DNA of 64,000 nucleotides. It comes from Verrucomicrobiota bacterium (lineage in GTDB: Bacteria > Verrucomicrobiota > Verrucomicrobiia > Limisphaerales > VHDF01). The position numbers and the translations under genes were made by a program. Under the pieces are notes generated by a model, which had not been told where the DNA came from, searched no databases, and saw only the letters and a list, made by a program, of their open reading frames with translations. The stretch lies in NCBI GenBank assembly GCA_016871495.1, contig VHDF01000007.1, positions 1 through 64,000 of the forward strand, given 5' to 3'. Shown here piece after piece: positions 1 through 64,000 of the stretch (positions are counted from its first letter, which is position 1; every line of letters starts with the position of its first letter).

Positions 1-63
1 CAGATGCTGGGCGTCAGTCTCGCCACCCTCTACCGCAAGCTTTCGGACGACGAGGCCGAGTAG
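1..63 (+). CDS. C-terminal end of a Fis-type HTH regulator (partial)
   Basis: The window opens inside a reading frame that ends at the TAG at 61-63. The visible 20 residues contain LGVSLATLYRKL, which matches the recognition helix of the Fis-type HTH at the C-terminus of NtrC-class sigma-54 activators and response regulators (typical form LGISRATLYRKL). The receiver and AAA+ domains would lie upstream of the window, so assignment to the NtrC class rather than another Fis-HTH protein is inference. A long palindrome starts 8 bases downstream and may terminate the transcript. Confidence 0.6.
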   Translation, partial: QMLGVSLATLYRKLSDDEAE

Positions 64-70
64 TTCATCG

Positions 71-190
71 TGTGCTGTTCATGAATTGGGCGGGCCTTTG
101 TTGCGCCGCTTGGGCGGTTCTGGCTCGTCGCGCCTCGCCCACGGCCAAAATCCTTCGCCGCAAAGGCCCACCCAATTCATGAACAGCACA
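71..190. repeat. 120-bp element with 30-bp terminal inverted repeats
   Basis: The arms at 71-100 and 161-190 are inverted copies of each other with one mismatch (TGTGCTGTTCATGAATTGGG followed by C or T, then GGGCCTTTG). The 60-base centre has weaker inverted similarity. No flanking target duplication is visible and no second copy was seen in the window. It may be a single-copy MITE or a large terminator hairpin for the gene ending at 63. Confidence 0.7.
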
Positions 191-211
191 ATAGCGGGCC
201 AGGCCGCATCT

Positions 212-344
212 CGGTGCATCCCGATGTTGCCGGTGATGCAGGTAGGGCGCGTCCGTCCCGGCGCGCCGCCGGAGCATGATGTTTTGCATCCCGTGGGCGG
301 CGGGCTGGGACAGGCCCGCCCTACCAACAACATCGGGATACACG
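212..344 (+). mobile_element. 133-bp MITE-like element, family A, copy 1
   Basis: The element runs from CGGTGCATCC to GGATACACG. It is flanked by a perfect 10-bp direct repeat, GGCCGCATCT, at 202-211 and 345-354, as expected for a target-site duplication. It reads base-for-base identical to the copies at 43978-44110 (reverse strand) and 49433-49565. Terminal inverted repeats are about 17 bp, and an inner imperfect palindrome (GTAGGGCG...CGCCCTAC) makes nearly the whole element foldable. It has no coding capacity. Confidence 0.9.
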
Positions 345-399
345 GGCCGCATCTGTTCGACGGGCGATGTTTCCGATCGCAAGTGGAACGAAACTGAGA

Positions 400-497
400 T
401 GGCGGAGAGGGTGGGAATCGAACCACACCCCGGCCCGTGGAACGGGCCGACAACGGTTTTGAAGACCGCGGGGGACACCAGCCACCCATCACTCTCC
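400..497 (-). tRNA. selC: tRNA-Sec, anticodon UCA, with atypical stems
   Basis: Read on the minus strand, this 98-nt gene starts GGAGAG and ends CUCUCC-G-CCA with CCA encoded. The anticodon loop is CUUCAAA (UCA) in a GCGGU/ACCGU stem. A long variable arm (CGGCCCGU/ACGGGCCG) and the TTCGATT T-loop fit selenocysteine tRNA. Oddly, one unpaired U interrupts each of three stems: acceptor GGAGAG(U)G (plus-strand 491), D stem GGG(U)GG (484) and T stem GUG(U)GG (425). Identity as selC is strong. Whether it is fully functional, divergent or mis-assembled cannot be settled here. A UGA-containing SelW-like gene lies at 30426-30671. Confidence 0.85.
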
Positions 498-625
498 ATC
501 GCTTCGCGGCTTAGTCCTCCATTCAGAGATTGAACTGCCACTTCGCGCAACGAAGTAACCAAAATCATCGCCGGAATCTCAAGTCGCGCTTTGATTCGCG
601 GAGGTCCCAAACCATCGGCAACAAG

Positions 626-1207
626 CTAATCCCAGTCCCATTCCTTGAATAAATCGGCGATAGGAAAAGTGAATCCAGGCATGAGATTCTCGCCGGCCAG
701 CGAGGCTCCTCGACCGAGGATTTGGCGGCGGGTGGGGGAATGACAGATCTCCACAAACTCCTCCTCAGGATGAATGATCCACGCAAGCCGGCTGCCGCTG
801 TCAAAAAAGTCATCAAGGCGGTCTTGAACTTCCGCCGGGGTGTTTGACGGCGACAAAACTTCGACCGCCAAATCCGGCGCACCCGGGAAGAAAGTGCGGC
901 TGCGGGGTTGGAAACCGAGTTTGTCCAGACGGTCCTTGGTCACGAACGAAAAGTCGGGCGCCCGGCAATTCCGATTCCGCATCCAAAATCCGGCGTTCGA
1001 TCCAAGAACCACCCCCAACCGACGTTCGTTGGCAAACGTGTTCATGGCCATGGACAATCGCATGCAGATACGTTCGTGGAAAAAGTGATTTTTGGGACTC
1101 ATGATCAATTTGCCGTTGATCACTTCGTGAGTATAACCTTCTCCGGGCAATGCTTCCAAATCGGCCTCGGTCCACACGCGCTTCGTCTGCTCCAACGCCG
1201 TGCTCAT
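626..1207 (-). CDS. Uma2-family (DUF820) putative endonuclease
   Basis: This is a 193-residue protein starting at MSTALEQTK. An in-frame upstream extension to 1249 is possible but looks non-native. The family has a PD-(D/E)XK nuclease-like fold. The sequence shows the typical order: an N-terminal W-T-x-x-D-L-E-x-L-P segment, GYTHEVINGKLIMSP, the acidic PDFSFV strand and the core DLAVEVLSPSNTPAEV with candidate catalytic Asp and Glu. Members are abundant in multicellular and PVC bacteria and their substrate is mostly unknown. It stands alone between two tRNA genes with no operon partner. Confidence 0.85.
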   Translation of the reverse strand: MSTALEQTKRVWTEADLEALPGEGYTHEVINGKLIMSPKNHFFHERICMRLSMAMNTFANERRLGVVLGSNAGFWMRNRNCRAPDFSFVTKDRLDKLGFQPRSRTFFPGAPDLAVEVLSPSNTPAEVQDRLDDFFDSGSRLAWIIHPEEEFVEICHSPTRRQILGRGASLAGENLMPGFTFPIADLFKEWDWD

Positions 1208-1348
1208 AACGTAAGTGTCTAGCGCTGAGGAGGGTGCAAGTCGAGGCAATCCTTGGCATTCACGATTGCCGTTTTACCTGCATCATGGAAAGTGCTTTCG
1301 AACCCGTTTGACATCCAAAACCGTGAATGCTGAACAGTGGGGATTCAA

Positions 1349-1437
1349 TGGCGGAGAGAGAGGGATTCGAACCCACGGTACTTTTTAGGTACTCACGCTT
1401 TCCAGGCGTGCGCCTTAAACCACTCAGCCATCTCTCC
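1349..1437 (-). tRNA. tRNA-Ser, anticodon GGA
   Basis: On the minus strand the gene begins GGAGAGATGGCTGAG and ends TCTCTCC-G-CCA with CCA encoded. The 7-bp acceptor stem GGAGAGA/TCTCTCC is perfect. The anticodon loop is CUGGAAA in a CACGC/GCGUG stem, giving anticodon GGA. A long class-II variable arm (GUGAGUACCUAAAAAGUACCG) and the GTTCGAATC T-loop complete a normal serine tRNA. Confidence 0.95.
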
Positions 1438-1508
1438 TGCCAAGCCCAGACAGTCTCGCCCTGGATCTGCCCGTTCGCAATCCCTTTTTGCTCACCGACA
1501 AGGCGAGG

Positions 1509-1725
1509 GGTGCATCCAGAGGTTGTCGGTGACCGGTTGTCGTGGTAGCGCAGACAGCCCTGTCTGCTGTAGCGCAGGCTGCCCAGCCTGCGGGGCGACG
1601 AAGGGAACCAGGCGCGTGGAGAGCATGGAACGGCGTCGTTCTTCACCCGCCGGGCCGACTGGCAGTCGGCGATACGGCAGGCTGGGCAGCCTGCGCCACA
1701 CTGCCGACAACCTTCGGATGCGCCG
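1509..1725 (-). mobile_element. 217-bp MITE-like element, family B, copy 1
   Basis: The ends are GGTGCATCCAGAGGTTGTCGG and the inverted counterpart CCGACAACCTTCGGATGCGCC. The element is flanked by a perfect 10-bp direct repeat, CAAGGCGAGG, at 1499-1508 and 1726-1735. The interior carries two copies of the palindrome GCAGGCTGCCCAGCCTGC and a GACAGCCCTGTCTGC palindrome. It is an inverted relative of the elements at 32468-32685 and 37305-37500. Its right duplication abuts another element end at 1736, so it inserted next to an older element. Confidence 0.8.
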
Positions 1726-1735
1726 CAAGGCGAGG

Positions 1736-1880
1736 GGTGCATGCGCAAGTTGCCGGGGCGCGTCATTCGTGGCGCTTCCGCTCGCGCCCATCGGCCGCAC
1801 CGATCTCCTCCCCTCTATGACCCGCCCAGGGGTGGAGGCCTGCGCCCTCGCAACACCCTTCCCTTTTGAACTTTCCCTGC
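1736..1880 (-). mobile_element. Degenerate MITE-like element, family C, copy 1
   Basis: The left end GGTGCATGCGCAAGTTGCCGG matches the shared terminal repeat. The interior (GGCGCTTCCGCTCGCGCCCA, then CCGCCCAGGGGTGGAGGC) is the reverse complement of the better-preserved element at 9578-9787. The right end is eroded and no duplication can be assigned. It lies just upstream of the glycosyltransferase gene at 1956. Confidence 0.65.
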
Positions 1881-1955
1881 TCTCGAGTTTCTTGCCCGGG
1901 TGTTTTGCTCGACAGCGTTGGGGGGGCTCCCTAGTTTGCAACGCCGTTCAAACGC

Positions 1956-2858
1956 ATGCCGGCCTCGATCCCATCCGTTCCTCCTGCAAAACCCTGGGAT
2001 CTCGCGGTCGCCTACCGAATCTACCCCGGAATCGGACGACCCCCGCCTTGTTACGGCGATGACAAGCTGATGTTGTCCGATTTCTGCCTGCGTTCCTTCA
2101 AGCAAGCGATGGAAGGGGTGAAGGCCAAGATTTGGGTGCTTCTGGATGGATGTCCGCCCACGTATCGCCGCCTGTTCGAGCGCATGTTTCCCGAGGGCAA
2201 TCTGGTCATTCAGGAACTCCCCGGCGTTGGGAATCTTCCCACCTTCGGACGTCAGATCGAATTGTTGACGGAACAGGCTGATGCGGACTGGGTGTATTTC
2301 GCCGAGGACGACTACTTCTATTTTCCCGGCGCTTTCGCCGAAATGCTGCGGCAACTTCAACGCCAGGACGGTCCCGATTTCGTGACGCCCTACGATCATT
2401 TGGATTATTATACTTCGCCCATTCATGAAGCGTATTCAAAGCCACGGCCTGCGAAGGACCGCGTGTGGCGTCCGGCCGGTTCCTCCTGCCTGACGTTTAT
2501 GACGGGGCGCGAAACCTTGAGGCAAACCACCCCGCTTTTTCGCAGTTATTGCCGAGGGAACACGGATCTGGCGTTGTGGCTCAGTGTGACGCGTCATCCC
2601 ACGCTTTTTCCACCCGGTGCCTTGAGGGTGGCCCGGAGGCAGCCCGGGCTGCTGAGGTTCCTCGCGCAGTCCTGGTGGTTTCATCCGGGACAAAACGCGC
2701 GGGGAAAGCGGTGGACATTGGCGGCCCCTGTTCCCACGATGGCTGCACACATGGAACGTCATTATCTGCCTCCCGGGCTGGCTTGGGATCAGATCTTCAG
2801 CGAGGCGGCATCGGCCTGGTCCATGCCACCCATCCCGGCCGGAAAGGCCTGCGCTTAA
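1956..2858 (+). CDS. GT-A-type glycosyltransferase-like protein
   Basis: This 300-residue soluble protein has no signal peptide. The layout suggests a family-2-like GT-A fold: DLAVAYRIYP at the first strand, a KIWVLLDGCPP strand, then DADWVYFAEDDYFYFPGA near residues 109-126. There the EDD stands where a metal-binding DXD motif would be. The product is probably a sugar transferase for a surface glycan, but donor and acceptor cannot be read from the sequence. The stop codon is followed after one base by the methyltransferase start, so the two are almost certainly co-transcribed and may act on the same product. Confidence 0.6.
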   Translation: MPASIPSVPPAKPWDLAVAYRIYPGIGRPPPCYGDDKLMLSDFCLRSFKQAMEGVKAKIWVLLDGCPPTYRRLFERMFPEGNLVIQELPGVGNLPTFGRQIELLTEQADADWVYFAEDDYFYFPGAFAEMLRQLQRQDGPDFVTPYDHLDYYTSPIHEAYSKPRPAKDRVWRPAGSSCLTFMTGRETLRQTTPLFRSYCRGNTDLALWLSVTRHPTLFPPGALRVARRQPGLLRFLAQSWWFHPGQNARGKRWTLAAPVPTMAAHMERHYLPPGLAWDQIFSEAASAWSMPPIPAGKACA

Positions 2859-2859
2859 G

Positions 2860-3636
2860 ATGGGCACGAATCTGACTGCGGAGACGCATTCCTCGACCCC
2901 TCTTTGGGTGCGGCGACTGGCGCATGGCGTCGTGGACGCTTACAACGCCGTGGTCGTCGCGCTCCAGCCGCCCTGGACGCCGGGTCCGGCGGTGCCGGAG
3001 CTTTTCGAGATTGCGGAACGGGCGAGGAGTTTGTCCGACATCAGCGATCATTTGGTGCCATTGTACTATGAGACGCTGGAGCTTGCGCCCAAGCTCATTG
3101 TCGAGTTGGGAGTGAGAGGCGGGGAAAGCACTTTTGTGTTCGAGCGGGTGGCGCGCAGAACGGGCGCGGCGTTGGTCAGTGTCGATCTGGAGGATTGCTC
3201 GAAGGTGCTCGATTACCCGAGGTGGAATTTTGTCCGAGCCGACGACATCGAGTTCTCCCAGCGTTTTCCCGATTGGTGCCGGGAAAAGCAATTGCCGGCG
3301 GAGATCGACGCGCTGTTCATCGACACCAGCCATGTTTACGAACACACGCTGCAGGAGATGAAGTCATGGCTGCCTTGGGTGGGGGCGCGCGGCAAAGTCT
3401 TTTTTCACGACACTAATCAGCGGCGCTTTTACTGGCGGAGGAATGGGACGGCCGGATTGGGATGGTGGAACGAGCGCGGGGTGATTCGAGCCATCGAGGA
3501 TTACTTCGGGCGCCGTTTCGATGAGCGCCGCGATTTCGTGGATGCCGCGGGAGGCTGGATGATCCGGCACACGTCGACGTGCTCCGGCCTGACCATCCTG
3601 AGCCGGATCCCCGGGGCGGACGGTTCCGGCCGGTGA
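2860..3636 (+). CDS. Class I SAM-dependent methyltransferase (CmcI / Methyltransf_24-like)
   Basis: This 258-residue protein has a Rossmann-type methyltransferase core. LIVELGVRGGESTFVF (about residues 80-95) is the SAM-binding glycine-rich motif I, SVDLED is the acidic strand-2 end, and EIDALFIDTSHVYEHT plus GKVFFHDTN give the later core strands typical of CmcI-like and polysaccharide-associated methyltransferases. It starts one base after the glycosyltransferase stop, so translation is probably coupled. A role in methylating a sugar or lipid intermediate of that pathway is an inference from context. Confidence 0.75.
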   Translation: MGTNLTAETHSSTPLWVRRLAHGVVDAYNAVVVALQPPWTPGPAVPELFEIAERARSLSDISDHLVPLYYETLELAPKLIVELGVRGGESTFVFERVARRTGAALVSVDLEDCSKVLDYPRWNFVRADDIEFSQRFPDWCREKQLPAEIDALFIDTSHVYEHTLQEMKSWLPWVGARGKVFFHDTNQRRFYWRRNGTAGLGWWNERGVIRAIEDYFGRRFDERRDFVDAAGGWMIRHTSTCSGLTILSRIPGADGSGR

Positions 3637-3689
3637 CGCGACCGCCGGGGCTTGCATCCGGGCCCAGTGACTTTCATCCTGGGGCCGCT

Positions 3690-5072
3690 ATGGAATCAGC
3701 TGGGAAAACATGGACGGAGTTGGTCCGGATCCTTTCTTCCGACCGCGTGTTGACAGCGCGAGAGGATTTAATCCCGTATTCCTTCGATGGGACGGCCGCT
3801 TTGACTCAGGCTCCGGGCGCGGTGGTCTTCGTCGAGACGGCGGATGAAGTCGCGGCGATTCTGAAGTGGGCCAACGCGGAGAAGATTCCCATCGTCACGC
3901 GCGGATCCGGAACGGGATTGAGCGGGGGAAGCCTTCCGGTTCCGGGCTGTGTGGTGCTTTGCACCGTGCGCATGGCGAAGATTCTGGAGGTGGATCGAGC
4001 CAACCTGACGATGCTGGTGGAGCCGGGGGTGACGACTCTGCAGGCGGCCGACGCGGCGTCCGCCGCGGGACTGTTTTATCCGCCCGATCCGGGATCGATG
4101 CGGATTTCGACCATCGGCGGGAATGTGGCGGAAAACTCGGGCGGCTTGCGTGGCTTGAAGTACGGCATCACGCGCAATTACGTGATGGGACTGGAGGTGG
4201 TGTTGCCGGATGGGGAGGTTTTGTGGACCGGCAACAAGTGTGTGAAGGATGTGGCCGGTTATTCACTCAAGGATTTGTTCGTGGGATCCGAAGGCACCCT
4301 CGGGGTGATCACGAAAGTGCTCTTGCGTCTCATTCCCAAGCCCGCGGCGAAGAAGACCATGGTGGCGACATTTTCGTCCATGGAGTCGGCGGCGCAAACC
4401 GTGTCCGACATCATCGCAGCTCAGATTATTCCCTGCACCCTGGAGTTTCTGGATCGAACGACCATTCATTGCGTCGAGGATTACGCCAAAGTGGGGCTGC
4501 CGCTGGATTGCGAGAGTTTGTTGTTGATGGAGACGGACGGGCATCCAGCGGCGGTAGCGGAGGAGGCGGCGCGGATGGAGGAATGCGCGCGGAAGAACGG
4601 TTGTTTGGAAGTGAGGGTGGCCAAGGATGATGCCGAGGCCACGCGTTTGGCGACGGCCCGACGCAGCGCCTTCTCGGCCTTGGCCCGGGTTTCTCCCACC
4701 ACGATCTTGGAGGACGCGACGGTGCCTCGAAGCGAGTTGGCCCGGATGATTCGGTTTGTCGAAGCGGTGGCCAGGAAGTATCGCCTGCGGATTGGAACCT
4801 TCGGTCACATGGGCGATGGCAATCTGCATCCCACGTTTCTGACGGACGAGCGGAACCATGAGGAAATGCATCGAATCGAGCAGGCGTTTCACGAGATTTT
4901 TGAGGAAGCGATCCGGCTGGGAGGAACCATTACCGGGGAACACGGCGTGGGGGTGGCCAAAAAATCGTTCTTGCCGAAGTTCGCCGGGGACACGCAGATG
5001 CGAGTGATGCGTTGCTTGCGTCAGGCGCTTGATCCGAACCGGATTTTGAACCCAGGCAAAATGTTTGACTGA
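3690..5072 (+). CDS. glcD: FAD-linked oxidase, GlcD / D-lactate dehydrogenase family
   Basis: This 460-residue flavoprotein starts at MESAGKTWTEL; a longer frame back to 3579 overlaps the preceding gene and is unlikely. The N-terminal half is an FAD_binding_4 (PCMH) domain with PIVTRGSGTGLSGG at residues 67-80 and the GNVAENSGGLRGLKYG segment. The C-terminal half is the FAD-oxidase C domain with GTFGHMGDGNLHPTF and TITGEHGVGVAKK, which supply His and Asp residues to the active site. The family oxidises glycolate, D-lactate or related 2-hydroxy acids to 2-oxo acids. No glcE or glcF partner is adjacent, so this may be a stand-alone 2-hydroxyacid dehydrogenase. Confidence 0.88.
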   Translation: MESAGKTWTELVRILSSDRVLTAREDLIPYSFDGTAALTQAPGAVVFVETADEVAAILKWANAEKIPIVTRGSGTGLSGGSLPVPGCVVLCTVRMAKILEVDRANLTMLVEPGVTTLQAADAASAAGLFYPPDPGSMRISTIGGNVAENSGGLRGLKYGITRNYVMGLEVVLPDGEVLWTGNKCVKDVAGYSLKDLFVGSEGTLGVITKVLLRLIPKPAAKKTMVATFSSMESAAQTVSDIIAAQIIPCTLEFLDRTTIHCVEDYAKVGLPLDCESLLLMETDGHPAAVAEEAARMEECARKNGCLEVRVAKDDAEATRLATARRSAFSALARVSPTTILEDATVPRSELARMIRFVEAVARKYRLRIGTFGHMGDGNLHPTFLTDERNHEEMHRIEQAFHEIFEEAIRLGGTITGEHGVGVAKKSFLPKFAGDTQMRVMRCLRQALDPNRILNPGKMFD

Positions 5073-5128
5073 GGGCTGGCCATCCGGCTGGTGATCTGCT
5101 CGAAGCTCACGGCGTAGCCTTTCCCGTC

Positions 5129-5575
5129 ATGCCCGACTCCCCCCAGGCCGAGCGAAGTTCGGAGAAGTCCTTCGTCCGATGGGTGGAGTATGCCAGCGCG
5201 CTCTGTTTGGGCGGGATGGGTGGATTTCTGGTTTCGCTCCGGCAGGTCAATCCCAAGCTTCGGTTCGAAATCGACGCGCTTACGGTGCTGTCCGGGCTTG
5301 TTTGCTTTGTTGGAACGTTGGTGGCGTGGAGATGGATTGAAAAGCAAGGCGGGGATACTCAGGCGGGAAAACGGACCCGGAGGGTGGCGGCTGGGCTGGT
5401 GGTGCTGGTGGCATTGGCTTTGGCGTCGAGTTTTCTCTATTCGCTCAAAGACGTTTCTGCCGAGAAGCGCCATGATTTTTTGGTGGGCACATTTTGCGCC
5501 CTTCTTGTCTTGGCGGTGGTAGGATACGTGATTCGCCGCGTGGGGAAATTCCTGGAAGACCCGCCCTCGGAATAA
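5129..5575 (+). CDS. Small integral membrane protein, unknown function
   Basis: This 148-residue protein has four predicted membrane segments: about 20-38, 48-66, 84-104 and 115-135. Charged stretches separate them (KQGGDTQAGKRTRR between segments 2 and 3). No known domain is recognised. It follows the FAD oxidase by 56 bases on the same strand and ends at a shared bidirectional terminator, so it may be the last gene of that transcript. Confidence 0.6.
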   Translation: MPDSPQAERSSEKSFVRWVEYASALCLGGMGGFLVSLRQVNPKLRFEIDALTVLSGLVCFVGTLVAWRWIEKQGGDTQAGKRTRRVAAGLVVLVALALASSFLYSLKDVSAEKRHDFLVGTFCALLVLAVVGYVIRRVGKFLEDPPSE

Positions 5576-5606
5576 AAAAGGTCCGGAGCGGGGCTCCGGA
5601 CCTTTG
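5575..5606. terminator. Bidirectional intrinsic terminator
   Basis: The stem GGTCCGGAGC/GCTCCGGACC closes a short GGG loop. It is preceded by a run of six A and followed by TTT, so it reads as a terminator on both strands. It sits between convergent genes: the membrane-protein stop lies at its left edge and the prepilin-like gene ends at 5638 on the other strand. Confidence 0.85.
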
Positions 5607-5637
5607 GGGATTCGGCTAAATACCGGCTGCGCTCCGA

Positions 5638-6513
5638 TCAGCGGATGGGAACGAGGCCGACATTTTCCTTGTACCAGGCCATGTCGAGCTTGCCGGCGGC
5701 ATCAAAGTTTCGCACGGGGACGGAACTGTATTTCACTTTATATTTCGAAGCGGCGCTCAACCACTTGTGGATCTCGGCATGGCCATCCGCAAAACTGAAC
5801 CCACAAGCGCCATTGTGGTAGGAAGCGGGGACGTCTCCCCACTGGGATCCATTGTGGTCGGCAATAAAAAAGGCGTCATTGATCGTATCGGGATGTTCGT
5901 CGAGGGTCAGCCATGTTTTGGTGGGCGACACCACGTCGGACACCTTGAGGAACTGGCGGAAGGCGCCGTTAAAAGCCCAACTGGCGCCGCGGGCACTGTT
6001 GTCGTTGGCATCATTGTTGGAGCGTCCGAAGAACGCGTTCATGGACATGCTGCGATTGCGTTGGGGGAAATTGGCCCGGCGTTGGGTGGGACTCAGGTAG
6101 TTATCCGCAGGGCATTTGTAGATGCCCACAGCCCCGGCGGTGTACGGCCCGAGCACCCCATTGCGCACCCACAAGAGGTTGGTGACGCTGACTGAGTCGA
6201 TGTCCGTGCCGGCGGACCAGGTCATCACGTTGTTGACCCAGTTGTTGAATTTCTTGGACTGGATGGCTTCCTGGGTGCCGGGGATGGTGAAGTTGTTGGC
6301 GCAAGCATCGTTGAAGTCCCCGGCATAGAGCGTCCAGCCGGTGACGAGTTGCTTGTTGTTGCTGAGACAACTGATGCCATGGGCTTTGGTTTTGGCCTTG
6401 GACAAGGCCGGCAAGAGCATGCCGGCCAGGATGGCGATGATGGCGATGACGACGAGGAGTTCAATCAACGTGAATCCCCGGCGGGAAAGGAAGTTGGAGG
6501 TGGTCGATTTCAT
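5638..6513 (-). CDS. Prepilin-like protein, type II pseudopilin N-terminus
   Basis: This 291-residue protein starts at MKSTTSNF; an upstream frame extension lacks the family's short leader and is rejected. SRRG precedes the prepilin peptidase cleavage site and [20 protein letters not shown] is the hydrophobic helix. The rest is the large globular domain common in Verrucomicrobiota and Planctomycetota (DUF1559-like group), ending in [23 protein letters not shown], where the FADGH motif is the family hallmark. These proteins are exported and processed like pseudopilins, but their role is not established. It is monocistronic and converges on the terminator at 5575. Confidence 0.9.
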
Positions 6514-6680
6514 AAGCGTTTTCTGGAGGGATTTCAAGGTGCCAAAAATCTTCGATTTCTTCAATCGTATAGAATTGCCGTGCATTTCAGCAACGCGACT
6601 TTCAGGGCACACCTCGCGCACAAAGTGGCTTTCGCGGAAGGAGTTTGAAACTTCCGGGTCAGGGGTTTCAAGCGCAGAGG

Positions 6681-8768
6681 CTACCGGTAAAAGGGCTGCC
6701 ATGTCAGCCAAGCCGGACCATAGTGCGGAAGGGGCTTGCCGTGTTCCCAGGCTCCAAGGTCGGGCCCTTTTCCCGAGTGGTCCTCATTGACCGTGGGGAT
6801 GCGCACTCCGGCATCAATGACGGGGGATTCCGATTTGAGGCTGAAATCCAGGTCCATCGCGTGGTAGAGGGTGTGACGGTGTTGGGGATCTGGACGCGAC
6901 AGCCGGGTGAAGATATCGTAATCGATCTCCCGGGAATGCGCTTCCTGTCCGGTGCCAATTTGCAGCTCGCGCAAGGTCGAGAAGATGCGCCAGGCCCCCG
7001 GGGAAGGTTCATAGATGTTGGAACCCGGCTTGGGTTGAAAGAACCGGTATTGCTCGGGCGCACCCCGATTGGGGCGGTAGCCGTTGTAGTCGGAGGTGTT
7101 CCAGGAAGTCGAATGAGACATGGTCAAAATACCCCGGTCTGGAGTGTCCCGGCCCAGGAAGAGATTGTTGCGGAAATGGAGGTTGGCGGAGGGATCGGGG
7201 AGGCGGTGTTCGCTGATGATGGTGTTGTGCCAGACATAGAGGCCGGCGGGTTTGGCGCTGAATTTGAACGCCACTCCCGAAGGGACGTGGTAAAGGACGT
7301 TGCGATAGAAATAGGCGGGGCCTCCGAACACGGGTTGGGCGCTGAAGCCTCCTTGTGCCGCATTGATCCCCCGGTTTCCATAAACGCGAATATTGTGAAC
7401 GCCGCCGTCGGTCTCGATGAAATCATCGTTCATGACATGCATGTCATTCCCATAAATGTCGATGGACGAAGCCCGCCGGTCTGGATCGGTTTCGGGGGTG
7501 CCATAGGTGGAAATCCCGATGGCGTCGTGGAAGTAAGCGATGGCATTGCGCGCGATGACATGGCCGGGTCCGTAAACCTTGATGGCATAGTAGCTTGTCA
7601 GCCGATGTGAACCGTAGGCAGGAACCGGCCAGGAAATCCCGCCGGGTTCCCTGGCCGCGCCGCCCCAGCCGACGAGGCGAAATCGATCTTCGCGGCCCAG
7701 GAACAAATTGTCGGCAATATAGAAATCGCGCGAACCCGCGTACTCGGTCCAGATCCCGAATCCAACCTGTTCGAAACGGCAATTCTTGACCGCCAGACCC
7801 ACGGCACCGAGCACTTCCTTCTGACCCGCGAAGATCGCTACGTCCGTATTGCGGAACGTCAGTCCCTCGAACAGGTGATAGGCTGAGGCCATGACATCGA
7901 ACAGTCGATGGTTGCCGTCGCCATCGAGGACGACTTCTCCATCGCCGGCGGCCTTGATCGTGATGGGCTGATCGGCCGTGCCTTTCAACGTCAGCGACAT
8001 GGAGCCATCAAAGGGCGCCATCATGGGATCGACGTAGTTGAATCGTTCCGGTCGATAGAGTCCCGCGTGGAGTAAGAGCGTGTCACCGGGGCGGGCGCGG
8101 CGTTCCCAAACCACGGACCAATCGCCCAGTCCTGCGCCGTAGTAAGCTTGCAAGATTCCGGTGAACGAGGGCTCCTGCCGGGGGCCGAAGTAGTCCGGGG
8201 GATACACGTGGAGAATCCTCCCCCCGGGGTGCGCTTTGGGTTCGGCGCGCGTTCTCACGCGAGCGAGACGCGAAGTTTGTCCGTCGATGCCATCGGGATC
8301 AGACATCTCGAATCGGCATTCATATTCGGTTTCGGGGGCGAGATTGAGGATGGAACCGGCGAAGCCGTGAGGAACCGTGTAGTCGAGATTCTCCCGCCGG
8401 CGAAAGACATTCTCTCCACCGACTCGAACCAGGGGCAGTGCCGATCTCCAGGCTGTGTCGCCAAGCGTGCGGTAGTGAACCTGCACCGTGGCATTCCGAT
8501 TGGCATCCCCTCGAATGGCCCACTCGAATCCCAGGTTGTGAAGGGTGGGTCGCTCGACGTGGAAAGCGCCGGCGTGGGTTCGATGATCCTCCCCCGTGTC
8601 GGCGGCTCTCGACAACGTGGACCCCGCTCCGAACAAGATGGCGGCAATGGTCCACTTGGAAACAAGCGTGGGGATGAATCGCGGGCGGTGGAAAAGTTGG
8701 AAGCGGGTCGTGAGCCCGGAGGTGTCGCCCGCGACATCGCCGGCGGGCGAGAAGAAGGAAGAGGGCAT
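6681..8768 (-). CDS. Secreted right-handed parallel beta-helix protein
   Basis: This is a 695-residue protein. The ATG at 8768 is the only good start; it gives a long n-region before the signal-like segment [19 protein letters not shown]. After a fibronectin-like part ([31 protein letters not shown]), most of the chain consists of short strands of the pectate-lyase/NosD type, such as [43 protein letters not shown] and [11 protein letters not shown]. It ends with [19 protein letters not shown] and DLGAWEHG, common in polysaccharide-binding or lyase beta-helices. The polysaccharide substrate is unknown and no catalytic residues can be named. Confidence 0.75.
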
Positions 8769-8814
8769 GACCAAGGCTGGCAGGAGCGATGCTGGGAGTC
8801 GAGATTGACCCGGG

Positions 8815-9031
8815 CGAAGATTTCTTCGGCCGAAGTCATGGCGATGAAGCCTGCCTCGGGGAGCTTCTTCCGTCGTCCATCGCACCGGAACGGCTCTTCG
8901 CCCTGGGCGTCCTCGAGCGCGGCCAACCGCTCAGACATGGAAGGCTTGGAAACGCGCAGTTTGGCCGAGGCGTGTGCGAGGCTGGCCACTTTGGCGGCGT
9001 CCCCATGGTGTCGCGGGTGAGGAGCATGCAA
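8815..9031 (-). pseudogene. LysR-type HTH fragment
   Basis: On the minus strand one frame reads SLAHASAKLRVSKPSMSERL then AALEDAQGEEPFRCDGRRKK and LPEAG. This matches the N-terminal helix-turn-helix of LysR regulators (S-x-A-A-x-x-L-x-V-S-x-P-x-x-S, A-L-E, F-x-R-D-G-R-x-x-x-L-T-E-A-G). The effector-binding domain is missing; the frame runs on antisense to the beta-helix gene's 5' end. The usual Phe-Thr-Ala part of the first helix is damaged. It looks like a decayed regulator remnant. Confidence 0.55.
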
Positions 9032-9157
9032 CCCTTCGATGGGATGTTACGCCTATCATTCGGTTTTTCCGAAGTATTCAATCGGAAAGTCGTGCTTGTC
9101 GCCGCTTGGAAAACAGAGTTAAGATGGTCGAGTTATGGCTCAAACTTGGTTCAACGA

Positions 9158-9556
9158 ATGAACGGCTCGAATGTCCGCGCGGGCCGCTGGATGCTGGGCT
9201 ACGGAGTCGTCTTGGTGCTCTGCGGATTGCTGGGGTATTTCTCCAATCCGGCCAAAGCTGTGACCGCCTTGATCTCGGGGGGCCTCTTTGGGGCGATTTC
9301 CGCGTTCTTGGGGTGGCGGCTCCTGAGGGGAGCGGCGTGGGCGCGCGGCGTGGCGTTGACGACCGCGTTGCTCTTGCTCGCGGTGTTTGCGTGGCGGTCG
9401 TGGATGAGTTGGTCGTCCGTGGTCTCGGGCATGACCGATAAACTCTTCGCGGCCTGCTTGATCACCTTCATGGCACTGGCCTCGGCGGTCACCTTGTTTC
9501 AATTGTTGCGCATGGGATCGCGGGCGGGCGGTGACGGTCCCGTTTCCGGGTCTTGA
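9158..9556 (+). CDS. TMEM14/UPF0136-like small membrane protein
   Basis: This 132-residue protein starts at MNGSNVRAGRW. It has four hydrophobic segments: GYGVVLVLCGLLGYF, a Gly-rich second helix with ALISGGLFGAISAFLG, VALTTALLLLAVFAW and ACLITFMALASAVTLF. The spacing of glycines and the small loops fit the Tmemb_14 family, whose biochemical role in bacteria is not established. A 210-bp mobile element begins 21 bases downstream. Confidence 0.65.
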   Translation: MNGSNVRAGRWMLGYGVVLVLCGLLGYFSNPAKAVTALISGGLFGAISAFLGWRLLRGAAWARGVALTTALLLLAVFAWRSWMSWSSVVSGMTDKLFAACLITFMALASAVTLFQLLRMGSRAGGDGPVSGS

Positions 9557-9577
9557 TCTGCCACTCGGTTTTGGAAC

Positions 9578-9787
9578 CGTGCATCCACATGCTGTCGATG
9601 ATGTGCGCGGCAGCGCCGGGGTGCGGCGTGTCCTCAAAGGGGCATGGCAGGTTCAATGGGCAAGGGTGCTGCCAGGGCGAAGGCATTCACTCAGGGCGGG
9701 CCATGGAACGGGAGGAGATCGCCGCGGCCGATGGGCGCGAGCGGAAGCGCCGTGAACGGCGCGCCCCGACAACTTGCGGGTGCACCG
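9578..9787 (+). mobile_element. 210-bp MITE-like element, family C, copy 2 (best preserved)
   Basis: The ends are CGTGCATCCACATGCTGTCG and the inverted CGACAACTTGCGGGTGCACCG. A perfect 10-bp direct repeat, GTTTTGGAAC, flanks it at 9568-9577 and 9788-9797. The interior includes GGGCATGGCAGGTTCAATGG, GGCGGGCCATGGAACGGGAG and a palindrome-rich GCGGAAGCGCCGTGAACGGC stretch, shared with copies at 1736, 18070, 29109, 42353 and 61648. It has no coding capacity. Confidence 0.85.
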
Positions 9788-9964
9788 GTTTTGGAACTGG
9801 TGAATGGTTCGGAATGGCCTTATCGCCAGGATCTTGCGAAGATTCATCAAGGTCAATGACCGTTTTAATCCTCAATGCCGGAGTTTGGCATGACTCGGGT
9901 TCTCAGAACGGCGGTAGCAAGGGTTCCTTGTCCCACAGATAACGGTTGAGCCTTTTTTGGGGCA

Positions 9965-10141
9965 ACCACGGATCATACGGATGACACGGATGAGTGGAGA
10001 ATTCCTCCCTGTCCTGGAGTTCCAGACAGACGGTCGACAATCCTGGTTCTCATCGAACCGACTGAAAGCCTGTTTTCATCCGTGTGATTCGTGTGATTCG
10101 TGGGCAATCAACTCCCCTATCCGTAGATTTGGGGAGTTGAT
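9965..10141. repeat. Nested inverted repeats in the intergenic region
   Basis: Imperfect 28-bp arms at 9965-9992 (CCACGGATCATACGGATGAC onward) and 10077-10104 (ending GTGATTCGTGGG) face each other across 84 bases. Next to them, the perfect 11-bp arms ATCAACTCCCC (10107-10117) and GGGGAGTTGAT (10131-10141) form a hairpin without a U-run. The rest of 9798-10241 shows no gene. The hairpins lie in the 5' region of the prepilin-like gene at 10242, so a leader role is possible but untested. Confidence 0.6.
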
Positions 10142-10241
10142 CCCCCCTTGACTTCAGAAGCTTCACTCGGCTTTATAGGTGGCGAACCCAAAATCCATGG
10201 ATCCCGCATGAGGTGCTGTTTTCGCGGGGCCGTTTCCAACT

Positions 10242-11090
10242 ATGAAAACCGCCATTTCCCATCTGCACCGCCGAACTGGATTCACGCTGATCGAACTCTT
10301 GGTCGTCATTGCCATCATCGCCATCCTGGCATCCCTTCTTCTGCCGTCGCTGGCGAAGTCGAAGCAGTTGGCGACCGGAGCCCGATGTCAAAGCAATCAA
10401 AAGCAACTGGGCTTGTCCTTCCTCATGTATGCCGACGACAACCAAGACCAGATCGTCGGCATGAGCACTTACCGACAGGGACGGGATTTCTGGACCGGGC
10501 CCAAACCGGTGCGGAACTTCACCGGGTCTGGCCGCGAGCGGGCCCTGGCGGAGGCGCACGAGGGTTTGCGGCAGGGCAAGCTGTTCCCCTACGCCAACGC
10601 GGTCGATGCCTGGCATTGTCCAGGAGACGGACGGCTCAAGCTACAGCCCGGCCGCGGGTTTGCCTACGACAGCTACGGTGGCGCAGGCGGTCTGGACGGC
10701 GAGGACGAAAGTAATTCGATCAAAAAATACAGCGAGATAGCGTTTCCGACCCGTAATTACGTTTTTGTCGAAGAGGCTGACGACCGGGGCTGGAACCTTG
10801 GATCCTGGCTGATCGATCCCACGCCCACGACTTTTACGTGGGTGGATGCCGTGGCGATTTGGCACAATAAGAAGAGCACCTTGAGTTTTGCCGACGGGCA
10901 TGCCGTGACCAAACGGTGGCTGGGGCCCGCCATGTTGAAAGCCTCGGATGTCAAAGGAGCTTTGAAATTCGGCGCCACTGCCTCCACCGCCCTGGACAAG
11001 CAGGACATTTGGTACATGAAGTACGGCTATACCCACAAACGGCAGGCCCAGTTTGAGTCCCAATGGACGACTGTGCCGTTTCGTCCGTGA
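10242..11090 (+). CDS. Prepilin-like protein, type II pseudopilin N-terminus
   Basis: This 282-residue protein has leader [13 protein letters not shown] followed by [20 protein letters not shown], the prepilin peptidase site and export helix. The globular part has [20 protein letters not shown] after the helix and ends with [15 protein letters not shown], the same FADGH hallmark as the gene at 5638-6513. The two are clearly homologous but encoded on opposite strands with different flanks. Its function is unknown; it is probably exported to the cell surface or periplasm. Confidence 0.9.
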
Positions 11091-11355
11091 ATCGATTCCT
11101 CAAAGGGGACTTCGATTCGGCCTTCGACTGATCGCAAGCGGAGCACGGTGTTTAGGCCGCCTAAATGCAAGGCGTCCACCGGCGGCATCCACTGAGGTTA
11201 GTCCATTGCTGAAGCGCCTTCAAGGTCGCGTCGCTCCGCTCCCGCGGAGCTCAACCGCTCGCTTATCACCCTCTCCCATCGCATTGCCGCGGCTACCATC
11301 CCCTGCCTCCTGATGAGAGGGGGCGGTTGCTGCTGGCCAAGGAGGAAGGAAAACC
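11091..11355. other. Non-coding gap, nothing assigned
   Basis: No reading frame with convincing codon use, no RNA gene and no clear terminator is visible in this 265-base gap between convergent genes. It contains small GC-rich palindromes such as CTCCGCTCCCGCGGAG but no T-run. Confidence 0.5.
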
Positions 11356-12123
11356 TCAGATCCGTCGGTGCAAGCCCGGAGCGAGCGCGGCCAGACCAAG
11401 CACCATCGCGCCATAAACGGACGGGAAAGCGTTAGGAACCGGAACTGTCACGAGGGGGATGCTGGTGGTGACCTTGAAGCTGCTGGCCACCGTGTGGCGC
11501 TCGGCAAAGAAGAGATCCAAGCTGTAAGTCGAACCTGCAGTCAGGCTGAGGGTGTCCAATGCAACGGAACCGGTCATCGCACCGTGGACGCCGCCCAGGT
11601 CGATGGCGAGTTTCTTGTCGATAAAAACCCAAAGTTCATCGTCGCTGCGGAATTCGAATGTTTGGCCAGGGACGTAAGTGAACGTGGTATGCAGTTCGAA
11701 AGTGAAGTGGTAGTTAGGGCCGGGGATTCCCGTATTGAAGAGCATGCCATCGATGGGGAAGAAGCTTGGTGAATCGAAAACGAACTCCCCCGAACCGGGG
11801 ACGAGTTCCGTCAGGGTGATGGAGTGCGGCGTGCTGAGGTTCACCCCGGCGGTGTCGCGATACCACTGATCGAATTCGGTTGCGCCCGTGGTGGTGGGAT
11901 TGCCGGCTGTGCCGGTATAGACGGGTTTACCGTCCAGGCCGAGATCGGTTTTGACGATGCCGGGGTCGAAACCAAGGAAATGTTCGAAATCCGCGTGGCC
12001 GCCTGGCGTTCCGAAGGCTTTGAAATCGCGCACGGTGCCGGTGAGCGTGACCGAGGCGGCCCGGGTGTCCAAGGCTGCGAACATTCCGAGCAGGGCGAGA
12101 AGGAAGAGAGATTGAATTTTCAT
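11356..12123 (-). CDS. Secreted fibro-slime domain protein with PEP-CTERM-like tail
   Basis: This 255-residue protein has signal peptide MKIQSLFLLALLGMFAALDTRA. VTLTGTVRDF opens a fibro-slime domain (PA14-like beta sandwich). The sequence then follows the family order: HADFEHF, NTPHSITL-type strand, FFPIDGMLFN, FTFELHTTFTYVPGQTFEF, SDDELWVFIDKKLAIDLGGVHG and SLDLFFAERH. The C-terminus, VPVPNAFPSVYGAMVLGLAA followed by LAPGLHRRI, has the layout of a PEP-CTERM sorting tail (Pro-rich, hydrophobic helix, Arg cluster) but VPVP replaces the usual VPEP. It is probably exported and anchored by an exosortase-like system. Confidence 0.8.
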   Translation of the reverse strand: MKIQSLFLLALLGMFAALDTRAASVTLTGTVRDFKAFGTPGGHADFEHFLGFDPGIVKTDLGLDGKPVYTGTAGNPTTTGATEFDQWYRDTAGVNLSTPHSITLTELVPGSGEFVFDSPSFFPIDGMLFNTGIPGPNYHFTFELHTTFTYVPGQTFEFRSDDELWVFIDKKLAIDLGGVHGAMTGSVALDTLSLTAGSTYSLDLFFAERHTVASSFKVTTSIPLVTVPVPNAFPSVYGAMVLGLAALAPGLHRRI

Positions 12124-12278
12124 AAGACGCTTTTTCGTGAATTAGTACAGATTATGCAGATTATGAATAAAACTGCAATCCCGAAAAGGAGGCTGGTCAT
12201 GCAGTTGGGATTTCTACTTCCAGAACACTGTTCAAATTGGAGCTTTTGCCAGTCTTGCACCATCAGTGAGAAAAGATC

Positions 12279-13088
12279 ATGAATGAACTCGCCATGGATG
12301 ATTCCCGGCGACCGGACACCGAACGAAGGATTCGGCGCAGGGCGTGGATGCGGCGAATGATTTTCGCGCTGCCCGTCCTCGCTGCGGGTCAGGCATTTCT
12401 CCTCGAACCCACTTGGCTGAAACTGAGGTGGAGGCGGACACGCGCGGATACTCCCCGGCATCGTTTTGTTCATTGCAGCGATCTGCATCACAAAGGTGAC
12501 GCGAACTACCTTTCCAGGATCGTTGCCGCCATCCATTCAGTCTCGCCTGATTTTGTCTGCTTCACCGGCGATTGGGTTGAGGAGTCTAAACATCTCGACG
12601 AGGCATTGGGACAGTTCCAATCCATCGGCGTCCCGCTTTTTGGCGTTCCTGGCAACCATGATTACTGGAGCAACTCCGACTTTCAGCGCGTCGAATCGGT
12701 CCTGGCGAAAACCGGAGGCGGGTGGCTGATGGACCGCAGCATGCCCGCGGCCGGCGGTCGCGTGCTTATTTCTGGTGCTTCATGCAAGCACTCTTGGACG
12801 CCGCCCACTCCAGCCGGGGTTCGACATCTATTCCTGATGCATTACCCGTCGTGGGCGGATCAGTTGATGCCTGCTCAGTACGATTTATTACTCGCCGGGC
12901 ATTCTCATGGGGGTCAAGTGCGCCTGCCTCTGTATGGAGCCCTGATTTTACCCGGAGGTGTTGGGAAATATGAGCTCGGGATGTATCAGACTCCTGCGGG
13001 GCCACTCCATGTGAGTCCCGGTCTTGGTTGGTTCCACTGGGCAGTGCGCTTCAATTGCCGTCCCGAGGTGACGGTGTTCGAAATCTGA
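12279..13088 (+). CDS. Metallophosphoesterase, YaeI/YkuE-like
   Basis: This 269-residue protein has an N-terminal Arg-rich segment and one hydrophobic anchor (MIFALPVLAAGQAFLL). The calcineurin-like metal motifs are in order: HCSDLHH (D-x-H type), CFTGDWV (GD), GVPGNHDYW (GNHD), LFLMHYP and LLLAGHSHGGQVRLP (GHSHGGQ). The family hydrolyses phosphodiesters at the membrane; some members act on lipid A precursors such as UDP-diacylglucosamine, but that substrate is not shown here. It is transcribed divergently from the fibro-slime gene across a 155-base gap that must hold both promoters. Confidence 0.85.
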   Translation: MNELAMDDSRRPDTERRIRRRAWMRRMIFALPVLAAGQAFLLEPTWLKLRWRRTRADTPRHRFVHCSDLHHKGDANYLSRIVAAIHSVSPDFVCFTGDWVEESKHLDEALGQFQSIGVPLFGVPGNHDYWSNSDFQRVESVLAKTGGGWLMDRSMPAAGGRVLISGASCKHSWTPPTPAGVRHLFLMHYPSWADQLMPAQYDLLLAGHSHGGQVRLPLYGALILPGGVGKYELGMYQTPAGPLHVSPGLGWFHWAVRFNCRPEVTVFEI

Positions 13089-13100
13089 AGGGACACACGT

Positions 13101-14309
13101 TCATTCCATTCCCCAAGATTCCATGGCGGCGGCGAGAGATTGCAGGAAGCGGGCCGCCGGGGCGCCATCCAAGGCGCGGTGGTCGAAGGTCAAACTCAAA
13201 GCCATGCGGTCTTGGGCTTGCACTTGGTCTCCACAAAACACCGGCTGGCGCTTGATTTGGCCCAGGCCCAGGATGGCGCACTCGGGATAATTCAGGACCG
13301 GCGTGAAAAACTCGATCCCAAACGCGCCCAAGCTGCTGACCGTAAATGTTCCGCCACCGAACTCCGACGAAGCCAGCTTCTGATTCCGCGCCTTCTCGAC
13401 GAGGGTGGCAAAGGCGGCGGCGAACTCGGGCAGTTTGAGCCGGTTGGCATGGCGGATCACCGGAACCACCAATCCTTCATCCGTGTCCACCGCGATGCCG
13501 ACATGAATCTCGGCCAGTCGATGAAGACGGTCCCCGTCCCAGCGCGCGTTGAGGGCAGGGTGGTCCGGCAAGACCTGGCCGCAGAGCCACGCCATCATCA
13601 CGGTGAAACTCGGCACGGGGACTTCATGAGGTGACGATACGGTTTTGCGGTGATTCCGCCATTCGACCCAACGGGAGACATCCACACTCGTGTGCAGCGT
13701 CACCGGGACGGATTGCCGGGCTCCTTCCGAAAGCCGGGCGGCAATGGCTTTGCGCCAACGGCCAAGTCCAGGTTGTGGTTTCGATGCCGCTTGTCGAACG
13801 TCGTGTTCGCGAATTCTGCCACCGCGTCCGGTGCCTGATAACTCCTCCAAAGCAACGCCCAATTCACGGGCCACCCGGCGGGCGCGCGGGGTGACGGGCG
13901 CGCGGGATTTGGAGATGGGGAAGCCGGGCTTCGTCGAAGCCTCCAGGGCGGAGGCTGGCTCCGGGTTTGCAGCCGCCATAGGATCCGACATTCCAGGAAC
14001 CGGCGCCGGGAGGGCTGGAACTTCATGGGTAACCTGTGGCGCGGCTTCACCACGGGCAGATGCTCCCGGTGGGATCAGCAAACCGATGCGTTGCCCGACC
14101 CGAACAATGTCGCCGGGTTTCGGAGCGTCAGACGGCAAATGGAGAACTCCGCCGTCGAGCGCCTCGACTTCCTGGGTGGCTTTGTCACTTTCAAGCGCGA
14201 ACAAGGGATCTCCGGGACGGACCGTGTCGCCTTCCTTCCTCAGCCATGCAGAGAAGGTGGCTTCTTCCATCGACCAACCCAGCCGGGGCACAAGGATCTC
14301 GGCGCTCAT
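13101..14309 (-). CDS. 2-oxoacid dehydrogenase E2, dihydrolipoyl acyltransferase
   Basis: This 402-residue protein starts at MSAEILVPRLG. It has one N-terminal lipoyl domain (LVPRLGWSMEEATFSAWLRK; ALESDKATQEVEA carries the lipoyl-lysine in DKA). A peripheral subunit-binding domain follows (VTPRARRVARELGVALEELS, GTGRGGRIREHDV), then the CAT catalytic domain ending in LTFDHRALDGAPAARFL with the His and Asp of the active site. It transfers acyl groups from the E1 product to CoA. Its ATG overlaps the TGA of the E1 gene (ATGA), so translation is coupled. No E3 gene is nearby; a shared lipoamide dehydrogenase elsewhere is expected. Confidence 0.92.
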   Translation of the reverse strand: MSAEILVPRLGWSMEEATFSAWLRKEGDTVRPGDPLFALESDKATQEVEALDGGVLHLPSDAPKPGDIVRVGQRIGLLIPPGASARGEAAPQVTHEVPALPAPVPGMSDPMAAANPEPASALEASTKPGFPISKSRAPVTPRARRVARELGVALEELSGTGRGGRIREHDVRQAASKPQPGLGRWRKAIAARLSEGARQSVPVTLHTSVDVSRWVEWRNHRKTVSSPHEVPVPSFTVMMAWLCGQVLPDHPALNARWDGDRLHRLAEIHVGIAVDTDEGLVVPVIRHANRLKLPEFAAAFATLVEKARNQKLASSEFGGGTFTVSSLGAFGIEFFTPVLNYPECAILGLGQIKRQPVFCGDQVQAQDRMALSLTFDHRALDGAPAARFLQSLAAAMESWGME

Positions 14310-16300
14310 TCGTCGAGGAGGGAACGCATGCATTGCAGAATCGTTTCGACTTGAGGAATCACTTCCTTTTCCAGCACCGGGCTGTAGGGCGTGGGAGCGA
14401 AGGCGCCGTTGAGACGTCGAATGGGCGCGTCCAAATAGTCGAAGGCAGTGTCAGCTGCCCGCGCGGCAATTTCAGCGCCCATTCCGCACGGACCGAAGGC
14501 TTCATCCACGATGAGCAGTCGTCCGGTTTTGGCGACGGAACGTTGAATCGAATCGAAGTCCAGGGGCGAGACCGTTCGGGGATCGATGACCTCCGCTTGG
14601 ATGTGATCCCGGGCCAGCATCTCGGCGGCCTCCAGGCTGCGATGGACCATGAGTCCGAGGGCGACCACGGTCAGGTGTTCGCCGGACCGGGCGACACGTG
14701 CCTGGCCGAACGGAATTTCATAATCACCGACGGGCACGTCGCCTTTGATCGCCATGAGTTCGCGCGGTTCGAGGAAGAGGACGGGATCTGGCGAACGGAG
14801 CGCGTGCATGAGGAGGCCCTTGGCGTCGCGAGGGGTGGAGGGAATGACGACGCGGAGGCCGGGGATATGCGCGTAGATGGAGTAGTAGCTGCCAGAATGG
14901 TGGGTGGCGGCGCTGTGGCCGGCGCCGACGCAGCCTCGCAGCACGATGGGCATGCGCAAGCGTCCGCTGCTCATGTATTGCATTTTGGCGATCTGATTGA
15001 CCGTCTCGCCAAAGGCGTCGTGGATAAAATCCACGAACATGAAGTCGATGACGGGGCGGGTGCCGGTCATGGCGGCACCGCAGCCGAGGCCGACGAAACC
15101 GCGCTCGCAGATGGGGGTGTCGCACAAACGCTGGGGTCCGTATTTGGCGAAGAGTCCGGTGGTCGTGGCGAAGTTGCCTCCGCGCACGCCGATGCCTTCG
15201 CCGAGCACAAACAGCCCGGGCTGGCGGCTCATTTCGGCGTCGAGAGCCTCGAGCGTGGCGGCGGACCAATTCAGGAGCCGCCCCGGGGTTGATGGGGGCG
15301 GCGGCTCGGATGGGGGTTTCCGGGCTGGATCCTCGGCGTGGACATGAGTGGTCGCCGAGTCGGGGGCAGGCCAGGGCGCGGCTTCCGCTTCGCGAAGCGC
15401 CTGGGCGGCTTCCGCTTCAACTTCGCGATCGATGGCGTTGAGTTGGTCGGGGGTGGCCCAGCCTTGCTCCAGGAGCGCGGAGCGCCAGCGTTTGATGGGG
15501 CAGCGTTCGCGCCAGGCGGCGACCTCCTCCCGGGTGCGGTAGGTGTAGTCGCCCATGCCCTCCGAATGGGGGCGCGTGCGATACGTTTTGCATTCGAGGA
15601 GCGTCGGGCCTTCTCCCCGGCGGGCACGGTGGATCGCACGGGCGGAAGATTCGTGAATGGCGGCGACATCGTTGCCGTCGAGTTCGATGCCTTCGATGCC
15701 ATAGGCCTGTCCGCGTTGAGCCACGTTGGGGTTGCCGGCGGCGTATTGGAAGGGAACCTCGGTGGCGAACTGGTTGTTCTCGCAGACGAACAGCACCGGG
15801 AGCTTCCAGATGCTCGCCAGGTTGAGGCCTTCGTGAAACGCGCCGTTGTTGACCGCGCCGTCACCAAAAAAGGCGACCGCGACGCGATCTGTTTGGAGGA
15901 GCTTGAAGCTGTATCCCGCGCCGACCGCCTGTAGAATGGAGGGTCCCACGATGCCGCTGGTGCCCATCAGCCCGATTTCAGGAGCGAACAAATGCATGCT
16001 GCCGCCGCGTCCGCGCGAACACCCTGGGGCTCGACCGAACAGCTCCGCAGCCAGCTCGAACGCGGAAAGGCCTTTGGCAAGGGCGTGGCCGTGTCCCCGA
16101 TGTGTGCTGAACACGACGTCCTCGCTTCGCAGGTGGGAGCAGACGCCGGCGGCGATGGCTTCCTGGCCGACGTAGGTGTGGCAGGCGCCATGGATCAAGC
16201 CGCGAGCATGGGCTCTCGCGAGACCTTCTTCACATTGCCGGATGCGGCACATGACTTGATAGAGCGAGAGGCGTTCCTGTTGGGAGAACTCGAATCTCAT
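14306..16300 (-). CDS. 2-oxoacid dehydrogenase E1, alpha and beta subunits fused
   Basis: This 664-residue thiamine-diphosphate enzyme carries both halves in one chain. Residues 1 to about 310 are the alpha part (YVGQEAIAAGVCSHL, STHRGHGHALAKG, RGGSMHLF, and the ThDP motif GDGAVNNGAFHEGLNLASIW...ENN). A Pro/Ser-rich linker follows. The beta part begins at NWSAATLEALDAEMSRQPGL (GEGIGVRGGNFATTTGL, FIHDAFGETVNQIAK, EAFGPCGMGAEIAARAAD). Fused E1 chains occur in acetoin- and pyruvate-type complexes; the substrate is not fixed by sequence alone. It lies between SDR and E2 genes in an operon, overlapping E2 by four bases. Confidence 0.92.
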   Translation of the reverse strand: MRFEFSQQERLSLYQVMCRIRQCEEGLARAHARGLIHGACHTYVGQEAIAAGVCSHLRSEDVVFSTHRGHGHALAKGLSAFELAAELFGRAPGCSRGRGGSMHLFAPEIGLMGTSGIVGPSILQAVGAGYSFKLLQTDRVAVAFFGDGAVNNGAFHEGLNLASIWKLPVLFVCENNQFATEVPFQYAAGNPNVAQRGQAYGIEGIELDGNDVAAIHESSARAIHRARRGEGPTLLECKTYRTRPHSEGMGDYTYRTREEVAAWRERCPIKRWRSALLEQGWATPDQLNAIDREVEAEAAQALREAEAAPWPAPDSATTHVHAEDPARKPPSEPPPPSTPGRLLNWSAATLEALDAEMSRQPGLFVLGEGIGVRGGNFATTTGLFAKYGPQRLCDTPICERGFVGLGCGAAMTGTRPVIDFMFVDFIHDAFGETVNQIAKMQYMSSGRLRMPIVLRGCVGAGHSAATHHSGSYYSIYAHIPGLRVVIPSTPRDAKGLLMHALRSPDPVLFLEPRELMAIKGDVPVGDYEIPFGQARVARSGEHLTVVALGLMVHRSLEAAEMLARDHIQAEVIDPRTVSPLDFDSIQRSVAKTGRLLIVDEAFGPCGMGAEIAARAADTAFDYLDAPIRRLNGAFAPTPYSPVLEKEVIPQVETILQCMRSLLDE

Positions 16301-16363
16301 CGGACCTGGGGATCGAAGTGAGTGAAGGTTGAAAAGAGTTGGAAGAACTGATCGCGGGAGCGC

Positions 16364-17164
16364 TTAGGGCTCAGGCTTGACGGAACCGCCCGCATTCACC
16401 GCCAGATTTCCGCCATCCATGGGAATCAAGGCGCCCGTGATCCAGCTCGAGGCATCGGATGCGAGCAAGACGGCAAGCCCTTGAATATCCTCGGGTTTGC
16501 CGAGCCGGCCGGCAGGGATACCGCGCAGGAATGTTTGGCGGAGCGACGGGTTGGCCGAGAGGCGCTGCTCGAGGCTCGGGTTGATGACCTGAGCTGGGAG
16601 GATCGCGTTGACCCGGACGCCGCGGCCGGCCCACTCGGTGCTGAGTTCGCGGGTCATTTGGGCCACCGCACCCATCGCCATGCTGTAGGCGACATGGCCG
16701 CGGCCCAGGGCGGTGATGCTGGCCAGAGAGCCGATGTTCACGATGCTTCCGCGCCCGGCTGACAGCATTCGTTTGCCGGCCTCCTGACACATGCAAAAAC
16801 GTCCGAGAACCAAATTGCGCCAGCATCGCTCGACCTCCTCCAGAGTAATGTTTTCGGGGCGGCCGAGCACGCCTTCGCCGGCCACATTGCCCAGGAAGTC
16901 GAGATGGCTGAAGGAGCGATCAAACTCTTCGAAGAGTTGGCGGATCTGGGCGGGTTGCGACACATCGGCAGGGCTGGAGCAGGCTTGGCGCCCGAGCGCT
17001 CGGATGGCTGCGGCCGTCTCTTCTGCGCCGGCCAGGTTGCGGTCCACGGCCATGATATTCGCGCCGGCTTGCGCGAGGGCGAGGGCCATGGCACGACCCA
17101 TGCCCTGCGCGGCGCCGCTGACGAGCGCGTTTTTGCCCGAAAGATCGAACAGGTTTTGCATCAT
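16364..17164 (-). CDS. SDR-family oxidoreductase with altered catalytic Lys
   Basis: This 266-residue protein starts at MMQNLFDLSG. It has a Rossmann NAD(P) site SGAAQGMG at 16-23, NVAG at 93-96, INIGS at 143-146 with the candidate Ser, and C-terminal ITGALIPMDGGN. The active-site tetrad is broken: the YxxxK motif reads Y160-SMA-M164, with Met in place of the essential Lys. Homologues oxidise sugar acids such as 2-keto-3-deoxy-L-fuconate, which would fit the FAH-family neighbour, but the missing Lys leaves activity in doubt. It lies 28 bases after the FAH gene and 63 bases before the E1 gene. Confidence 0.85.
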   Translation of the reverse strand: MMQNLFDLSGKNALVSGAAQGMGRAMALALAQAGANIMAVDRNLAGAEETAAAIRALGRQACSSPADVSQPAQIRQLFEEFDRSFSHLDFLGNVAGEGVLGRPENITLEEVERCWRNLVLGRFCMCQEAGKRMLSAGRGSIVNIGSLASITALGRGHVAYSMAMGAVAQMTRELSTEWAGRGVRVNAILPAQVINPSLEQRLSANPSLRQTFLRGIPAGRLGKPEDIQGLAVLLASDASSWITGALIPMDGGNLAVNAGGSVKPEP

Positions 17165-17192
17165 GGCGGGATTCAATCCGGACGGGGCGAGC

Positions 17193-17999
17193 TTAGGGAG
17201 ATTCGGCGGCGACGGGGTTCGCCAGCACGCCGATTTTGTCGATCTCGATCGAGACGCGATCGCCCGGCTTGAGGAAGACTGGAGGTTTGCGGGCGAAGCC
17301 GACGCCATGCGGCGTGCCGGTGAGGATGACGGTGCCGGGGACGAGGGTGGTGCTGCCGCTCAAGAATTCGATGAGCGTGGGCACGTCGAAGATCATGTCG
17401 TCGCACCGCCAATCCTGCATGGTTTCGCCGTTCAGCACGGTTTTGATCTTCAGGTCGGAGGGGTCGGGGATTTCGTCCTTGAGTGCGAGACACGGGCCGA
17501 GCGGGCAGAACGTGTCGAAGGTCTTGCCCCGGCACCATTGACTGCCGCCCCATTTGATTTGCCAGTCACGCGCGCTGACGTCGTTCGCGCAAGTATAACC
17601 GAGGACATGGTCGAGGGCATTCTCGCGACGCACGTTCTTGCATGTCTTGCCAATGACGACGGCCAGTTCGCACTCGTAGTCCACCTCATGGCTGGCGAGT
17701 TGGCCGGGCAAAATGATGGGATCGCCGGGATGCTGCACGGCGGTCGGCGTCTTCATGAACAGGACCGGATGCTGGGGAGGGGTGGCTTTGCTTTCCTCGG
17801 CGTGACGGCGGTAATTGAGCCCGATGCAAAGGATGGCTGCGGGGGCGATGGGGGCGAGCAGTTTCGCGACGTGCGCGGGTTCCGGGGTGATGTCGAAAGC
17901 GCCGAAGAGGTCGCCTTTGATTTTGAGTGCGGTGGCGTCGGGTTGAAGCGCGGCGAGGCCGGTGTGACCCGAAGTGTCCTGGTAGCGGATAATCTTCAT
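17193..17999 (-). CDS. Fumarylacetoacetate hydrolase family protein
   Basis: This 268-residue protein has a small N-terminal lid region and the FAH fold: ILCIGLNYRRHAEES, PVLFMKTPTAV, then the metal ligands in HEVDYECELAVVIGK and the Asp of CANDVSARDWQ. It ends with LVPGTVILTGTPHGVGF and GDRVSIEIDKIG. Relatives include 2,4-diketo-3-deoxy-L-fuconate hydrolases and ureidoglycolate-lyase-like enzymes. It is first gene of the four-gene minus-strand operon FAH, SDR, E1, E2, so a sugar-acid route releasing pyruvate to the dehydrogenase is plausible. Confidence 0.85.
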   Translation of the reverse strand: MKIIRYQDTSGHTGLAALQPDATALKIKGDLFGAFDITPEPAHVAKLLAPIAPAAILCIGLNYRRHAEESKATPPQHPVLFMKTPTAVQHPGDPIILPGQLASHEVDYECELAVVIGKTCKNVRRENALDHVLGYTCANDVSARDWQIKWGGSQWCRGKTFDTFCPLGPCLALKDEIPDPSDLKIKTVLNGETMQDWRCDDMIFDVPTLIEFLSGSTTLVPGTVILTGTPHGVGFARKPPVFLKPGDRVSIEIDKIGVLANPVAAESP

Positions 18000-18069
18000 G
18001 GAGAAGGAGCAATGGTCTTCGGGCGTCTTCTAAAGTCAAATCTTCCCTGAGGCTCGCGCGGTGGGGCAA

Positions 18070-18222
18070 CGCATCCACAGGTTATCGGCGATGCGCGCGG
18101 CAGGGCGGCGGCGGGGCGTTCACGCCGCTTCAGGGCCTGTTTTCAAAGGGGCGTAGCAGGTTCAACGGGCAAGGGTAATGCCAGGGCAAAGGCATCCAGC
18201 CAGGGCGGGCCAAGGAGCGGGA
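18070..18222 (+). mobile_element. MITE-like element, family C, copy 3 (right end lost)
   Basis: The left end CGCATCCACAGGTTATCGGC matches the shared terminal repeat. TTCAGGGCCTGTTTTCAAAG and GGTTCAACGGGCAAGGG match the copies at 9578 and 42353. The match stops at about 18222 within GGCGGGCCAAGGAGCGGGAG. The element supplies the downstream codons of the short frame that follows blaI, implying it truncated that gene. Confidence 0.7.
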
Positions 18223-18351
18223 GCCCAAGACTTGCACGGATTCGACCGTGCGCCATCGGTCCTCATCGAGCTTCGATCGCATGGACCGGAGGCTGCTCTC
18301 CTCTGCCTCGATGCGGTTCATCAATTCGGCCAGCGAAGAGCGGGGATTCAT
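18130..18351 (-). pseudogene. Short ORF coupled to blaI, probably truncated by a repeat
   Basis: This 73-codon frame starts in an ATGA overlap with the blaI stop, the arrangement of a translationally coupled second gene. The first 48 residues (SLAELMNRIEAEESSLRSMR, KLDEDRWRTVESV) look like a real coiled-coil protein. From about codon 49 the frame enters the family C element at 18070-18222 and the residues are repeat-encoded. BlaI genes are often followed by a BlaR1-type M56 metalloprotease, but this fragment shows no membrane helix or HEXXH, so its original identity is unknown. Confidence 0.5.
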
Positions 18352-18740
18352 TCATGCTGAGGATTTCCTTCGATTGAGTTCAGCAGCTTTCGGACGGCCT
18401 CCAGTTCCTGTTTGGAAGCGCGCGTGTTGGAGAGGGCCTGAAGGACCAGGGAACTCGCGCTGCCGTCGAAGGCTTTGTGAAGCAGGTCCGCCACGAGTTG
18501 CTTTTGGGTTTGGGCGCGGGGGACGCGAGGGGTGAAGACATGGACGCGCTGGGAGGTATCGCGTTCGAGCAGGCCTTTCTCCGTCATGATTTGCATCATT
18601 TTGAGGGCGGTGGTGTAGCCGGGTTGGGGGCGGAGGCGGAGGACGACGTCACGAACCGTGCCGGGTCCGTGGCGCCAGAGGCAGCGGAGGATGGCGAGTT
18701 CGCCCTCGGTGGGTTTGGGGGGATCGGATTTCGCGGGCAT
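18348..18740 (-). CDS. BlaI/MecI/CopY-family transcriptional repressor
   Basis: This 130-residue protein starts at MPAKSDPPKPTE, close to the family's usual 120-130. It has a winged helix: TEGELAILRCLWRHGPGTVR, then VVLRLRPQPGYTTALKMMQI for helices 2-3 and GLLERDTSQRVHVFTP for the wing. The C-terminal dimerisation helices are QTQKQLVADLLHKAFDGSAS and SNTRASKQELEAVRKLL. Such repressors bind dyads as dimers and are released by proteolysis. Two dyads lie 13-49 bases upstream of its start, between it and the divergent cytochrome gene, suggesting autoregulation and control of that gene. Confidence 0.9.
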   Translation of the reverse strand: MPAKSDPPKPTEGELAILRCLWRHGPGTVRDVVLRLRPQPGYTTALKMMQIMTEKGLLERDTSQRVHVFTPRVPRAQTQKQLVADLLHKAFDGSASSLVLQALSNTRASKQELEAVRKLLNSIEGNPQHE

Positions 18741-18752
18741 GGCGGCAAAATG

Positions 18753-18789
18753 TACGAAGATATTCGTAGTGTCAACGAAAGAATTCGTA
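18753..18789. promoter_or_regulatory. Tandem dyad operators for the BlaI-type repressor (predicted)
   Basis: Two dyads with the same half-site and a 4-bp spacer are present: TACGAAgataTTCGTA at 18753-18768 and AACGAAagaaTTCGTA at 18774-18789. Their centres are 21 bp apart, two helical turns, so two dimers would sit on one DNA face. They lie between blaI (minus) and the gene starting at 18825 (plus). BlaI-family operators are dyads of this general type; binding by this protein is inferred from position. Confidence 0.7.
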
Positions 18790-18824
18790 GTTGTCTCCGG
18801 CGCGCCGCCGATTACAGTGCCGTC

Positions 18825-21464
18825 ATGCTCCCTTTCGGTGTGCCAGCGCGGCTGATGCTCAGCGCTTGGATTTCTTTCGTTCCCGCCGCCTTCGGTGCCG
18901 AGGCCCCGGCCCGAGCGCTTGAAATCGAAACGGCGGATGAGACGGTTTACCGGGACCGCCCCTACTGGTACAAGCCCGGGCATCCCTTGCATCCCGCGGA
19001 CGCCGCGACGGTTCGCGCGCTTCCTGGTTTCGCGGTGGATCGCGTCCTTACCGTGCCCACGAATTTTGGATCCTTCACCGCACTGGCGGTCGATCCGCGC
19101 GGACGGCTGCTTGCGGCTTCCCAACATGAGGTGGGGATTTACCGGATCACTCCACCGCCCGCGGAGGTGGCGGGAGGCGAGACGCGCGTGGAGAAACTTG
19201 GGGGCGCTGCCCGCCAGGTTGGATGGTGTCACGGATTGCTTTGGGCTTTCGACAGCCTGTATGTGACGGTGGCGGAGGGGAATCCGACGGCCAAGATCGG
19301 CGTCTACCGACTGCGAGACACGCGGGGTGAGGATCAATTCGATCGCATCGATTTGCTTTTCGAACTCAAGGGCGGCGGGGAGCATGGTCCTCACGGTCTT
19401 GCGCCCGGTCCTGACGGACGTTCCGTGTATCTCATGGGGGGCAACGGGACGGCGTTGCCTTCGGATGTGAAAGTGCGGCGACCTGTGGCCACGAGCGGGG
19501 CGGATCGTTTGCTGCCGCCCGGTTACGAAACATCCCGGCATGCGTTGGAGGGCTGGGTCTTGCGATTTGATCCGGAAGGCGGGAATCGCGAATTGATGGC
19601 GAGCGGATTGCGCAACAGTTACGATTTGGCCTTCGATGCCCGGGGCGAGCTTTTCACCTTTGATTCCGACATGGAATGGGATCAAGGCGCGCCTTGGTAT
19701 CGGCCGACACGCATTTGCCACCTCGTCAGCGGGGCCGAGTTCGGATGGCGCGGCGGGATCGGAGTATGGCCCGAGCATTACGAGGATGGTGTCGCGCCGG
19801 TGATCAACATTGGCCCGGCTTCACCGACTGGGGTGGCGTTTGGAGAAGGAACGCGATTCCCCGCGAGGTACCAGCGCGCATTGTTTGCCTGTGATTGGAC
19901 CTTCGCAACCATCCATGCCGCTCACTTGCACCCCCAGGGCGCGGGATATCGGGCGGAGGTGGAAGAATTCGTCGGCGGTGTGGGGCTTCCGGTGACGGAC
20001 ATTGTGGTGGGGCTCGACGGAGCCCTTTATTTCGCGGTGGGAGGGCGCAGGTTGGGGTCCGCCCTTTATCGGGTTCGTTACCAAGGAACTGAAAATACGA
20101 GTCCGGCGGAGAAGCCCACGTGGGCCGAGCCCGAGGCCCGTGCCCATGCCCTTCGGAAGGAGATCGAGACTCTTCATGGGCGAGTGGATCCTGGCGCGGC
20201 GGAGCGAGTTTGGCGGCATCTCGGTCACGGTGACCGGCTGATTCGTTTCGCCGCGCGTGTCGCGCTCGAGCACCAGCCCGTGGACACGTGGAAGGGAAGG
20301 GCTTTGGCGGAAGCCGATCCTCAAGTGGCGCTGGGGGCTTTGCTGGCCTTGGCCCGGCAGGGAAGCGTGGCCGATCAGCACGCCGTTTTGGAAAGGCTCC
20401 GGGCGTTTTTATGGACTGCGGCGTCCAGCGAATGGAAAGGGAGATGGATGCGAATCTGCGAGTGGGCGCTGGCTCGTGGCGGCCTGCCTTCGAGGGAATG
20501 GCGGGAGGACTTGAAGGCGGACCTCAGATCAAAACTCATCGAGCCGGACCCCATCGTGCGGCAGGATCTGGCCCGCTTGCTCTGTTTCTTGGGCGAGCCG
20601 GCCGCGATCGATCCGTTGCTCGCCTGGATGGCCGAGGATCGAGGTGAGCGTCCGGCGTTGGGCTCCGGGTATTTTGTGCGCAACCCAAAGTATGGATTGG
20701 CGGTGCGCGACATGTTGGAGTCGGCGCCACGAACATGGCGTCTCCATTATGCTCAAATGTTGCTGTGGATTGAGCAGGGATGGACTGAAAGCCAGCACCG
20801 CAAGTATTTCGAGCTCGTGGCGGACGCTCAGGCTCGATCCCGTGGAGGACACCAATACCGTCAATCCTGGGAAAAACTGCGGGATTTGGCATTGAAGTCC
20901 GTTCCGGAGTCCCAACGGAAGGCGATGTCTGCCTTAGGACCGGCGGCGGGCGTTTTTTCCAAGAGTGCCCCGGGACCCGTGGGTCCGGGGCGGGAGTGGA
21001 CTTTGGAAGAAGCGTTGAAGGTTGCGGGGGCGAGAGGGAAGACTGGGAATAAGGTTCGAGGTCGCGAACTTTACGAGGCTACCGGTTGCGCGCTCTGCCA
21101 TGGGTTCGGTGGGGAGGGGGGAGGCATCGGCCCCGATTTGACCACCGTGGGGAAACGGTTTACGACGCGGGACTTGATCGAGGCTACCCTCCAGCCGAGC
21201 AAGGCCATTTCCGACCAGTACCAAGTGGTGACGTTGGAACTGAAATCCGGCAAGGCGGTGTCTGGAAGGCTGGTGTCCCGCGATGATCGAGTGTTTAGGC
21301 TGGCCGAGGATCTGATGCGTCCACTTGAGTTCATCGAGATCTCTCTGGGTCAAATTCTGAGGCAGCGGGCGGAGCCGGTGTCCACGATGCCTTCAGGTTT
21401 ATTGAATCCATTGAACGAGGAGGAGCTACGGGATCTGCTCGCTTTCCTGGCCGGTTCGGATTGA
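18825..21464 (+). CDS. Secreted beta-propeller / cytochrome c protein (PVC type)
   Basis: This 879-residue protein starts at MLPFGVPARLMLSAWISFV, with a signal peptide ending near FGAEA. Residues to about 450 form a PQQ-dehydrogenase-like six-bladed propeller (HGPHGLAPGPDGRSVYLMGG, YDLAFDARGELFTFDSDMEW, GLDGALYFAVGG). A helical HEAT-like middle follows. The C-terminus is a monohaem cytochrome domain with ATGCALCHGFGGEGGGIGPD (CxxCH), LQPSKAISDQY and a final ELRDLLAFLAGSD. Such proteins are abundant in Verrucomicrobiota and Planctomycetota and are proposed to oxidise carbohydrates in the periplasm. The divergent BlaI dyads at 18753-18789 probably regulate it. Confidence 0.88.
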   Translation: MLPFGVPARLMLSAWISFVPAAFGAEAPARALEIETADETVYRDRPYWYKPGHPLHPADAATVRALPGFAVDRVLTVPTNFGSFTALAVDPRGRLLAASQHEVGIYRITPPPAEVAGGETRVEKLGGAARQVGWCHGLLWAFDSLYVTVAEGNPTAKIGVYRLRDTRGEDQFDRIDLLFELKGGGEHGPHGLAPGPDGRSVYLMGGNGTALPSDVKVRRPVATSGADRLLPPGYETSRHALEGWVLRFDPEGGNRELMASGLRNSYDLAFDARGELFTFDSDMEWDQGAPWYRPTRICHLVSGAEFGWRGGIGVWPEHYEDGVAPVINIGPASPTGVAFGEGTRFPARYQRALFACDWTFATIHAAHLHPQGAGYRAEVEEFVGGVGLPVTDIVVGLDGALYFAVGGRRLGSALYRVRYQGTENTSPAEKPTWAEPEARAHALRKEIETLHGRVDPGAAERVWRHLGHGDRLIRFAARVALEHQPVDTWKGRALAEADPQVALGALLALARQGSVADQHAVLERLRAFLWTAASSEWKGRWMRICEWALARGGLPSREWREDLKADLRSKLIEPDPIVRQDLARLLCFLGEPAAIDPLLAWMAEDRGERPALGSGYFVRNPKYGLAVRDMLESAPRTWRLHYAQMLLWIEQGWTESQHRKYFELVADAQARSRGGHQYRQSWEKLRDLALKSVPESQRKAMSALGPAAGVFSKSAPGPVGPGREWTLEEALKVAGARGKTGNKVRGRELYEATGCALCHGFGGEGGGIGPDLTTVGKRFTTRDLIEATLQPSKAISDQYQVVTLELKSGKAVSGRLVSRDDRVFRLAEDLMRPLEFIEISLGQILRQRAEPVSTMPSGLLNPLNEEELRDLLAFLAGSD

Positions 21465-21625
21465 GACGGAGCGGAGGGGGGGCTGATTCGATCCGTGGGC
21501 GGGAGACTCCCTCCAGGCGTGGAATCAGGGCGTGGTGTCGTGAGAGGACCACCGGCTTGTTACGAAATGAGGCTCGGAACGGTGGGGGGCACGCGTTCCG
21601 GGGAACGAGGCAGGAGAGGTTCCGG

Positions 21626-22909
21626 TCAGGCGGCTTCGGCGTTGGGACGGCGCTCGACCAATGGCTTGCTCTCTCCGAGCACGACGCTGCGGGTAATGGT
21701 GATCGAAGCGATGGACTCGTCGGCGGGCACTTCGTACATCATTTCGAGCATCAATTTTTCGATAAGCCCGCGCAAGGCGCGTGCGCCGGTGCCTTTCTTG
21801 CGGGCTTGGGCGGCCAGTTCAGTCAGTGCGTCCGGCGAGAACTGGAGATCCACGCCGTCCATGGCCATGAGTTTCTTGAACTGTTTGGTGAGGGCATTGC
21901 GTGGTTCGGTGAGCACATTGACCAATTGTTCTTCGGTGAGTTCCTCCAGGACGCTGACCACGGGCAAGCGGCCGATGAATTCCGGAATGAAGCCGAAGGA
22001 TAACAAGTCTTCGGGTTCGAGCATCCGAGTGACGTTCGGAAGTTCCAGTTCAGAATCTGCACCGCGGGCGCCTTCGGCCCCGAAGCCCATGACTTTGTGC
22101 CCGATGCGGCGTTGGATGATGCGATCGAGGCCCACGAAGGCGCCGCCGCAGATGAACAGAATGTTGCTGGTGTCGATGCGGATGTATTCCTGCTGAGGGT
22201 GTTTGCGTCCGCCCTGGGGGGGGACATTGCAGACGGTTCCTTCGAGGATCTTCAGCAGTGCTTGTTGCACGCCTTCACCCGAAACGTCGCGCGTGATGGA
22301 CACGTTTTCGGTTTTGCGGGCGATCTTGTCGATTTCGTCGATATAGACGATGCCGATTTGGGCGCGTTTGACGTCGTAATCCGCGTTTTGGAGGAGGCGC
22401 AGGATGATGTTTTCGACATCCTCACCGACGTAGCCCGCCTCGGTGAGGGTGGTGGCGTCGGCCATGGCGAACGGCACATCGAGGGCTTTCGCGAGCGTTC
22501 GGGCGAGCAGGGTTTTGCCGGAGCCTGTGGGGCCGACCAGCATGATATTGCTCTTCTCGAGTTCGACTTCCGGGGACGGGTTGTCGCGGGAGGTTAATGC
22601 TTCACCCGGTTGGGTGTCGGAGAGAATGCGCTTGTAATGATTGTGAACCGCCACCGCCAGGGTTTTCTTGGCGTGATCCTGCCCGATGCATTGGGAATCA
22701 AGCTGCCGCTTGATTTCAGCGGGTTTCAGCACCCCGAGTTGGGGGGATGACTTCTTCTGCTCGGTGCGCAGTTCCTTGTCGAGCACGCTCTTGCAGACGA
22801 GCACACACGTGTCGCAAATGTAAACGCCGGGTCCGGCAATGAGTTTTTTTACTTCCGCGTGGGATTTACCGCAGAAGCTACAGAGCGTGAGCTGCGTGGG
22901 GCGCGCCAT
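21626..22909 (-). CDS. clpX: ATP-dependent Clp protease ATP-binding subunit ClpX
   Basis: This 427-residue AAA+ unfoldase carries the N-terminal zinc domain CSFCGKSH...CDTCVLVC (residues 11-39), Walker [14 protein letters not shown], Walker [10 protein letters not shown], the pore loop GYVGEDVE and the sensor/arginine region [11 protein letters not shown]. The C-terminal domain has [19 protein letters not shown]. It recognises and unfolds tagged substrates and feeds them to ClpP. It is downstream of clpP by 12 bases, so the pair is one operon; trigger factor is not adjacent. Confidence 0.98.
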
Positions 22910-22921
22910 GGCTGGGGACGG

Positions 22922-23551
22922 TCACTTGGATTTTTCTTCCGTCGCGGAAACAAGTTCCTTCCGCGAGAGCACGACCTGATCAACGAGGCCGTAGGCCTTG
23001 GCTTCCTCCGCGGACATAAACCGATCGCGGTCGGTGTCGCGGGCGATGGAGTCGAGAGCCTGTCCGCTGTGTTTGGCCAGGATTTCGTTCAATCGATCTT
23101 TCAGCCGCAGAATCTCGCGCGCCTGGATACTGATGTCGGTCGCCTGTCCCTGCACTCCACCCCAGGGCTGGTGAATCATGATCCGCGCGTTGGGCAGGGC
23201 GAACCGTTTCGACTTGGCGCCCGCGGCGAGCAGGACTGCACCCATGCTCGCGGCTTGGCCGATGCAGTAGGTATTCACATCGCAGGTCAGGAATTGCATG
23301 GTGTCGTAGATGGCCAGGCCGGCGGTGACGCTTCCCCCGGGAGAATTGATATACAAATGAATATCCTTTTTGGGGTCCGTCATTTGCAGAAAGAGCAACT
23401 GGGCGATGATGACATTGGCCACCGTGTCATCCACGGGGGTGCCCAGGAAAATGATGCGATCGACGAGCAGACGGGAATAGATGTCGTAACCGCGTTCCCC
23501 CCGGCCGGTTTGTTCAACCACCATGGGGACCAGAAAATTGTTTGCTGACAT
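22922..23551 (-). CDS. clpP: ATP-dependent Clp protease proteolytic subunit ClpP
   Basis: This 209-residue serine protease starts at [11 protein letters not shown]; a longer frame to 23656 adds non-family sequence. [16 protein letters not shown] opens the fold. Catalytic Ser102 is in GQAASMGA, His127 in MIHQPWGG and Asp172 in RDTDRD. IYINSPGG-type [20 protein letters not shown] forms the substrate groove. Fourteen subunits form the degradation chamber with ClpX, encoded immediately downstream. Confidence 0.98.
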
Positions 23552-23738
23552 AGGCTTAGGATCGGCAGTTTCGGTCAGGGTACGAAGCACCAATTTACCC
23601 TGGCCACCCGGGTGGAAGGGAAAACGGGTCGGAATCAGGACCCACGCATGGGACAATTTGTCCGATGCCAGCGCAAGCTAAAGGCTCTCGGGGACAGCGT
23701 CAAGCGCGCCTCCCGGGCGCCTGAGCACGCCTCCCGGA

Positions 23739-24239
23739 TCAGCCCAGGGGTTCGAGGGGCGCCGCGGGTGTCATGTCTGCCACTTTGCCCATGAGCCGCT
23801 CGATGAATGGCCATTGGGCGGGCTTGATTTTCCGGCGGGCTTGTTGGATCGAGAAGAACCGGGCTTGATCGACCTCCGGGAACATCTGACGACGGCCGGA
23901 GAACGGAGGCCATTCCATCTCGAAAGAAGTGGTGCTGAGCACACGGTCCGGCTCCCACTCTCCCATGAACGCCCAGGCGTGGACGGTTTTGCCCCGGTTT
24001 TGCCGGACGGAGCCGAGCGGGATGAACTCGCCCTCCGGGGGCTTGCCCACTTCCTCGGCGAATTCACGGATGGCTCCCGCGATCAATTCCTCGCCTTGAT
24101 GGACCTCCCCTTTCGGAATCGTCCAATGCCCGTTGTCTTTGCGCGCGAAGAATGGGCCTCCTGGATGGGCCAGGAAGACCTCCAAAGCGCCATCCTTGAA
24201 GCGATACATGAGCAGCCCGGCGCTGGTCTTCGCACGCAT
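23739..24239 (-). CDS. NUDIX hydrolase
   Basis: This 166-residue protein starts at ATG MRAKTSAGLLMYRF; an in-frame TTG lies two codons upstream. The Nudix box GEVHQGEELIAGAIREFAEE, followed by VG, fits G-x5-E-x7-R-E-U-x-E-E-x-G-U, with the metal-binding Glu pair present. WTIPKGEV and the later EVDQARFFSIQQARRKI are typical of diadenosine-tetraphosphate-like or house-cleaning NTP hydrolases. The true substrate cannot be read. It is not tightly linked to neighbours. Confidence 0.92.
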   Translation of the reverse strand: MRAKTSAGLLMYRFKDGALEVFLAHPGGPFFARKDNGHWTIPKGEVHQGEELIAGAIREFAEEVGKPPEGEFIPLGSVRQNRGKTVHAWAFMGEWEPDRVLSTTSFEMEWPPFSGRRQMFPEVDQARFFSIQQARRKIKPAQWPFIERLMGKVADMTPAAPLEPLG

Positions 24240-24312
24240 CGCCAATTCTTAAAGAAGAATCCCGTTTCAGCCAAGGGGAAGCTTTCAGGAAATGAACATT
24301 TTTTTGATTCGC

Positions 24313-25152
24313 TTACGAACTCGCGCTCGCGTAGCGGCGAAGCGAAAGCCGCCAGAGCCTCTCCGAAAACAGGAAACAGAGAACTCCCAGCGCCAGCAAT
24401 CCCACCCACTCCGCGGGGTCGTTCAGCTTGTCGGTCAAGAGTTTGACCGGCACGTTCGACACCAGCAGCACAGGCAGAACGAATTTGAAGACGATGCGGA
24501 AAGCGCCCTGAAACGCCGATTCCGGCATCCGAGCAATGTGGAACAGGTTGTAGTAACCCCAGATGATGCCCTGCGCCTTGACGGTCCAAAAACTCACGCA
24601 CGCCAAAGCGAACATGAGGCTGTAGTGGACCGAGATGCCGACCCCGATCAGCACGGCGAATCCCGCCCATTGCAAGGCGGTGGGATGGAGTTGGAGTTTC
24701 ACCGCCGCGTAAGCCATCACCCCGAGCCCGATCAGGGCATTGAGGAATCCCCCCAAATCGACCTGCCTCAAGGACACGAGAAAGCGCGTGTTGGCCGGCA
24801 GCAGCAGCATGAAATCCAGGCGCCCGGTATGCACGAGTTCGGAGACATTGGCGCAATTGATCAGGAAGAACGCCTGGAACGTTTGTTGAATCACCTGGCT
24901 GGCTCCGATCAGCATGACGACCTGCCACTGATTCCAGCCCGCAATCTCCTTCGTGTGCAGAAACATCACGCCCATGAAACTGAGCTGAAGGACAAACCAC
25001 ACGGATTCCACCACAATCCAGAGCAGGAAGCTGGTTTTGAATCCCATCTCTCGCGCCACGGAGTTTCTCCACAGAGCACCGTAGAGCGAAAGGTAACGTC
25101 GCCACCAAGCAGGCGGCGCCGACCTTTCCATGCTGGATGGGGATGGGGTCAT
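24313..25152 (-). CDS. ABC-2 type transporter permease (second of pair)
   Basis: This 279-residue integral membrane protein starts at MTPSPSSMERSAPP and has about six membrane segments: FLLWIVVESVWFVLQLSF, WQVVMLIGASQVIQQTF, FLNALIGLGVMAY, ALQWAGFAVLIGVGI, IVFKFVLPVLLVSNVP and VGLLALGVLCFLF. The charged tail RLWRLSLRRY is cytoplasmic. It resembles the COG3694/COG4587 permeases that pair with another permease and one ATPase. The partner permease is 16 bases upstream; no ATPase gene is adjacent. Confidence 0.82.
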   Translation of the reverse strand: MTPSPSSMERSAPPAWWRRYLSLYGALWRNSVAREMGFKTSFLLWIVVESVWFVLQLSFMGVMFLHTKEIAGWNQWQVVMLIGASQVIQQTFQAFFLINCANVSELVHTGRLDFMLLLPANTRFLVSLRQVDLGGFLNALIGLGVMAYAAVKLQLHPTALQWAGFAVLIGVGISVHYSLMFALACVSFWTVKAQGIIWGYYNLFHIARMPESAFQGAFRIVFKFVLPVLLVSNVPVKLLTDKLNDPAEWVGLLALGVLCFLFSERLWRLSLRRYASASS

Positions 25153-25168
25153 CGAAATTCCTCGAGGT

Positions 25169-25987
25169 TCATCCGCCCACCGCGGTGTAGTTTCGAATGC
25201 CTCTCGCCCAGACCCAGCGTGCCAGTCCCCAAGCCGCCAACACCCAGCCCGCTTGGGCCGCCAACCCCCTCCAGAGATCGAGTCCTTGCGTGTTTCCCAA
25301 AGCGATGCTGATCGGGAAGAAGAGTTGATAGTGAAAAGGAGTCCAAGCCGCGAGTTTCGCCACCGCCGGAGGGAGAATATCGAGCGGGAACAGATGTCCG
25401 CTCGCGAGATGTTCAATCGCGAAGACGATGAAGATGAAAGTGGAAACTTCGGCGACCCAAAACGCCAGGAACGCCACCGTGCAGGAAATGAAGAACTGCA
25501 ACAGCGCCGCCATGGCCAGGGAAATCATCAGTGCCAGCCAGGTCTCGAGATCCGCCGGCAAAACCCAATATTCCCTCAAGTAGATGCCAAACCCCACAGC
25601 CGGGATCAAGGCCACCGAGGCATACACGAGCCTGCCCGAAAAAAAGAGGCACAACCGATAGGGCAGATACTCGATGGGCTTGATCAAAAACTGGCTGATG
25701 CGCCCGTCCTTGATGTCGGACGCCACCTGCCAGTCGTCCTCAGTCACCGACGTCAAGGCGTCCACAAAAGTCACATAGAGGTAGTAGGAGATCATCCCGG
25801 CCAGCGTGTAGGGACCGATCGGTGTGTCGGGTCCCTTGCCGGCATAGACCGCCTTCCACAGGCTGATGGTGGCCATCAGAGGGATCAGGCCGAAGCAGGC
25901 GCGAGCCAGAAAATTCACCCGGTAAGCGAGGGTGTTTTGAATCCCCACGCGGATGACCTGGAGATACTTGTTCCAAGGGCCTCGCAT
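25169..25987 (-). CDS. ABC-2 type transporter permease (first of pair)
   Basis: This 272-residue protein has six membrane segments, including FLARACFGLIPLMATISLW, YTLAGMISYYLYVTFVDAL, YASVALIPAVGFGIYL, ALMISLAMAALLQFFISCT and FWVAEVSTFIFIVFAIEHL. DIKDGRISQFLIKPIEYLPY is the conserved coupling region of COG4587-type permeases. It forms a heteromeric exporter with the downstream permease. In related genomes an ATPase gene usually precedes the two permeases; here that place holds a 46-codon frame and aroB, so the ATPase must be encoded elsewhere or be lost. Confidence 0.82.
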   Translation of the reverse strand: MRGPWNKYLQVIRVGIQNTLAYRVNFLARACFGLIPLMATISLWKAVYAGKGPDTPIGPYTLAGMISYYLYVTFVDALTSVTEDDWQVASDIKDGRISQFLIKPIEYLPYRLCLFFSGRLVYASVALIPAVGFGIYLREYWVLPADLETWLALMISLAMAALLQFFISCTVAFLAFWVAEVSTFIFIVFAIEHLASGHLFPLDILPPAVAKLAAWTPFHYQLFFPISIALGNTQGLDLWRGLAAQAGWVLAAWGLARWVWARGIRNYTAVGG

Positions 25988-26047
25988 GATTCCGGCGGAC
26001 GCGTAGGGTGGGATTCCCGGCCAATTCCTCGCTGAAGCGCCCTCTTT

Positions 26048-26188
26048 TCAACTCAGCGCCGATTCCTCTTCGACGCGGCCGGAAGCGGCAGCCTCGATAA
26101 AGGAGGCCGGGTTTTCATGGGCCTGGAAAAAGAAAGAATCATGGGTTGCGGGAATGATGCTCGCCCGGACGTTGTCATGCCTCCCCAA
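26048..26188 (-). CDS. Small ORF downstream of aroB, unrecognised
   Basis: A 46-codon frame starts at TTG (26188) just after the aroB stop and in its frame, and ends in TGA at 26048-26050. The residues HDSFFFQAHENPASFIEAAA and GRVEEESALS look protein-like (amphipathic, acidic tail). No domain is recognised and the start codon is weak. It may be a small conserved protein or the C-terminal remnant of a lost gene. It fills the gap where an ABC ATPase might be expected. Confidence 0.3.
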   Translation of the reverse strand: MGRHDNVRASIIPATHDSFFFQAHENPASFIEAAASGRVEEESALS

Positions 26189-26194
26189 TGGGGA

Positions 26195-27289
26195 TCAAGT
26201 GCCGGTTGAGAGTCCAAGGGAGGCCCGGATCAGCTCCTCCGGCACCTCCTGTCCCCAGATCGCCTGGCCGAGCTTGGGCGACAAGACAAACCGTACGGAG
26301 CCCGCGGTCACCTTCTTGTCCAGCCGCATGGCCGCCGTCAACTCCTTGAATTGCCTCTCGGAAAGTCGCAGCGCCACGGGAAGTCCGGCCCGCTCGAAGA
26401 GATGCCGGATTCGGTCTGATTCCGAAGCCGTCAGTCCAGCCAGAGCCACCGACAGTTTGGCGGCTGCGACCTGGCCGATCGAAATGGCTTCGCCGTGCCG
26501 ATACCGGCCATAGCCCACACTGGCTTCGATCCCGTGTCCGATGGTGTGGCCAAAATTCAAAATGGCCCGGCGTCCGGTTTCCTTCTCGTCCTCCAGGACA
26601 ACCGCGGCTTTGATTTCGCAGCAACGTGCGACCACCGGCTCGAGTTCGTGGGGATCTTTTTCGAGCAGTTTCTCCATCGACTTTTCAAGACGGCGAAAAA
26701 GCCGGGCGTCGTCGATGATGCCGTATTTGATGACTTCGGCCAAGCCGGCCCGGTACTCGCGCGGGGGCAGGGTGGACAGTGTGTCCAGATCGCAAAGCAC
26801 CAGTTTCGGCTGATGAAAAGCGCCGACCAGATTCTTGCCTGCCTTGAGATTGACCCCCACTTTGCCACCGACGGAACTGTCCACTTGCGCAAGCAAGGTG
26901 GTGGGGAGTTGGACGAACGGAATGCCCCGTAGATAACTCGCCGCGACGAATCCCGCCAAGTCGCCCACGACGCCGCCTCCCAGCGCGACGATGAATGACC
27001 GTCGCTCCAGGCGATGTGCGGCCAGGCGGTCGTAGCAGCGCGCCACGACTTCCAGATTTTTGGCGCGTTCGCCCGAAGGCACTCGAACCAGCACGGGCTC
27101 GAATCCCGCCGAACGGAGGGAATCCAGTGTGGCTTCCGCGTAGCGGGGCGCCACTTGTGTATCGGAGATCACGGCGCAACGCTGGCCGAGTTCCAATTGG
27201 GTGCACTCGCGTCCCAACGTAGGGAGGAGTCGGGTGCCCACATGAATGCGGTAGTTGCGGCCGGGCAATGGAACTTCAAGAACGCGCAT
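26195..27289 (-). CDS. aroB: 3-dehydroquinate synthase
   Basis: This 364-residue enzyme starts at MRVLEVPLPGRNYRI. NAD-binding motifs VPSGERAKNLE and IVALGGGVVGDLAGFVAASY are present, then PTTLLAQVDSSVGGKVGVNL with active-site Asp/Lys residues. The metal-binding His/Glu set lies in AGLAEVIKYGII and ILNFGHTIGHGIEA (also GRYRHGEAISIG). It converts DAHP to 3-dehydroquinate in the shikimate pathway. It lies 23 bases after the M3 peptidase gene on the same strand. Confidence 0.97.
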   Translation of the reverse strand: MRVLEVPLPGRNYRIHVGTRLLPTLGRECTQLELGQRCAVISDTQVAPRYAEATLDSLRSAGFEPVLVRVPSGERAKNLEVVARCYDRLAAHRLERRSFIVALGGGVVGDLAGFVAASYLRGIPFVQLPTTLLAQVDSSVGGKVGVNLKAGKNLVGAFHQPKLVLCDLDTLSTLPPREYRAGLAEVIKYGIIDDARLFRRLEKSMEKLLEKDPHELEPVVARCCEIKAAVVLEDEKETGRRAILNFGHTIGHGIEASVGYGRYRHGEAISIGQVAAAKLSVALAGLTASESDRIRHLFERAGLPVALRLSERQFKELTAAMRLDKKVTAGSVRFVLSPKLGQAIWGQEVPEELIRASLGLSTGT

Positions 27290-27312
27290 GGTCGGCGACG
27301 ATGGGGAGGGTT

Positions 27313-29052
27313 TCAGGACTCCGGCAGCTTGGCCAGTTCGTCCCGGATCAATTGGACCAGGGGACGCACGGCTTTGGAGGAGAAGTCGAAAGCGCAGCCG
27401 GCCGCGGCAAAAAGATCGGGCAGGGGACGGGATCCTCCGAGGGCCAGGGCGCGGCGGTATTGCGCCAGTGCCTCGGCGGGACGGAGCCGGGAGTTGGACC
27501 AGACCTGCAAGGCGCCCAATTGCGCGATGCCGTACTCGATGTAGTAGAAAGGGTGAATGAAGATGTGGAGCTGGCGGTGCCACAGCGCCGCGCGCTGGGT
27601 CTCGTATCCATGCCAATCCACGCTTCCGCCGAAACGCTCCATTAAATCGATCCAGGCGGACGCGCGTTCGGAGGGCGAGTGGTTTGGATGGGTGTAAATC
27701 CAGTGTTGGAAGGCATCGACGGCGGCGATCCAGGGGAAGATCGAGACGATGCCCTCGAGATGAGTACGGCGGGAGCGGGCGGCTTCGGGCGCGGTGTAAA
27801 ACGCCTCGATGCGGTCCTGTCCCAGCAGTTCCATGCTCATGGAAGCCACTTCGCAGAACTCGATCGGCGCGCTGCGATAGGCGTGCAGGTGTTCGTCACG
27901 CGTGGCCAGCGTGTGGAACGCATGTCCCGCCTCGTGCAGCAGTGTTTCGACGTCACGTTGCACACCGATGGCGTTCATGAAAATGAACGGCAGCCGCGAT
28001 TCGGACAGGGTGGATTGATAGCCGCCGGGTGCTTTCCCTTTGCGATTCGCCAGATCAAGCAGTTGCAAATCACGCATCTGCCTGAACCCGGCGCCCAGTT
28101 CGGAGTCCAGACCATCGAAAATGGCTTGGGATTTTGACGTCAATTCTTCCACCTGCTGGAAGGGTTTGAGCGGCGGGCGGTTCCAGGGATCCGCCGCCAG
28201 ATCCCACGGACGCAATTGGACCAAGCCCATTTGCCGCTGCCGCTTTTGGTGCAGCTCGGCGAGCAACGGAATGAACTCCTCGGCGACGGTTTGATGGAAG
28301 CACTCGCAATCGGCCGGGGTATAATCGAAGCGTCCGCGTGCTCGGAACGCGTAGGAGCGATAGTCCGCGAATCCCGCGTGGCGGGCGATGCGGGAGCGTA
28401 AGCCGAGCAACTGATCGAACAGGGACTCGAATGTCGCGGCTTCCTGGAGGCGTCGCGCGGCGACCAACTCCCAGGCCTCCTGCCGGGTCGCGCGGTCGGG
28501 TTCCTCGAGATAACGCCCCATACGCACCAGAGTGTGTTCTTGGCCGCGAAATGAGACCGACAATCCGCCCGAAATCTTTTGGTATTGCTGGCAGAGCTTC
28601 GATTCCTCTGTTTCGAGCGGCACGTTTTCCGGGCGGAAGAGTTCGACTTGAACCCGGTTGCTTCGTTCGAACACCCGGTAACGATCCTGCGGCAGCACGT
28701 TTCGCAAGGGATGATCCAGGAACAATTGCGAAAGCGTGAACTGGCGTGGCTTCAACTCGGGTTCGATCTGTTCGACGAAATGAAGATACCCCTTTTCCGC
28801 CTCGGGATCGTCGGTGTGGCAGGTCATGGCGATGTACCGCTTCGAGCCCTCTTCATCCAGCGCCGCGGAAAGTTCCCCCCAATCGAGGATCCAACGTTCA
28901 AAGTCCGCTGCGTTTTGGCAGGAGGCGGCGCGCCGTTCCAAGGTGTCGAACCAGGGCGCGATTTCAGTCCAATGCCCAAGGTCTAGATCGGTCGGCAGGA
29001 AGCAGCGGGGGACGTGGGGCGGACTTGGAGCAAAAGGCAACGTGGCGCTCAT
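27313..29052 (-). CDS. M3-family oligoendopeptidase (PepF-like)
   Basis: This 579-residue cytoplasmic zinc peptidase starts at MSATLPFAPSPP. The HExxH motif appears as TLLHEAGHAFH, with the third ligand Glu in IEFCEVASMSMELLG about 25 residues on. Conserved M3B features are APGGYQSTLSESRLPFIFMN and FHPFYYIEYGIAQLGALQVW (here starting IHPFYY). These enzymes clip oligopeptides of roughly 6-20 residues. The gene precedes aroB by 23 bases, so the two are probably co-transcribed, with no obvious functional link. Confidence 0.93.
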   Translation of the reverse strand: MSATLPFAPSPPHVPRCFLPTDLDLGHWTEIAPWFDTLERRAASCQNAADFERWILDWGELSAALDEEGSKRYIAMTCHTDDPEAEKGYLHFVEQIEPELKPRQFTLSQLFLDHPLRNVLPQDRYRVFERSNRVQVELFRPENVPLETEESKLCQQYQKISGGLSVSFRGQEHTLVRMGRYLEEPDRATRQEAWELVAARRLQEAATFESLFDQLLGLRSRIARHAGFADYRSYAFRARGRFDYTPADCECFHQTVAEEFIPLLAELHQKRQRQMGLVQLRPWDLAADPWNRPPLKPFQQVEELTSKSQAIFDGLDSELGAGFRQMRDLQLLDLANRKGKAPGGYQSTLSESRLPFIFMNAIGVQRDVETLLHEAGHAFHTLATRDEHLHAYRSAPIEFCEVASMSMELLGQDRIEAFYTAPEAARSRRTHLEGIVSIFPWIAAVDAFQHWIYTHPNHSPSERASAWIDLMERFGGSVDWHGYETQRAALWHRQLHIFIHPFYYIEYGIAQLGALQVWSNSRLRPAEALAQYRRALALGGSRPLPDLFAAAGCAFDFSSKAVRPLVQLIRDELAKLPES

Positions 29053-29108
29053 CCGGGCGAGAATGGGGATGACCCGGGTCACTGCAAGCGCGAAATCGGC
29101 TCAGACCG

Positions 29109-29207
29109 CCTGACGGCGCATCCGCAAGTTGTCGAGGATGCGCGCGGCAGCGCCGTGAACGGCGCGGACCGGGGACGGAGCGCGGCGTTGACGCCGCATC
29201 AGGATGG
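29109..29207 (+). mobile_element. MITE-like element, family C, copy 6 (fragment)
   Basis: GCATCCGCAAGTTGTCGAGG, then GATGCGCGCGGCAGCGCCGT and CGGCGTTGACGCCGCATCAG, match the left third of family C at 9578 and 18070. The remainder is missing. It lies between the M3 peptidase start and the end of the secreted protein at 29210, with its right side touching that stop codon. Confidence 0.55.
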
Positions 29208-29209
29208 GA

Positions 29210-30175
29210 TCACGGTTTCGAGTCGGCCGCCGGCGCGGGCTGCAAGCTGCCAGGAATTTTGGCTCGGAAGAGACGGTTGCTGGCGCCCAAATCCTCGGGC
29301 AGGAAGTAGGCGAACTCGCCCTTGATGGAGAATCCTTCGCGTCCGAGCTCCAATTCCTGAACGGGACGCAAGGGGTGGGCCTGCTTTCGCGCCGTGGATT
29401 CCAGGAAATCTTCGAACACCATGAGCAAGCTTTTGGGTTCGAGCGCGGACGGATCGCCTCCTTTGCGCAATCCCACGGCGTGCAATCTGCCCCGCAGAAA
29501 TTTCCAGTCCTGCACCGCCAAGCCGGCTTGGGACGGGGCGCTGGCGTCGAAGCCGAGTTCGAGCGGCGCCAAATCGGCCGCGGTCAGTATGCGCTGAAGC
29601 ACACCTTGAAAATTCCACACGAAGACGCGTTGCGTATCCCAGCTCGCCCCGAGGAGGAGTTTTCGGGTTTCCAAGACCGCCAGCGCCCCAATGTGATCGT
29701 CCACCGGGAAAGTGACTTCCGGACGCGCGAAGCCATTCGTTCTCAGTGAGGCCACGCGATAGGCATGGATTTGCGAGGGGCCGGCGCGTGTGCTGGTCGA
29801 AAGCGGCACCCACAGAATGCCTCTCGAAATCTGGAATCCCCCGGGGTGATCCAGGATCTGTTCCCCCGTGGAAGCGGCCTTGCGCGTCAGATCCCAACTG
29901 TCCCAATCGGCGCGTCCCGGACCCGTCCGCAGGAGGAGGGCGCGGCGCGGTGTGACATCGTCGCGGCGGGCGGTGACGAAAAGGTGGGGTCCGGACCAGT
30001 CGATGCCTTGTGTGTGGGCGCGAGCGGGAACACCTCGAAGAGTCAGGGGGGGCAGTGGAGTGACGGCGGAATCCAGTGTTTGACCGCGCAAGCCTGCAGA
30101 TTCGCTCAACCAGACCGCCAGGACTCCCAGTACGATCCGGGTGGAAATCGTTCGGAAAAATCCACGAAGACTCAT
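29210..30175 (-). CDS. Secreted protein, possibly DUF6454-like
   Basis: This 321-residue protein has signal peptide MSLRGFFRTISTRIVLGVLA ending near SAGLRG. The body has HTQGIDWSGPHLFVTARRDD, LDHPGGFQISRGILWVPLST, HIGALAVLETRKLLLGASWD and VQDWKFLRGRLHAVGL, repeated strand patterns suggesting a beta-propeller-like lectin or esterase fold. The H-T-Q-G-I-D-W motif recalls DUF6454, but I cannot confirm that without a profile search. Function is unknown. It ends beside a family C fragment. Confidence 0.6.
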   Translation of the reverse strand: MSLRGFFRTISTRIVLGVLAVWLSESAGLRGQTLDSAVTPLPPLTLRGVPARAHTQGIDWSGPHLFVTARRDDVTPRRALLLRTGPGRADWDSWDLTRKAASTGEQILDHPGGFQISRGILWVPLSTSTRAGPSQIHAYRVASLRTNGFARPEVTFPVDDHIGALAVLETRKLLLGASWDTQRVFVWNFQGVLQRILTAADLAPLELGFDASAPSQAGLAVQDWKFLRGRLHAVGLRKGGDPSALEPKSLLMVFEDFLESTARKQAHPLRPVQELELGREGFSIKGEFAYFLPEDLGASNRLFRAKIPGSLQPAPAADSKP

Positions 30176-30310
30176 GACAGGCTCTCCGAGGCTTGGTTGA
30201 CGGCGACGACCGGAGCGCGGCGTTGACGCCGGTTCAGCACTGGGCGACGCCAGAACAACCGCTTGCTGGTGTGCTTGCCCACGACGAAGCAGCGTAAACG
30301 CCGCGTTCCG

Positions 30311-30417
30311 AGTTGGAAGATGTTGTTCCGCGGACCACGCCTCAAGGATACGTTTTCGTGCAACCAGGGCGCGGTTTGACCAGACGGGAAAATCTCAGTC
30401 GCGAAACAAGGATGAAG
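30311..30417 (-). repeat. Dispersed repeat E, copy 1
   Basis: Read on the minus strand: TCATCCTTGTTTCGCG, then AACCGCGCCCTGGTTGCACG, AAAA and CCTTGAGGCGTGGTCCG. The same series occurs on the plus strand at 32838-32952. It ends 8 bases from the stop codon of the SelW-like gene. No target duplication is assigned. Confidence 0.65.
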
Positions 30418-30425
30418 ATTCCGGG

Positions 30426-30671
30426 CTAAGCGGACCCCAACTTGGATCGAACGGCTTTCAGGATGGCGTCCGGTTGCGGGAATTTTCCGGTTTGGAGTTT
30501 GGAATAGATGATTTCTCCGTTCACCGAGACTTCGAACGCTCCGCCACCTGAGGGGACGAGTTTGAGCGAGGCGATCTGTTGTTTGAATTTGAGCAGTTTT
30601 TCCGTCAGACCGACGGCATGAGGCTCGTAGTTTCAAGCCGTGCAATATTCGATTTGGATGTTCAGGCTCAT
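30426..30671 (-). CDS. selW: SelW/Rdx-family selenoprotein with in-frame UGA (Sec)
   Basis: This 81-residue protein starts at ATG (MSLNIQIEYCTA), has TGA as codon 13 (30633-30635) and ends at TAG (30426-30428). If TGA is selenocysteine the active site is EYC-T-A-U-NY, the C-x-x-U redox motif of SelW/Rdx thioredoxin-like proteins. The rest fits the family throughout: LKLVPSGGGAFEVSVNGEII, YSKLQTGKFPQPDAILKAV. The frame stays open for 68 codons after the TGA. A hairpin with a GGUCU loop follows the TGA at SECIS spacing, and tRNA-Sec is at 400-497. In-frame ATGs up to 30716 are alternative starts. Likely role: thiol/selenol redox protein; partner unknown. Confidence 0.9.
30602..30635 (-). promoter_or_regulatory. 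Bacterial SECIS-type hairpin after the UGA codon
   Basis: On the minus strand, 21 nt after the UGA, CCGUC-GGUCU-GACGG forms a perfect 5-bp stem with a GGUCU loop (plus coordinates 30602-30616). The SelB-binding apical loop of E. coli fdhF SECIS also carries GGUCU, about 18 nt after its UGA. The spacing here is in the accepted range. It lies inside the coding sequence, as bacterial SECIS elements do. SelB binding is inferred. Confidence 0.8.
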
Positions 30672-30800
30672 GGCGTCGGAAAACATCTGCGAATCCGCGG
30701 CCATGATCAAGCCCATGAGAACCTAAATCCGCGCGTAAGAATTCCGACGGGGTCGGGAAAGGTGGTTCCCGCGGTTGAAAGATGCGCGGTTTTAGCCCGG

Positions 30801-30930
30801 ATAATTCATACTGAGCTTGAATCCGCGACAGTGAGCCGCGTGAGGGCACGCGGCCTACAATCGCGCCTGCCTCTTTGTTTGTAGGCCCGGTGCCCTCACC
30901 GGGCGTCCCTTGCATGAAATATGCGGGTTA
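30801..30930 (+). repeat. Dispersed palindromic repeat D, copy 1
   Basis: Arms GTGAGGGCACGCGGCCTACA (30840-30859) and TGTAGGCCCGGTGCCCTCAC (30880-30899) form a 20-bp imperfect stem around a 20-base loop. Flanking sequence is also shared with the copy at 32703-32833 (TGAATCCGCGACAGTGAGCC; TGCATGAAATATG). The region from 30931 to 31077 holds nothing assignable. Confidence 0.75.
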
Positions 30931-31077
30931 GTAATGCCCGCTGTCGTGGTCGTGATCGATGGAATGTCGATGATGCGAACCTGTCCATCGCACCTCCAAG
31001 AGTCGTGAAAACATGCGTTGCTGCGGCTGGCCTACCGACACATCCGCGCCCCGAACTTCAGTGTAAGAATCAGGAGT

Positions 31078-32373
<1,296 letters not shown>

Positions 32374-32467
32374 TCAAGGGGCCTTGCCCGGTGAGGGCTA
32401 AAGCGGCGCGCATGATAGAAACGAACCCTGGCCAGTCAAGCCGGGGTTCGAATTCCGATTTCCCGCC

Positions 32468-32685
32468 CGTGCATCCCGAAGTGGTCTGTCGTGTGGCGCA
32501 GGCGGCCCAGGCTGCCGTATTGCCGACTGCCCGTCGGCCTGGCGGGTGAAGAACGAGGCCCTTCCATGCTCTCCACGCGCCTAGTTCCCTTCGTCGCCCC
32601 GCAGGCTGGGCAGCCTGCGAAACAGAAGACAGGGCTGTCTGCGTGACCACGACAACCCGGTCACCGACAACCTCTGGAGGCACCG
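32468..32685 (+). mobile_element. 218-bp MITE-like element, family B, copy 2
   Basis: The ends are CGTGCATCCCGAAGTGGTCTG and the inverted CCGACAACCTCTGGAGGCACCG. Flanking 10-bp direct repeats are ATTTCCCGCC (32458-32467) and ATTTGCCGCC (32686-32695), 9 of 10 identical. The interior palindromes GCAGGCTGGGCAGCCTGC and GACAGGGCTGTCTGC match the copy at 1509-1725 in reverse orientation. It lies upstream of eno on the opposite strand. Confidence 0.8.
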
Positions 32686-32702
32686 ATTTGCCGCCCAGCT
32701 CG

Positions 32703-32952
32703 GAAATTTTATGCTAAGCTTGAATGCGCGACAGTGAGCCGCGTGAGGGCACGCGGCCTACAATCGCGCCTGCGTCTGTGTTTGTAGGCCCGGTGTTCTC
32801 ACCGGGAGTCCCGTGCATGAAATATGCCGGCTAGACCGGAGATCTCATCCTTGTTTCGCGTCAGGGACCTTCCGGGCTAGCGAAACCGCGCCCTGGTTGC
32901 ACGAAAAGGAGTCCTTGAGGCGTGGTCCGAGGAAGAACTTCTTCCAACAGTT
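32703..32952 (+). repeat. Repeats D and E side by side, copy 2
   Basis: 32703-32833 repeats the palindromic unit seen at 30801-30930 (GTGAGGGCACGCGGCCTACA and its inverted partner). 32838-32952 repeats the unit seen inverted at 30311-30417 (AACCGCGCCCTGGTTGCACG, CCTTGAGGCGTGGTCCGAGG). Here both units are on the plus strand and adjacent. At 30.3-30.9 kb they flank the selW-like gene in opposite orientations. Confidence 0.7.
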
Positions 32953-33674
32953 TATGAAATGGGAATGGCATCCGTTTGTGGAACCCGGGGCGCGGAAGCC
33001 GGGTGCAGCACCAGGAAGAGTTCTCCGCCGGCTTGTTTCCGGCGCGAGACTTTGAATCGAGCCAGGCGTTGCAGTCCGCCAAGACCGATCCCATCGGCGA
33101 GGGTGGGAGCGGAACGTCCCCCCAAGATGAGTGGACAAAGAGTGAGGTGCATTTCATCCACCAGACCACCGCGAAACAAAGCCTCGTTGAGATGGCCTCC
33201 GCCTTCGCAGAGCAGCCGCCGCACCTTCCAGCGATCGTGGAGCCACGCGAACGCAGCGTTGAAGTCGATCTCCGATTCTCCGGAGGCGAACACATCATCA
33301 ACCTTCGAACGCAAAGCTTCGAGATGCCTTTTGGAAGCTCGCCGGGTCGTGAGCAGCACCACGGGACCCAGAGATTTTGTGAAAAGGTGGGAATCGGGGT
33401 TCAAGGTGGCTCGACCACTGGCGATCACCCGGATCGGATGCGGACGGAGTCCTTGGGCGATTCGCCTGGCCACATGACGGTGGGTGCCTGCTCCCAGGGA
33501 GACGCGGTTGAGATCGACCGTGCGGGCGCCGCAAAGAATCGCGTCCACCCCGCCGCGCAAGGCGTAAAGATGGTTTTGATCCAGCGGGCTTCCGAAGGAT
33601 GAGACGCGGCGATTGGCGGAGGCGATCTTGCCATCGGCCGTCATCGACATGTTGAGCAAGACGAAGGGACGCAT
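32952..33674 (-). CDS. RibD C-terminal-like / dihydrofolate reductase-fold reductase
   Basis: This 240-residue protein starts at MRPFVLLNMSMTADGKIA; an in-frame TTG lies three codons upstream. It is the stand-alone RibD reductase domain: NMSMTADGKIASANRR, HLYALRGGVDAILCGARTVD (NADPH and substrate loop), RVIASGRATLNPDSHLF and LLCEGGGHLNEALFRGGLVDE. In riboflavin synthesis the domain reduces the ribosyl group of a pyrimidine intermediate. No deaminase domain is fused and no rib gene is nearby, so a riboflavin or other pterin-like role is uncertain. Confidence 0.85.
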   Translation of the reverse strand: MRPFVLLNMSMTADGKIASANRRVSSFGSPLDQNHLYALRGGVDAILCGARTVDLNRVSLGAGTHRHVARRIAQGLRPHPIRVIASGRATLNPDSHLFTKSLGPVVLLTTRRASKRHLEALRSKVDDVFASGESEIDFNAAFAWLHDRWKVRRLLCEGGGHLNEALFRGGLVDEMHLTLCPLILGGRSAPTLADGIGLGGLQRLARFKVSRRKQAGGELFLVLHPASAPRVPQTDAIPIS

Positions 33675-33846
33675 TTCGCGCAATCAAGTTGCGGTTTCCA
33701 CAGTCCGGAATATCCAAGTTGCGGAACAAGCACGAAATTTCCGGACGGTGAGGATTCTTGAGCCAGGGGGAGGGAAGTCATGGGGCCCTGATTTCCGGCC
33801 GCCATTTTTTCGTGGTGTCTTTGGACCAACTTCGGAGAATGCGGGC

Positions 33847-34341
33847 ATGCGGACGGCGATCTATCCCGGCAGTTTCGATCCCTTCACCAACGGGCATCTG
33901 GATGTGGTGCAAAGGGCGGTGAAGCTCTTTGACCGTGTGATCGTGGCGGTGGCGGAGAACGAGTCCAAGTCGCCATTCTTTTCTCTGGCGGAGAGGCAAG
34001 CCTTGGTGAGTGCTTCTCTGGCCGGTTTGGATCGGGTGGAGGTGGACACTTTTACGGGACTCCTGGTTGATTACGCGCGGAAGCGGCAGAGCCGGGCGGT
34101 GATTCGGGGGTTGCGTGCGGTGTCCGACTTCGAGTTTGAGTTTCAATTGGCGTTGATGAATCGCAAGCTGGCGGAAGACATTGAGACGATTTTTATGATG
34201 CCGAAGGACACTTACACGTTTCTGAGTTCCAGGATGGTGAAGGAAATCGCCCGGTTGGGCGGCGACATCTCGGCGTTTGTGCCCGGGCCCGTGAGAACCG
34301 CGTTGAACAAAAAGCTGGGGCGAAAGGTCAGAAAGTCGTAG
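33847..34341 (+). CDS. coaD: Phosphopantetheine adenylyltransferase
   Basis: This 164-residue enzyme starts at MRTAIYPGSFDPFTNGHLDV; the frame is open further upstream but the family begins here. YPGSFDPFTNGHLDVV is the nucleotidyltransferase T/H-x-G-H motif. VIRGLRAVSDFEFEFQLALM and TYTFLSSRMVKEIARLGGDI complete the signature (SSRMVKE, GGD). It adenylates 4'-phosphopantetheine in CoA synthesis. It is 117 bases upstream of the yceD-rpmF-plsX-fabH cluster on the same strand; that gap shows no gene. Confidence 0.97.
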   Translation: MRTAIYPGSFDPFTNGHLDVVQRAVKLFDRVIVAVAENESKSPFFSLAERQALVSASLAGLDRVEVDTFTGLLVDYARKRQSRAVIRGLRAVSDFEFEFQLALMNRKLAEDIETIFMMPKDTYTFLSSRMVKEIARLGGDISAFVPGPVRTALNKKLGRKVRKS

Positions 34342-34458
34342 TGCATCCGGTCCGGACCCGCACGACAGCGCTGAGATCCGTCGCAGCAAGGCGGGGTCAG
34401 TGGTTGAGACTGCGCGGATCGCAACGTTGTCCGAAAACCGGTTCGAACGAGTGAACCT

Positions 34459-34959
34459 ATGAAGACTTCTGCCAAGATTGAACTCAATGTCCGGCATCTG
34501 GAGAAGAAGCCGGTGCGGGTCGAGGGGGTATTGCCTGAGGAAGACGCGGAGATCGCGGGGTTGGACGAGTTGGTGCGACCGGTTTCGGGGATTGCCTACG
34601 ATCTGACGGCGACGCGGCAGGGTGGGGAGATTCACGTGGAGGGAGGGTTGGGGGTGGAGTTGGAATGCGAATGCGCGAGGTGTTTGAAGCCCTTTCGACT
34701 GCGGATTGAAATTCAGCCGTGGGACGTGTTGTTACCCCTTGAGGGCGAGGAACAAGTGAGTGTTGTCAACGATTTGGTTGACTTAACCCCGTTCGTCCGG
34801 GAGGATGTCGTTCTTTCGTTTCCGCAACATCCGTTGTGTGACGACGGGTGTCGCGGCATGGCCAGCCCGCCGCAAGCCCGCTCCGATCAGGAGAAGGGTG
34901 ATCGTCAGCCATCCGCTGACGGATCTGCTTGGGCTGCATTGGACAATTTAAAATTTTAG
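34459..34959 (+). CDS. DUF177/YceD family protein
   Basis: This 166-residue protein starts at MKTSAKIELNVRHLEKKP. The four-Cys pattern LECECARCLKPF plus HPLCDDGCRG is typical of the family; the C-terminus after it is Ser/Gln-rich and less conserved. DUF177 proteins are nearly always encoded immediately upstream of rpmF and the plant/bacterial homologues are implicated in 23S rRNA maturation. Here the rpmF start follows by 8 bases, so the linkage is textbook. Confidence 0.88.
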   Translation: MKTSAKIELNVRHLEKKPVRVEGVLPEEDAEIAGLDELVRPVSGIAYDLTATRQGGEIHVEGGLGVELECECARCLKPFRLRIEIQPWDVLLPLEGEEQVSVVNDLVDLTPFVREDVVLSFPQHPLCDDGCRGMASPPQARSDQEKGDRQPSADGSAWAALDNLKF

Positions 34960-34967
34960 AGTGAATT

Positions 34968-35156
34968 ATGGGTGTTCCCAAGCGCAAACCATCGCGCAGC
35001 CGGCAGCGAATGCGGCGTGCGTATAACAGCGTTCTTAAATTGCCGCAATTGACCACGTGTCCGCAGTGCGCGGCCCCGTACGTGCCTCACCGTGTTTGTC
35101 CCGCTTGCGGGTTTTACAAGGGGCGCCAAGTCATCACGGTCCAGGCGCTGGCTTAA
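34968..35156 (+). CDS. rpmF: 50S ribosomal protein bL32
   Basis: This 62-residue protein has MGVPKRKPSRSRQRMRRAY at the N-terminus and a zinc ribbon CPQC...CPAC (Cys pairs about 13 apart), then GFYKGRQVITVQ. Presence of all four Cys means the zinc-binding (C+) form of bL32. It sits between the DUF177 gene and plsX, the conserved order in many bacteria. Confidence 0.98.
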   Translation: MGVPKRKPSRSRQRMRRAYNSVLKLPQLTTCPQCAAPYVPHRVCPACGFYKGRQVITVQALA

Positions 35157-35206
35157 TTTTTCCCAGAGCGCGGAAGGTTTTCGCCCCTCCTGCGCTCTTT
35201 TTCTTT

Positions 35207-36244
35207 ATGCGAATCGTGGTGGATGTCATGGGCGGCGACCATGGCCCGGGGGTGGTGGTGGGTGGCGTCGCCCAGGCCCTCGCGACGCTGCGTCACATCG
35301 ACGGAGTTTACCTTGTGGGCCAGCGCGAGGCCATTGAGGCCGGGCTGCGTGACATCGGCTGCCGGGACTCGAGGGTCGAAATTGTGCATGCCAGCGAGGT
35401 CCTCAGCATGGAAGACAAGCCGGTGGTGGGGCTGCGCAAGAAAAAGGACTGCTCCATTCTGCGGGCGGTCGATCTCGTCAAAGAAGGCAAGGCGGAAGCC
35501 CTTGTTTCTCCAGGCAACACGGGGGGGGTGGTGGCCGCGTCCACCATTCGGATGCGTCCGCTGGAGGGGGTGGATCGTCCCGGGATTGCCGTGGTGATGC
35601 CCGCTCCGGAGAACGAGTTCGTGCTTCTGGACGCCGGGGCCAACGTCGAATGCCGTCCGATTCACCTCGCCCAGTACGCCATCATGGGAAGCCTTTATTC
35701 GGAGCGGGTCCTGGGGTATCAACGTCCGCGCGTGGGCATTTTGAGCAACGGGACGGAGGACATCAAAGGGAACGAGCTGACCTTGGGTGCTTTTCGTCTG
35801 TGCCGGAAGCTCGATTTGAATTTCATTGGCAATGTCGAGGGGCACGACCTTTTTTCGAACCGCGTGGATGTGGTGGTGTGTGATGGGTTTGTGGGGAACG
35901 TGGTGCTCAAGACCTGCGAGAGCCTGGCCAAGGGAGTGTTCCAGTGGCTCAAGCGCGAATTGACGGCCACGCCGGTTCGCAAGGCCGGGGCTTGGCTGGC
36001 CCGGGGCGCTTTTCGATCTTTGAAGACGCGATTGGATGCCGACGCGCGGGGGGGGGCGCCGTTGTTGGGATTAAACGGGGCCGTGACCATCGCTCACGGC
36101 TCGGCGCGGGAGCGCGCGATTTGCAACGCGGTTCGCATCACGACGGAAGCCGTCCAGCACGAATTGAACCGCCACATTTGCGATGCGGTGGCGCGAGCCG
36201 CGAAGGCTTTGGAATCCGAACCCGCCGGTTCCCCGGTCCCATGA
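35207..36244 (+). CDS. plsX: Phosphate acyltransferase PlsX
   Basis: This 345-residue protein starts at MRIVVDVMGGDHGP; the frame extends upstream into rpmF but the family begins at this Met. VDVMGGDHGPGVVVGG is the N-terminal signature, VSPGNTGGVVAASTIRM and VLLDAGANVECRP are core segments, and VVCDGFVGNVVLKTCES is near the C-terminus. It makes acyl-phosphate from acyl-ACP for phospholipid synthesis. It overlaps fabH by four bases (ATGA), so the two are coupled. Confidence 0.97.
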   Translation: MRIVVDVMGGDHGPGVVVGGVAQALATLRHIDGVYLVGQREAIEAGLRDIGCRDSRVEIVHASEVLSMEDKPVVGLRKKKDCSILRAVDLVKEGKAEALVSPGNTGGVVAASTIRMRPLEGVDRPGIAVVMPAPENEFVLLDAGANVECRPIHLAQYAIMGSLYSERVLGYQRPRVGILSNGTEDIKGNELTLGAFRLCRKLDLNFIGNVEGHDLFSNRVDVVVCDGFVGNVVLKTCESLAKGVFQWLKRELTATPVRKAGAWLARGAFRSLKTRLDADARGGAPLLGLNGAVTIAHGSARERAICNAVRITTEAVQHELNRHICDAVARAAKALESEPAGSPVP

Positions 36245-37275
36245 GCACCTCATCCAAACGCATTCAACATCCGCGATCCGTCCACGACTTCAAAGGGCGG
36301 ACATGTTCCATCACCGCCGTGGGGTCGTATGTTCCGTCGAAGATCCTGACCAACGCCGACCTGGAGAAACTGGTTGATACGTCGGATGAATGGATCCAAA
36401 CCCGCACGGGTATTCGGGAGCGGCGGATCGCGGCTCCCGGCGAGTTGACCTCCGACATGGCGTCCGCCGCGGCCCGGAAAGCCATGGAGCGGGCGGGCGT
36501 GACCGCGGATCAGATCGAGTTGATCATCGTGGCGACGATCACTCCCGACATGCCCTTTCCCTGCACGGCCTGCCTGGTGCAGCAAAAAATCGGGGCCAAA
36601 CGCGCCGCCGCCTTCGACATCGAGGCCGCTTGTTCCGGATTCGTGTGCGCGCTCGAGATTGGACAACAGTTCATCATGTCGAGGACCTACGACACCGTGC
36701 TGGTGATTGGGGCCGAAAAGCTTTCCTCGATCGTGGACTGGACCGATCGCAACACCTGTGTGCTGTTCGGGGACGGCGCGGGAGCGGCGGTATTGCAGAA
36801 TCGCAGCGACTCGCATGGTTTGCTGGCGACCACGATGGGAGCGGACGGAGCGAAAGGAGATTTGCTCTGCATGCCTGGCGGAGGCTCGAAGCATCCGGCC
36901 ACCGCGGAGACCGTGGCCTCGCGCTTGCATTATCTGCGCATGGACGGGAAGGAGACGTTCAAACACGCGGTCAATGCGATGAACACCGCCGCGAAGGAAG
37001 TCTTGTCCAAATGCGGCCTCCACATGAGCGACATCAAGTGTGTCATTCCGCACCAGGCGAATCAGAGGATCTTGAGCGCGGTGGCCGATCGTTTGGGTGC
37101 CCTGGAGGATCAGGTGTTCATGAACCTGCAATCGTACGGAAACACCTCGGCGGCGTCGGTGGCGATCGCGCTGGACGAGGTCGTGACCCGCGGACGCATC
37201 CAGCGGGGAGACTTGCTCTTGCTGCTGGTATTTGGGGCTGGATTCACCTGGGGCGCGGCCGTGATCGAGTGGTAG
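36241..37275 (+). CDS. fabH: Beta-ketoacyl-ACP synthase III
   Basis: This 344-residue enzyme starts at MSTSSKRIQHPRSV in overlap with the plsX stop. TSDEWIQTRTGIRERRI is the N-terminal signature. The catalytic triad is visible: Cys in DIEAACSGFV, His in CVIPHQANQRI, Asn in SYGNTSAAS. FGDGAGAAVLQ and FGAGFTWGAAVIEW close the fold. It starts fatty acid elongation by condensing acetyl-CoA with malonyl-ACP. The N-terminus is about 20 residues longer than in E. coli. A family B element lies 30 bases downstream. Confidence 0.97.
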   Translation: MSTSSKRIQHPRSVHDFKGRTCSITAVGSYVPSKILTNADLEKLVDTSDEWIQTRTGIRERRIAAPGELTSDMASAAARKAMERAGVTADQIELIIVATITPDMPFPCTACLVQQKIGAKRAAAFDIEAACSGFVCALEIGQQFIMSRTYDTVLVIGAEKLSSIVDWTDRNTCVLFGDGAGAAVLQNRSDSHGLLATTMGADGAKGDLLCMPGGGSKHPATAETVASRLHYLRMDGKETFKHAVNAMNTAAKEVLSKCGLHMSDIKCVIPHQANQRILSAVADRLGALEDQVFMNLQSYGNTSAASVAIALDEVVTRGRIQRGDLLLLLVFGAGFTWGAAVIEW

Positions 37276-37304
37276 GAACTGGCGCGACCCCTCACGGCGC
37301 CTCG

Positions 37305-37500
37305 CGTGTGGCGCAGGCTGCCCAGCCTGCCGTATCGCCGACGGCCCGTCGGCCCGGCGGGTGAAGAAAGAGGTCCTTCCATGATCTCCACGCGCCGGGT
37401 TCCCTTCATCGCCCCGCAGGCTGGGCAGCCTGCGAAACAGCAGACAGGGCTGTCTGCGTCACCAAGACAACCCGGTCACCGAAAATCTCTGGATGCACCG
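37305..37500 (+). mobile_element. MITE-like element, family B, copy 3 (left end lost)
   Basis: GTGTGGCGCAGGCTGCCCAG through CCCCGCAGGCTGGGCAGCCT to GACAACCCGGTCACCGAAAA and CTCTGGATGCACCG matches the elements at 1509 and 32468. The left terminal repeat is absent, so no duplication can be assigned. It fills the gap between convergent fabH and the cytochrome-propeller gene; its palindromes may serve as a terminator. Confidence 0.7.
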
Positions 37501-37515
37501 GACATTCCCGGCCGT

Positions 37516-40500
37516 TCATTTGAGGCTGGACAGGAATTCCACGAGGTCCCGCAGTTCTCGTTTGGTGAGGACTTTGGCGATGTCGGGCAGCATGCCCGAA
37601 GATCCTTTTTCGCGTCCGGTAAGATCGGATTTCTTGAGGGTGACCAACCCGTCCTCCGGTGAGTTGATTTCCAGTTCTTCGGGCGTTTCCCGTTTGAGCA
37701 CGCCGGCGTAGGAAGATCCGTTCTTGAGGCTGACGATCACGTTCTCGTATCCCTCGGCGATGACCTTGTTGGGAAGGACGATGGATTCGAGCAGGTACTC
37801 GCGTCCGAAGCGTCCGCCGATGCCGTCGAGGGCTGGGGCCGCGTCTCCTCCGACGCCCGCCAGTTTGTGGCAGCGAACGCATGAAGCGGCCTCGCTTTCC
37901 TTGAAAACGCGCATGCCATGGACTTTGTTGCCGCCGTGCAATGCCACACGGTAGTCCCCGAGTTCATCTGCTTGGGCAAAACTCCCTTTGTATTGGGCGA
38001 GCATTTCGGCGGTGGCGGGCGAAGACATTCTCGCTTCTGCAGCTTCCAGGATTTCGACGGCGAGCGCGGCATCGACCTGCTTCTCGATCAATTGTTGCAG
38101 CAAGGCCAGGAGCGCCTGGTCGGACTCCGCCCCAGGGATGGCGCCCAGAGCGGTGATGGCGGCCTGTTTCTCGGCCAGGGCGCCTCGTTGGATCATGGAG
38201 AGCAATTCGGGGAGGGCTGCGGGACCCGTGCGCGAGATCAGGCGCGTGGCTTCCAATCGAACCCGTTCGTCTGAATCCTTCAATGCGCCGGCCAGCACGG
38301 ACCCGGCGTCTGGAGTTTTGAGGGCGGCCAATCCACGCAAGGCGGCGACCCGCATCGTGTGGTCTCGATTTGGATCGACGGCGACTTCTCGAAGCGTGTC
38401 CTTCACACTCGAAATGCCCAACTGGCCCGCGGTTTCCATGGCGGCGATGCGAACGGACATGGAGGCCCGCTGGATGAGGTCCAGGGCGTGGGGAGCGAGA
38501 GCGTCGGCGGCGACTTGAGCGGAGCGTGGAGCGAGAGGTCTCCAGAGTCCATGCACGGGATCCCGTTGGGGCGGCTTGGACCAGAGGGCCAGCATTTCCA
38601 AAGCTTCGGTTCGCCAGGAATCCGCGTGGGCGGAAGCCGCGGCAAATTGGGCGAGGGCTTGGGCATGAGAAGGGCCGCCCAGTTGGAAGTTCGCAGCGAG
38701 GACGCGGCGGACAAGCGGAGCGGAATCGAGGCGCCTCGAGATCAGATCGGCCAAACGCGTTGCGAGCTCGGGCATGGGCGTGTCGTGGATGGCGCGGGCG
38801 GCTTCTAAAACCAGTTTGGGTGAAGCGTCGCGGAGGAATTCGGCCAGTTCCGGCATGCGCAGCCGGCGCATGGCCAGGAGCGCCCCCATGCGCACGGAGA
38901 TGGAGGCATGCCGAGCGGCGGCTCGTAATGCTTCCCGATCTTGAATTCCTGCCAAGCCCATGACCGCCGCATGGCGAAGGTAAGGGTCTGCATCTCGGTT
39001 CGATTCCAGCATGGCAAGCAAGGGGGGCACGGCGGCCGCGTTTCCAACGTTTCCGAGGGCATGGGCTGCCTGCCTGCGCGCATGAGCGCTGGCATCCTGC
39101 AATTGCCGGATGAGAAGAGTGGACACTTCGCCTGGGTTTTCGAGTGCCACGGTGGAGGCGGCGATGTCTCCAAGCGCTTGCGCGGCTTGAGCTCGAATCC
39201 ATTCATCCCGGTCCTGGAGAGCCGCACGTATCGTCTTCTGAACGGGGAGCCCTCGCCGCGCGGTTTGGCCCAGAGCCCAGAGCGCGTGCAAGCGGGCGAA
39301 TGGATCAGCCGATTCCAAGGCCATGCGTTCCAGGGCTGCGCGAGCCTCGGGTCCTGTTCTCGATGGTCCTTTGATGGGCGCAAGCCGGTCCGCCCATTCG
39401 AACTGAGCGGCCTGCCGAATTCGATAGTCGGGGTGGGCCAGTAATTCGCCGAGACGCGCCCAATCCAGGTCGGCCACACCTTGGTTCAGCCGTTGGCGGG
39501 TTTCCGCGACCCAGCGGTTGGTGGACTGGCGGGGGTCCTGGATCCGATAGACACGGCCTTTGGCGGTCATTTCCCAGCCTTCGAGCCAATCCGAGAGGTA
39601 GAGGGCGCTGTCGGGGCCGAAGCATACGTCTGTGACCAGGACACCCCAGATCGGGCGTTGGTGATCCGTCAATTCGAAGCTCGCGCCCCTCGATTTCAGT
39701 TGGAAGGAATGAACGCCGCTGTTGGCTGACGCCCCGCGGAAGTCGGCGAGATAAAAGCGCCCGGTCTCGGACGGTCCCAAGCCGGTTCCGGGATTGAAGG
39801 CGAAGCCGGACGGTCCGCTGGTGATGTTGGTGATGGGGGGGAGGATATAGGCGGGCTGGCTGGCATTTTGAGGCTGCCACATGCGTTCGCTGTTCCAGGG
39901 CCCGCGGGCATTGGGACGCTCCAGGAATTGCCATCCGATGCGCCACCCGCTGTCGCCCCCGGAAACGAGATGGACAATGCGCGCCTCGTCTCCGCCGTCC
40001 GAGTTGTTGTCGCCCGTGAACAAGTTGCCGTGCTCGTCGAAGGCCAGTTCCTGTGGGTTGCGCAATCCGGAGTGGAAGACTTCGAGATGCGACCCATCCG
40101 GTTCGCAACGAAACACCGCGCCGGTATCGGGCAACTCGATGGGTTTTCCTTGCGCCGGGCGAATGCTCGATCCCCGGTCGCCGATGCTGAAGTAGAGACG
40201 TCCGTCCGGGCCAAAAATGAGCCCGTGCAGGTCGTGGCCCAGAAAGCCGGTGCGCACTCCGAAGCCATGGTGCAGCGATTCGCGTCGGTCGGACACGCCG
40301 TCCCCGTTTGAATCCTCCAGGAGCCAGAGGTGAGGGATGTTGGCGAACCATACGCGCGGGCCGCGTGAAATCACGCCGGACGCGATGCCATCAGCGAGAG
40401 TGTTGAAATGGGTGGCGAAGACGGTGCTGCGGTCGGCGCGTCCGTCCCCGTTGGTGTCCACCACCAGGCGCAAGGCCTCGCTGTTCTTCTCCATGCTGGC

Positions 40501-40920
40501 CGCCTCGCTTCCCTTCCATTTGCGAAAGTAAGCGACGCGTTCCTCGACGGTCCGCAGTGCCAGGTCTTCGACGAGGAGGATTTCGTCCAGGTTTTCCAGC
40601 GTGGACGGCGGCAGTTTTTGCAGGACTTCCTGCGAGGGCCATCCGCGTCGGCCGCGGATATCCGGCACACCGCGGAGCAAGCGGTGGGTTTCGACGACAA
40701 AGCAGCGGCCCTGGTCGTCGAGATGAATGGCCACGGGGTTGGCGAGAAGGGGTTCGGCGGCGAAGAGTTCGGCCTTGAGGCCGGGCGCGAGTTGAAAGCG
40801 TTTGATGGCGAGATCGGCCGGGGAAGTATGGACGGTGGAGGCATTCTCCAATCGGTGTTGGGCGACGACCAGGAGCGGAATCCAGGACCAGGCGAGGAGG
40901 GCAGCGATGCGCGCGAGCAT
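37516..40920 (-). CDS. Secreted beta-propeller / HEAT / cytochrome c protein (PVC type)
   Basis: This is the largest protein here, 1134 residues, with signal peptide MLARIAALLAWSWIPLLVVA. Residues to about 460 form the propeller (FVVETHRLLRGVPD, VVDTNGDGRADRSTVFATHF, GHDLHGLIFGPDGRLYFSIG, GLRNPQELAFDEHGNLFTGD). A long series of HEAT-like repeats follows (DEWIRAQAAQALGDIAAS, ASAHARRQAAHALGNVGNAA, RVRLEATRLISRTGPA). The C-terminal monohaem domain has SEAASCVRCHKLAGVGGDAA and IVLPNKVIAEGYENVIVSLK. It is expected in the periplasm and proposed to act in carbohydrate oxidation; the substrate is unknown. It is divergent from the Gfo/Idh gene. Confidence 0.9.
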   Translation of the reverse strand: MLARIAALLAWSWIPLLVVAQHRLENASTVHTSPADLAIKRFQLAPGLKAELFAAEPLLANPVAIHLDDQGRCFVVETHRLLRGVPDIRGRRGWPSQEVLQKLPPSTLENLDEILLVEDLALRTVEERVAYFRKWKGSEAASMEKNSEALRLVVDTNGDGRADRSTVFATHFNTLADGIASGVISRGPRVWFANIPHLWLLEDSNGDGVSDRRESLHHGFGVRTGFLGHDLHGLIFGPDGRLYFSIGDRGSSIRPAQGKPIELPDTGAVFRCEPDGSHLEVFHSGLRNPQELAFDEHGNLFTGDNNSDGGDEARIVHLVSGGDSGWRIGWQFLERPNARGPWNSERMWQPQNASQPAYILPPITNITSGPSGFAFNPGTGLGPSETGRFYLADFRGASANSGVHSFQLKSRGASFELTDHQRPIWGVLVTDVCFGPDSALYLSDWLEGWEMTAKGRVYRIQDPRQSTNRWVAETRQRLNQGVADLDWARLGELLAHPDYRIRQAAQFEWADRLAPIKGPSRTGPEARAALERMALESADPFARLHALWALGQTARRGLPVQKTIRAALQDRDEWIRAQAAQALGDIAASTVALENPGEVSTLLIRQLQDASAHARRQAAHALGNVGNAAAVPPLLAMLESNRDADPYLRHAAVMGLAGIQDREALRAAARHASISVRMGALLAMRRLRMPELAEFLRDASPKLVLEAARAIHDTPMPELATRLADLISRRLDSAPLVRRVLAANFQLGGPSHAQALAQFAAASAHADSWRTEALEMLALWSKPPQRDPVHGLWRPLAPRSAQVAADALAPHALDLIQRASMSVRIAAMETAGQLGISSVKDTLREVAVDPNRDHTMRVAALRGLAALKTPDAGSVLAGALKDSDERVRLEATRLISRTGPAALPELLSMIQRGALAEKQAAITALGAIPGAESDQALLALLQQLIEKQVDAALAVEILEAAEARMSSPATAEMLAQYKGSFAQADELGDYRVALHGGNKVHGMRVFKESEAASCVRCHKLAGVGGDAAPALDGIGGRFGREYLLESIVLPNKVIAEGYENVIVSLKNGSSYAGVLKRETPEELEINSPEDGLVTLKKSDLTGREKGSSGMLPDIAKVLTKRELRDLVEFLSSLK

Positions 40921-41017
40921 GACCTAAGTTTGCGGAGAGTTCGTGCGTTGGCAAGGGGCGGGTGGCCGCTGGCGATTTCAAGATTGCGCCCCGGCGCGGG
41001 GTTGCCTTTGCTACGGC

Positions 41018-42214
41018 ATGCCTGCGAATCGATTCCGAACCTGGCCTCGCCGCCGTTTTCTTCAAACCGCGTGGATGGCTGCCGCCGCGGGTGCCTGGGC
41101 CGCGCCGGCTCCAGTTGCCGGCGGCAAGCGTTTGCGGGCCGCGGTGATCGGGCACACGGGACGGGGGAATTACGGCCATGGTTTGGACGAAGTGTTCATG
41201 GATCATCCGGCGGTCGAGTTCGTGGCGATTGCGGATGCGGACCCGGCTGGGCTCGAGAAGGCCGCCGCCAAGACCAGGGCGCCCGGACGGTACTTGGACT
41301 TTCGGGAAATGCTGAGGCGGGAGAAACCCGAGTTGGTGTCCATCGCTCCACGCCATACGGATCAGCGTTACGCCATGGCGATGGCGGCGCTGCAGGCCGG
41401 GGCTCACCTTTATTGCGAAAAGCCGTTTACCACCACCCTGGCGGAAGCCGATGAATTACTGGCGCTGGCCGGGCGGAGCGAGCTCCGGATCGCGGTTGCG
41501 CATCAAATGTCCCTGGCACCGCAGGTGCTGAACCTGCTGAGCAGGTTGAGGGAGGGTTTGGTTGGGGAGGTGGTGGCCCTGGAGGCCCACGGGAAGCAGG
41601 ATGCGCGAGCCGGGGGGGAGGATATGATCGTGCTGGGAACTCATCTGTTCGACCTGATGCGGCACGTGACCGGAGACGCCACGAGCTGTCAGGCATGGAT
41701 TCGGGAGAAGGGCCAGACGGCGGAGAAGGCCATGGCGCGGAAAGCGACCGAGGCCATTGGCCCCGTGTTGGGGGATGAAGTGGAAGCCCGATTCGAGTTT
41801 GCCGGAGGCGTCACGGGGCGTTTTATTAGCCGGGCGAAGCTAAAAGATTCTCTCGGCCCCTGGGGATTGAAGATTCTCGGCACCCGCGGGGCCGTGTGGG
41901 TGCTGATGGATATCTTTCCGAAGGTGCTGTGGCGCTCGAGCATGGAGCAGGGTGCCCGGGATCGGCGCGAGCTTTGGGTTCCTTTGCCGGGGGATCCATC
42001 GGCATCCCTGGCCGAGTCCGAACGGGGATTTCCGGCGGCCAACCGAAGGGTGGTGGACGATTGGCTGGCGGCGATTCGAGAGCGTCGGGAGCCGCGATGC
42101 AGCGGTCACCATGCGATGAAAGCGGTGGAAATGGCCATGGCCGCCTACGAATCGGCCTTGAGCGGGAAGCCTTGCCGTATTCCCATGTCACGGCGCGAGC
42201 ATCCGTTGGTTTGA
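41018..42214 (+). CDS. Tat-exported Gfo/Idh/MocA oxidoreductase
   Basis: This 398-residue protein has a twin-arginine signal (FRTWPRRRFLQTAWMAAAAG), then the Rossmann start LRAAVIGHTGRGNYGHG. The family lysine motif appears as AHLYCEKPFTTTLAEADELL (CEKP). The C-terminal alpha/beta domain has AVAHQMSLAPQVLNLLSRLR and GTHLFDLMRHVTGD. Members are NAD(P)-dependent sugar or inositol oxidoreductases; Tat-exported ones are frequent in Verrucomicrobiota and some act as glycoside hydrolases by an NAD redox mechanism. It is divergent from the propeller-cytochrome gene across 97 bases, so common regulation is possible. Confidence 0.9.
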   Translation: MPANRFRTWPRRRFLQTAWMAAAAGAWAAPAPVAGGKRLRAAVIGHTGRGNYGHGLDEVFMDHPAVEFVAIADADPAGLEKAAAKTRAPGRYLDFREMLRREKPELVSIAPRHTDQRYAMAMAALQAGAHLYCEKPFTTTLAEADELLALAGRSELRIAVAHQMSLAPQVLNLLSRLREGLVGEVVALEAHGKQDARAGGEDMIVLGTHLFDLMRHVTGDATSCQAWIREKGQTAEKAMARKATEAIGPVLGDEVEARFEFAGGVTGRFISRAKLKDSLGPWGLKILGTRGAVWVLMDIFPKVLWRSSMEQGARDRRELWVPLPGDPSASLAESERGFPAANRRVVDDWLAAIRERREPRCSGHHAMKAVEMAMAAYESALSGKPCRIPMSRREHPLV

Positions 42215-42352
42215 ATTGAGCCGGCTTTGAACAAGCCAGGGAGACCTGGCGAGCCCCCCTTTTCTGGGCGTGACGCCGGCCTCCGTGTTTTCGAGGAAGA
42301 GTGGGATGACGATGGGAGGGGAGGAGGCTGCACGCGCGTGCCAGCACCGGGA

Positions 42353-42536
42353 AGCGGCGTTCACGCCGCTTCAGGGCATGTTTTCAAAGGGGCATGGCGA
42401 GTTCAACGGGCAAGGGTTCTGCCAGGGCGAAGGCATCTACTCAGGGCGGGCCATGGAGCGGGAGGAGATCGCCGCGGCCGATGGGCGCGAGCGGAAGCGC
42501 CGTGAACGGAGCGCCCGACAACCTCTGGATGCGTGC
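42353..42536 (+). mobile_element. MITE-like element, family C, copy 4 (left end lost)
   Basis: GCGGCGTTCACGCCGCTTCA, GGCATGGCGAGTTCAACGGG, GGCGGGCCATGGAGCGGGAG and AGCGGAAGCGCCGTGAACGG match the copy at 9578-9787 with few changes. The right end CGACAACCTCTGGATGCG is intact; the left terminal repeat is lost. It lies upstream of miaB. Confidence 0.75.
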
Positions 42537-42610
42537 GCTGGGTTTGGGGCCGGACCGAGAAGAGTTGCCACCGGCGGGAACCAGCAGATAACGTTCCGGC
42601 CTGTTTTTTC

Positions 42611-43960
42611 ATGCCGAGTGTTTATATCAAGACCTACGGCTGCCAGATGAACGAGCGCGACTCCGAGGCGGTGGCGGCGCAACTGGCGGCGCGCGGCTTT
42701 TCCATCGTGGCCTCCGAACACGGGGCGGACGTGGTTTTGTTGAACACGTGCAGCGTGCGTGACGCGGCGGAGCAGAAGGCCTTGGGGAAGATGGCGGCGG
42801 TGGCAGGCCAGGCCCGCAAGCAGGGGCATCCGCAAGTCCTGGGTTACTTGGGTTGCATGGCTCAAAGCCGGGGAGCGGAACTGCTGTCTTCGCAAGTGCA
42901 ATTGGTTGTCGGCACCCAGAAATTTCATCGGACGGGGGAGTATTTGGAGGCTTTGCTGCGAAATCAGAGGGCCTCGATTGTGGATGTCGAGCCGGAGCAA
43001 GGCAGTGAGTCCGCCATTCGTGAGCATCTCCCGGCGGCGAAGGGAGCGGCCGGCGTGACGGCTTTCGTGAGCATCATGCAGGGGTGCAATCAGCACTGCT
43101 CGTTTTGCATCGTGCCGCAGACTCGGGGCGAAGAGCGCAGCCGTCCGATGGGTGAAATTGTGGAGGAATGCCGGGACTTGGCGGCCAAGGGCATCCGGGA
43201 GATCACCTTGCTGGGTCAGATCGTGACCAGTTACGGGCGGCGAACGATTCCGGTGCGCGACGGCCGGTCTGGCTTCGTTCAGTTGCTGGACGCGGTTCAT
43301 GAAGTCGAGGGCATCGAGCGGATTCGCTTCACGTCACCCCATCCCAAGGGTTATGGCGGGGATTTGGTGGAAGCCTACGCCCGGCTGGCCAAACTTTGCC
43401 CGAGCGCACACATCCCCGCGCAAAGTGGCAGCGACCGCGTGCTCAAGGCGATGCGCCGGGGATACACCCGTGAGCGCTTTCTCGAGTTGGTTGGCCAACT
43501 TCGCAGTGTGTCGCCCGGGTTGGGCCTCACGACGGATTTGATCGTGGGATTTCCGGGAGAGACGGAGGAAGATTTTGAGGCGACGATGGACTTGGCGCGC
43601 GCGGCGAGATTTACGAACGCGTTCATTTTTAAGTATTCCCCGAGACGCGACACGCCCGCGGCGACGATGCCGGATCAGGTGCCCTTGGAGGTGCGGGAAA
43701 GCCGTCATCGGCAGTTGCTCGATCTCGTGACGCGCCTGGGCATGGAACAGTATGAAGCGCAAGTGGGGCGGGTGGTGCGGATTTTGGTCGAAGGACCGAG
43801 CCGGCGGAATTCGTCCCGGCTTGAAGGCCGCACCGGCTCGAACATGATCGTTGTCTTCGAAGGGGCCGAGAGGCATTTGGGGCAGATCCTCGACGTTCGC
43901 GTCACGCGGGCGGGCTCCTTTACCCTCTACGGGGATCCTGCCATTGTGAATCTGGATTGA
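42611..43960 (+). CDS. miaB: tRNA-2-methylthio-N6-dimethylallyladenosine synthase
   Basis: This 449-residue radical SAM methylthiotransferase starts at MPSVYIKTYGCQMNERDS. The N-terminal MTTase domain supplies three Cys (YGCQMN, NTCSVRDAAE, YLGCMAQ). The radical SAM cluster is MQGCNQHCSFCIVPQTRGEE (CxxxCxxC). The C-terminal TRAM domain includes VGRVVRILVEGPSRR. It adds methylthio to i6A37 in tRNA, which requires two [4Fe-4S] clusters. It is single-gene; an identical-copy MITE begins 17 bases after its stop. Confidence 0.96.
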   Translation: MPSVYIKTYGCQMNERDSEAVAAQLAARGFSIVASEHGADVVLLNTCSVRDAAEQKALGKMAAVAGQARKQGHPQVLGYLGCMAQSRGAELLSSQVQLVVGTQKFHRTGEYLEALLRNQRASIVDVEPEQGSESAIREHLPAAKGAAGVTAFVSIMQGCNQHCSFCIVPQTRGEERSRPMGEIVEECRDLAAKGIREITLLGQIVTSYGRRTIPVRDGRSGFVQLLDAVHEVEGIERIRFTSPHPKGYGGDLVEAYARLAKLCPSAHIPAQSGSDRVLKAMRRGYTRERFLELVGQLRSVSPGLGLTTDLIVGFPGETEEDFEATMDLARAARFTNAFIFKYSPRRDTPAATMPDQVPLEVRESRHRQLLDLVTRLGMEQYEAQVGRVVRILVEGPSRRNSSRLEGRTGSNMIVVFEGAERHLGQILDVRVTRAGSFTLYGDPAIVNLD

Positions 43961-43977
43961 GGCCTTGATGAAACGAC

Positions 43978-44110
43978 CGTGTATCCCGATGTTGTTGGTA
44001 GGGCGGGCCTGTCCCAGCCCGCCGCCCACGGGATGCAAAACATCATGCTCCGGCGGCGCGCCGGGACGGACGCGCCCTACCTGCATCACCGGCAACATCG
44101 GGATGCACCG
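43978..44110 (-). mobile_element. 133-bp MITE-like element, family A, copy 2
   Basis: Reverse complement of 212-344 with no base difference that I can find. Flanking 10-bp direct repeats are ATGAAACGAC (43968-43977) and ATGACTCGAC (44111-44120), 8 of 10 identical. It separates miaB from the membrane protein starting at 44122, whose ATG lies two bases after the right duplication. Confidence 0.9.
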
Positions 44111-44121
44111 ATGACTCGACC

Positions 44122-44676
44122 ATGACCGCCTCGACACTCGCTATTGGGATCGGAATGGGATACGCCTTGCTCCATGTTTGGGGTGTTTTGCAGCCCGCCG
44201 CCTTTCGCTTGAAGGCGCGTGCCTTTCCCCGTCACGAGGGGATCGGCTGGGTGCTGATGCTGACGGGAACCCTTTGGTTTCTGTGGAGGGTGAAGCAGAC
44301 GGAGATTTCGGATTTCGCCGCTTACAAGAATTTGATGTATGTGGGGTTTGCCGGCATCGGCCTGGGCACGTGTTTGTATGTTAAAGATTTCCTGGCGGTT
44401 CGAGGTTTCGCCGTGTTGAGCCTCATTCTGGCCGCCGTCACGCTGGAACGGGTGCGCTGGATCGAATCTGACTTGCGGCTTGTGGTGGTGTGCTGGGTCT
44501 ATGCCTGGGTCATTGCCGGCATTTGGTTCAGCATTTCGCCCTGGCGCATGCGGGATTGGATTGAATGGTGGACGCATGACGAAAGGCGAACCCGCGTTGC
44601 TTGCGCCTTGAGGACCGTGTTGGGCGCGGTGGTGGCCATCCTCGGGGCCACCGTGTTTCGCACTCCCACATCCTGA
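44122..44676 (+). CDS. Membrane protein of unknown function
   Basis: This 184-residue protein starts at MTASTLAIGIGMGY. Five hydrophobic segments are seen: LAIGIGMGYALLHVWGVL, IGWVLMLTGTLWFLW, LMYVGFAGIGLGTCLY, GFAVLSLILAAVTL and LVVVCWVYAWVIAGIWF, with a last one near ALRTVLGAVVAILGATVF. Several Trp and Arg residues sit at membrane borders (WRMRDWIEWW). No family is recognised. The next gene starts 20 bases downstream, so it is probably co-transcribed with the GT9 gene. Confidence 0.65.
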   Translation: MTASTLAIGIGMGYALLHVWGVLQPAAFRLKARAFPRHEGIGWVLMLTGTLWFLWRVKQTEISDFAAYKNLMYVGFAGIGLGTCLYVKDFLAVRGFAVLSLILAAVTLERVRWIESDLRLVVVCWVYAWVIAGIWFSISPWRMRDWIEWWTHDERRTRVACALRTVLGAVVAILGATVFRTPTS

Positions 44677-44696
44677 TCGGCCGCCCGGCGGAGCCC

Positions 44697-45620
44697 ATGC
44701 GCGATCGGGGCAAGATCCTGGTGGTTCGGGGAGGCGCCATCGGGGACTTCATCCTCACGCTGCCGGTTTTGGCGGCCCTTCGCGCCCAATTTCCCGAAAC
44801 CCATTTGGAAGTCCTGGGATATCCGCATATCGCGAGACTGGCCTTGCTGGCCGGGAGCGCGGACGCGGTTCGTCCGATCGAGGCGCGTCCCTTGGCGCGG
44901 TTTTTTGCCCGGGGCGGCGAGTTGGATGAAACGTGGAGGGATTACTTTGGCCAATTCAGCATCGTGCTTTCATTCCTGTACGATCCGGATGGCGTGTTCC
45001 GAACCAATCTGACCCGATGCGGTGTGCGCCACTTCATCGAAGGTCCGCATCGGCCGGAGGAGGCGGGAACGAAGCACGCAGCCCATGCGCTGCTCGAACC
45101 GCTGAGTCAACTTGCGATCTTCAATGCCAACACGCATCCGCGCATCGTTGTCCCGGGGCTTGAAGCGGGAGGCTCGGTCCGGCTGGCTTTGCATCCTGGA
45201 AGCGGGGGAGTGCGGAAGAATTGGCCTTTTCCCGCCTGGCTGGCCCTCGCCCGTGCAGTGATCCGCGAAACCGACTGGCGCCTCGTCGTTGTCGGGGGAG
45301 AGGCCGAAGGGGAGGTGATGAGCTCTTTGGCGGAGGCTCTGCCGAAGGATCGATGCGAGTTTCATCTCCATCTGCCACTGGAAGAACTGGCCCGCGTTTT
45401 GGCGGGCAGCGCGTTGTTTGTGGGACATGACTCGGGAATTACCCATTTGGCCGCCGCCGTCGGGCTTCCCTGCCTGGTTTTGTGGGGCCCGACGAACGAA
45501 CACGTCTGGCGTCCCCTGGGGAGCGCGGTGAGATTGTTGCGGCATGACGCGGGGTTGTCCGGCCTTCCTGTCGAGACGGTCTATCAACAGATCGTTGAAA
45601 TGATGAACCATCGTGTTTGA
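44697..45620 (+). CDS. Glycosyltransferase family 9 (heptosyltransferase-like)
   Basis: This 307-residue protein starts at MRDRGKILVVRGGAIGDFIL. GAIGD with LTLPVLAALRAQFPETHLEV is the GT9 N-terminal signature. LALHPGSGGVRKNWPFPAWL is the nucleotide-sugar region, and LFVGHDSGITHLAAAVGLPC with LWGPTNEHVWRP forms the C-terminal half. GT-B-fold family 9 enzymes add heptose to lipopolysaccharide core. Donor specificity is not proved here. It matches other envelope genes in the window (O-antigen ligase, Mla). Confidence 0.92.
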   Translation: MRDRGKILVVRGGAIGDFILTLPVLAALRAQFPETHLEVLGYPHIARLALLAGSADAVRPIEARPLARFFARGGELDETWRDYFGQFSIVLSFLYDPDGVFRTNLTRCGVRHFIEGPHRPEEAGTKHAAHALLEPLSQLAIFNANTHPRIVVPGLEAGGSVRLALHPGSGGVRKNWPFPAWLALARAVIRETDWRLVVVGGEAEGEVMSSLAEALPKDRCEFHLHLPLEELARVLAGSALFVGHDSGITHLAAAVGLPCLVLWGPTNEHVWRPLGSAVRLLRHDAGLSGLPVETVYQQIVEMMNHRV

Positions 45621-45689
45621 GACGGGGAGCGCGTTCTCGCCTTTTTTCTATTCCTGCCTTTGGAGAGGGATTAGGCTCCTCGCCAATCC

Positions 45690-47066
45690 ATGCAACGCTT
45701 CCTTCGATTCCATTTTGGGGGCTGGTTTTCAGGCGCTTTGCTTCCTTGCGCGTGGCTGTTCGCCTTCTCGTTTGGAATTGAGGGGGAGGGAATCGCACAA
45801 GATTTCCGGGTGGGCGCCTCCGCCGTGACGTTCGAGGCGGATGACGGCATGGTCATCGCCGGAGGCATCACCGCCGGCAAGGCAAACGGGCAGGAAGGCG
45901 CTCTGCGCGCCGTTGCCGTGGTGTTGGAACACGCGCCCGTCCAAGTCGCGATTGTAACCCTGGATGTACTCATGCTCACACGACAGGATTTGGATCCGGT
46001 TCTGGCGGAGATCGAGCGCGTGACCCAAATACCATCCGCCCACGTGCTCGTGAATTGCACTCACACTCATCACGCGCCCAGCACGGTCCGGGTGCATGAT
46101 TACGGTCCAGACGCTGTTTTCACCGAACGGGTCAAGAGAGGCCTAGTGGAATCCGTGCGCCTGGCGCAATCCCGACTGGCGCCCTCCTCGCTCAGCTTCG
46201 CCCTCGGCAAGAATGACACGGTCGGCCAGAACAGCCGGATGCTGTTGGACGACGGGCAAATCTACTGGATTGGTCCGCGCACGAACGTGGTCCGTCCGAC
46301 GGGTCCTTTCGATCCTGATCTGCCTGTGTTCGCGTTCCGCGATCCCGCGCAAAATCTCCAAGCCGTGCTTTTCAATCACAGCACGCACACCATTGGAGTG
46401 CGCACGGGGGGGCGCCGTTCCCCGAGCATTTACGGACTGGCGGCGCAGGAGCTTGAAAAGCAATGGGGCGGTGTTTTCTCGTTCTTGGAGGGAGCCAGCG
46501 GCTCGACGCACAACCTCAACTTGACCGGGGCGGAATGCGTCACCCAAATCAAGGCCACGGTGGAGACGGCGCTCGCTCAGGCGCGTCCCGCGAGGACCAC
46601 TCCGCTGGCGTCGCGCAAGCGCGCCGTTTCGTTTCGCGTGAGAACCTTTGACGACGCGGCGGAGGACGCGGCCGTTCGCCGATATGTCACGAAGTATGCG
46701 GGACCGCCGCACGATGAAATCATTCGGAAAGTGTTTCAGAACATGCGGCGCGAACTTTCCAGCCAGCAAGGCCAACCCCGGGAAACCTGGGTTCAAGCCA
46801 TGCGCATTGGCGATCTCGCTCTGGTCGGGGTGCCCGCCGAATACTTCACCCAGCTTGGACTCGATATCAAGAACCGGAGCCCCTTCCGGCACACGTACGT
46901 GGCCGAACTGGCAAACGACTGGATTGGGTATCTTCCAAATCTGGAGGGACACAAATTGGGGGGATACCAGGTGTGGACCGGATATCACAGCTATGCGGAG
47001 CCGGGAACCGGGGAACGAATCGCCGAGGTGGCGGTGGAACTTTTGAAGGAGTTGGCGCGTCCGTGA
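45690..47066 (+). CDS. Neutral/alkaline ceramidase-like secreted protein
   Basis: This 458-residue protein has a signal peptide (SGALLPCAWLFAFSFGIEGE region). The neutral ceramidase N-terminal fold is indicated by FRVGASAVTFEADDGMVIAG, IVTLDVLMLTRQDLDP and the metal-binding VNCTHTHHAPS. VGVPAEYFTQLGLDIKNRSP and ELANDWIGYLPNLEGHKLGG complete it. The C-terminal domain of true ceramidases is absent, so activity on ceramide is not certain. The next gene overlaps it by four bases (GTGA), implying coupled expression with a propeller-cytochrome protein. Confidence 0.88.
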   Translation: MQRFLRFHFGGWFSGALLPCAWLFAFSFGIEGEGIAQDFRVGASAVTFEADDGMVIAGGITAGKANGQEGALRAVAVVLEHAPVQVAIVTLDVLMLTRQDLDPVLAEIERVTQIPSAHVLVNCTHTHHAPSTVRVHDYGPDAVFTERVKRGLVESVRLAQSRLAPSSLSFALGKNDTVGQNSRMLLDDGQIYWIGPRTNVVRPTGPFDPDLPVFAFRDPAQNLQAVLFNHSTHTIGVRTGGRRSPSIYGLAAQELEKQWGGVFSFLEGASGSTHNLNLTGAECVTQIKATVETALAQARPARTTPLASRKRAVSFRVRTFDDAAEDAAVRRYVTKYAGPPHDEIIRKVFQNMRRELSSQQGQPRETWVQAMRIGDLALVGVPAEYFTQLGLDIKNRSPFRHTYVAELANDWIGYLPNLEGHKLGGYQVWTGYHSYAEPGTGERIAEVAVELLKELARP

Positions 47067-49303
47067 GTTCCTGTTTTTGCGCGCGTTGGGTTTGGTTTTT
47101 GCTGGCGGCCCTCGCGCCGCGGTTGGCCGCAGGAGGGCCGAAGCCTCCCGAGGAATCGGCACGGTTATTCTCCCTGGCGGATCCCCGGTTGCGCGTCGAA
47201 CTGGCCGCCGCCGAACCGCTCCTCTCCAGCCCGGTGGCGATGGCGTGGGACGAATGGGGCATTCTCTATGTCGCGGAGATGACGGATTATCCGCGGTCCG
47301 ACATTGGAGGCCACATTCGGCGGCTGGTCGATGTGGACGGTGATGGACGTTATGATCGATCGTCCGTTTTTGCCGGACCCCTTCCTTATCCCAATTCGGT
47401 CTTGCCCTGGAACGGCGGCATCCTGGTCATGGCGGCGCCGGACTTATGGTATTTCAAAGATGCCGACCGGGACGGTGTTGCCGAACACAAGGAGCGGGTT
47501 TACAGCGGATTTGGAACCGGGAATCAACAATTGCGGGCCAACGGGCTCACCTGGGGGCTGGACCACTGGGTGTATGGCGCCAATGGGCGCAGTGACGGCC
47601 TCATCACTTGGACAAATGGATCCGCACCGGTTTCACTTCGGGGCCGCGACTTCCGGTTCCGTCCGGGGCATTGGGAATCCTTCGAAACATTGGCTGGTCG
47701 CAGTCAATTCGGTCTGGGATTGGACGACTGGGGAAATCGGTTTTTATCATGGAACACGATCCCGTTGCGGCACGAAGTATTTCCCGATCGGTGGATTCCC
47801 GCGCGGGTGACCGGGGTGCCTTTGGAGGTCCTGGCGGACACGATGCCGCTTAAAGACGATGGTTCGGTGTTTCCCAGCGCGCCTGCCCCGCGCGTTTTCA
47901 ACAATGAATCCAGCACGCATTTCAACGCGCTGAGCGGGCTTCACCTGTATCGAGGCGACGCGCTTGGGGAAGAATACGCGGGCGATGCGTTTACAGGAGA
48001 AAGCCTTTTAAATCTCGTGCATCGCCGCCGGTTGACGCCTCAGGGCGCGAGTTTCGTGGCGGAGCGCATGGAACACGGGCGGGAGTTCCTGTCCAGCCGT
48101 GATCCCTGGTTCCATCCCGTGAACTTCGCCACGGGGCCGGATGGCGCGCTTTACGTGGCGGATTTCTATCGAGAATTCGTCGAGCACCCTGACTGGGTTT
48201 CAAAGGAATTGAGGACCAGGACCCCTTGGGACACCGGCAAGGCCCATGGGCGCATCTGGCGTGTCTCGAGAAAGGATCTCGCCCTCGATCGAACCCCCTT
48301 GAGGCCTTGGCCGGGCGATTCCAACCCGCGCCATTGGGTGTCGTTGCTGGAGCATCCAAACGGGTGGTTGCGGGACACCGCGCAGCGCTTGATCGTGGAG
48401 CGGCGTGCGGCGGGATCGTCCGCAAGCCTTCGCCTGTTGCTCAAAGGGTCGGGCAGCGCCCGGTCGGCGGTTCACGCCCTTCACACCCTCGATGGATTGG
48501 GCTTGCTGACGCCCGACGATCTCCTTGTCGCCAGCAGGTCGTCTCATCCTCGCGTGCGCGAGCAAAGTTTGCAGCAGGGTTTGCGAGCGGAACGGGTTTT
48601 GGAGCTGATGCGTGACCCGGATCCTCGCGTGCGTTTGCGGGCGATCCTCCAATCCCAACGTGTGTCGGAAAGCGATGAGAAGGAAAAGGCGATTGCGGAT
48701 GCCGTTGCGATGGCTGACTCGGACCGTTGGATCCTCGTGGCCGCGGCCTTGGCGACGAGTCGCAGTCCGGTTCCGTGGCTTGATCGTGTGAAACAACCAG
48801 CCCTGTCCCGCCCGGCTCCGTCGCCCCGCGGGGCGGATCCCGACCGGGAGCAAGTCGTGAAGCGATTCATGCCTGCGCTTGCGCTTGAGGGAAAGCCCGG
48901 CCACGGTCTCGAGTTGGCGCGGAACCTCTGTTTCCCATGTCATGTTTGGCGCGGGCAGGGCAGGAGGGTGGGACCTGATCTGACCTCATTGGCCAGCAAG
49001 TCGCCCGAGGCTTTGCTGGTGGATATTTTGGACCCCAGCCGTCAAGTGACGCCCGATGCGCAATCCTACGAGGTCGTGATGACGAATGGCGAAACCGTGG
49101 CGGGGTTGATCGCCAGCGAATCCGACACGCGCATCACCCTGCGCCACGGAGGAGGGCCGGACATTTCGGTGGCGCGAGCGTGGGTCGTTTCCATGCGCGC
49201 TTCGGGCCGATCGTTGATGCCGGAAGGGTTGGAGGCGGGGTTGACGATTCAGGACTTCGCGGATCTGTTGGGGTTTTTGCTGCGCGCCGAGTCCCTGCCT
49301 TGA
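47063..49303 (+). CDS. Secreted beta-propeller / cytochrome c protein (PVC type), GTG start
   Basis: This 746-residue protein is best started at GTG 47063 (VSSCFCARWVWFLLAALAPR), which gives a signal peptide and a four-base overlap with the ceramidase stop; a frame extension upstream lies inside that gene. The propeller has ILYVAEMTDYPRSDIGGHI, VDVDGDGRYDRSSVFAGPLP, FATGPDGALYVADFYREF. A HEAT-like region follows (VREQSLQQGLRAERVLELMR). The haem domain has ARNLCFPCHVWRGQGRRVGP (CxxCH) and ILDPSRQVTPDAQSYEVVMT. It is the third such protein in the window and the only one coupled to a ceramidase-like gene. Confidence 0.87.
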   Translation: MSSCFCARWVWFLLAALAPRLAAGGPKPPEESARLFSLADPRLRVELAAAEPLLSSPVAMAWDEWGILYVAEMTDYPRSDIGGHIRRLVDVDGDGRYDRSSVFAGPLPYPNSVLPWNGGILVMAAPDLWYFKDADRDGVAEHKERVYSGFGTGNQQLRANGLTWGLDHWVYGANGRSDGLITWTNGSAPVSLRGRDFRFRPGHWESFETLAGRSQFGLGLDDWGNRFLSWNTIPLRHEVFPDRWIPARVTGVPLEVLADTMPLKDDGSVFPSAPAPRVFNNESSTHFNALSGLHLYRGDALGEEYAGDAFTGESLLNLVHRRRLTPQGASFVAERMEHGREFLSSRDPWFHPVNFATGPDGALYVADFYREFVEHPDWVSKELRTRTPWDTGKAHGRIWRVSRKDLALDRTPLRPWPGDSNPRHWVSLLEHPNGWLRDTAQRLIVERRAAGSSASLRLLLKGSGSARSAVHALHTLDGLGLLTPDDLLVASRSSHPRVREQSLQQGLRAERVLELMRDPDPRVRLRAILQSQRVSESDEKEKAIADAVAMADSDRWILVAAALATSRSPVPWLDRVKQPALSRPAPSPRGADPDREQVVKRFMPALALEGKPGHGLELARNLCFPCHVWRGQGRRVGPDLTSLASKSPEALLVDILDPSRQVTPDAQSYEVVMTNGETVAGLIASESDTRITLRHGGGPDISVARAWVVSMRASGRSLMPEGLEAGLTIQDFADLLGFLLRAESLP

Positions 49304-49336
49304 AGATTGTCCCTGGCCGGCCGGGAGATCCAAGGC

Positions 49337-49422
49337 GGCCGTGGCTCCCTGGCGCGTGGAGAGCATGGAATGGCTTCGTTCTTCACCCGACGCGGCGCGC
49401 CCCGACAACTTGCGGAGACACC
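49337..49422 (-). mobile_element. Relic of a family B/C MITE-like element
   Basis: GCTCCCTGGCGCGTGGAGAG, CATGGAATGGCTTCGTTCTT, CACCCGACGCGGCGCGCCCC and GACAACTTGCGGAGACACCG match the middle and right end of the family B and C elements. The left part is lost. The family A element at 49433 inserted 10 bases from its end, repeating the side-by-side arrangement seen at 1725/1736. Confidence 0.5.
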
Positions 49423-49432
49423 GAACGCGACG

Positions 49433-49565
49433 CGGTGCATCCCGATGTTGCCGGTGATGCAGGTAGGGCGCGTCCGTCCCGGCGCGCCGCCGGAGCATGA
49501 TGTTTTGCATCCCGTGGGCGGCGGGCTGGGACAGGCCCGCCCTACCAACAACATCGGGATACACG
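49433..49565 (+). mobile_element. 133-bp MITE-like element, family A, copy 3
   Basis: Reads identical to 212-344 over all 133 bases. Flanked by a perfect 10-bp direct repeat, GAACGCGACG, at 49423-49432 and 49566-49575. It lies between a relic element and the APC permease gene at 49635; the remaining intergenic bases show nothing else. Confidence 0.9.
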
Positions 49566-49634
49566 GAACGCGACGTTCCATTCACAATTAGAATGGCGGA
49601 GGACGGAGCTTCCGGTTAGAACCGCCGCCAATCG

Positions 49635-51488
49635 ATGTCCGTCATCAGCAGCACCAGGCGTCCTCGCAATGTGGATGCGCGCCGGGCTACGGCGATCCTC
49701 TATGGCGACTGGGGCACCAGCAAGGCCTACGTCATTGGGTTGGCATTCGCCGCCGCCGGTTACAGTTCCTTTGGTTTGATCGCCGCGATGTGTGTTCTCA
49801 CCGCGCTGGTGGGGATCAATTACATCACCATTTGCCGCCTTTATCCCGACGGCGGGGGGGTGTACGGGAGCGTCCGGCACCGGTCGGAAATCCTGTCGAT
49901 CGTGGGCGCGTTTCTGCTTCTGGCGGATTACATCGTGACGGCGGCGCTCAGTGCGTTGTCGGCCTTCGAGTATTTGGGGGTGCCGAATCCCCATCAGTTC
50001 GCCGGCCTCGCCATTCTCGTGATCGGAGCTTTGAATTATTTCGGACCCCGCCACACCGGAAGCCTGGCGTTTTTGGTGACGATTCCCACTGTGGCCGTGG
50101 TGGGTCTGCTGATCCTTTTCGCCGCTCCCCATTTCGGGAAGGCGGTCCAGAATATCAGACCTTTGCCGGACGATTGGGGCGTTGTATGGGCCGGCTTCGT
50201 CAGCATCATTTTGGCCTTGTCCGGCGTCGAGGCAATCGCCAGCGCGACGGGGGTGATGAAGTTGAACCGTGGCTCGACGGACGAACGGCCTCTGGTCACC
50301 CAGACCTCGACCAAGGCCATTCTTTGGGTGATGGCCGAGGTCTGCGTGTTCACAGCGCTGCTTGGGCTCGCCATGCACGGGCTGGATGGATTGACCATCA
50401 GCCCGGGCGGGAACAGCGGCGGCCACCATGGCTCCGGAGCGCAAGTGGACGCTCCGGGGAATCCCGGCGTGCGCGATTACATGCTCCGTTACATGGGGAA
50501 CGTGTATGTGGGGCATGTTTTGGGTCCCACCGCCGGACAGGTCTTCGGCGCGGTGATCAGCATCGTGCTGGCGCTTCTTCTTCTTTCCGCGGTGAACACG
50601 GCTATTGGCGCCCTCATCGGTTTGCAATTCGTGCTTTCGCGGGACGGGGAGATTCCCAGGGGCATGCAAAAATTGAATGCGTTCGGCGTTCCGGTGTTGC
50701 CGATTGTCCTGGCCACGGTCGTACCCGCATTGCTGGTCATGTTCGTCAGCGACGTTTCCGGCCTGGCGGATCTCTACGCGGTGGGCGTGGTGGGTGCCAT
50801 CGCCGTGAATCTCATTGCCACGGCGACGGATCGCAAAGCCCAGGTTCGCACTTGGGAGCGCGCCTTGATGTTCGGCACCTTCGCAGTCATGGCGGCCATC
50901 GAGATCACCCTCTTTATCAACAAACCCAATGCGCGCGTGTTCGCCGCCTCGATTCTGGCCATTGGATTGATCCTTCGCGGCATCGCCAAGGAGTGGGAAC
51001 AGAAACGCCGTCCGTCCCCGACCACCGCCCCGGAACAGCCTGAACAGGACGCTCTGTCCGCCTCGGAACCTTCCGAGGCTTTCGACGGTCCCCCGATGCT
51101 CTGCGCGGTCCGGGGCGTTGGACGCACCCTGGACTTCGCGTTGGCAGAAATGGCGGAAACCAAGCGTCCCCTTTATTTGCTCTACGTGCGGGAGCAGAAA
51201 GTCCTGACCGAACAGGATCGGACCCGCACTTGGCATTCCGACGCGGACGCGCGGAAGATATTCTCTTACGCGAAGGAGAAGGCGGGCGATCGTCCGGTTC
51301 GCTACTGTTATGCCGTCAGCGAATCTCCCGCCGACACAATCGTCGATATTGCCGCGACACTGGGGGTTTCGCGTGTCATGCTGGGTTCGCCCAAGCGGGG
51401 GTCCTTAATCACGATGCTGCGCGGCAACATCATCACTGAAGTCTCGCGCATTCTGCCGGAGGACATTCATTTGATTGTGCACGCTTGA
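49635..51488 (+). CDS. APC-family amino acid permease with C-terminal USP-like domain
   Basis: This 617-residue protein has about 12 membrane segments, the first being ILYGDWGTSKAYVIGLAFAA. The APC core is suggested by YPDGGGVYGSVRHRSEILSI, SGVEAIASATGVMK and LGALTGLQFVLSR-like IGALIGLQFVLSRDGEIPRG. The C-terminal ~130 residues are soluble and resemble the universal stress domain: LCAVRGVGRTLDFALAEMAE and the nucleotide motif VMLGSPKRGSLITMLRGNII. The substrate is unknown; the fused USP module may regulate transport. It is a single gene, flanked by a MITE upstream. Confidence 0.88.
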   Translation: MSVISSTRRPRNVDARRATAILYGDWGTSKAYVIGLAFAAAGYSSFGLIAAMCVLTALVGINYITICRLYPDGGGVYGSVRHRSEILSIVGAFLLLADYIVTAALSALSAFEYLGVPNPHQFAGLAILVIGALNYFGPRHTGSLAFLVTIPTVAVVGLLILFAAPHFGKAVQNIRPLPDDWGVVWAGFVSIILALSGVEAIASATGVMKLNRGSTDERPLVTQTSTKAILWVMAEVCVFTALLGLAMHGLDGLTISPGGNSGGHHGSGAQVDAPGNPGVRDYMLRYMGNVYVGHVLGPTAGQVFGAVISIVLALLLLSAVNTAIGALIGLQFVLSRDGEIPRGMQKLNAFGVPVLPIVLATVVPALLVMFVSDVSGLADLYAVGVVGAIAVNLIATATDRKAQVRTWERALMFGTFAVMAAIEITLFINKPNARVFAASILAIGLILRGIAKEWEQKRRPSPTTAPEQPEQDALSASEPSEAFDGPPMLCAVRGVGRTLDFALAEMAETKRPLYLLYVREQKVLTEQDRTRTWHSDADARKIFSYAKEKAGDRPVRYCYAVSESPADTIVDIAATLGVSRVMLGSPKRGSLITMLRGNIITEVSRILPEDIHLIVHA

Positions 51489-51502
51489 GGTTGAGGGCGG
51501 CG

Positions 51503-52693
51503 TCAACGCATGCGGGGCGCAAACATCGGGTGAATTGGGACCGGTCCGTAGACGCGGGCTCCATAACCTTCGAGCGTGTCTGAAAACCATCCTTGCTGGA
51601 CGAGCTTGGTTTCCTTCGATCCGACCACAGGCATTCTCGCTGTGGAAACCACGGGTGGGCTGATGCGAAACTTGGCCTCGGTCGAAGTATTGTTCACCGC
51701 CAGAATATATTCGCCGGGGGGAACCGCTTCGTTCCCCTCGGACACCCTCAGCCATGCCAGACTCACACGGCTTTCCTGAACTTCATTGAGTCGGGAGGCT
51801 TCTTCGTAAATCAAGGATTGCCGCCACGGCCACCAGCCATGCTCGGCTTCGAATAGCGGCTGCCAGGCGCGGATTTCCGCCACGATCCGTTTCAAGGATG
51901 CCCAAAGCTCCGGATGCTGATCCAGTTGCCAACGGTTCGCCCGGTAGGAGTAATAAAATAGGCCTTGGGCGCGTTGCACGAGCGCGCCATAGGTCATGCA
52001 TCTCAATTCTTGAAACGTCGGTTCGCGAAACCCCGATTCACCCGGAAGCAAGTGTGGGAATGCGCTCCAATCGAACGCCTGCAGGATGGCGTAAAACGGT
52101 TTCCCCCCCGCGCTTCGCTGCGCCATCCGGACGTGCTGTTCGAACACGGACAGCGGTTGCCACGCCACAGGATACCGATCCACCATCAGCAGATCTCCCG
52201 CTTCGCGATAGTCGCTGACTTCGGCTCCATGCTGGAAAACCACCGCGAGAGGAGCGCGCGCCCGCATCCGCCTCAGGCTTCTTCGTGCCTCCAAGACCCA
52301 GGCAGGATGGATGTGGTTGAAGTCCGGTTCATCGACAAGATACCAGGCGAACAGGGCGGGGTGGCGATCGAGCGAGGCGACCGCACGAGCCGCCGCGTTC
52401 GTGTCGAAGGAGGGTCCGGCACTCGTGCCCGGGAAGGCAAACACCCGCATCCCGAGTTCGTGGGCGGCGTCAAAATAAGGGCGGGAAGCAGGTCCGACAA
52501 CCACGTCAAACCCCGCCTCTTTGGCCACGGAGAGATCTTCGATCCGGTCCACGCCATACAAGCCCACGACGAAGTTTGAACGCGGGGCGCGGCATCCGCA
52601 TGCGACCCACAGCAGGACCAGGCCGCAGGCGATACACCAAGCGCGCCCGCGCATCAGCCCGCTCATGGAGGAGGAGGAATCATTCGGATTCAT
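51503..52693 (-). CDS. Lipoprotein with TIM-barrel glycoside hydrolase-like fold
   Basis: This 396-residue protein has a lipobox (VLLWVACGC, Cys around residue 33). The chain suggests a beta/alpha barrel: FVVGLYGVDRIEDLSVAKEA, FDVVVGPASRPYFDAAHELG, FAWYLVDEPDFNHI, LMVDRYPVAWQPLSVFEQHV, YAILQAFDWSAFPH and FYYSYRANRW. The E-P-D and following acidic residues are candidate catalytic positions, but no GH family can be named. It overlaps the O-antigen ligase gene by 14 bases on the same strand, so the two are co-translated and may act on the same surface polysaccharide. Confidence 0.6.
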   Translation of the reverse strand: MNPNDSSSSMSGLMRGRAWCIACGLVLLWVACGCRAPRSNFVVGLYGVDRIEDLSVAKEAGFDVVVGPASRPYFDAAHELGMRVFAFPGTSAGPSFDTNAAARAVASLDRHPALFAWYLVDEPDFNHIHPAWVLEARRSLRRMRARAPLAVVFQHGAEVSDYREAGDLLMVDRYPVAWQPLSVFEQHVRMAQRSAGGKPFYAILQAFDWSAFPHLLPGESGFREPTFQELRCMTYGALVQRAQGLFYYSYRANRWQLDQHPELWASLKRIVAEIRAWQPLFEAEHGWWPWRQSLIYEEASRLNEVQESRVSLAWLRVSEGNEAVPPGEYILAVNNTSTEAKFRISPPVVSTARMPVVGSKETKLVQQGWFSDTLEGYGARVYGPVPIHPMFAPRMR

Positions 52694-54266
52694 GGCGTGG
52701 TGGCAGGGAAAGTGTCAGGGCGGCGAGCAGCGTGAAAGTCACAAGAATTCCGTGAATCTGCATCGGAAAATCGACCAGGGCATGGACCAAAACCAATCCC
52801 ATGCCTGCCCAGGCTGCCTGAATCAACAAGGGCTCGCCCAAGCCAATCCAGCCCGGTCCCAACACGGCAAGCGCCAGCAAGGCGAACACCAGAATGCCGC
52901 CCGTCACCCCCCATTCGGCCACGGTTTGAATCCAGTCCGAATGCGCGTAGGGATACGCCGCTTGTCCCGGCGCCAGATGAAATCGATACACGGTTTCATA
53001 AGCCCTCGGTCCCGTTCCGAAAATCCAGTGATCTTCAATAAGATGCGTGGTGGAGCGATACTGTTCCTGCCTTTGGGCCCAAGCCGGATCCACCCGCAAT
53101 TCGTGGCTGACTCGTCCCAAGCGCTTCTCCAGTGGCATCCATCCCAGGTAAAGTCCCAACGCGAGCAGACAGGCGAAGAGCGCGTGCAGGCTCGTTCGAT
53201 GCTGGTTGTTGCGTCGGCGCGCATCCCAAGCCAGCAGCCCGTAGAGGATGGGCGCCGCCATGATTAAGAGCACCGCGCCCACTCGGTTCGTGGATATGAT
53301 GGGGCAGGCGCCCATGAGAGCGGCAAACGGAAAAAGCACCTCGTATGCACCCGTACCCGTTCGTTCATTGAGCTGCGTTCCCGCCAGATGACGGGCGCGG
53401 GACAGCCACCAGAACGCCAGGCACACCGGCCAAAGAAGGTTGAAGTATTGCGCTCCATTCGCCCGGTAATTGAAGGGACCGAAATGAAACGACGCGTCAC
53501 CGATGGTCGAAGGCATGATCCAGAGCAATTCTCCCGTCCCGGAAAGGCGCTGCAAAATGCTCGCCACGGCCAGCGTTCCTCCATTCGCGGTCAGAAACGC
53601 CAGAAAACGCGCCGCGCGGCTGGGAATCATGGGGACCTGCGCATTGAATCGTTCGGGCAGCTTCTCGAAGTAGGATTCTTGCTCTTCCCGGGTCTTCCCG
53701 CGCATCCAATCCCAAGCGGCCCAAAAGAGGCACGCCAATCCCAAGTATTCGTGCAAGGCGAACCATGTTTGCGGCGCGTTATAGGTGTGCGGCAGCCAAG
53801 CCACGCTCTCTTTTACAAGTTGGCCCTCGATCACACGGGAATTCGCCAGTCCCAGCGCGACATAACCCAGAATCGCGAGAGTGAGCCCGGCCATGGCCTT
53901 CATTACCGCCGCTCGCAGGATGAAAGCTCCCGGGAGCGGTTCGCTCTCATCCTTGACCGGTGGGTCTCCCCAGCGCGGCGGCGAGTGTCCCGCCGCCCAC
54001 GACAGGAGCCGTCTCACCAATCCGGTGCCTCCGATCGCCCATCCCAGGGCGTTGATCGTATCAATGCACCATCGCTGGGTTGCGCCAAACCCCCAGGAAG
54101 CCAGGAAGAGCGCCGCGTAGATCAAGGTTTCCGCGGCGAGATCGTTCCAATGATGCCAGAGCGACGCCGTTTCGGGCGAGATCCGACCCGGCCTTGCCTC
54201 CGGTCCGGGTCCGGGCAGCCGAAGCGATCCTTCATGCTCTGCGTCGTCTTGGGGGCGTTCGGCCAT
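52680..54266 (-). CDS. O-antigen ligase family membrane protein
   Basis: This 528-residue protein starts at ATG MAERPQDDAEHEG; a TTG six codons upstream is an alternative. It has about 11-12 membrane segments, including LIYAALFLASWGFGATQRWC, VMKAMAGLTLAILGYVALGL and LVFALLALAVLGPGWIGLGE. The large periplasmic loop has STTHLIEDHWIFGTGPRAYE and AAYPYAHSDWIQTVAEWGVT, the Wzy_C signature. The enzyme joins O-antigen to lipid A core or similar acceptors. It overlaps the lipoprotein gene at 52680-52693. Confidence 0.82.
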   Translation of the reverse strand: MAERPQDDAEHEGSLRLPGPGPEARPGRISPETASLWHHWNDLAAETLIYAALFLASWGFGATQRWCIDTINALGWAIGGTGLVRRLLSWAAGHSPPRWGDPPVKDESEPLPGAFILRAAVMKAMAGLTLAILGYVALGLANSRVIEGQLVKESVAWLPHTYNAPQTWFALHEYLGLACLFWAAWDWMRGKTREEQESYFEKLPERFNAQVPMIPSRAARFLAFLTANGGTLAVASILQRLSGTGELLWIMPSTIGDASFHFGPFNYRANGAQYFNLLWPVCLAFWWLSRARHLAGTQLNERTGTGAYEVLFPFAALMGACPIISTNRVGAVLLIMAAPILYGLLAWDARRRNNQHRTSLHALFACLLALGLYLGWMPLEKRLGRVSHELRVDPAWAQRQEQYRSTTHLIEDHWIFGTGPRAYETVYRFHLAPGQAAYPYAHSDWIQTVAEWGVTGGILVFALLALAVLGPGWIGLGEPLLIQAAWAGMGLVLVHALVDFPMQIHGILVTFTLLAALTLSLPPRHESE

Positions 54267-54496
54267 CGGCACGATTGAACGCAATCTTCCCTCTCCGGCT
54301 CAAGCCCGAACGCCCCGGGCTCCCCGTTCATCGCCTTCGAACCGAGTTTTGTCACGGCGGTTGAGACTCAGACATCACGGAATCCTGGTGCTTTTCCCTT
54401 GCTCGGCAGCTCTTGTTGTTTACCGCGCCCCTTCTCCTTTCGTGGGAGTCGGCTTGACGACTCCGGTCCGGTAAGCGAAGACAGGACCGCCACGTT

Positions 54497-55924
54497 ATGC
54501 GTTTCACAATCTTGGTTTTTTTCTTGGGAGTGGCGTGGCTTCGGCTTTCCGGGGCGGCGGTGGACGCGCCCACGTCGACCCCGCCGATTCCCGTCCCTTC
54601 GGAACGGATCGACGGGCCTCTTTTTCAATACAAACTCCAGGGGGAGTTGCGCGCATGGTCGCTGTCGCCCTTCGTGTCCCATGTCGCGGATTCTGGAACG
54701 GACAGCGAGGAATGGGACGTGCTCTACCCGTTTTTTTCGATCGACCGGTTTGGACTCGAGTATCGATGCCATCTGTTTCAGCTCATCAGTTGGGCAGGGG
54801 GCGGGGTGGCGGAGGATCAGGAGGCGCGTCGATTCACGATTTTCCCTTTTTATTTCCAGCAACGATCCTCGGACCCTTCCAAGAACTACACGGCGTTGTT
54901 GCCCTTTTACGGCACGGTCCGAGGACGGTTGTTTCGTGATGAGTTCAAGGCCGTCCTGGCCCCGCTTTACGTGCGCACGTTGAAGAAGGATGTGGTGACG
55001 GACAACTTCCTCCTCCCCTTCTTTCATCATCGCCACGGGGAACATGTTCGGGGCTGGCAATTCTGGCCCTTGTTCGGCCACGAGCGGAGAGAGCCTTCCA
55101 CCCGGACGAACGGATTCGGGGAGACTGTTGTGGTGCCGGGCCACGAGAAGTCCATGGCCCTTTGGCCGCTGTTCTTTTCTCAACACCTGGGTCTGGGAAC
55201 CAACGACCCCCAACGCAGGCTGGCGGCGATTCCGCTTTTCAACTTCGAGCGATCCGCCAAGCGCGATTCCACCACCTGGTTTTGGCCGTTCGGCTACACC
55301 CTCACGCATGATCGCGAGAAAAAATATCGCGAGCAGGCCGTGCTCTATCCCTTCATCGTGTGGGCCGAAGGCGAGGGGAAGAACGCCGTGCGGGTCTGGC
55401 CGCTGTTCAGCCGGACCCGTACTCCCACGGTCTTCCGCGAAATCTACCTCTGGCCCTTGTTTCGGAGGGACCACGCTGAAACGGAAGCACTGGAACGGGA
55501 ACGTTCGCGCGTGTTGATGTTCGCGTACTCCGATCTGCGTGAGCGCAACAAGCTCACGGGCGCGGAAATGCGACGGACCGATCTGTGGCCCCTGCTTCAT
55601 GCCCGGCGCGACGCCGAGGGGAAATCGGCGCTTCAGTTCCCCGCCTTGATCGAGTCTTACCTGCCGGGGAACAAGAGCGTGGAACGAAATTGGTCGCCGG
55701 TCTGGTCGATTTACCGGCGGGAGGAGGACGCCAAGGCCCGGACCGTCCGCGCCTCCTGGTTGTACAACCTGTTTCGCTACGAGCGCTCCGGAGACGAGAG
55801 AAAAGTCTCGCTCTTGTTCGGTTTGGTCCGCTATCAAACCGGCCTTGGCGCGCCGGGTTGGCGCTGGGCGGGTTGGAGTCCCGGAGCCTCGGAAGCCTCG
55901 GAAGCCGCGCCCGAGAGCCGCTGA
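54497..55924 (+). CDS. Secreted PLF-repeat protein linked to mla genes
   Basis: This 475-residue protein has signal peptide MRFTILVFFLGVAWLRLSGA. From about residue 70 to the end it carries about 18 short repeats of the form [hydrophobic]-x-x-P-[LF]-[FYW], e.g. VLYPFFSIDR, FTIFPFYFQQ, ALLPFYGTVR, FLLPFFHHR, QFWPLFGHER, ALWPLFFSQH, VLYPFIVWAE, RVWPLFSRTR, YLWPLFRRDH and DLWPLLHARR, spaced roughly 20-28 residues. Aromatic girdles and alternating charge suggest amphipathic beta strands, perhaps an outer-membrane or periplasmic beta structure. No family is recognised. MlaE starts 30 bases downstream on the same strand, so this is probably the first gene of the mla operon. Confidence 0.7.
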   Translation: MRFTILVFFLGVAWLRLSGAAVDAPTSTPPIPVPSERIDGPLFQYKLQGELRAWSLSPFVSHVADSGTDSEEWDVLYPFFSIDRFGLEYRCHLFQLISWAGGGVAEDQEARRFTIFPFYFQQRSSDPSKNYTALLPFYGTVRGRLFRDEFKAVLAPLYVRTLKKDVVTDNFLLPFFHHRHGEHVRGWQFWPLFGHERREPSTRTNGFGETVVVPGHEKSMALWPLFFSQHLGLGTNDPQRRLAAIPLFNFERSAKRDSTTWFWPFGYTLTHDREKKYREQAVLYPFIVWAEGEGKNAVRVWPLFSRTRTPTVFREIYLWPLFRRDHAETEALERERSRVLMFAYSDLRERNKLTGAEMRRTDLWPLLHARRDAEGKSALQFPALIESYLPGNKSVERNWSPVWSIYRREEDAKARTVRASWLYNLFRYERSGDERKVSLLFGLVRYQTGLGAPGWRWAGWSPGASEASEAAPESR

Positions 55925-55954
55925 CCTGCTTCACTCGGTCCGTCACCCAATCGC

Positions 55955-56701
55955 ATGTTCCAAAATATCGGCGAAATGCTGCTTTTGCTCTGGCGCACGC
56001 TGGGTGCGGGCGGCCAGTTGTGGCGCCAACGACGCAAGGTGGCGGAGCAACTTTTCGAGATCGGCAACGCCAGCCTGCTCATGGCGTGCATTCTCTCCAT
56101 GTTCATCGGCGGTGTCATCGCGCTTCAAACCGGGCCGGTGCTGGTCGAACGGGGCCTTTCCAGTTCGATCGGCGGACTGGTGGGGTTATCCATGTGCAAG
56201 GAACTGGCCCCGGTCATGATGGCGGTGCTCATCGCGGGCCGCATTGGTTCCGCCATGGCCGCCGAGATCGGATCGATGCGCGTCTATCAGGAGATCGATG
56301 CCCTGCGCACCATGAACATCAATCCCATTCACTACCTGGTGTTGCCCCGCATCGCCGCCATCAGCTTGGCGTTGCCCACGCTGGTGATCTTCTCGATCCT
56401 GGTGGGGTGGATGGGAGGCGCGATCGTTTCGGTTTACAACCAACAGATCGCGATCACTTTTCAAGGATACTTCAGCAACCTGGGAGAATTGGTCGAGGCG
56501 AAGCACATCGCCCACGGCTTGCTGAAAGCCTTCGTCTTCGCCGTCGTCATCGGCGCGGTTTCCTGCCATCAAGGGTTGCAGACCATCGGGGGGCCGCGCG
56601 GCATCGGACGATCGGTGACCAAGGCCGTGGTCAATTCCATCGTGCTGATCCTGATTCTCGACTATTTCATTACGCGTCTCCTGCTGCACTTCGAGCCATG
56701 A
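55955..56701 (+). CDS. mlaE: MlaE-type ABC permease
   Basis: This 248-residue protein starts at MFQNIGEMLLLLWRTLGAGG. LLMACILSMFIGGVIALQTG and SIGGLVGLSMCKELAPVMMA are the family signatures, then ALIAGRIGSAMAAEIGSMRV-type VLIAGRIGSAMAAEIG. About five membrane segments follow, ending with YFITRLLLHFEP. With MlaF and MlaD it forms an inner-membrane phospholipid transporter complex. It overlaps mlaF by four bases (ATGA). Confidence 0.95.
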   Translation: MFQNIGEMLLLLWRTLGAGGQLWRQRRKVAEQLFEIGNASLLMACILSMFIGGVIALQTGPVLVERGLSSSIGGLVGLSMCKELAPVMMAVLIAGRIGSAMAAEIGSMRVYQEIDALRTMNINPIHYLVLPRIAAISLALPTLVIFSILVGWMGGAIVSVYNQQIAITFQGYFSNLGELVEAKHIAHGLLKAFVFAVVIGAVSCHQGLQTIGGPRGIGRSVTKAVVNSIVLILILDYFITRLLLHFEP

Positions 56702-57486
56702 CCCTCTCCGACCCCGCCCCTGTCCGCTCGCCCGCCACCGGAGTCAAGGTGGAGGTGCGCGGCTTGCACAAGCAATTCGGGCGAACTTCCGTGCTTCAGG
56801 ACATCAACCTGATCGTGGATCGCGGCGAGATTTTCGTCGTCATGGGACCGAGCGGAAGCGGCAAGAGCGTCCTGCTCAAACACCTCATCGGCCTGGAGGT
56901 TCCTGATCAAGGGGAGATCCTGATCGAGGATGTCTCCATCCTCGCCTCGAATATCCACGAAAGGCACCGCCTGGCCATGGTCTTTCAGTCCGGCGCCCTG
57001 CTCAATTCCCTCACCGTGGGTGAAAACGTCGGACTCTACCTTTCGGAACATCGGCTGAAGCCCCCGGACGAGATCGAGAGGATCGTGGTGGAGAAACTCG
57101 GTCTCGTGGGTCTGGAAGGCATGGCCAACCGCCTGGTGAGCGAATTGTCCGGCGGGATGAAAAAGCGCGTGGCCATCGCCCGCGCCCTGGTCATCGAACC
57201 GCAACTGCTCCTCTACGATGAACCAACCAGCGAACTCGATCCCGTCATGTCCGTCGTCATCGGCGAGGAAATCTACAACCTCAACCAGCGCATTGGCGTC
57301 ACTTCGGTCGTGGTCAGCCATGATCGCGACCTCGCCTTTGGCATCGCGGATCGCATGGCCATCATCCATCAGGGCGTCATTGTCTGTGTGGGAACGCCGG
57401 ATGAAGTGCGCAGCAACGAAGATACCTTTGTGAAGGAATTCCTGAATGCCGATCTGAAACTCTGCAAGACCAAGCGACCCTTATGA
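56698..57486 (+). CDS. mlaF: MlaF-type ABC ATPase
   Basis: This 262-residue protein starts at MTLSDPAPVRSPATGVKVEV. Walker A is GPSGSGKSVLLKHLIG, the Q-loop AMVFQSGALLNSLT, signature LSGGMKKRVAIARAL and Walker B LLLYDEPTSELDPVMS with the E-L-D variation common in this family, then H-loop VVSHDRDL. It powers lipid transport by the MlaE/MlaD assembly. It overlaps mlaE and mlaD by four bases each, so the three are translationally coupled. Confidence 0.97.
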   Translation: MTLSDPAPVRSPATGVKVEVRGLHKQFGRTSVLQDINLIVDRGEIFVVMGPSGSGKSVLLKHLIGLEVPDQGEILIEDVSILASNIHERHRLAMVFQSGALLNSLTVGENVGLYLSEHRLKPPDEIERIVVEKLGLVGLEGMANRLVSELSGGMKKRVAIARALVIEPQLLLYDEPTSELDPVMSVVIGEEIYNLNQRIGVTSVVVSHDRDLAFGIADRMAIIHQGVIVCVGTPDEVRSNEDTFVKEFLNADLKLCKTKRPL

Positions 57487-58457
57487 AAAACACCTTGGAA
57501 ACCCGTCTCGGTATCTTTTTTGCCCTGGCTCTCATTGCCGGAGCCGTTCTGCTCGAAATGGCAGGCGGGGCCGATTTCTTCAAGAAAGGCAAGCAGGTCA
57601 AAGCGCTTTTCAATAACGTGCAGGACCTGAAGCCCGGTGACCCCGTGAAAATGGCCGGCGTGGCCATCGGCAAAGTCGAAACGATCGGATTCTCCCAGGG
57701 CCGCGTGGAAGTGACGTTCAAAGTCACGGACCCCCAGGCCGCCGTCAAGACGGACAGCAAAGCCGTCATCAAATTTCTCGGACTGCTGGGACAGAATTAC
57801 CTCGCGATCTCCATCGGCTCCGCCGGCGCCATCCCCGTCGAAAATGGCGCCGTCATCGAGAGCACGGAGCAACCCGACCTCAGCACCCTCATGGCCAAGC
57901 TCGAAGGTGTCGCCACCGGTGTTGAAAATGTAACCAAGAACTTCAGCGCCGATAACTTCAGCAACTTGCTCGGGCCGTTCACGGATTTCCTCAAGGAGAA
58001 CAAACCCCGCCTCGACAACATTCTCGTCAACATGCAAACCATCAGTTCCAACGTCGCCTCCGGACAGGGCTCGGTTGGCAAGATGATCAACGACGAGGCC
58101 CTCTACTCCTCCGCCCTGGGCGCGGTCAACAGCCTCAAGGCCGCCACGCATCAGATTCAATCGACCGTCGAGTCAGCCAAATCCCTGGTGACCGATGTGA
58201 ATGAAGGAAAGGGGACGATCGGCAAACTGGTGCGGGACGAATCCCTTTTCCGGGAGACCACCAACGCCATGACTCAACTGCGCGAAATCCTGCAAAAAAT
58301 CAACCAGGGGCATGGGTCCGTCGGCAAACTGGTCAACGACGAATCATTGTTCAAGAACGCCAAGATGACGCTGCAAAAAGTGGACAAAGCCACCGAAGGT
58401 TTGGAAGACCAGGGCCCGCTCAGCGTCATCAGCCTGGTCGTGGGGAGCTTGTTCTGA
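57483..58457 (+). CDS. mlaD: MlaD-type MCE lipid-binding protein with repeated tail
   Basis: This 324-residue protein has an N-terminal anchor (IFFALALIAGAVLLEMAGG) and one MCE domain at about residues 35-120 (VKALFNNVQDLKPGDPVKMA, IKFLGLLGQNYLAISIG). The C-terminal part is helical and contains three repeats, GSVGKMINDEALY (196-208), GTIGKLVRDESLF (244-256) and GSVGKLVNDESLF (278-290). Such tails trimerise or hexamerise into a lipid channel in MCE proteins. It is the last gene of the operon that starts at 54497. Confidence 0.95.
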   Translation: MKNTLETRLGIFFALALIAGAVLLEMAGGADFFKKGKQVKALFNNVQDLKPGDPVKMAGVAIGKVETIGFSQGRVEVTFKVTDPQAAVKTDSKAVIKFLGLLGQNYLAISIGSAGAIPVENGAVIESTEQPDLSTLMAKLEGVATGVENVTKNFSADNFSNLLGPFTDFLKENKPRLDNILVNMQTISSNVASGQGSVGKMINDEALYSSALGAVNSLKAATHQIQSTVESAKSLVTDVNEGKGTIGKLVRDESLFRETTNAMTQLREILQKINQGHGSVGKLVNDESLFKNAKMTLQKVDKATEGLEDQGPLSVISLVVGSLF

Positions 58458-58489
58458 CCTGGTTAGGATTGGGGGACCCCATTCCATCC

Positions 58490-58951
58490 CTACCGTTTGC
58501 GCATTTCGAACGTGCCGTGGTCGTACTTCGACTTGTAGGTGGACCGGAACGCGCCAGCCTGCATCTCCCCTGTGTAATCATAGACGCCTCCTGCCAGTGT
58601 TCCCAAATCCGCCTGGCCCGAGAATCGAAGCATGCCGTCACGCGATTCCACCACGAGATCCACGGGATAGGCATAACGAAAAACTTTCCAGTAGGTCGCG
58701 TGAAAATGCGCGCGGTAACGGTCCGGGCCTTGAGGCGTAATGACGCATCGAAGTTTCCCTCGATGGCTATTCTTGCCGCTGAGCCATCCGCCTTCCCACC
58801 GTCCAGCCAACGAGGCTGCCGGATGTGTCTTTCCTTCCTGTTGTCTCCACTCCCGATGAAAGGAGCTGCATCCGGTTTGGAACGCGGCGACCCATGCCAC
58901 CGCGATCGCGATCCAACTGCGAATCTTGATCCTATCCATCAATCGTTTCAT
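58490..58951 (-). CDS. Small lipoprotein, unknown function
   Basis: This 153-residue protein starts at MKRLMDRIKIRSWIAIAVAW, with a lipobox ending in FQTGC (Cys 27). The remaining part is beta-rich: SLAGRWEGGWLSGKNSHRGK, LRCVITPQGPDRYRAHFHAT, YPVDLVVESRDGMLRFSGQA, GVYDYTGEMQAGAFRSTYKS. It resembles a single-domain lipocalin-like or DUF-type barrel, but I recognise no family. It converges on mlaD, with 32 bases between stops and no obvious terminator. Confidence 0.65.
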   Translation of the reverse strand: MKRLMDRIKIRSWIAIAVAWVAAFQTGCSSFHREWRQQEGKTHPAASLAGRWEGGWLSGKNSHRGKLRCVITPQGPDRYRAHFHATYWKVFRYAYPVDLVVESRDGMLRFSGQADLGTLAGGVYDYTGEMQAGAFRSTYKSKYDHGTFEMRKR

Positions 58952-59084
58952 GCTCTTCGCTCCCGCCCCCAGCACGGCGCCCGGTGGATCACCGGCACCG
59001 GCCGCTTGAGGGCGGACCCAATTGTTGCAATTCAACTCGCGAATTCAAGAGGCAAGCCGGAGTCGCATCAGCATTTCCTGGCGG

Positions 59085-61631
59085 ATGGCGCTTTTCGGGT
59101 TCTTGACCCTCGGCTTCCAGTTGGTCACGGTCCGCTGGCTTGGGATCTGCCTCGGCCTTGATGCGCTCGGAGTGCTGCTTGGCCATGGACTCTTCATGGT
59201 TTCCATGGGGCTGGGCGCGTGGATCAGCGATGCACCCTGGTTGAACCTTCGTCCAGCCCGCGCCGTCGCGCTTTGGGCCGCGGTTCTGGGGGTGTGGTCC
59301 GTCGCTTCGCCCTGGATCATTCCCGGCCTCTCCACCTGGATTGCAAGTGCCGCAGGGTGGGGCGGAGGCTGGGCCGACTGGTGGAAAGCTTGGCCTGGAC
59401 TCCTGGTCGCGCAGCTACCCGGAGCAGTGGCTTGCGGCGCCTTGTTTCCGTCCGTCGATCGAGGCGAGTCCGCGCGATTCGAAGCGGCCGTTGACTTGCC
59501 TGAACCGGTCACGCCTCGACCCTCTTTATCCAAGGGCTACGCGTCATGGATGACAGGCGCGGCCCTCGCTTCTCTAGCTTCCATCTGGTGCCTCGTGCGG
59601 TGGGTGGATCTCGAACAAGCCTTTTGGGGATTAGGGATTCTGGCGCTCGCTCTCGCGATCTCGATGTTGCCTGGCTTTTCCTGGCCCCGATCCGATTCGA
59701 ACCCTGCACAAAAACTTCCTGCAGCTCGGGAACTTTCGGTTCGTGCCCATGCCCGTCGTTCTCCGGCAGCCGGGCTGTTCGTCGCTTGGGCTCTGGGATT
59801 GTTCGGAGGCGGTCATCAACTGGTTTTGGTCCGGCTTCTGGGTGAATATCTGGAGGGCACTTTTTTGACTTACGGCGTGGTCACATGCACCGCGCTTCTC
59901 GCGGCTTCCACGGGTGCGTGGCTGGCGGTAAGGGGCGGATGGACGAGCGGGACGAAGGTGCCCTACTTCTGGATGCTGAGCGTGGCGCTGACTCCCCTCA
60001 TGCTGATTCCGGCTTCGACCGTGTTGGAAATGATCCGTACATCGGGCGGACTTGGATCGGTCTTGGCGGCCGAGTTCGGGGTGGTGTGGGTGGTCCTCGG
60101 CCCTGGCGCGCTTTTGATGGGGGCATGGTTCGCGCGAACTGCGCAGGAGGCGGGAAACTCGCCGGAAGTTCGTTTCGGTCGATGGTACGGGATGAATCTG
60201 ATCGGGGTGGGAGCGGGAGGGTGGCTGTTTCTCGGACTGATAGCCGCCGCATGGGGAATGTCCCGTGCACTCGTCATTCTGGTGGTTTGCGCGCTGGGGT
60301 TCGTGTGCGCTTTCGGTCAGACCTTCTCCCGGGTCTGGAGCGTGTCCGTGATCGCCGGGTGCGCCTTGTTGTGGAGTTTGCCCGATTCGGCCTGGCCGGT
60401 TCGACGTGCTCCATCAGGTGAAAAGACCCTCGAACAGTTCACAGGTTTTTCGGGAACAGCCAGCGTGACGGAAGACGCGCAAGGCCGGCGAACCCTGAGA
60501 GTCAATCGCCGGTTTCAGATGGGAGGGACCGCTGTGACCGTGGCTCAGCAACGGCAGGCGGATATCCCGCTTCTCCTCCATCCTGCTCCCAAGAATGCTC
60601 TTTTTTTGGGGGTGGGGACGGGGATCACGGCCCGCCGTGCCCAGGTTTATCCCCGCCTGAGCTCCGACGCGGTGGAACTGCTTCCCGAAGTTCTGAAGCT
60701 CCGCCATTGGTTTGATTCGGCGACGGCGCGTACCGCCCCTGAAGCATCAATCAGCTTTCATGCCGGGGACGCTCGGCGCTGGGTGGCGACAGCGGCTCAA
60801 AGGTACGACGTGGTCATCGGAGATCTCTTTCATCCCGGGCTCGATGGGGTGGCCGGGCTCTACAGCCGTGACCACTTTCAACGCGTTCAGCGCTTGCTGT
60901 CCCCAACCGGACTCTTTTGCCAATGGCTGCCCGTGTTTCAAATGGACGAGCGGCTTTTGCAGCTGGTGACGAGGACTTTCCTCGATGTTTTTCCACAAGC
61001 CCAGGCGTGGATCCTCCACTTCAATGTCGACCTCCCGGTGCTGGCGCTTGTTGCCGGCGCGCCCGCCAGCCGCGAAACCCAGCGTTGGAACGTACCGCTC
61101 GAATCTTCGCTCGCCTCCGCTCTTCGAGCCACCGGGTTCGCCAGCGCGCATCATCTCGGGGGTTGTTTCGCCGCGGGACCCGACGCGTTGCGCGCTTGGG
61201 TTGGACCTGGTCCCCTGAACACAGACGTCCGTCCGTTTGTGTCCGTCTGGGCTCCACGGGTGCGATTTGCCAAACCCCAGGAACCCGGACAGCTTCTCGT
61301 CAGCCTGTTGCGGCGTTGGGGAAATCCTCATGCCTCCGATTCGAACTCCGAAACCTGGCGATTCCACGAAGCCCGCGATCTCTACCTTGAAGGACTATTG
61401 GTCGAGTCCGAAAAGAATCTGGATCAGGCCATGGACCATTACCTTCGATCCGCCGCCACTTCTCTCTTTTTCACACCGGCCTACGCGCGTTGTGTGGAGA
61501 CGATCCGCGTGACTGCTGCAGTCGATCGTGGCCGGGCCAAACAATGGTTCGACCGCCTGGAACAGGTCCGTCCCGACCAACCGCTGGCCCGCCGTCTGCT
61601 CGGCCCGCTGTTCTCACCGGAGACGCGTTGA
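59085..61631 (+). CDS. Spermidine-synthase-like membrane fusion protein
   Basis: This 848-residue protein starts at ATG MALFGFLTLGFQLVTVRWL; a TTG at 59022 would extend it by 21 residues. Residues to about 430 carry many membrane segments with the common VRWLG, MSMGLGAWISD and YLEGTFLTYGVVTCTALLAA patterns of the fused MFS/spermidine synthase group. The C-terminal half is a class I methyltransferase-like domain: LFLGVGTGITARRAQVYPRL, SFHAGDARRWVATAAQRYDV, VVIGDLFHPGLDGVAGLYSR. It ends in a helical TPR-like tail. Polyamine activity is not shown; these fusions have no proven reaction. Confidence 0.8.
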   Translation: MALFGFLTLGFQLVTVRWLGICLGLDALGVLLGHGLFMVSMGLGAWISDAPWLNLRPARAVALWAAVLGVWSVASPWIIPGLSTWIASAAGWGGGWADWWKAWPGLLVAQLPGAVACGALFPSVDRGESARFEAAVDLPEPVTPRPSLSKGYASWMTGAALASLASIWCLVRWVDLEQAFWGLGILALALAISMLPGFSWPRSDSNPAQKLPAARELSVRAHARRSPAAGLFVAWALGLFGGGHQLVLVRLLGEYLEGTFLTYGVVTCTALLAASTGAWLAVRGGWTSGTKVPYFWMLSVALTPLMLIPASTVLEMIRTSGGLGSVLAAEFGVVWVVLGPGALLMGAWFARTAQEAGNSPEVRFGRWYGMNLIGVGAGGWLFLGLIAAAWGMSRALVILVVCALGFVCAFGQTFSRVWSVSVIAGCALLWSLPDSAWPVRRAPSGEKTLEQFTGFSGTASVTEDAQGRRTLRVNRRFQMGGTAVTVAQQRQADIPLLLHPAPKNALFLGVGTGITARRAQVYPRLSSDAVELLPEVLKLRHWFDSATARTAPEASISFHAGDARRWVATAAQRYDVVIGDLFHPGLDGVAGLYSRDHFQRVQRLLSPTGLFCQWLPVFQMDERLLQLVTRTFLDVFPQAQAWILHFNVDLPVLALVAGAPASRETQRWNVPLESSLASALRATGFASAHHLGGCFAAGPDALRAWVGPGPLNTDVRPFVSVWAPRVRFAKPQEPGQLLVSLLRRWGNPHASDSNSETWRFHEARDLYLEGLLVESEKNLDQAMDHYLRSAATSLFFTPAYARCVETIRVTAAVDRGRAKQWFDRLEQVRPDQPLARRLLGPLFSPETR

Positions 61632-61647
61632 TGGGCTGGCGCGGTCC

Positions 61648-61835
61648 GGGAGCGGAGGGCGGCGTTCACGCCGCATCAGGGTGTGTGGTCGAGCGCAGGT
61701 GGCGCGTCCGAGGGGGGAGGTTTAGTGCAAGAGCGAACGATTGCACCATGGGCAGGCTGCGCGGCTGGAGGAGTTCGGCGGGGCGGGATTGGGCGACGCG
61801 GAAGCGCCGTGAGCGGCGCGCGGCTGTGTCCGAAG
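61648..61835 (+). mobile_element. MITE-like element, family C, copy 5 (diverged)
   Basis: Matches to the copy at 9578 include GGGCGGCGTTCACGCCGCATCAGG (split over 61659 onward), GCGGAAGCGCCGTGAGCGGC and a GGCGACGCGG stretch. Both ends are too eroded for a terminal repeat or duplication to be assigned. No gene is visible in 61632-61905. Confidence 0.5.
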
Positions 61836-61905
61836 GATCAGCCGCAGCAACGTTGCTTGGCACGAGCTCGTCGATTGTTCTTCCCGCGCTGAAACCGCGA
61901 CCCGT

Positions 61906-63888
61906 TCACCAAGAAACCGCTGAATCGCTCCAGAAGTTCACCAGATTTTTGCCGATCTCGCCCAGAAAACGCGAAGGCATGGCCGATTCTTCCCACCCCT
62001 GCGCGGAACGGCGCACCGAAGGGTAGGTCAACGTCAGATATTTTTTGGCGCGCGTTACCGCGACATAAAACAAGCGTCGCTCCTCCTCGATCTGGTCCAC
62101 GTCCTCCATCGCGCGCCGGGAAGGAAACAAACCCTCGGCCAGGTTGATGACGAAGACCGCCTCGAATTCGAGTCCCTTCGCCTGGTGGATGGTGGAAAGT
62201 CTCACGGACCGGCCCTCGCCTTCATCGTCCCGGGCTGCCTCGGTCTCCAGGCCCGAATACAACGCGAGTTGGGTGAGAAACTCCCGGGTGTCTGAAAACT
62301 CCATGGCGAACTGCCTGAGCTGGCTCAGATCCTCCAGCCGCTTCTCCACGTTGTCATAGGCCATTTTCACGTAATCCTCATAGCCGCTTTTGAGGAGGAC
62401 TTGGACCGCAGTCCCAGGCTGGTTCGAAGTCTCGCATTCGGCAATGGCCTCCGCCCACCGTTTCCAATCTGGTTTCGCGCGCGCCGGAACCTTCTCGGCG
62501 CAGGACGCGAAGGCCCGCGAAACGCGATCGGGTGATGCCGCGTCGGACGCGTTCCAGGCCGCCAGGAATTGTCCCCAGAGTTTTGCGGCTGATTTTTCAC
62601 CCACCCCCGGGGCCATGCGTGCCAGGCGGCGAAAACTCACCTCATCCCCCGGATTGGCCAGCAGCCTCAGGAACGCCACCGCGTCCTTCACGTGCGCTTG
62701 TTCGAAGAAACGGATGCCGCTTGTCACTTGATGGCGGATCTGCCGGCGGCTCAATTCCAGCTGCAATTCGAGCGCGTGAAAGTGCGAGCGGTAAAGGACG
62801 GCGATTTCTCCGGGTGACACGCCCTCCTCGATCAAATCCGTGATGCGATCCGCCAAGAATCGGGCCTGGGTGCGGCCTGTGGAACATTCAACCACCGCCG
62901 GTTTTCCGCCTGGATCGAGCGATGCCCGCAAGGCCTTCTCGAATTGTTCTGTATTGGTTGCGATCGCCGCGTTGGCCACGTCCAAAATCTCCGGAGTACT
63001 CCGGTAATTCGTCTCAATCTTGAACACCGCGGCGCCGGGATATCGCTTCGGAAAATCGAGAATGTTCCGGAATTCCGCCCCACGCCACGAATAGATACTC
63101 TGGGAATCATCGCCAACCACCATCACATTCCGGTTCTTCGCGCCCAGGAGATCGATCAGGTCCGATTGCAACCGGTTGGTGTCTTGGTACTCGTCCACCA
63201 ATACAAACTGAAACCGCCGCTGCATCGCCTCTCTTGCTTCCGCGTCTTTCTCCAGCAGCTCCAGCCACAGCCTGAGCAGATCATCGAAGTCGTAACACTG
63301 CGCCGCTCGCTTGCGCTCCTGGTAAACCTTCCGGACTTCTTCCAACTTTTCCAGAAAGGCTTCGCCATCCAGGGCAATTCTTTCGAACCACCCGGCCAAT
63401 CCGAGCCGGCGGTTGGCCGACTGCGAAAACATGTCCGCGATGGCGTCCACCTTGGGAAACTCCTTGTCTTTCCGGTCGATGCCGCACTCCGCCAGGCAGG
63501 TGGCGAGTAAATCCTCCGAGTCCGACCGGTCTAAAATCGTAAAGTTTGCGCCGACCCCGATGGACTCCCCGTAACTGCGCAAGATGCGGGCGCCCACTGA
63601 GTGAAACGTGCCGCCCCACAACTCACGCAGCTCCCGTCCGAGCAACCCGGCGACACGAGACATCATCTCCCGGGCCGCCTTGTTGGTGAACGTCAGCAAC
63701 AGGATTCGTTCAGGGGGGATGCCCTGCTCCAGCAGGAAAGCGACGCGATAGGTCAGCGTGCGCGTCTTGCCCGATCCCGCCCCGGCCAGCACCAGCGCCG
63801 GACCTGGGGGCGCTGTCACGGCCTCGTACTGCTGATCATTCAGTTCAGCCCGATAATCGATCTGCAATTCGGTCAGGGGACGGTCCAT
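61906..63888 (-). CDS. UvrD/PcrA-type superfamily 1 DNA helicase
   Basis: This 660-residue protein starts at MDRPLTELQIDYRAELNDQQ. The helicase motifs are in order: I (LAGAGSGKTRTLTYRVAFLL), Ia (LTFTNKAAREMMSRV), II (FVLVDEYQDTNRLQ), III (MVVGDDSQSIYSWRGAEFRN), IV (IETNYRSTPEILDVANA), V (TIHQAKGLEFEAVFVINLAE) and VI (RRLFYVAVTRAKKYL). It unwinds 3'-tailed DNA in repair and replication-restart. It is shorter than PcrA (about 720) and lacks the usual C-terminal extension. The 112 bases after its start, to the window end, show nothing else. Confidence 0.93.
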   Translation of the reverse strand: MDRPLTELQIDYRAELNDQQYEAVTAPPGPALVLAGAGSGKTRTLTYRVAFLLEQGIPPERILLLTFTNKAAREMMSRVAGLLGRELRELWGGTFHSVGARILRSYGESIGVGANFTILDRSDSEDLLATCLAECGIDRKDKEFPKVDAIADMFSQSANRRLGLAGWFERIALDGEAFLEKLEEVRKVYQERKRAAQCYDFDDLLRLWLELLEKDAEAREAMQRRFQFVLVDEYQDTNRLQSDLIDLLGAKNRNVMVVGDDSQSIYSWRGAEFRNILDFPKRYPGAAVFKIETNYRSTPEILDVANAAIATNTEQFEKALRASLDPGGKPAVVECSTGRTQARFLADRITDLIEEGVSPGEIAVLYRSHFHALELQLELSRRQIRHQVTSGIRFFEQAHVKDAVAFLRLLANPGDEVSFRRLARMAPGVGEKSAAKLWGQFLAAWNASDAASPDRVSRAFASCAEKVPARAKPDWKRWAEAIAECETSNQPGTAVQVLLKSGYEDYVKMAYDNVEKRLEDLSQLRQFAMEFSDTREFLTQLALYSGLETEAARDDEGEGRSVRLSTIHQAKGLEFEAVFVINLAEGLFPSRRAMEDVDQIEEERRLFYVAVTRAKKYLTLTYPSVRRSAQGWEESAMPSRFLGEIGKNLVNFWSDSAVSW

Positions 63889-64000
63889 GCCAGAAATCCA
63901 TGAAACTCCAATACGGATTCAACGCAAACACCAGCCACTTTTGGTGATTCCCTCATGTGCAATGGGATGACCCGGATCGTGAATGGGAATCTGAATTCCG

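Follow-up and report, generated by a model that had tools for sequence, protein, structure and literature searches.

The window, by which we mean the whole stretch of 64,000 nt analysed here, comes from a Verrucomicrobiota genome (5.06 Mb, 97 % complete) and carries on its minus strand a selW-like gene (30426–30671) predicted to encode an 81-residue protein of the Rdx family, with selenocysteine (Sec) as residue 13 in the motif CTAU (CxxU). Read from 30671 to 30426, the gene is MSLNIQIEYCTA-UGA-NYEPHAVGLTEKLLKFKQQIASLKLVPSGGGAFEVSVNGEIIYSKLQTGKFPQPDAILKAVRSKLGSA-TAG and begins with the start MSL that is common to its relatives. The in-frame UGA, the putative Sec codon (30633–30635, minus strand), has MSLNIQIEYCTA before it and NYEPHAVGLTEKLLKF... 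after it, and 68 sense codons separate it from the TAG at 30428–30426; the coordinates, frame, sequence, codon count and stop codon of the preliminary description were all exact on re-reading. The upstream neighbour is eno (enolase; 31078–32367, minus strand; TIGR01060, 665 bits), which lies outside the Sec system. A 247-aa ORF (30172–30915, minus strand) overlaps selW in another frame, and a tRNA-Sec gene (selC, anticodon UCA) is found at 400–497 on the minus strand.

The selW-like gene and its product

With the UGA read as a residue, the selW product matches the Rdx profile PF10262 at 77.5 bits (E=9e-22; cut-off 22.6), residues 4–75 aligning with profile positions 1–73 of 74, and the NCBIfam model TIGR02174 (CXXU_selWTH) at 67.2 bits (cut-off 34.2), which bears out the SelW/Rdx assignment made earlier; the UGA occupies the second redox position of the C-x-x-U motif. 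A genome-wide search returned a single Rdx gene in the source genome, holding one TGA. The preliminary description expected a standard gene caller to miss this gene or to truncate it at the 5′ end, an expectation that needs a small correction, as a naive caller might instead choose the 247-aa ORF that overlaps it.

An AlphaFold model of the product (pLDDT 88) places a strand at residues 3–10, the CTAU motif at residues 10–13 and a helix at residues 16–29, with C10 and U13 in the loop that links the first strand to the first helix. The best PDB matches of the model are SelW-related, and the product is predicted to adopt the thioredoxin-like Rdx fold (TM 0.92 to 2fa8). The bacterial Rdx structures 2fa8, 3dex and 2p0g share this fold (TM 0.85–0.92, about 34–39 % identity) but are not reported in the structure matches as Sec proteins, whereas the corresponding site here is a UGA. 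Mammalian SELENOW, which has a CxxU motif as selW does here, belongs to the same fold family, and its mouse structure 2npb scores lower against the model (TM 0.71). The two differ in the place of the SECIS element, which lies in the 3′ UTR in eukaryotic SELENOW and directly after the UGA in the bacterial gene.

The SECIS hairpin and the reading of the UGA

The GGUCU hairpin that had been proposed at SECIS distance was recovered at 30602–30616 (minus strand) as CCGUC-GGUCU-GACGG. It lies 16 nt downstream of the UGA, with 21 nt up to its apical loop, and all 22 Sec genes of the order have retained it. Its stem of 5 bp, its GGUCU loop and its 21-nt distance were compared with the limits given in PMC13188914. 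On its own, such a hairpin is weak evidence because a generic SECIS-like form is found after 7.6 % of all the TGA triplets there are in the window, and a generic SECIS score was dropped as sole evidence for this reason. When the stem is required to have 5 bp, the loop to read [GA]GU[CU]U and the distance to be right, only 1 of the 1729 TGA triplets in the window qualifies, namely that of selW itself. The free energy of the minimal 15-nt hairpin is −6.1 kcal/mol, which falls short of the −7.5 kcal/mol cut-off of the published bSECIS model; the 42 nt after the UGA fold at −11.7 kcal/mol, so that a value beyond the cut-off depends on flanking bases. An Rfam scan of the selW region returned no SECIS family and one chance match only.

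In an alignment of the 22 Sec genes, all 110 pair cells of the hairpin are standard, three of the five pairs have varied on both sides in a compensatory manner, and the pairing signal is gone when the partner columns are shifted as a control. Among 20 core sequences, the third-position entropy of the five hairpin codons is zero, the lowest third-position variation among the 59 windows of five codons; the codons further downstream average 1.38 bits. Where Gly is replaced by Ser within the hairpin, the codons are AGT TTG (once AGT CTG) and the loop still conforms to [GA]GU[CU]U.

The order was sampled with 116 genomes, the source genome included. An Rdx gene is present in 22 of these, and in 21 a copy has TGA at the same codon (22 loci in all). 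Two homologues (L033 and L034) have TGC at exactly the UGA codon, which is the alignment of the site with Cys that the preliminary description had proposed to look for, and both of these Cys genes lack the hairpin. Matches to selA above the cut-off were found in 19 of the 21 genomes with a TGA-containing selW, compared with 39 of the 116 overall (Fisher p=3.2e-9); the two TGA-selW genomes without a selA match are 79 % and 66 % complete. One of the two Cys-selW genomes, G017, is without selA. Genome G035 holds the Cys form L033 together with a divergent Sec-form SelW (L036). A phylum-wide sample of 388 genomes yielded 8 Sec-type genes, counting the one in the window, and 40 genes with no internal stop. 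Further Sec forms occur in named genomes of uncultured Verrucomicrobia/Pedosphaera, Acidobacteria and a Peptococcaceae bacterium, and in Bacillaceae such as Litchfieldia salsa and Salsuginibacillus kocurii.

These comparisons bear on three other readings of the UGA. It might be a true stop, the real product being either a 12-residue peptide or the 247-aa ORF, whose frame is indeed open in the window. That ORF, however, has no Pfam or NCBIfam match, and of the 21 other Sec loci 20 have stops in its frame, as do both Cys loci, so that we judge it spurious; the column entropy after the UGA (0.71, 0.42 and 1.39 at codon positions 1, 2 and 3) follows the pattern expected of a coding frame and tracks the SelW frame. 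On this comparative frame test we consider the true-stop reading already refuted, and its residual probability is negligible. Hardly any credence is left, likewise, to a Cys-type SelW gene in which TGC has changed to TGA through decay or a sequencing error. The two codons are one base apart and two order-mates do have TGC, but the same TGA, together with the hairpin, is common to independently assembled genomes of the order and the TGA recurs in other phyla, the sequence after the UGA is under purifying selection and the SECIS covaries; the kept TGA and hairpin have already refuted this reading. The preliminary description had also allowed for homologues that end at the UGA; homologues instead continue past it into the same protein sequence, both in other phyla and in 21 of the 116 genomes.

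The third reading is that the UGA is read through as another residue, by near-cognate Trp or Cys insertion, independently of any Sec machinery. Occasional UGA readthrough is known in bacteria, which speaks for this reading indirectly. Against it stand the strong co-occurrence with selA, the tRNA-Sec gene in the window, the conserved SECIS and the fact that homologues without the hairpin have Cys at the site, which together make readthrough very improbable. A chance ORF is excluded as an explanation of selW, mainly because of its conservation in relatives. From these sequence comparisons, we conclude that the gene at 30426–30671 is almost certainly a genuine bacterial Rdx/SelW selenoprotein gene with Sec at the UGA.

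Sec machinery and other selenoprotein genes of the source genome

The tRNA-Sec gene noted in the preliminary description was detected by ARAGORN and by Rfam (RF01852, 60.9 bits; gathering threshold 47). The check for selA, selB and selD that the same description had proposed found all three in the source genome: selA (478 bits) and selB (268 bits) adjoin on contig C24, and SelD (300 bits), which has Cys in its active site, is fused to Ndh in a protein of 755 aa whose C-terminal half it forms. The encoded SelB ends in the winged-helix domains SelB-wing_2 and SelB-wing_3, this C-terminal region being the SECIS-binding part of the protein. A further match to the selB profile, in a frame with two TGA triplets on contig C1, was rejected as ordinary EF-Tu, the match overrunning the EF-Tu stop. 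The Ndh-SelD Cys fusion (L010/L045, contig C44) differs from the stand-alone Sec-SelD found by selW in many order-mates; the fusion type is mentioned in PMC2398784.

Other selenoprotein genes of the source genome were sampled by family. A formate dehydrogenase gene (fdhA; L081, contig C113) has TGA at the canonical Sec site (NCSRA-U-HSP); after this TGA comes a 7-bp stem whose loop is GGUCU, as in selW. A Prx-like protein (DW-U-PHC) and a peroxiredoxin (TGG-U-TAEC) are likewise encoded by UGA genes (L078 on C30 and L079 on C126), and a SECIS-like hairpin follows the UGA in each of the three genes. The AhpD-like family PF02627 had no match in the source genome.

By analogy with the established bacterial Sec system, SelB with GTP and Sec-tRNA would bind the GGUCU apical loop and bring Sec to the UGA under SECIS control, giving an 81-residue thioredoxin-like protein. 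The Cys and Sec of its CxxU motif may form a reversible selenenylsulfide, and the product would probably act as a small thiol/selenol oxidoreductase in glutathione- or thioredoxin-linked redox defence.

Genomic linkage of selW with selD, selA and selB

In the source genome, selW sits after eno and lacks the linkage to selD, selA and selB seen in some relatives. Of the 22 Sec loci in the order, 8 have selD at most 1.5 kb from selW, selA is also close in 7 of these 8 selD-linked genomes, and selB comes next in several of the linked loci that were read far enough. In five Bacillaceae, selW adjoins selA; four of these have a divergent selD on the other side and one has selB, and the gene order differs from that of the verrucomicrobial loci. 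The selW-selA-selD cluster is carried, for example, by the cultured species Mesobacillus subterraneus. The linked loci are L015 and L026–L032 (order-mates), L092, and L096 and L098–L101 (Bacillaceae); the SelD proteins of these loci are for the most part Sec forms as well (CAGUASK, KAGUGCK). A SelW tree built on 75 columns resolves too poorly to place the operon linkage as ancestral or not. In two order-mates, a transglutaminase-like gene (PF01841) follows selA (L039:2108–3049 and L043:1556–2515, both minus strand), and in L039 it stands directly before selB; a transglut_core gene has been described in the Sec operon of one planctomycete, an operon structure that was reported as unique to that genome (PMC4807772).

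The literature searched held no mention of a selW-selD-selA linkage. The linkage is most simply read as a transferable Sec cassette that carries a single cargo gene, for which a Sec cassette with FdhA as its only selenoprotein gene offers a precedent (PMC5029168). Because selW adjoins selD in eight verrucomicrobial loci and selA in five Bacillaceae, one may also speculate, although we regard it as unlikely, that SelW-like Sec proteins are not only clients but part of the Sec machinery. They might, for example, serve SelD as a selenol/selenide carrier or reductase, or act as redox sensors of the selenium supply.

Proteins of this type are already familiar from bacteria. SelW-like proteins with CxxU are listed among the known selenoprotein families of prokaryotes (PMC13188914, PMC1794560) and were the most abundant selenoprotein family in both the Sargasso Sea data (48 genes; PMC1088965) and the GOS data (427 genes; PMC2398784), and selW genes overlooked by annotation have been reported before in Epsilonproteobacteria (PMC4607533). 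Since SelW-like proteins rank with the most common selenoproteins of bacteria, the gene described here is a further member of a known family (PF10262), with which it shares the CxxU motif, the size and the in-gene bacterial SECIS; it differs in its verrucomicrobial lineage, in which relatives encode the gene beside selD-selA-selB. The finding corrects an annotation and shows that Sec users in which SelW is a recurrent selenoprotein form a group within this verrucomicrobial order, and the repeated position of selW beside selD, selA or selB in two phyla provides a testable hint to the function of SelW in bacteria.
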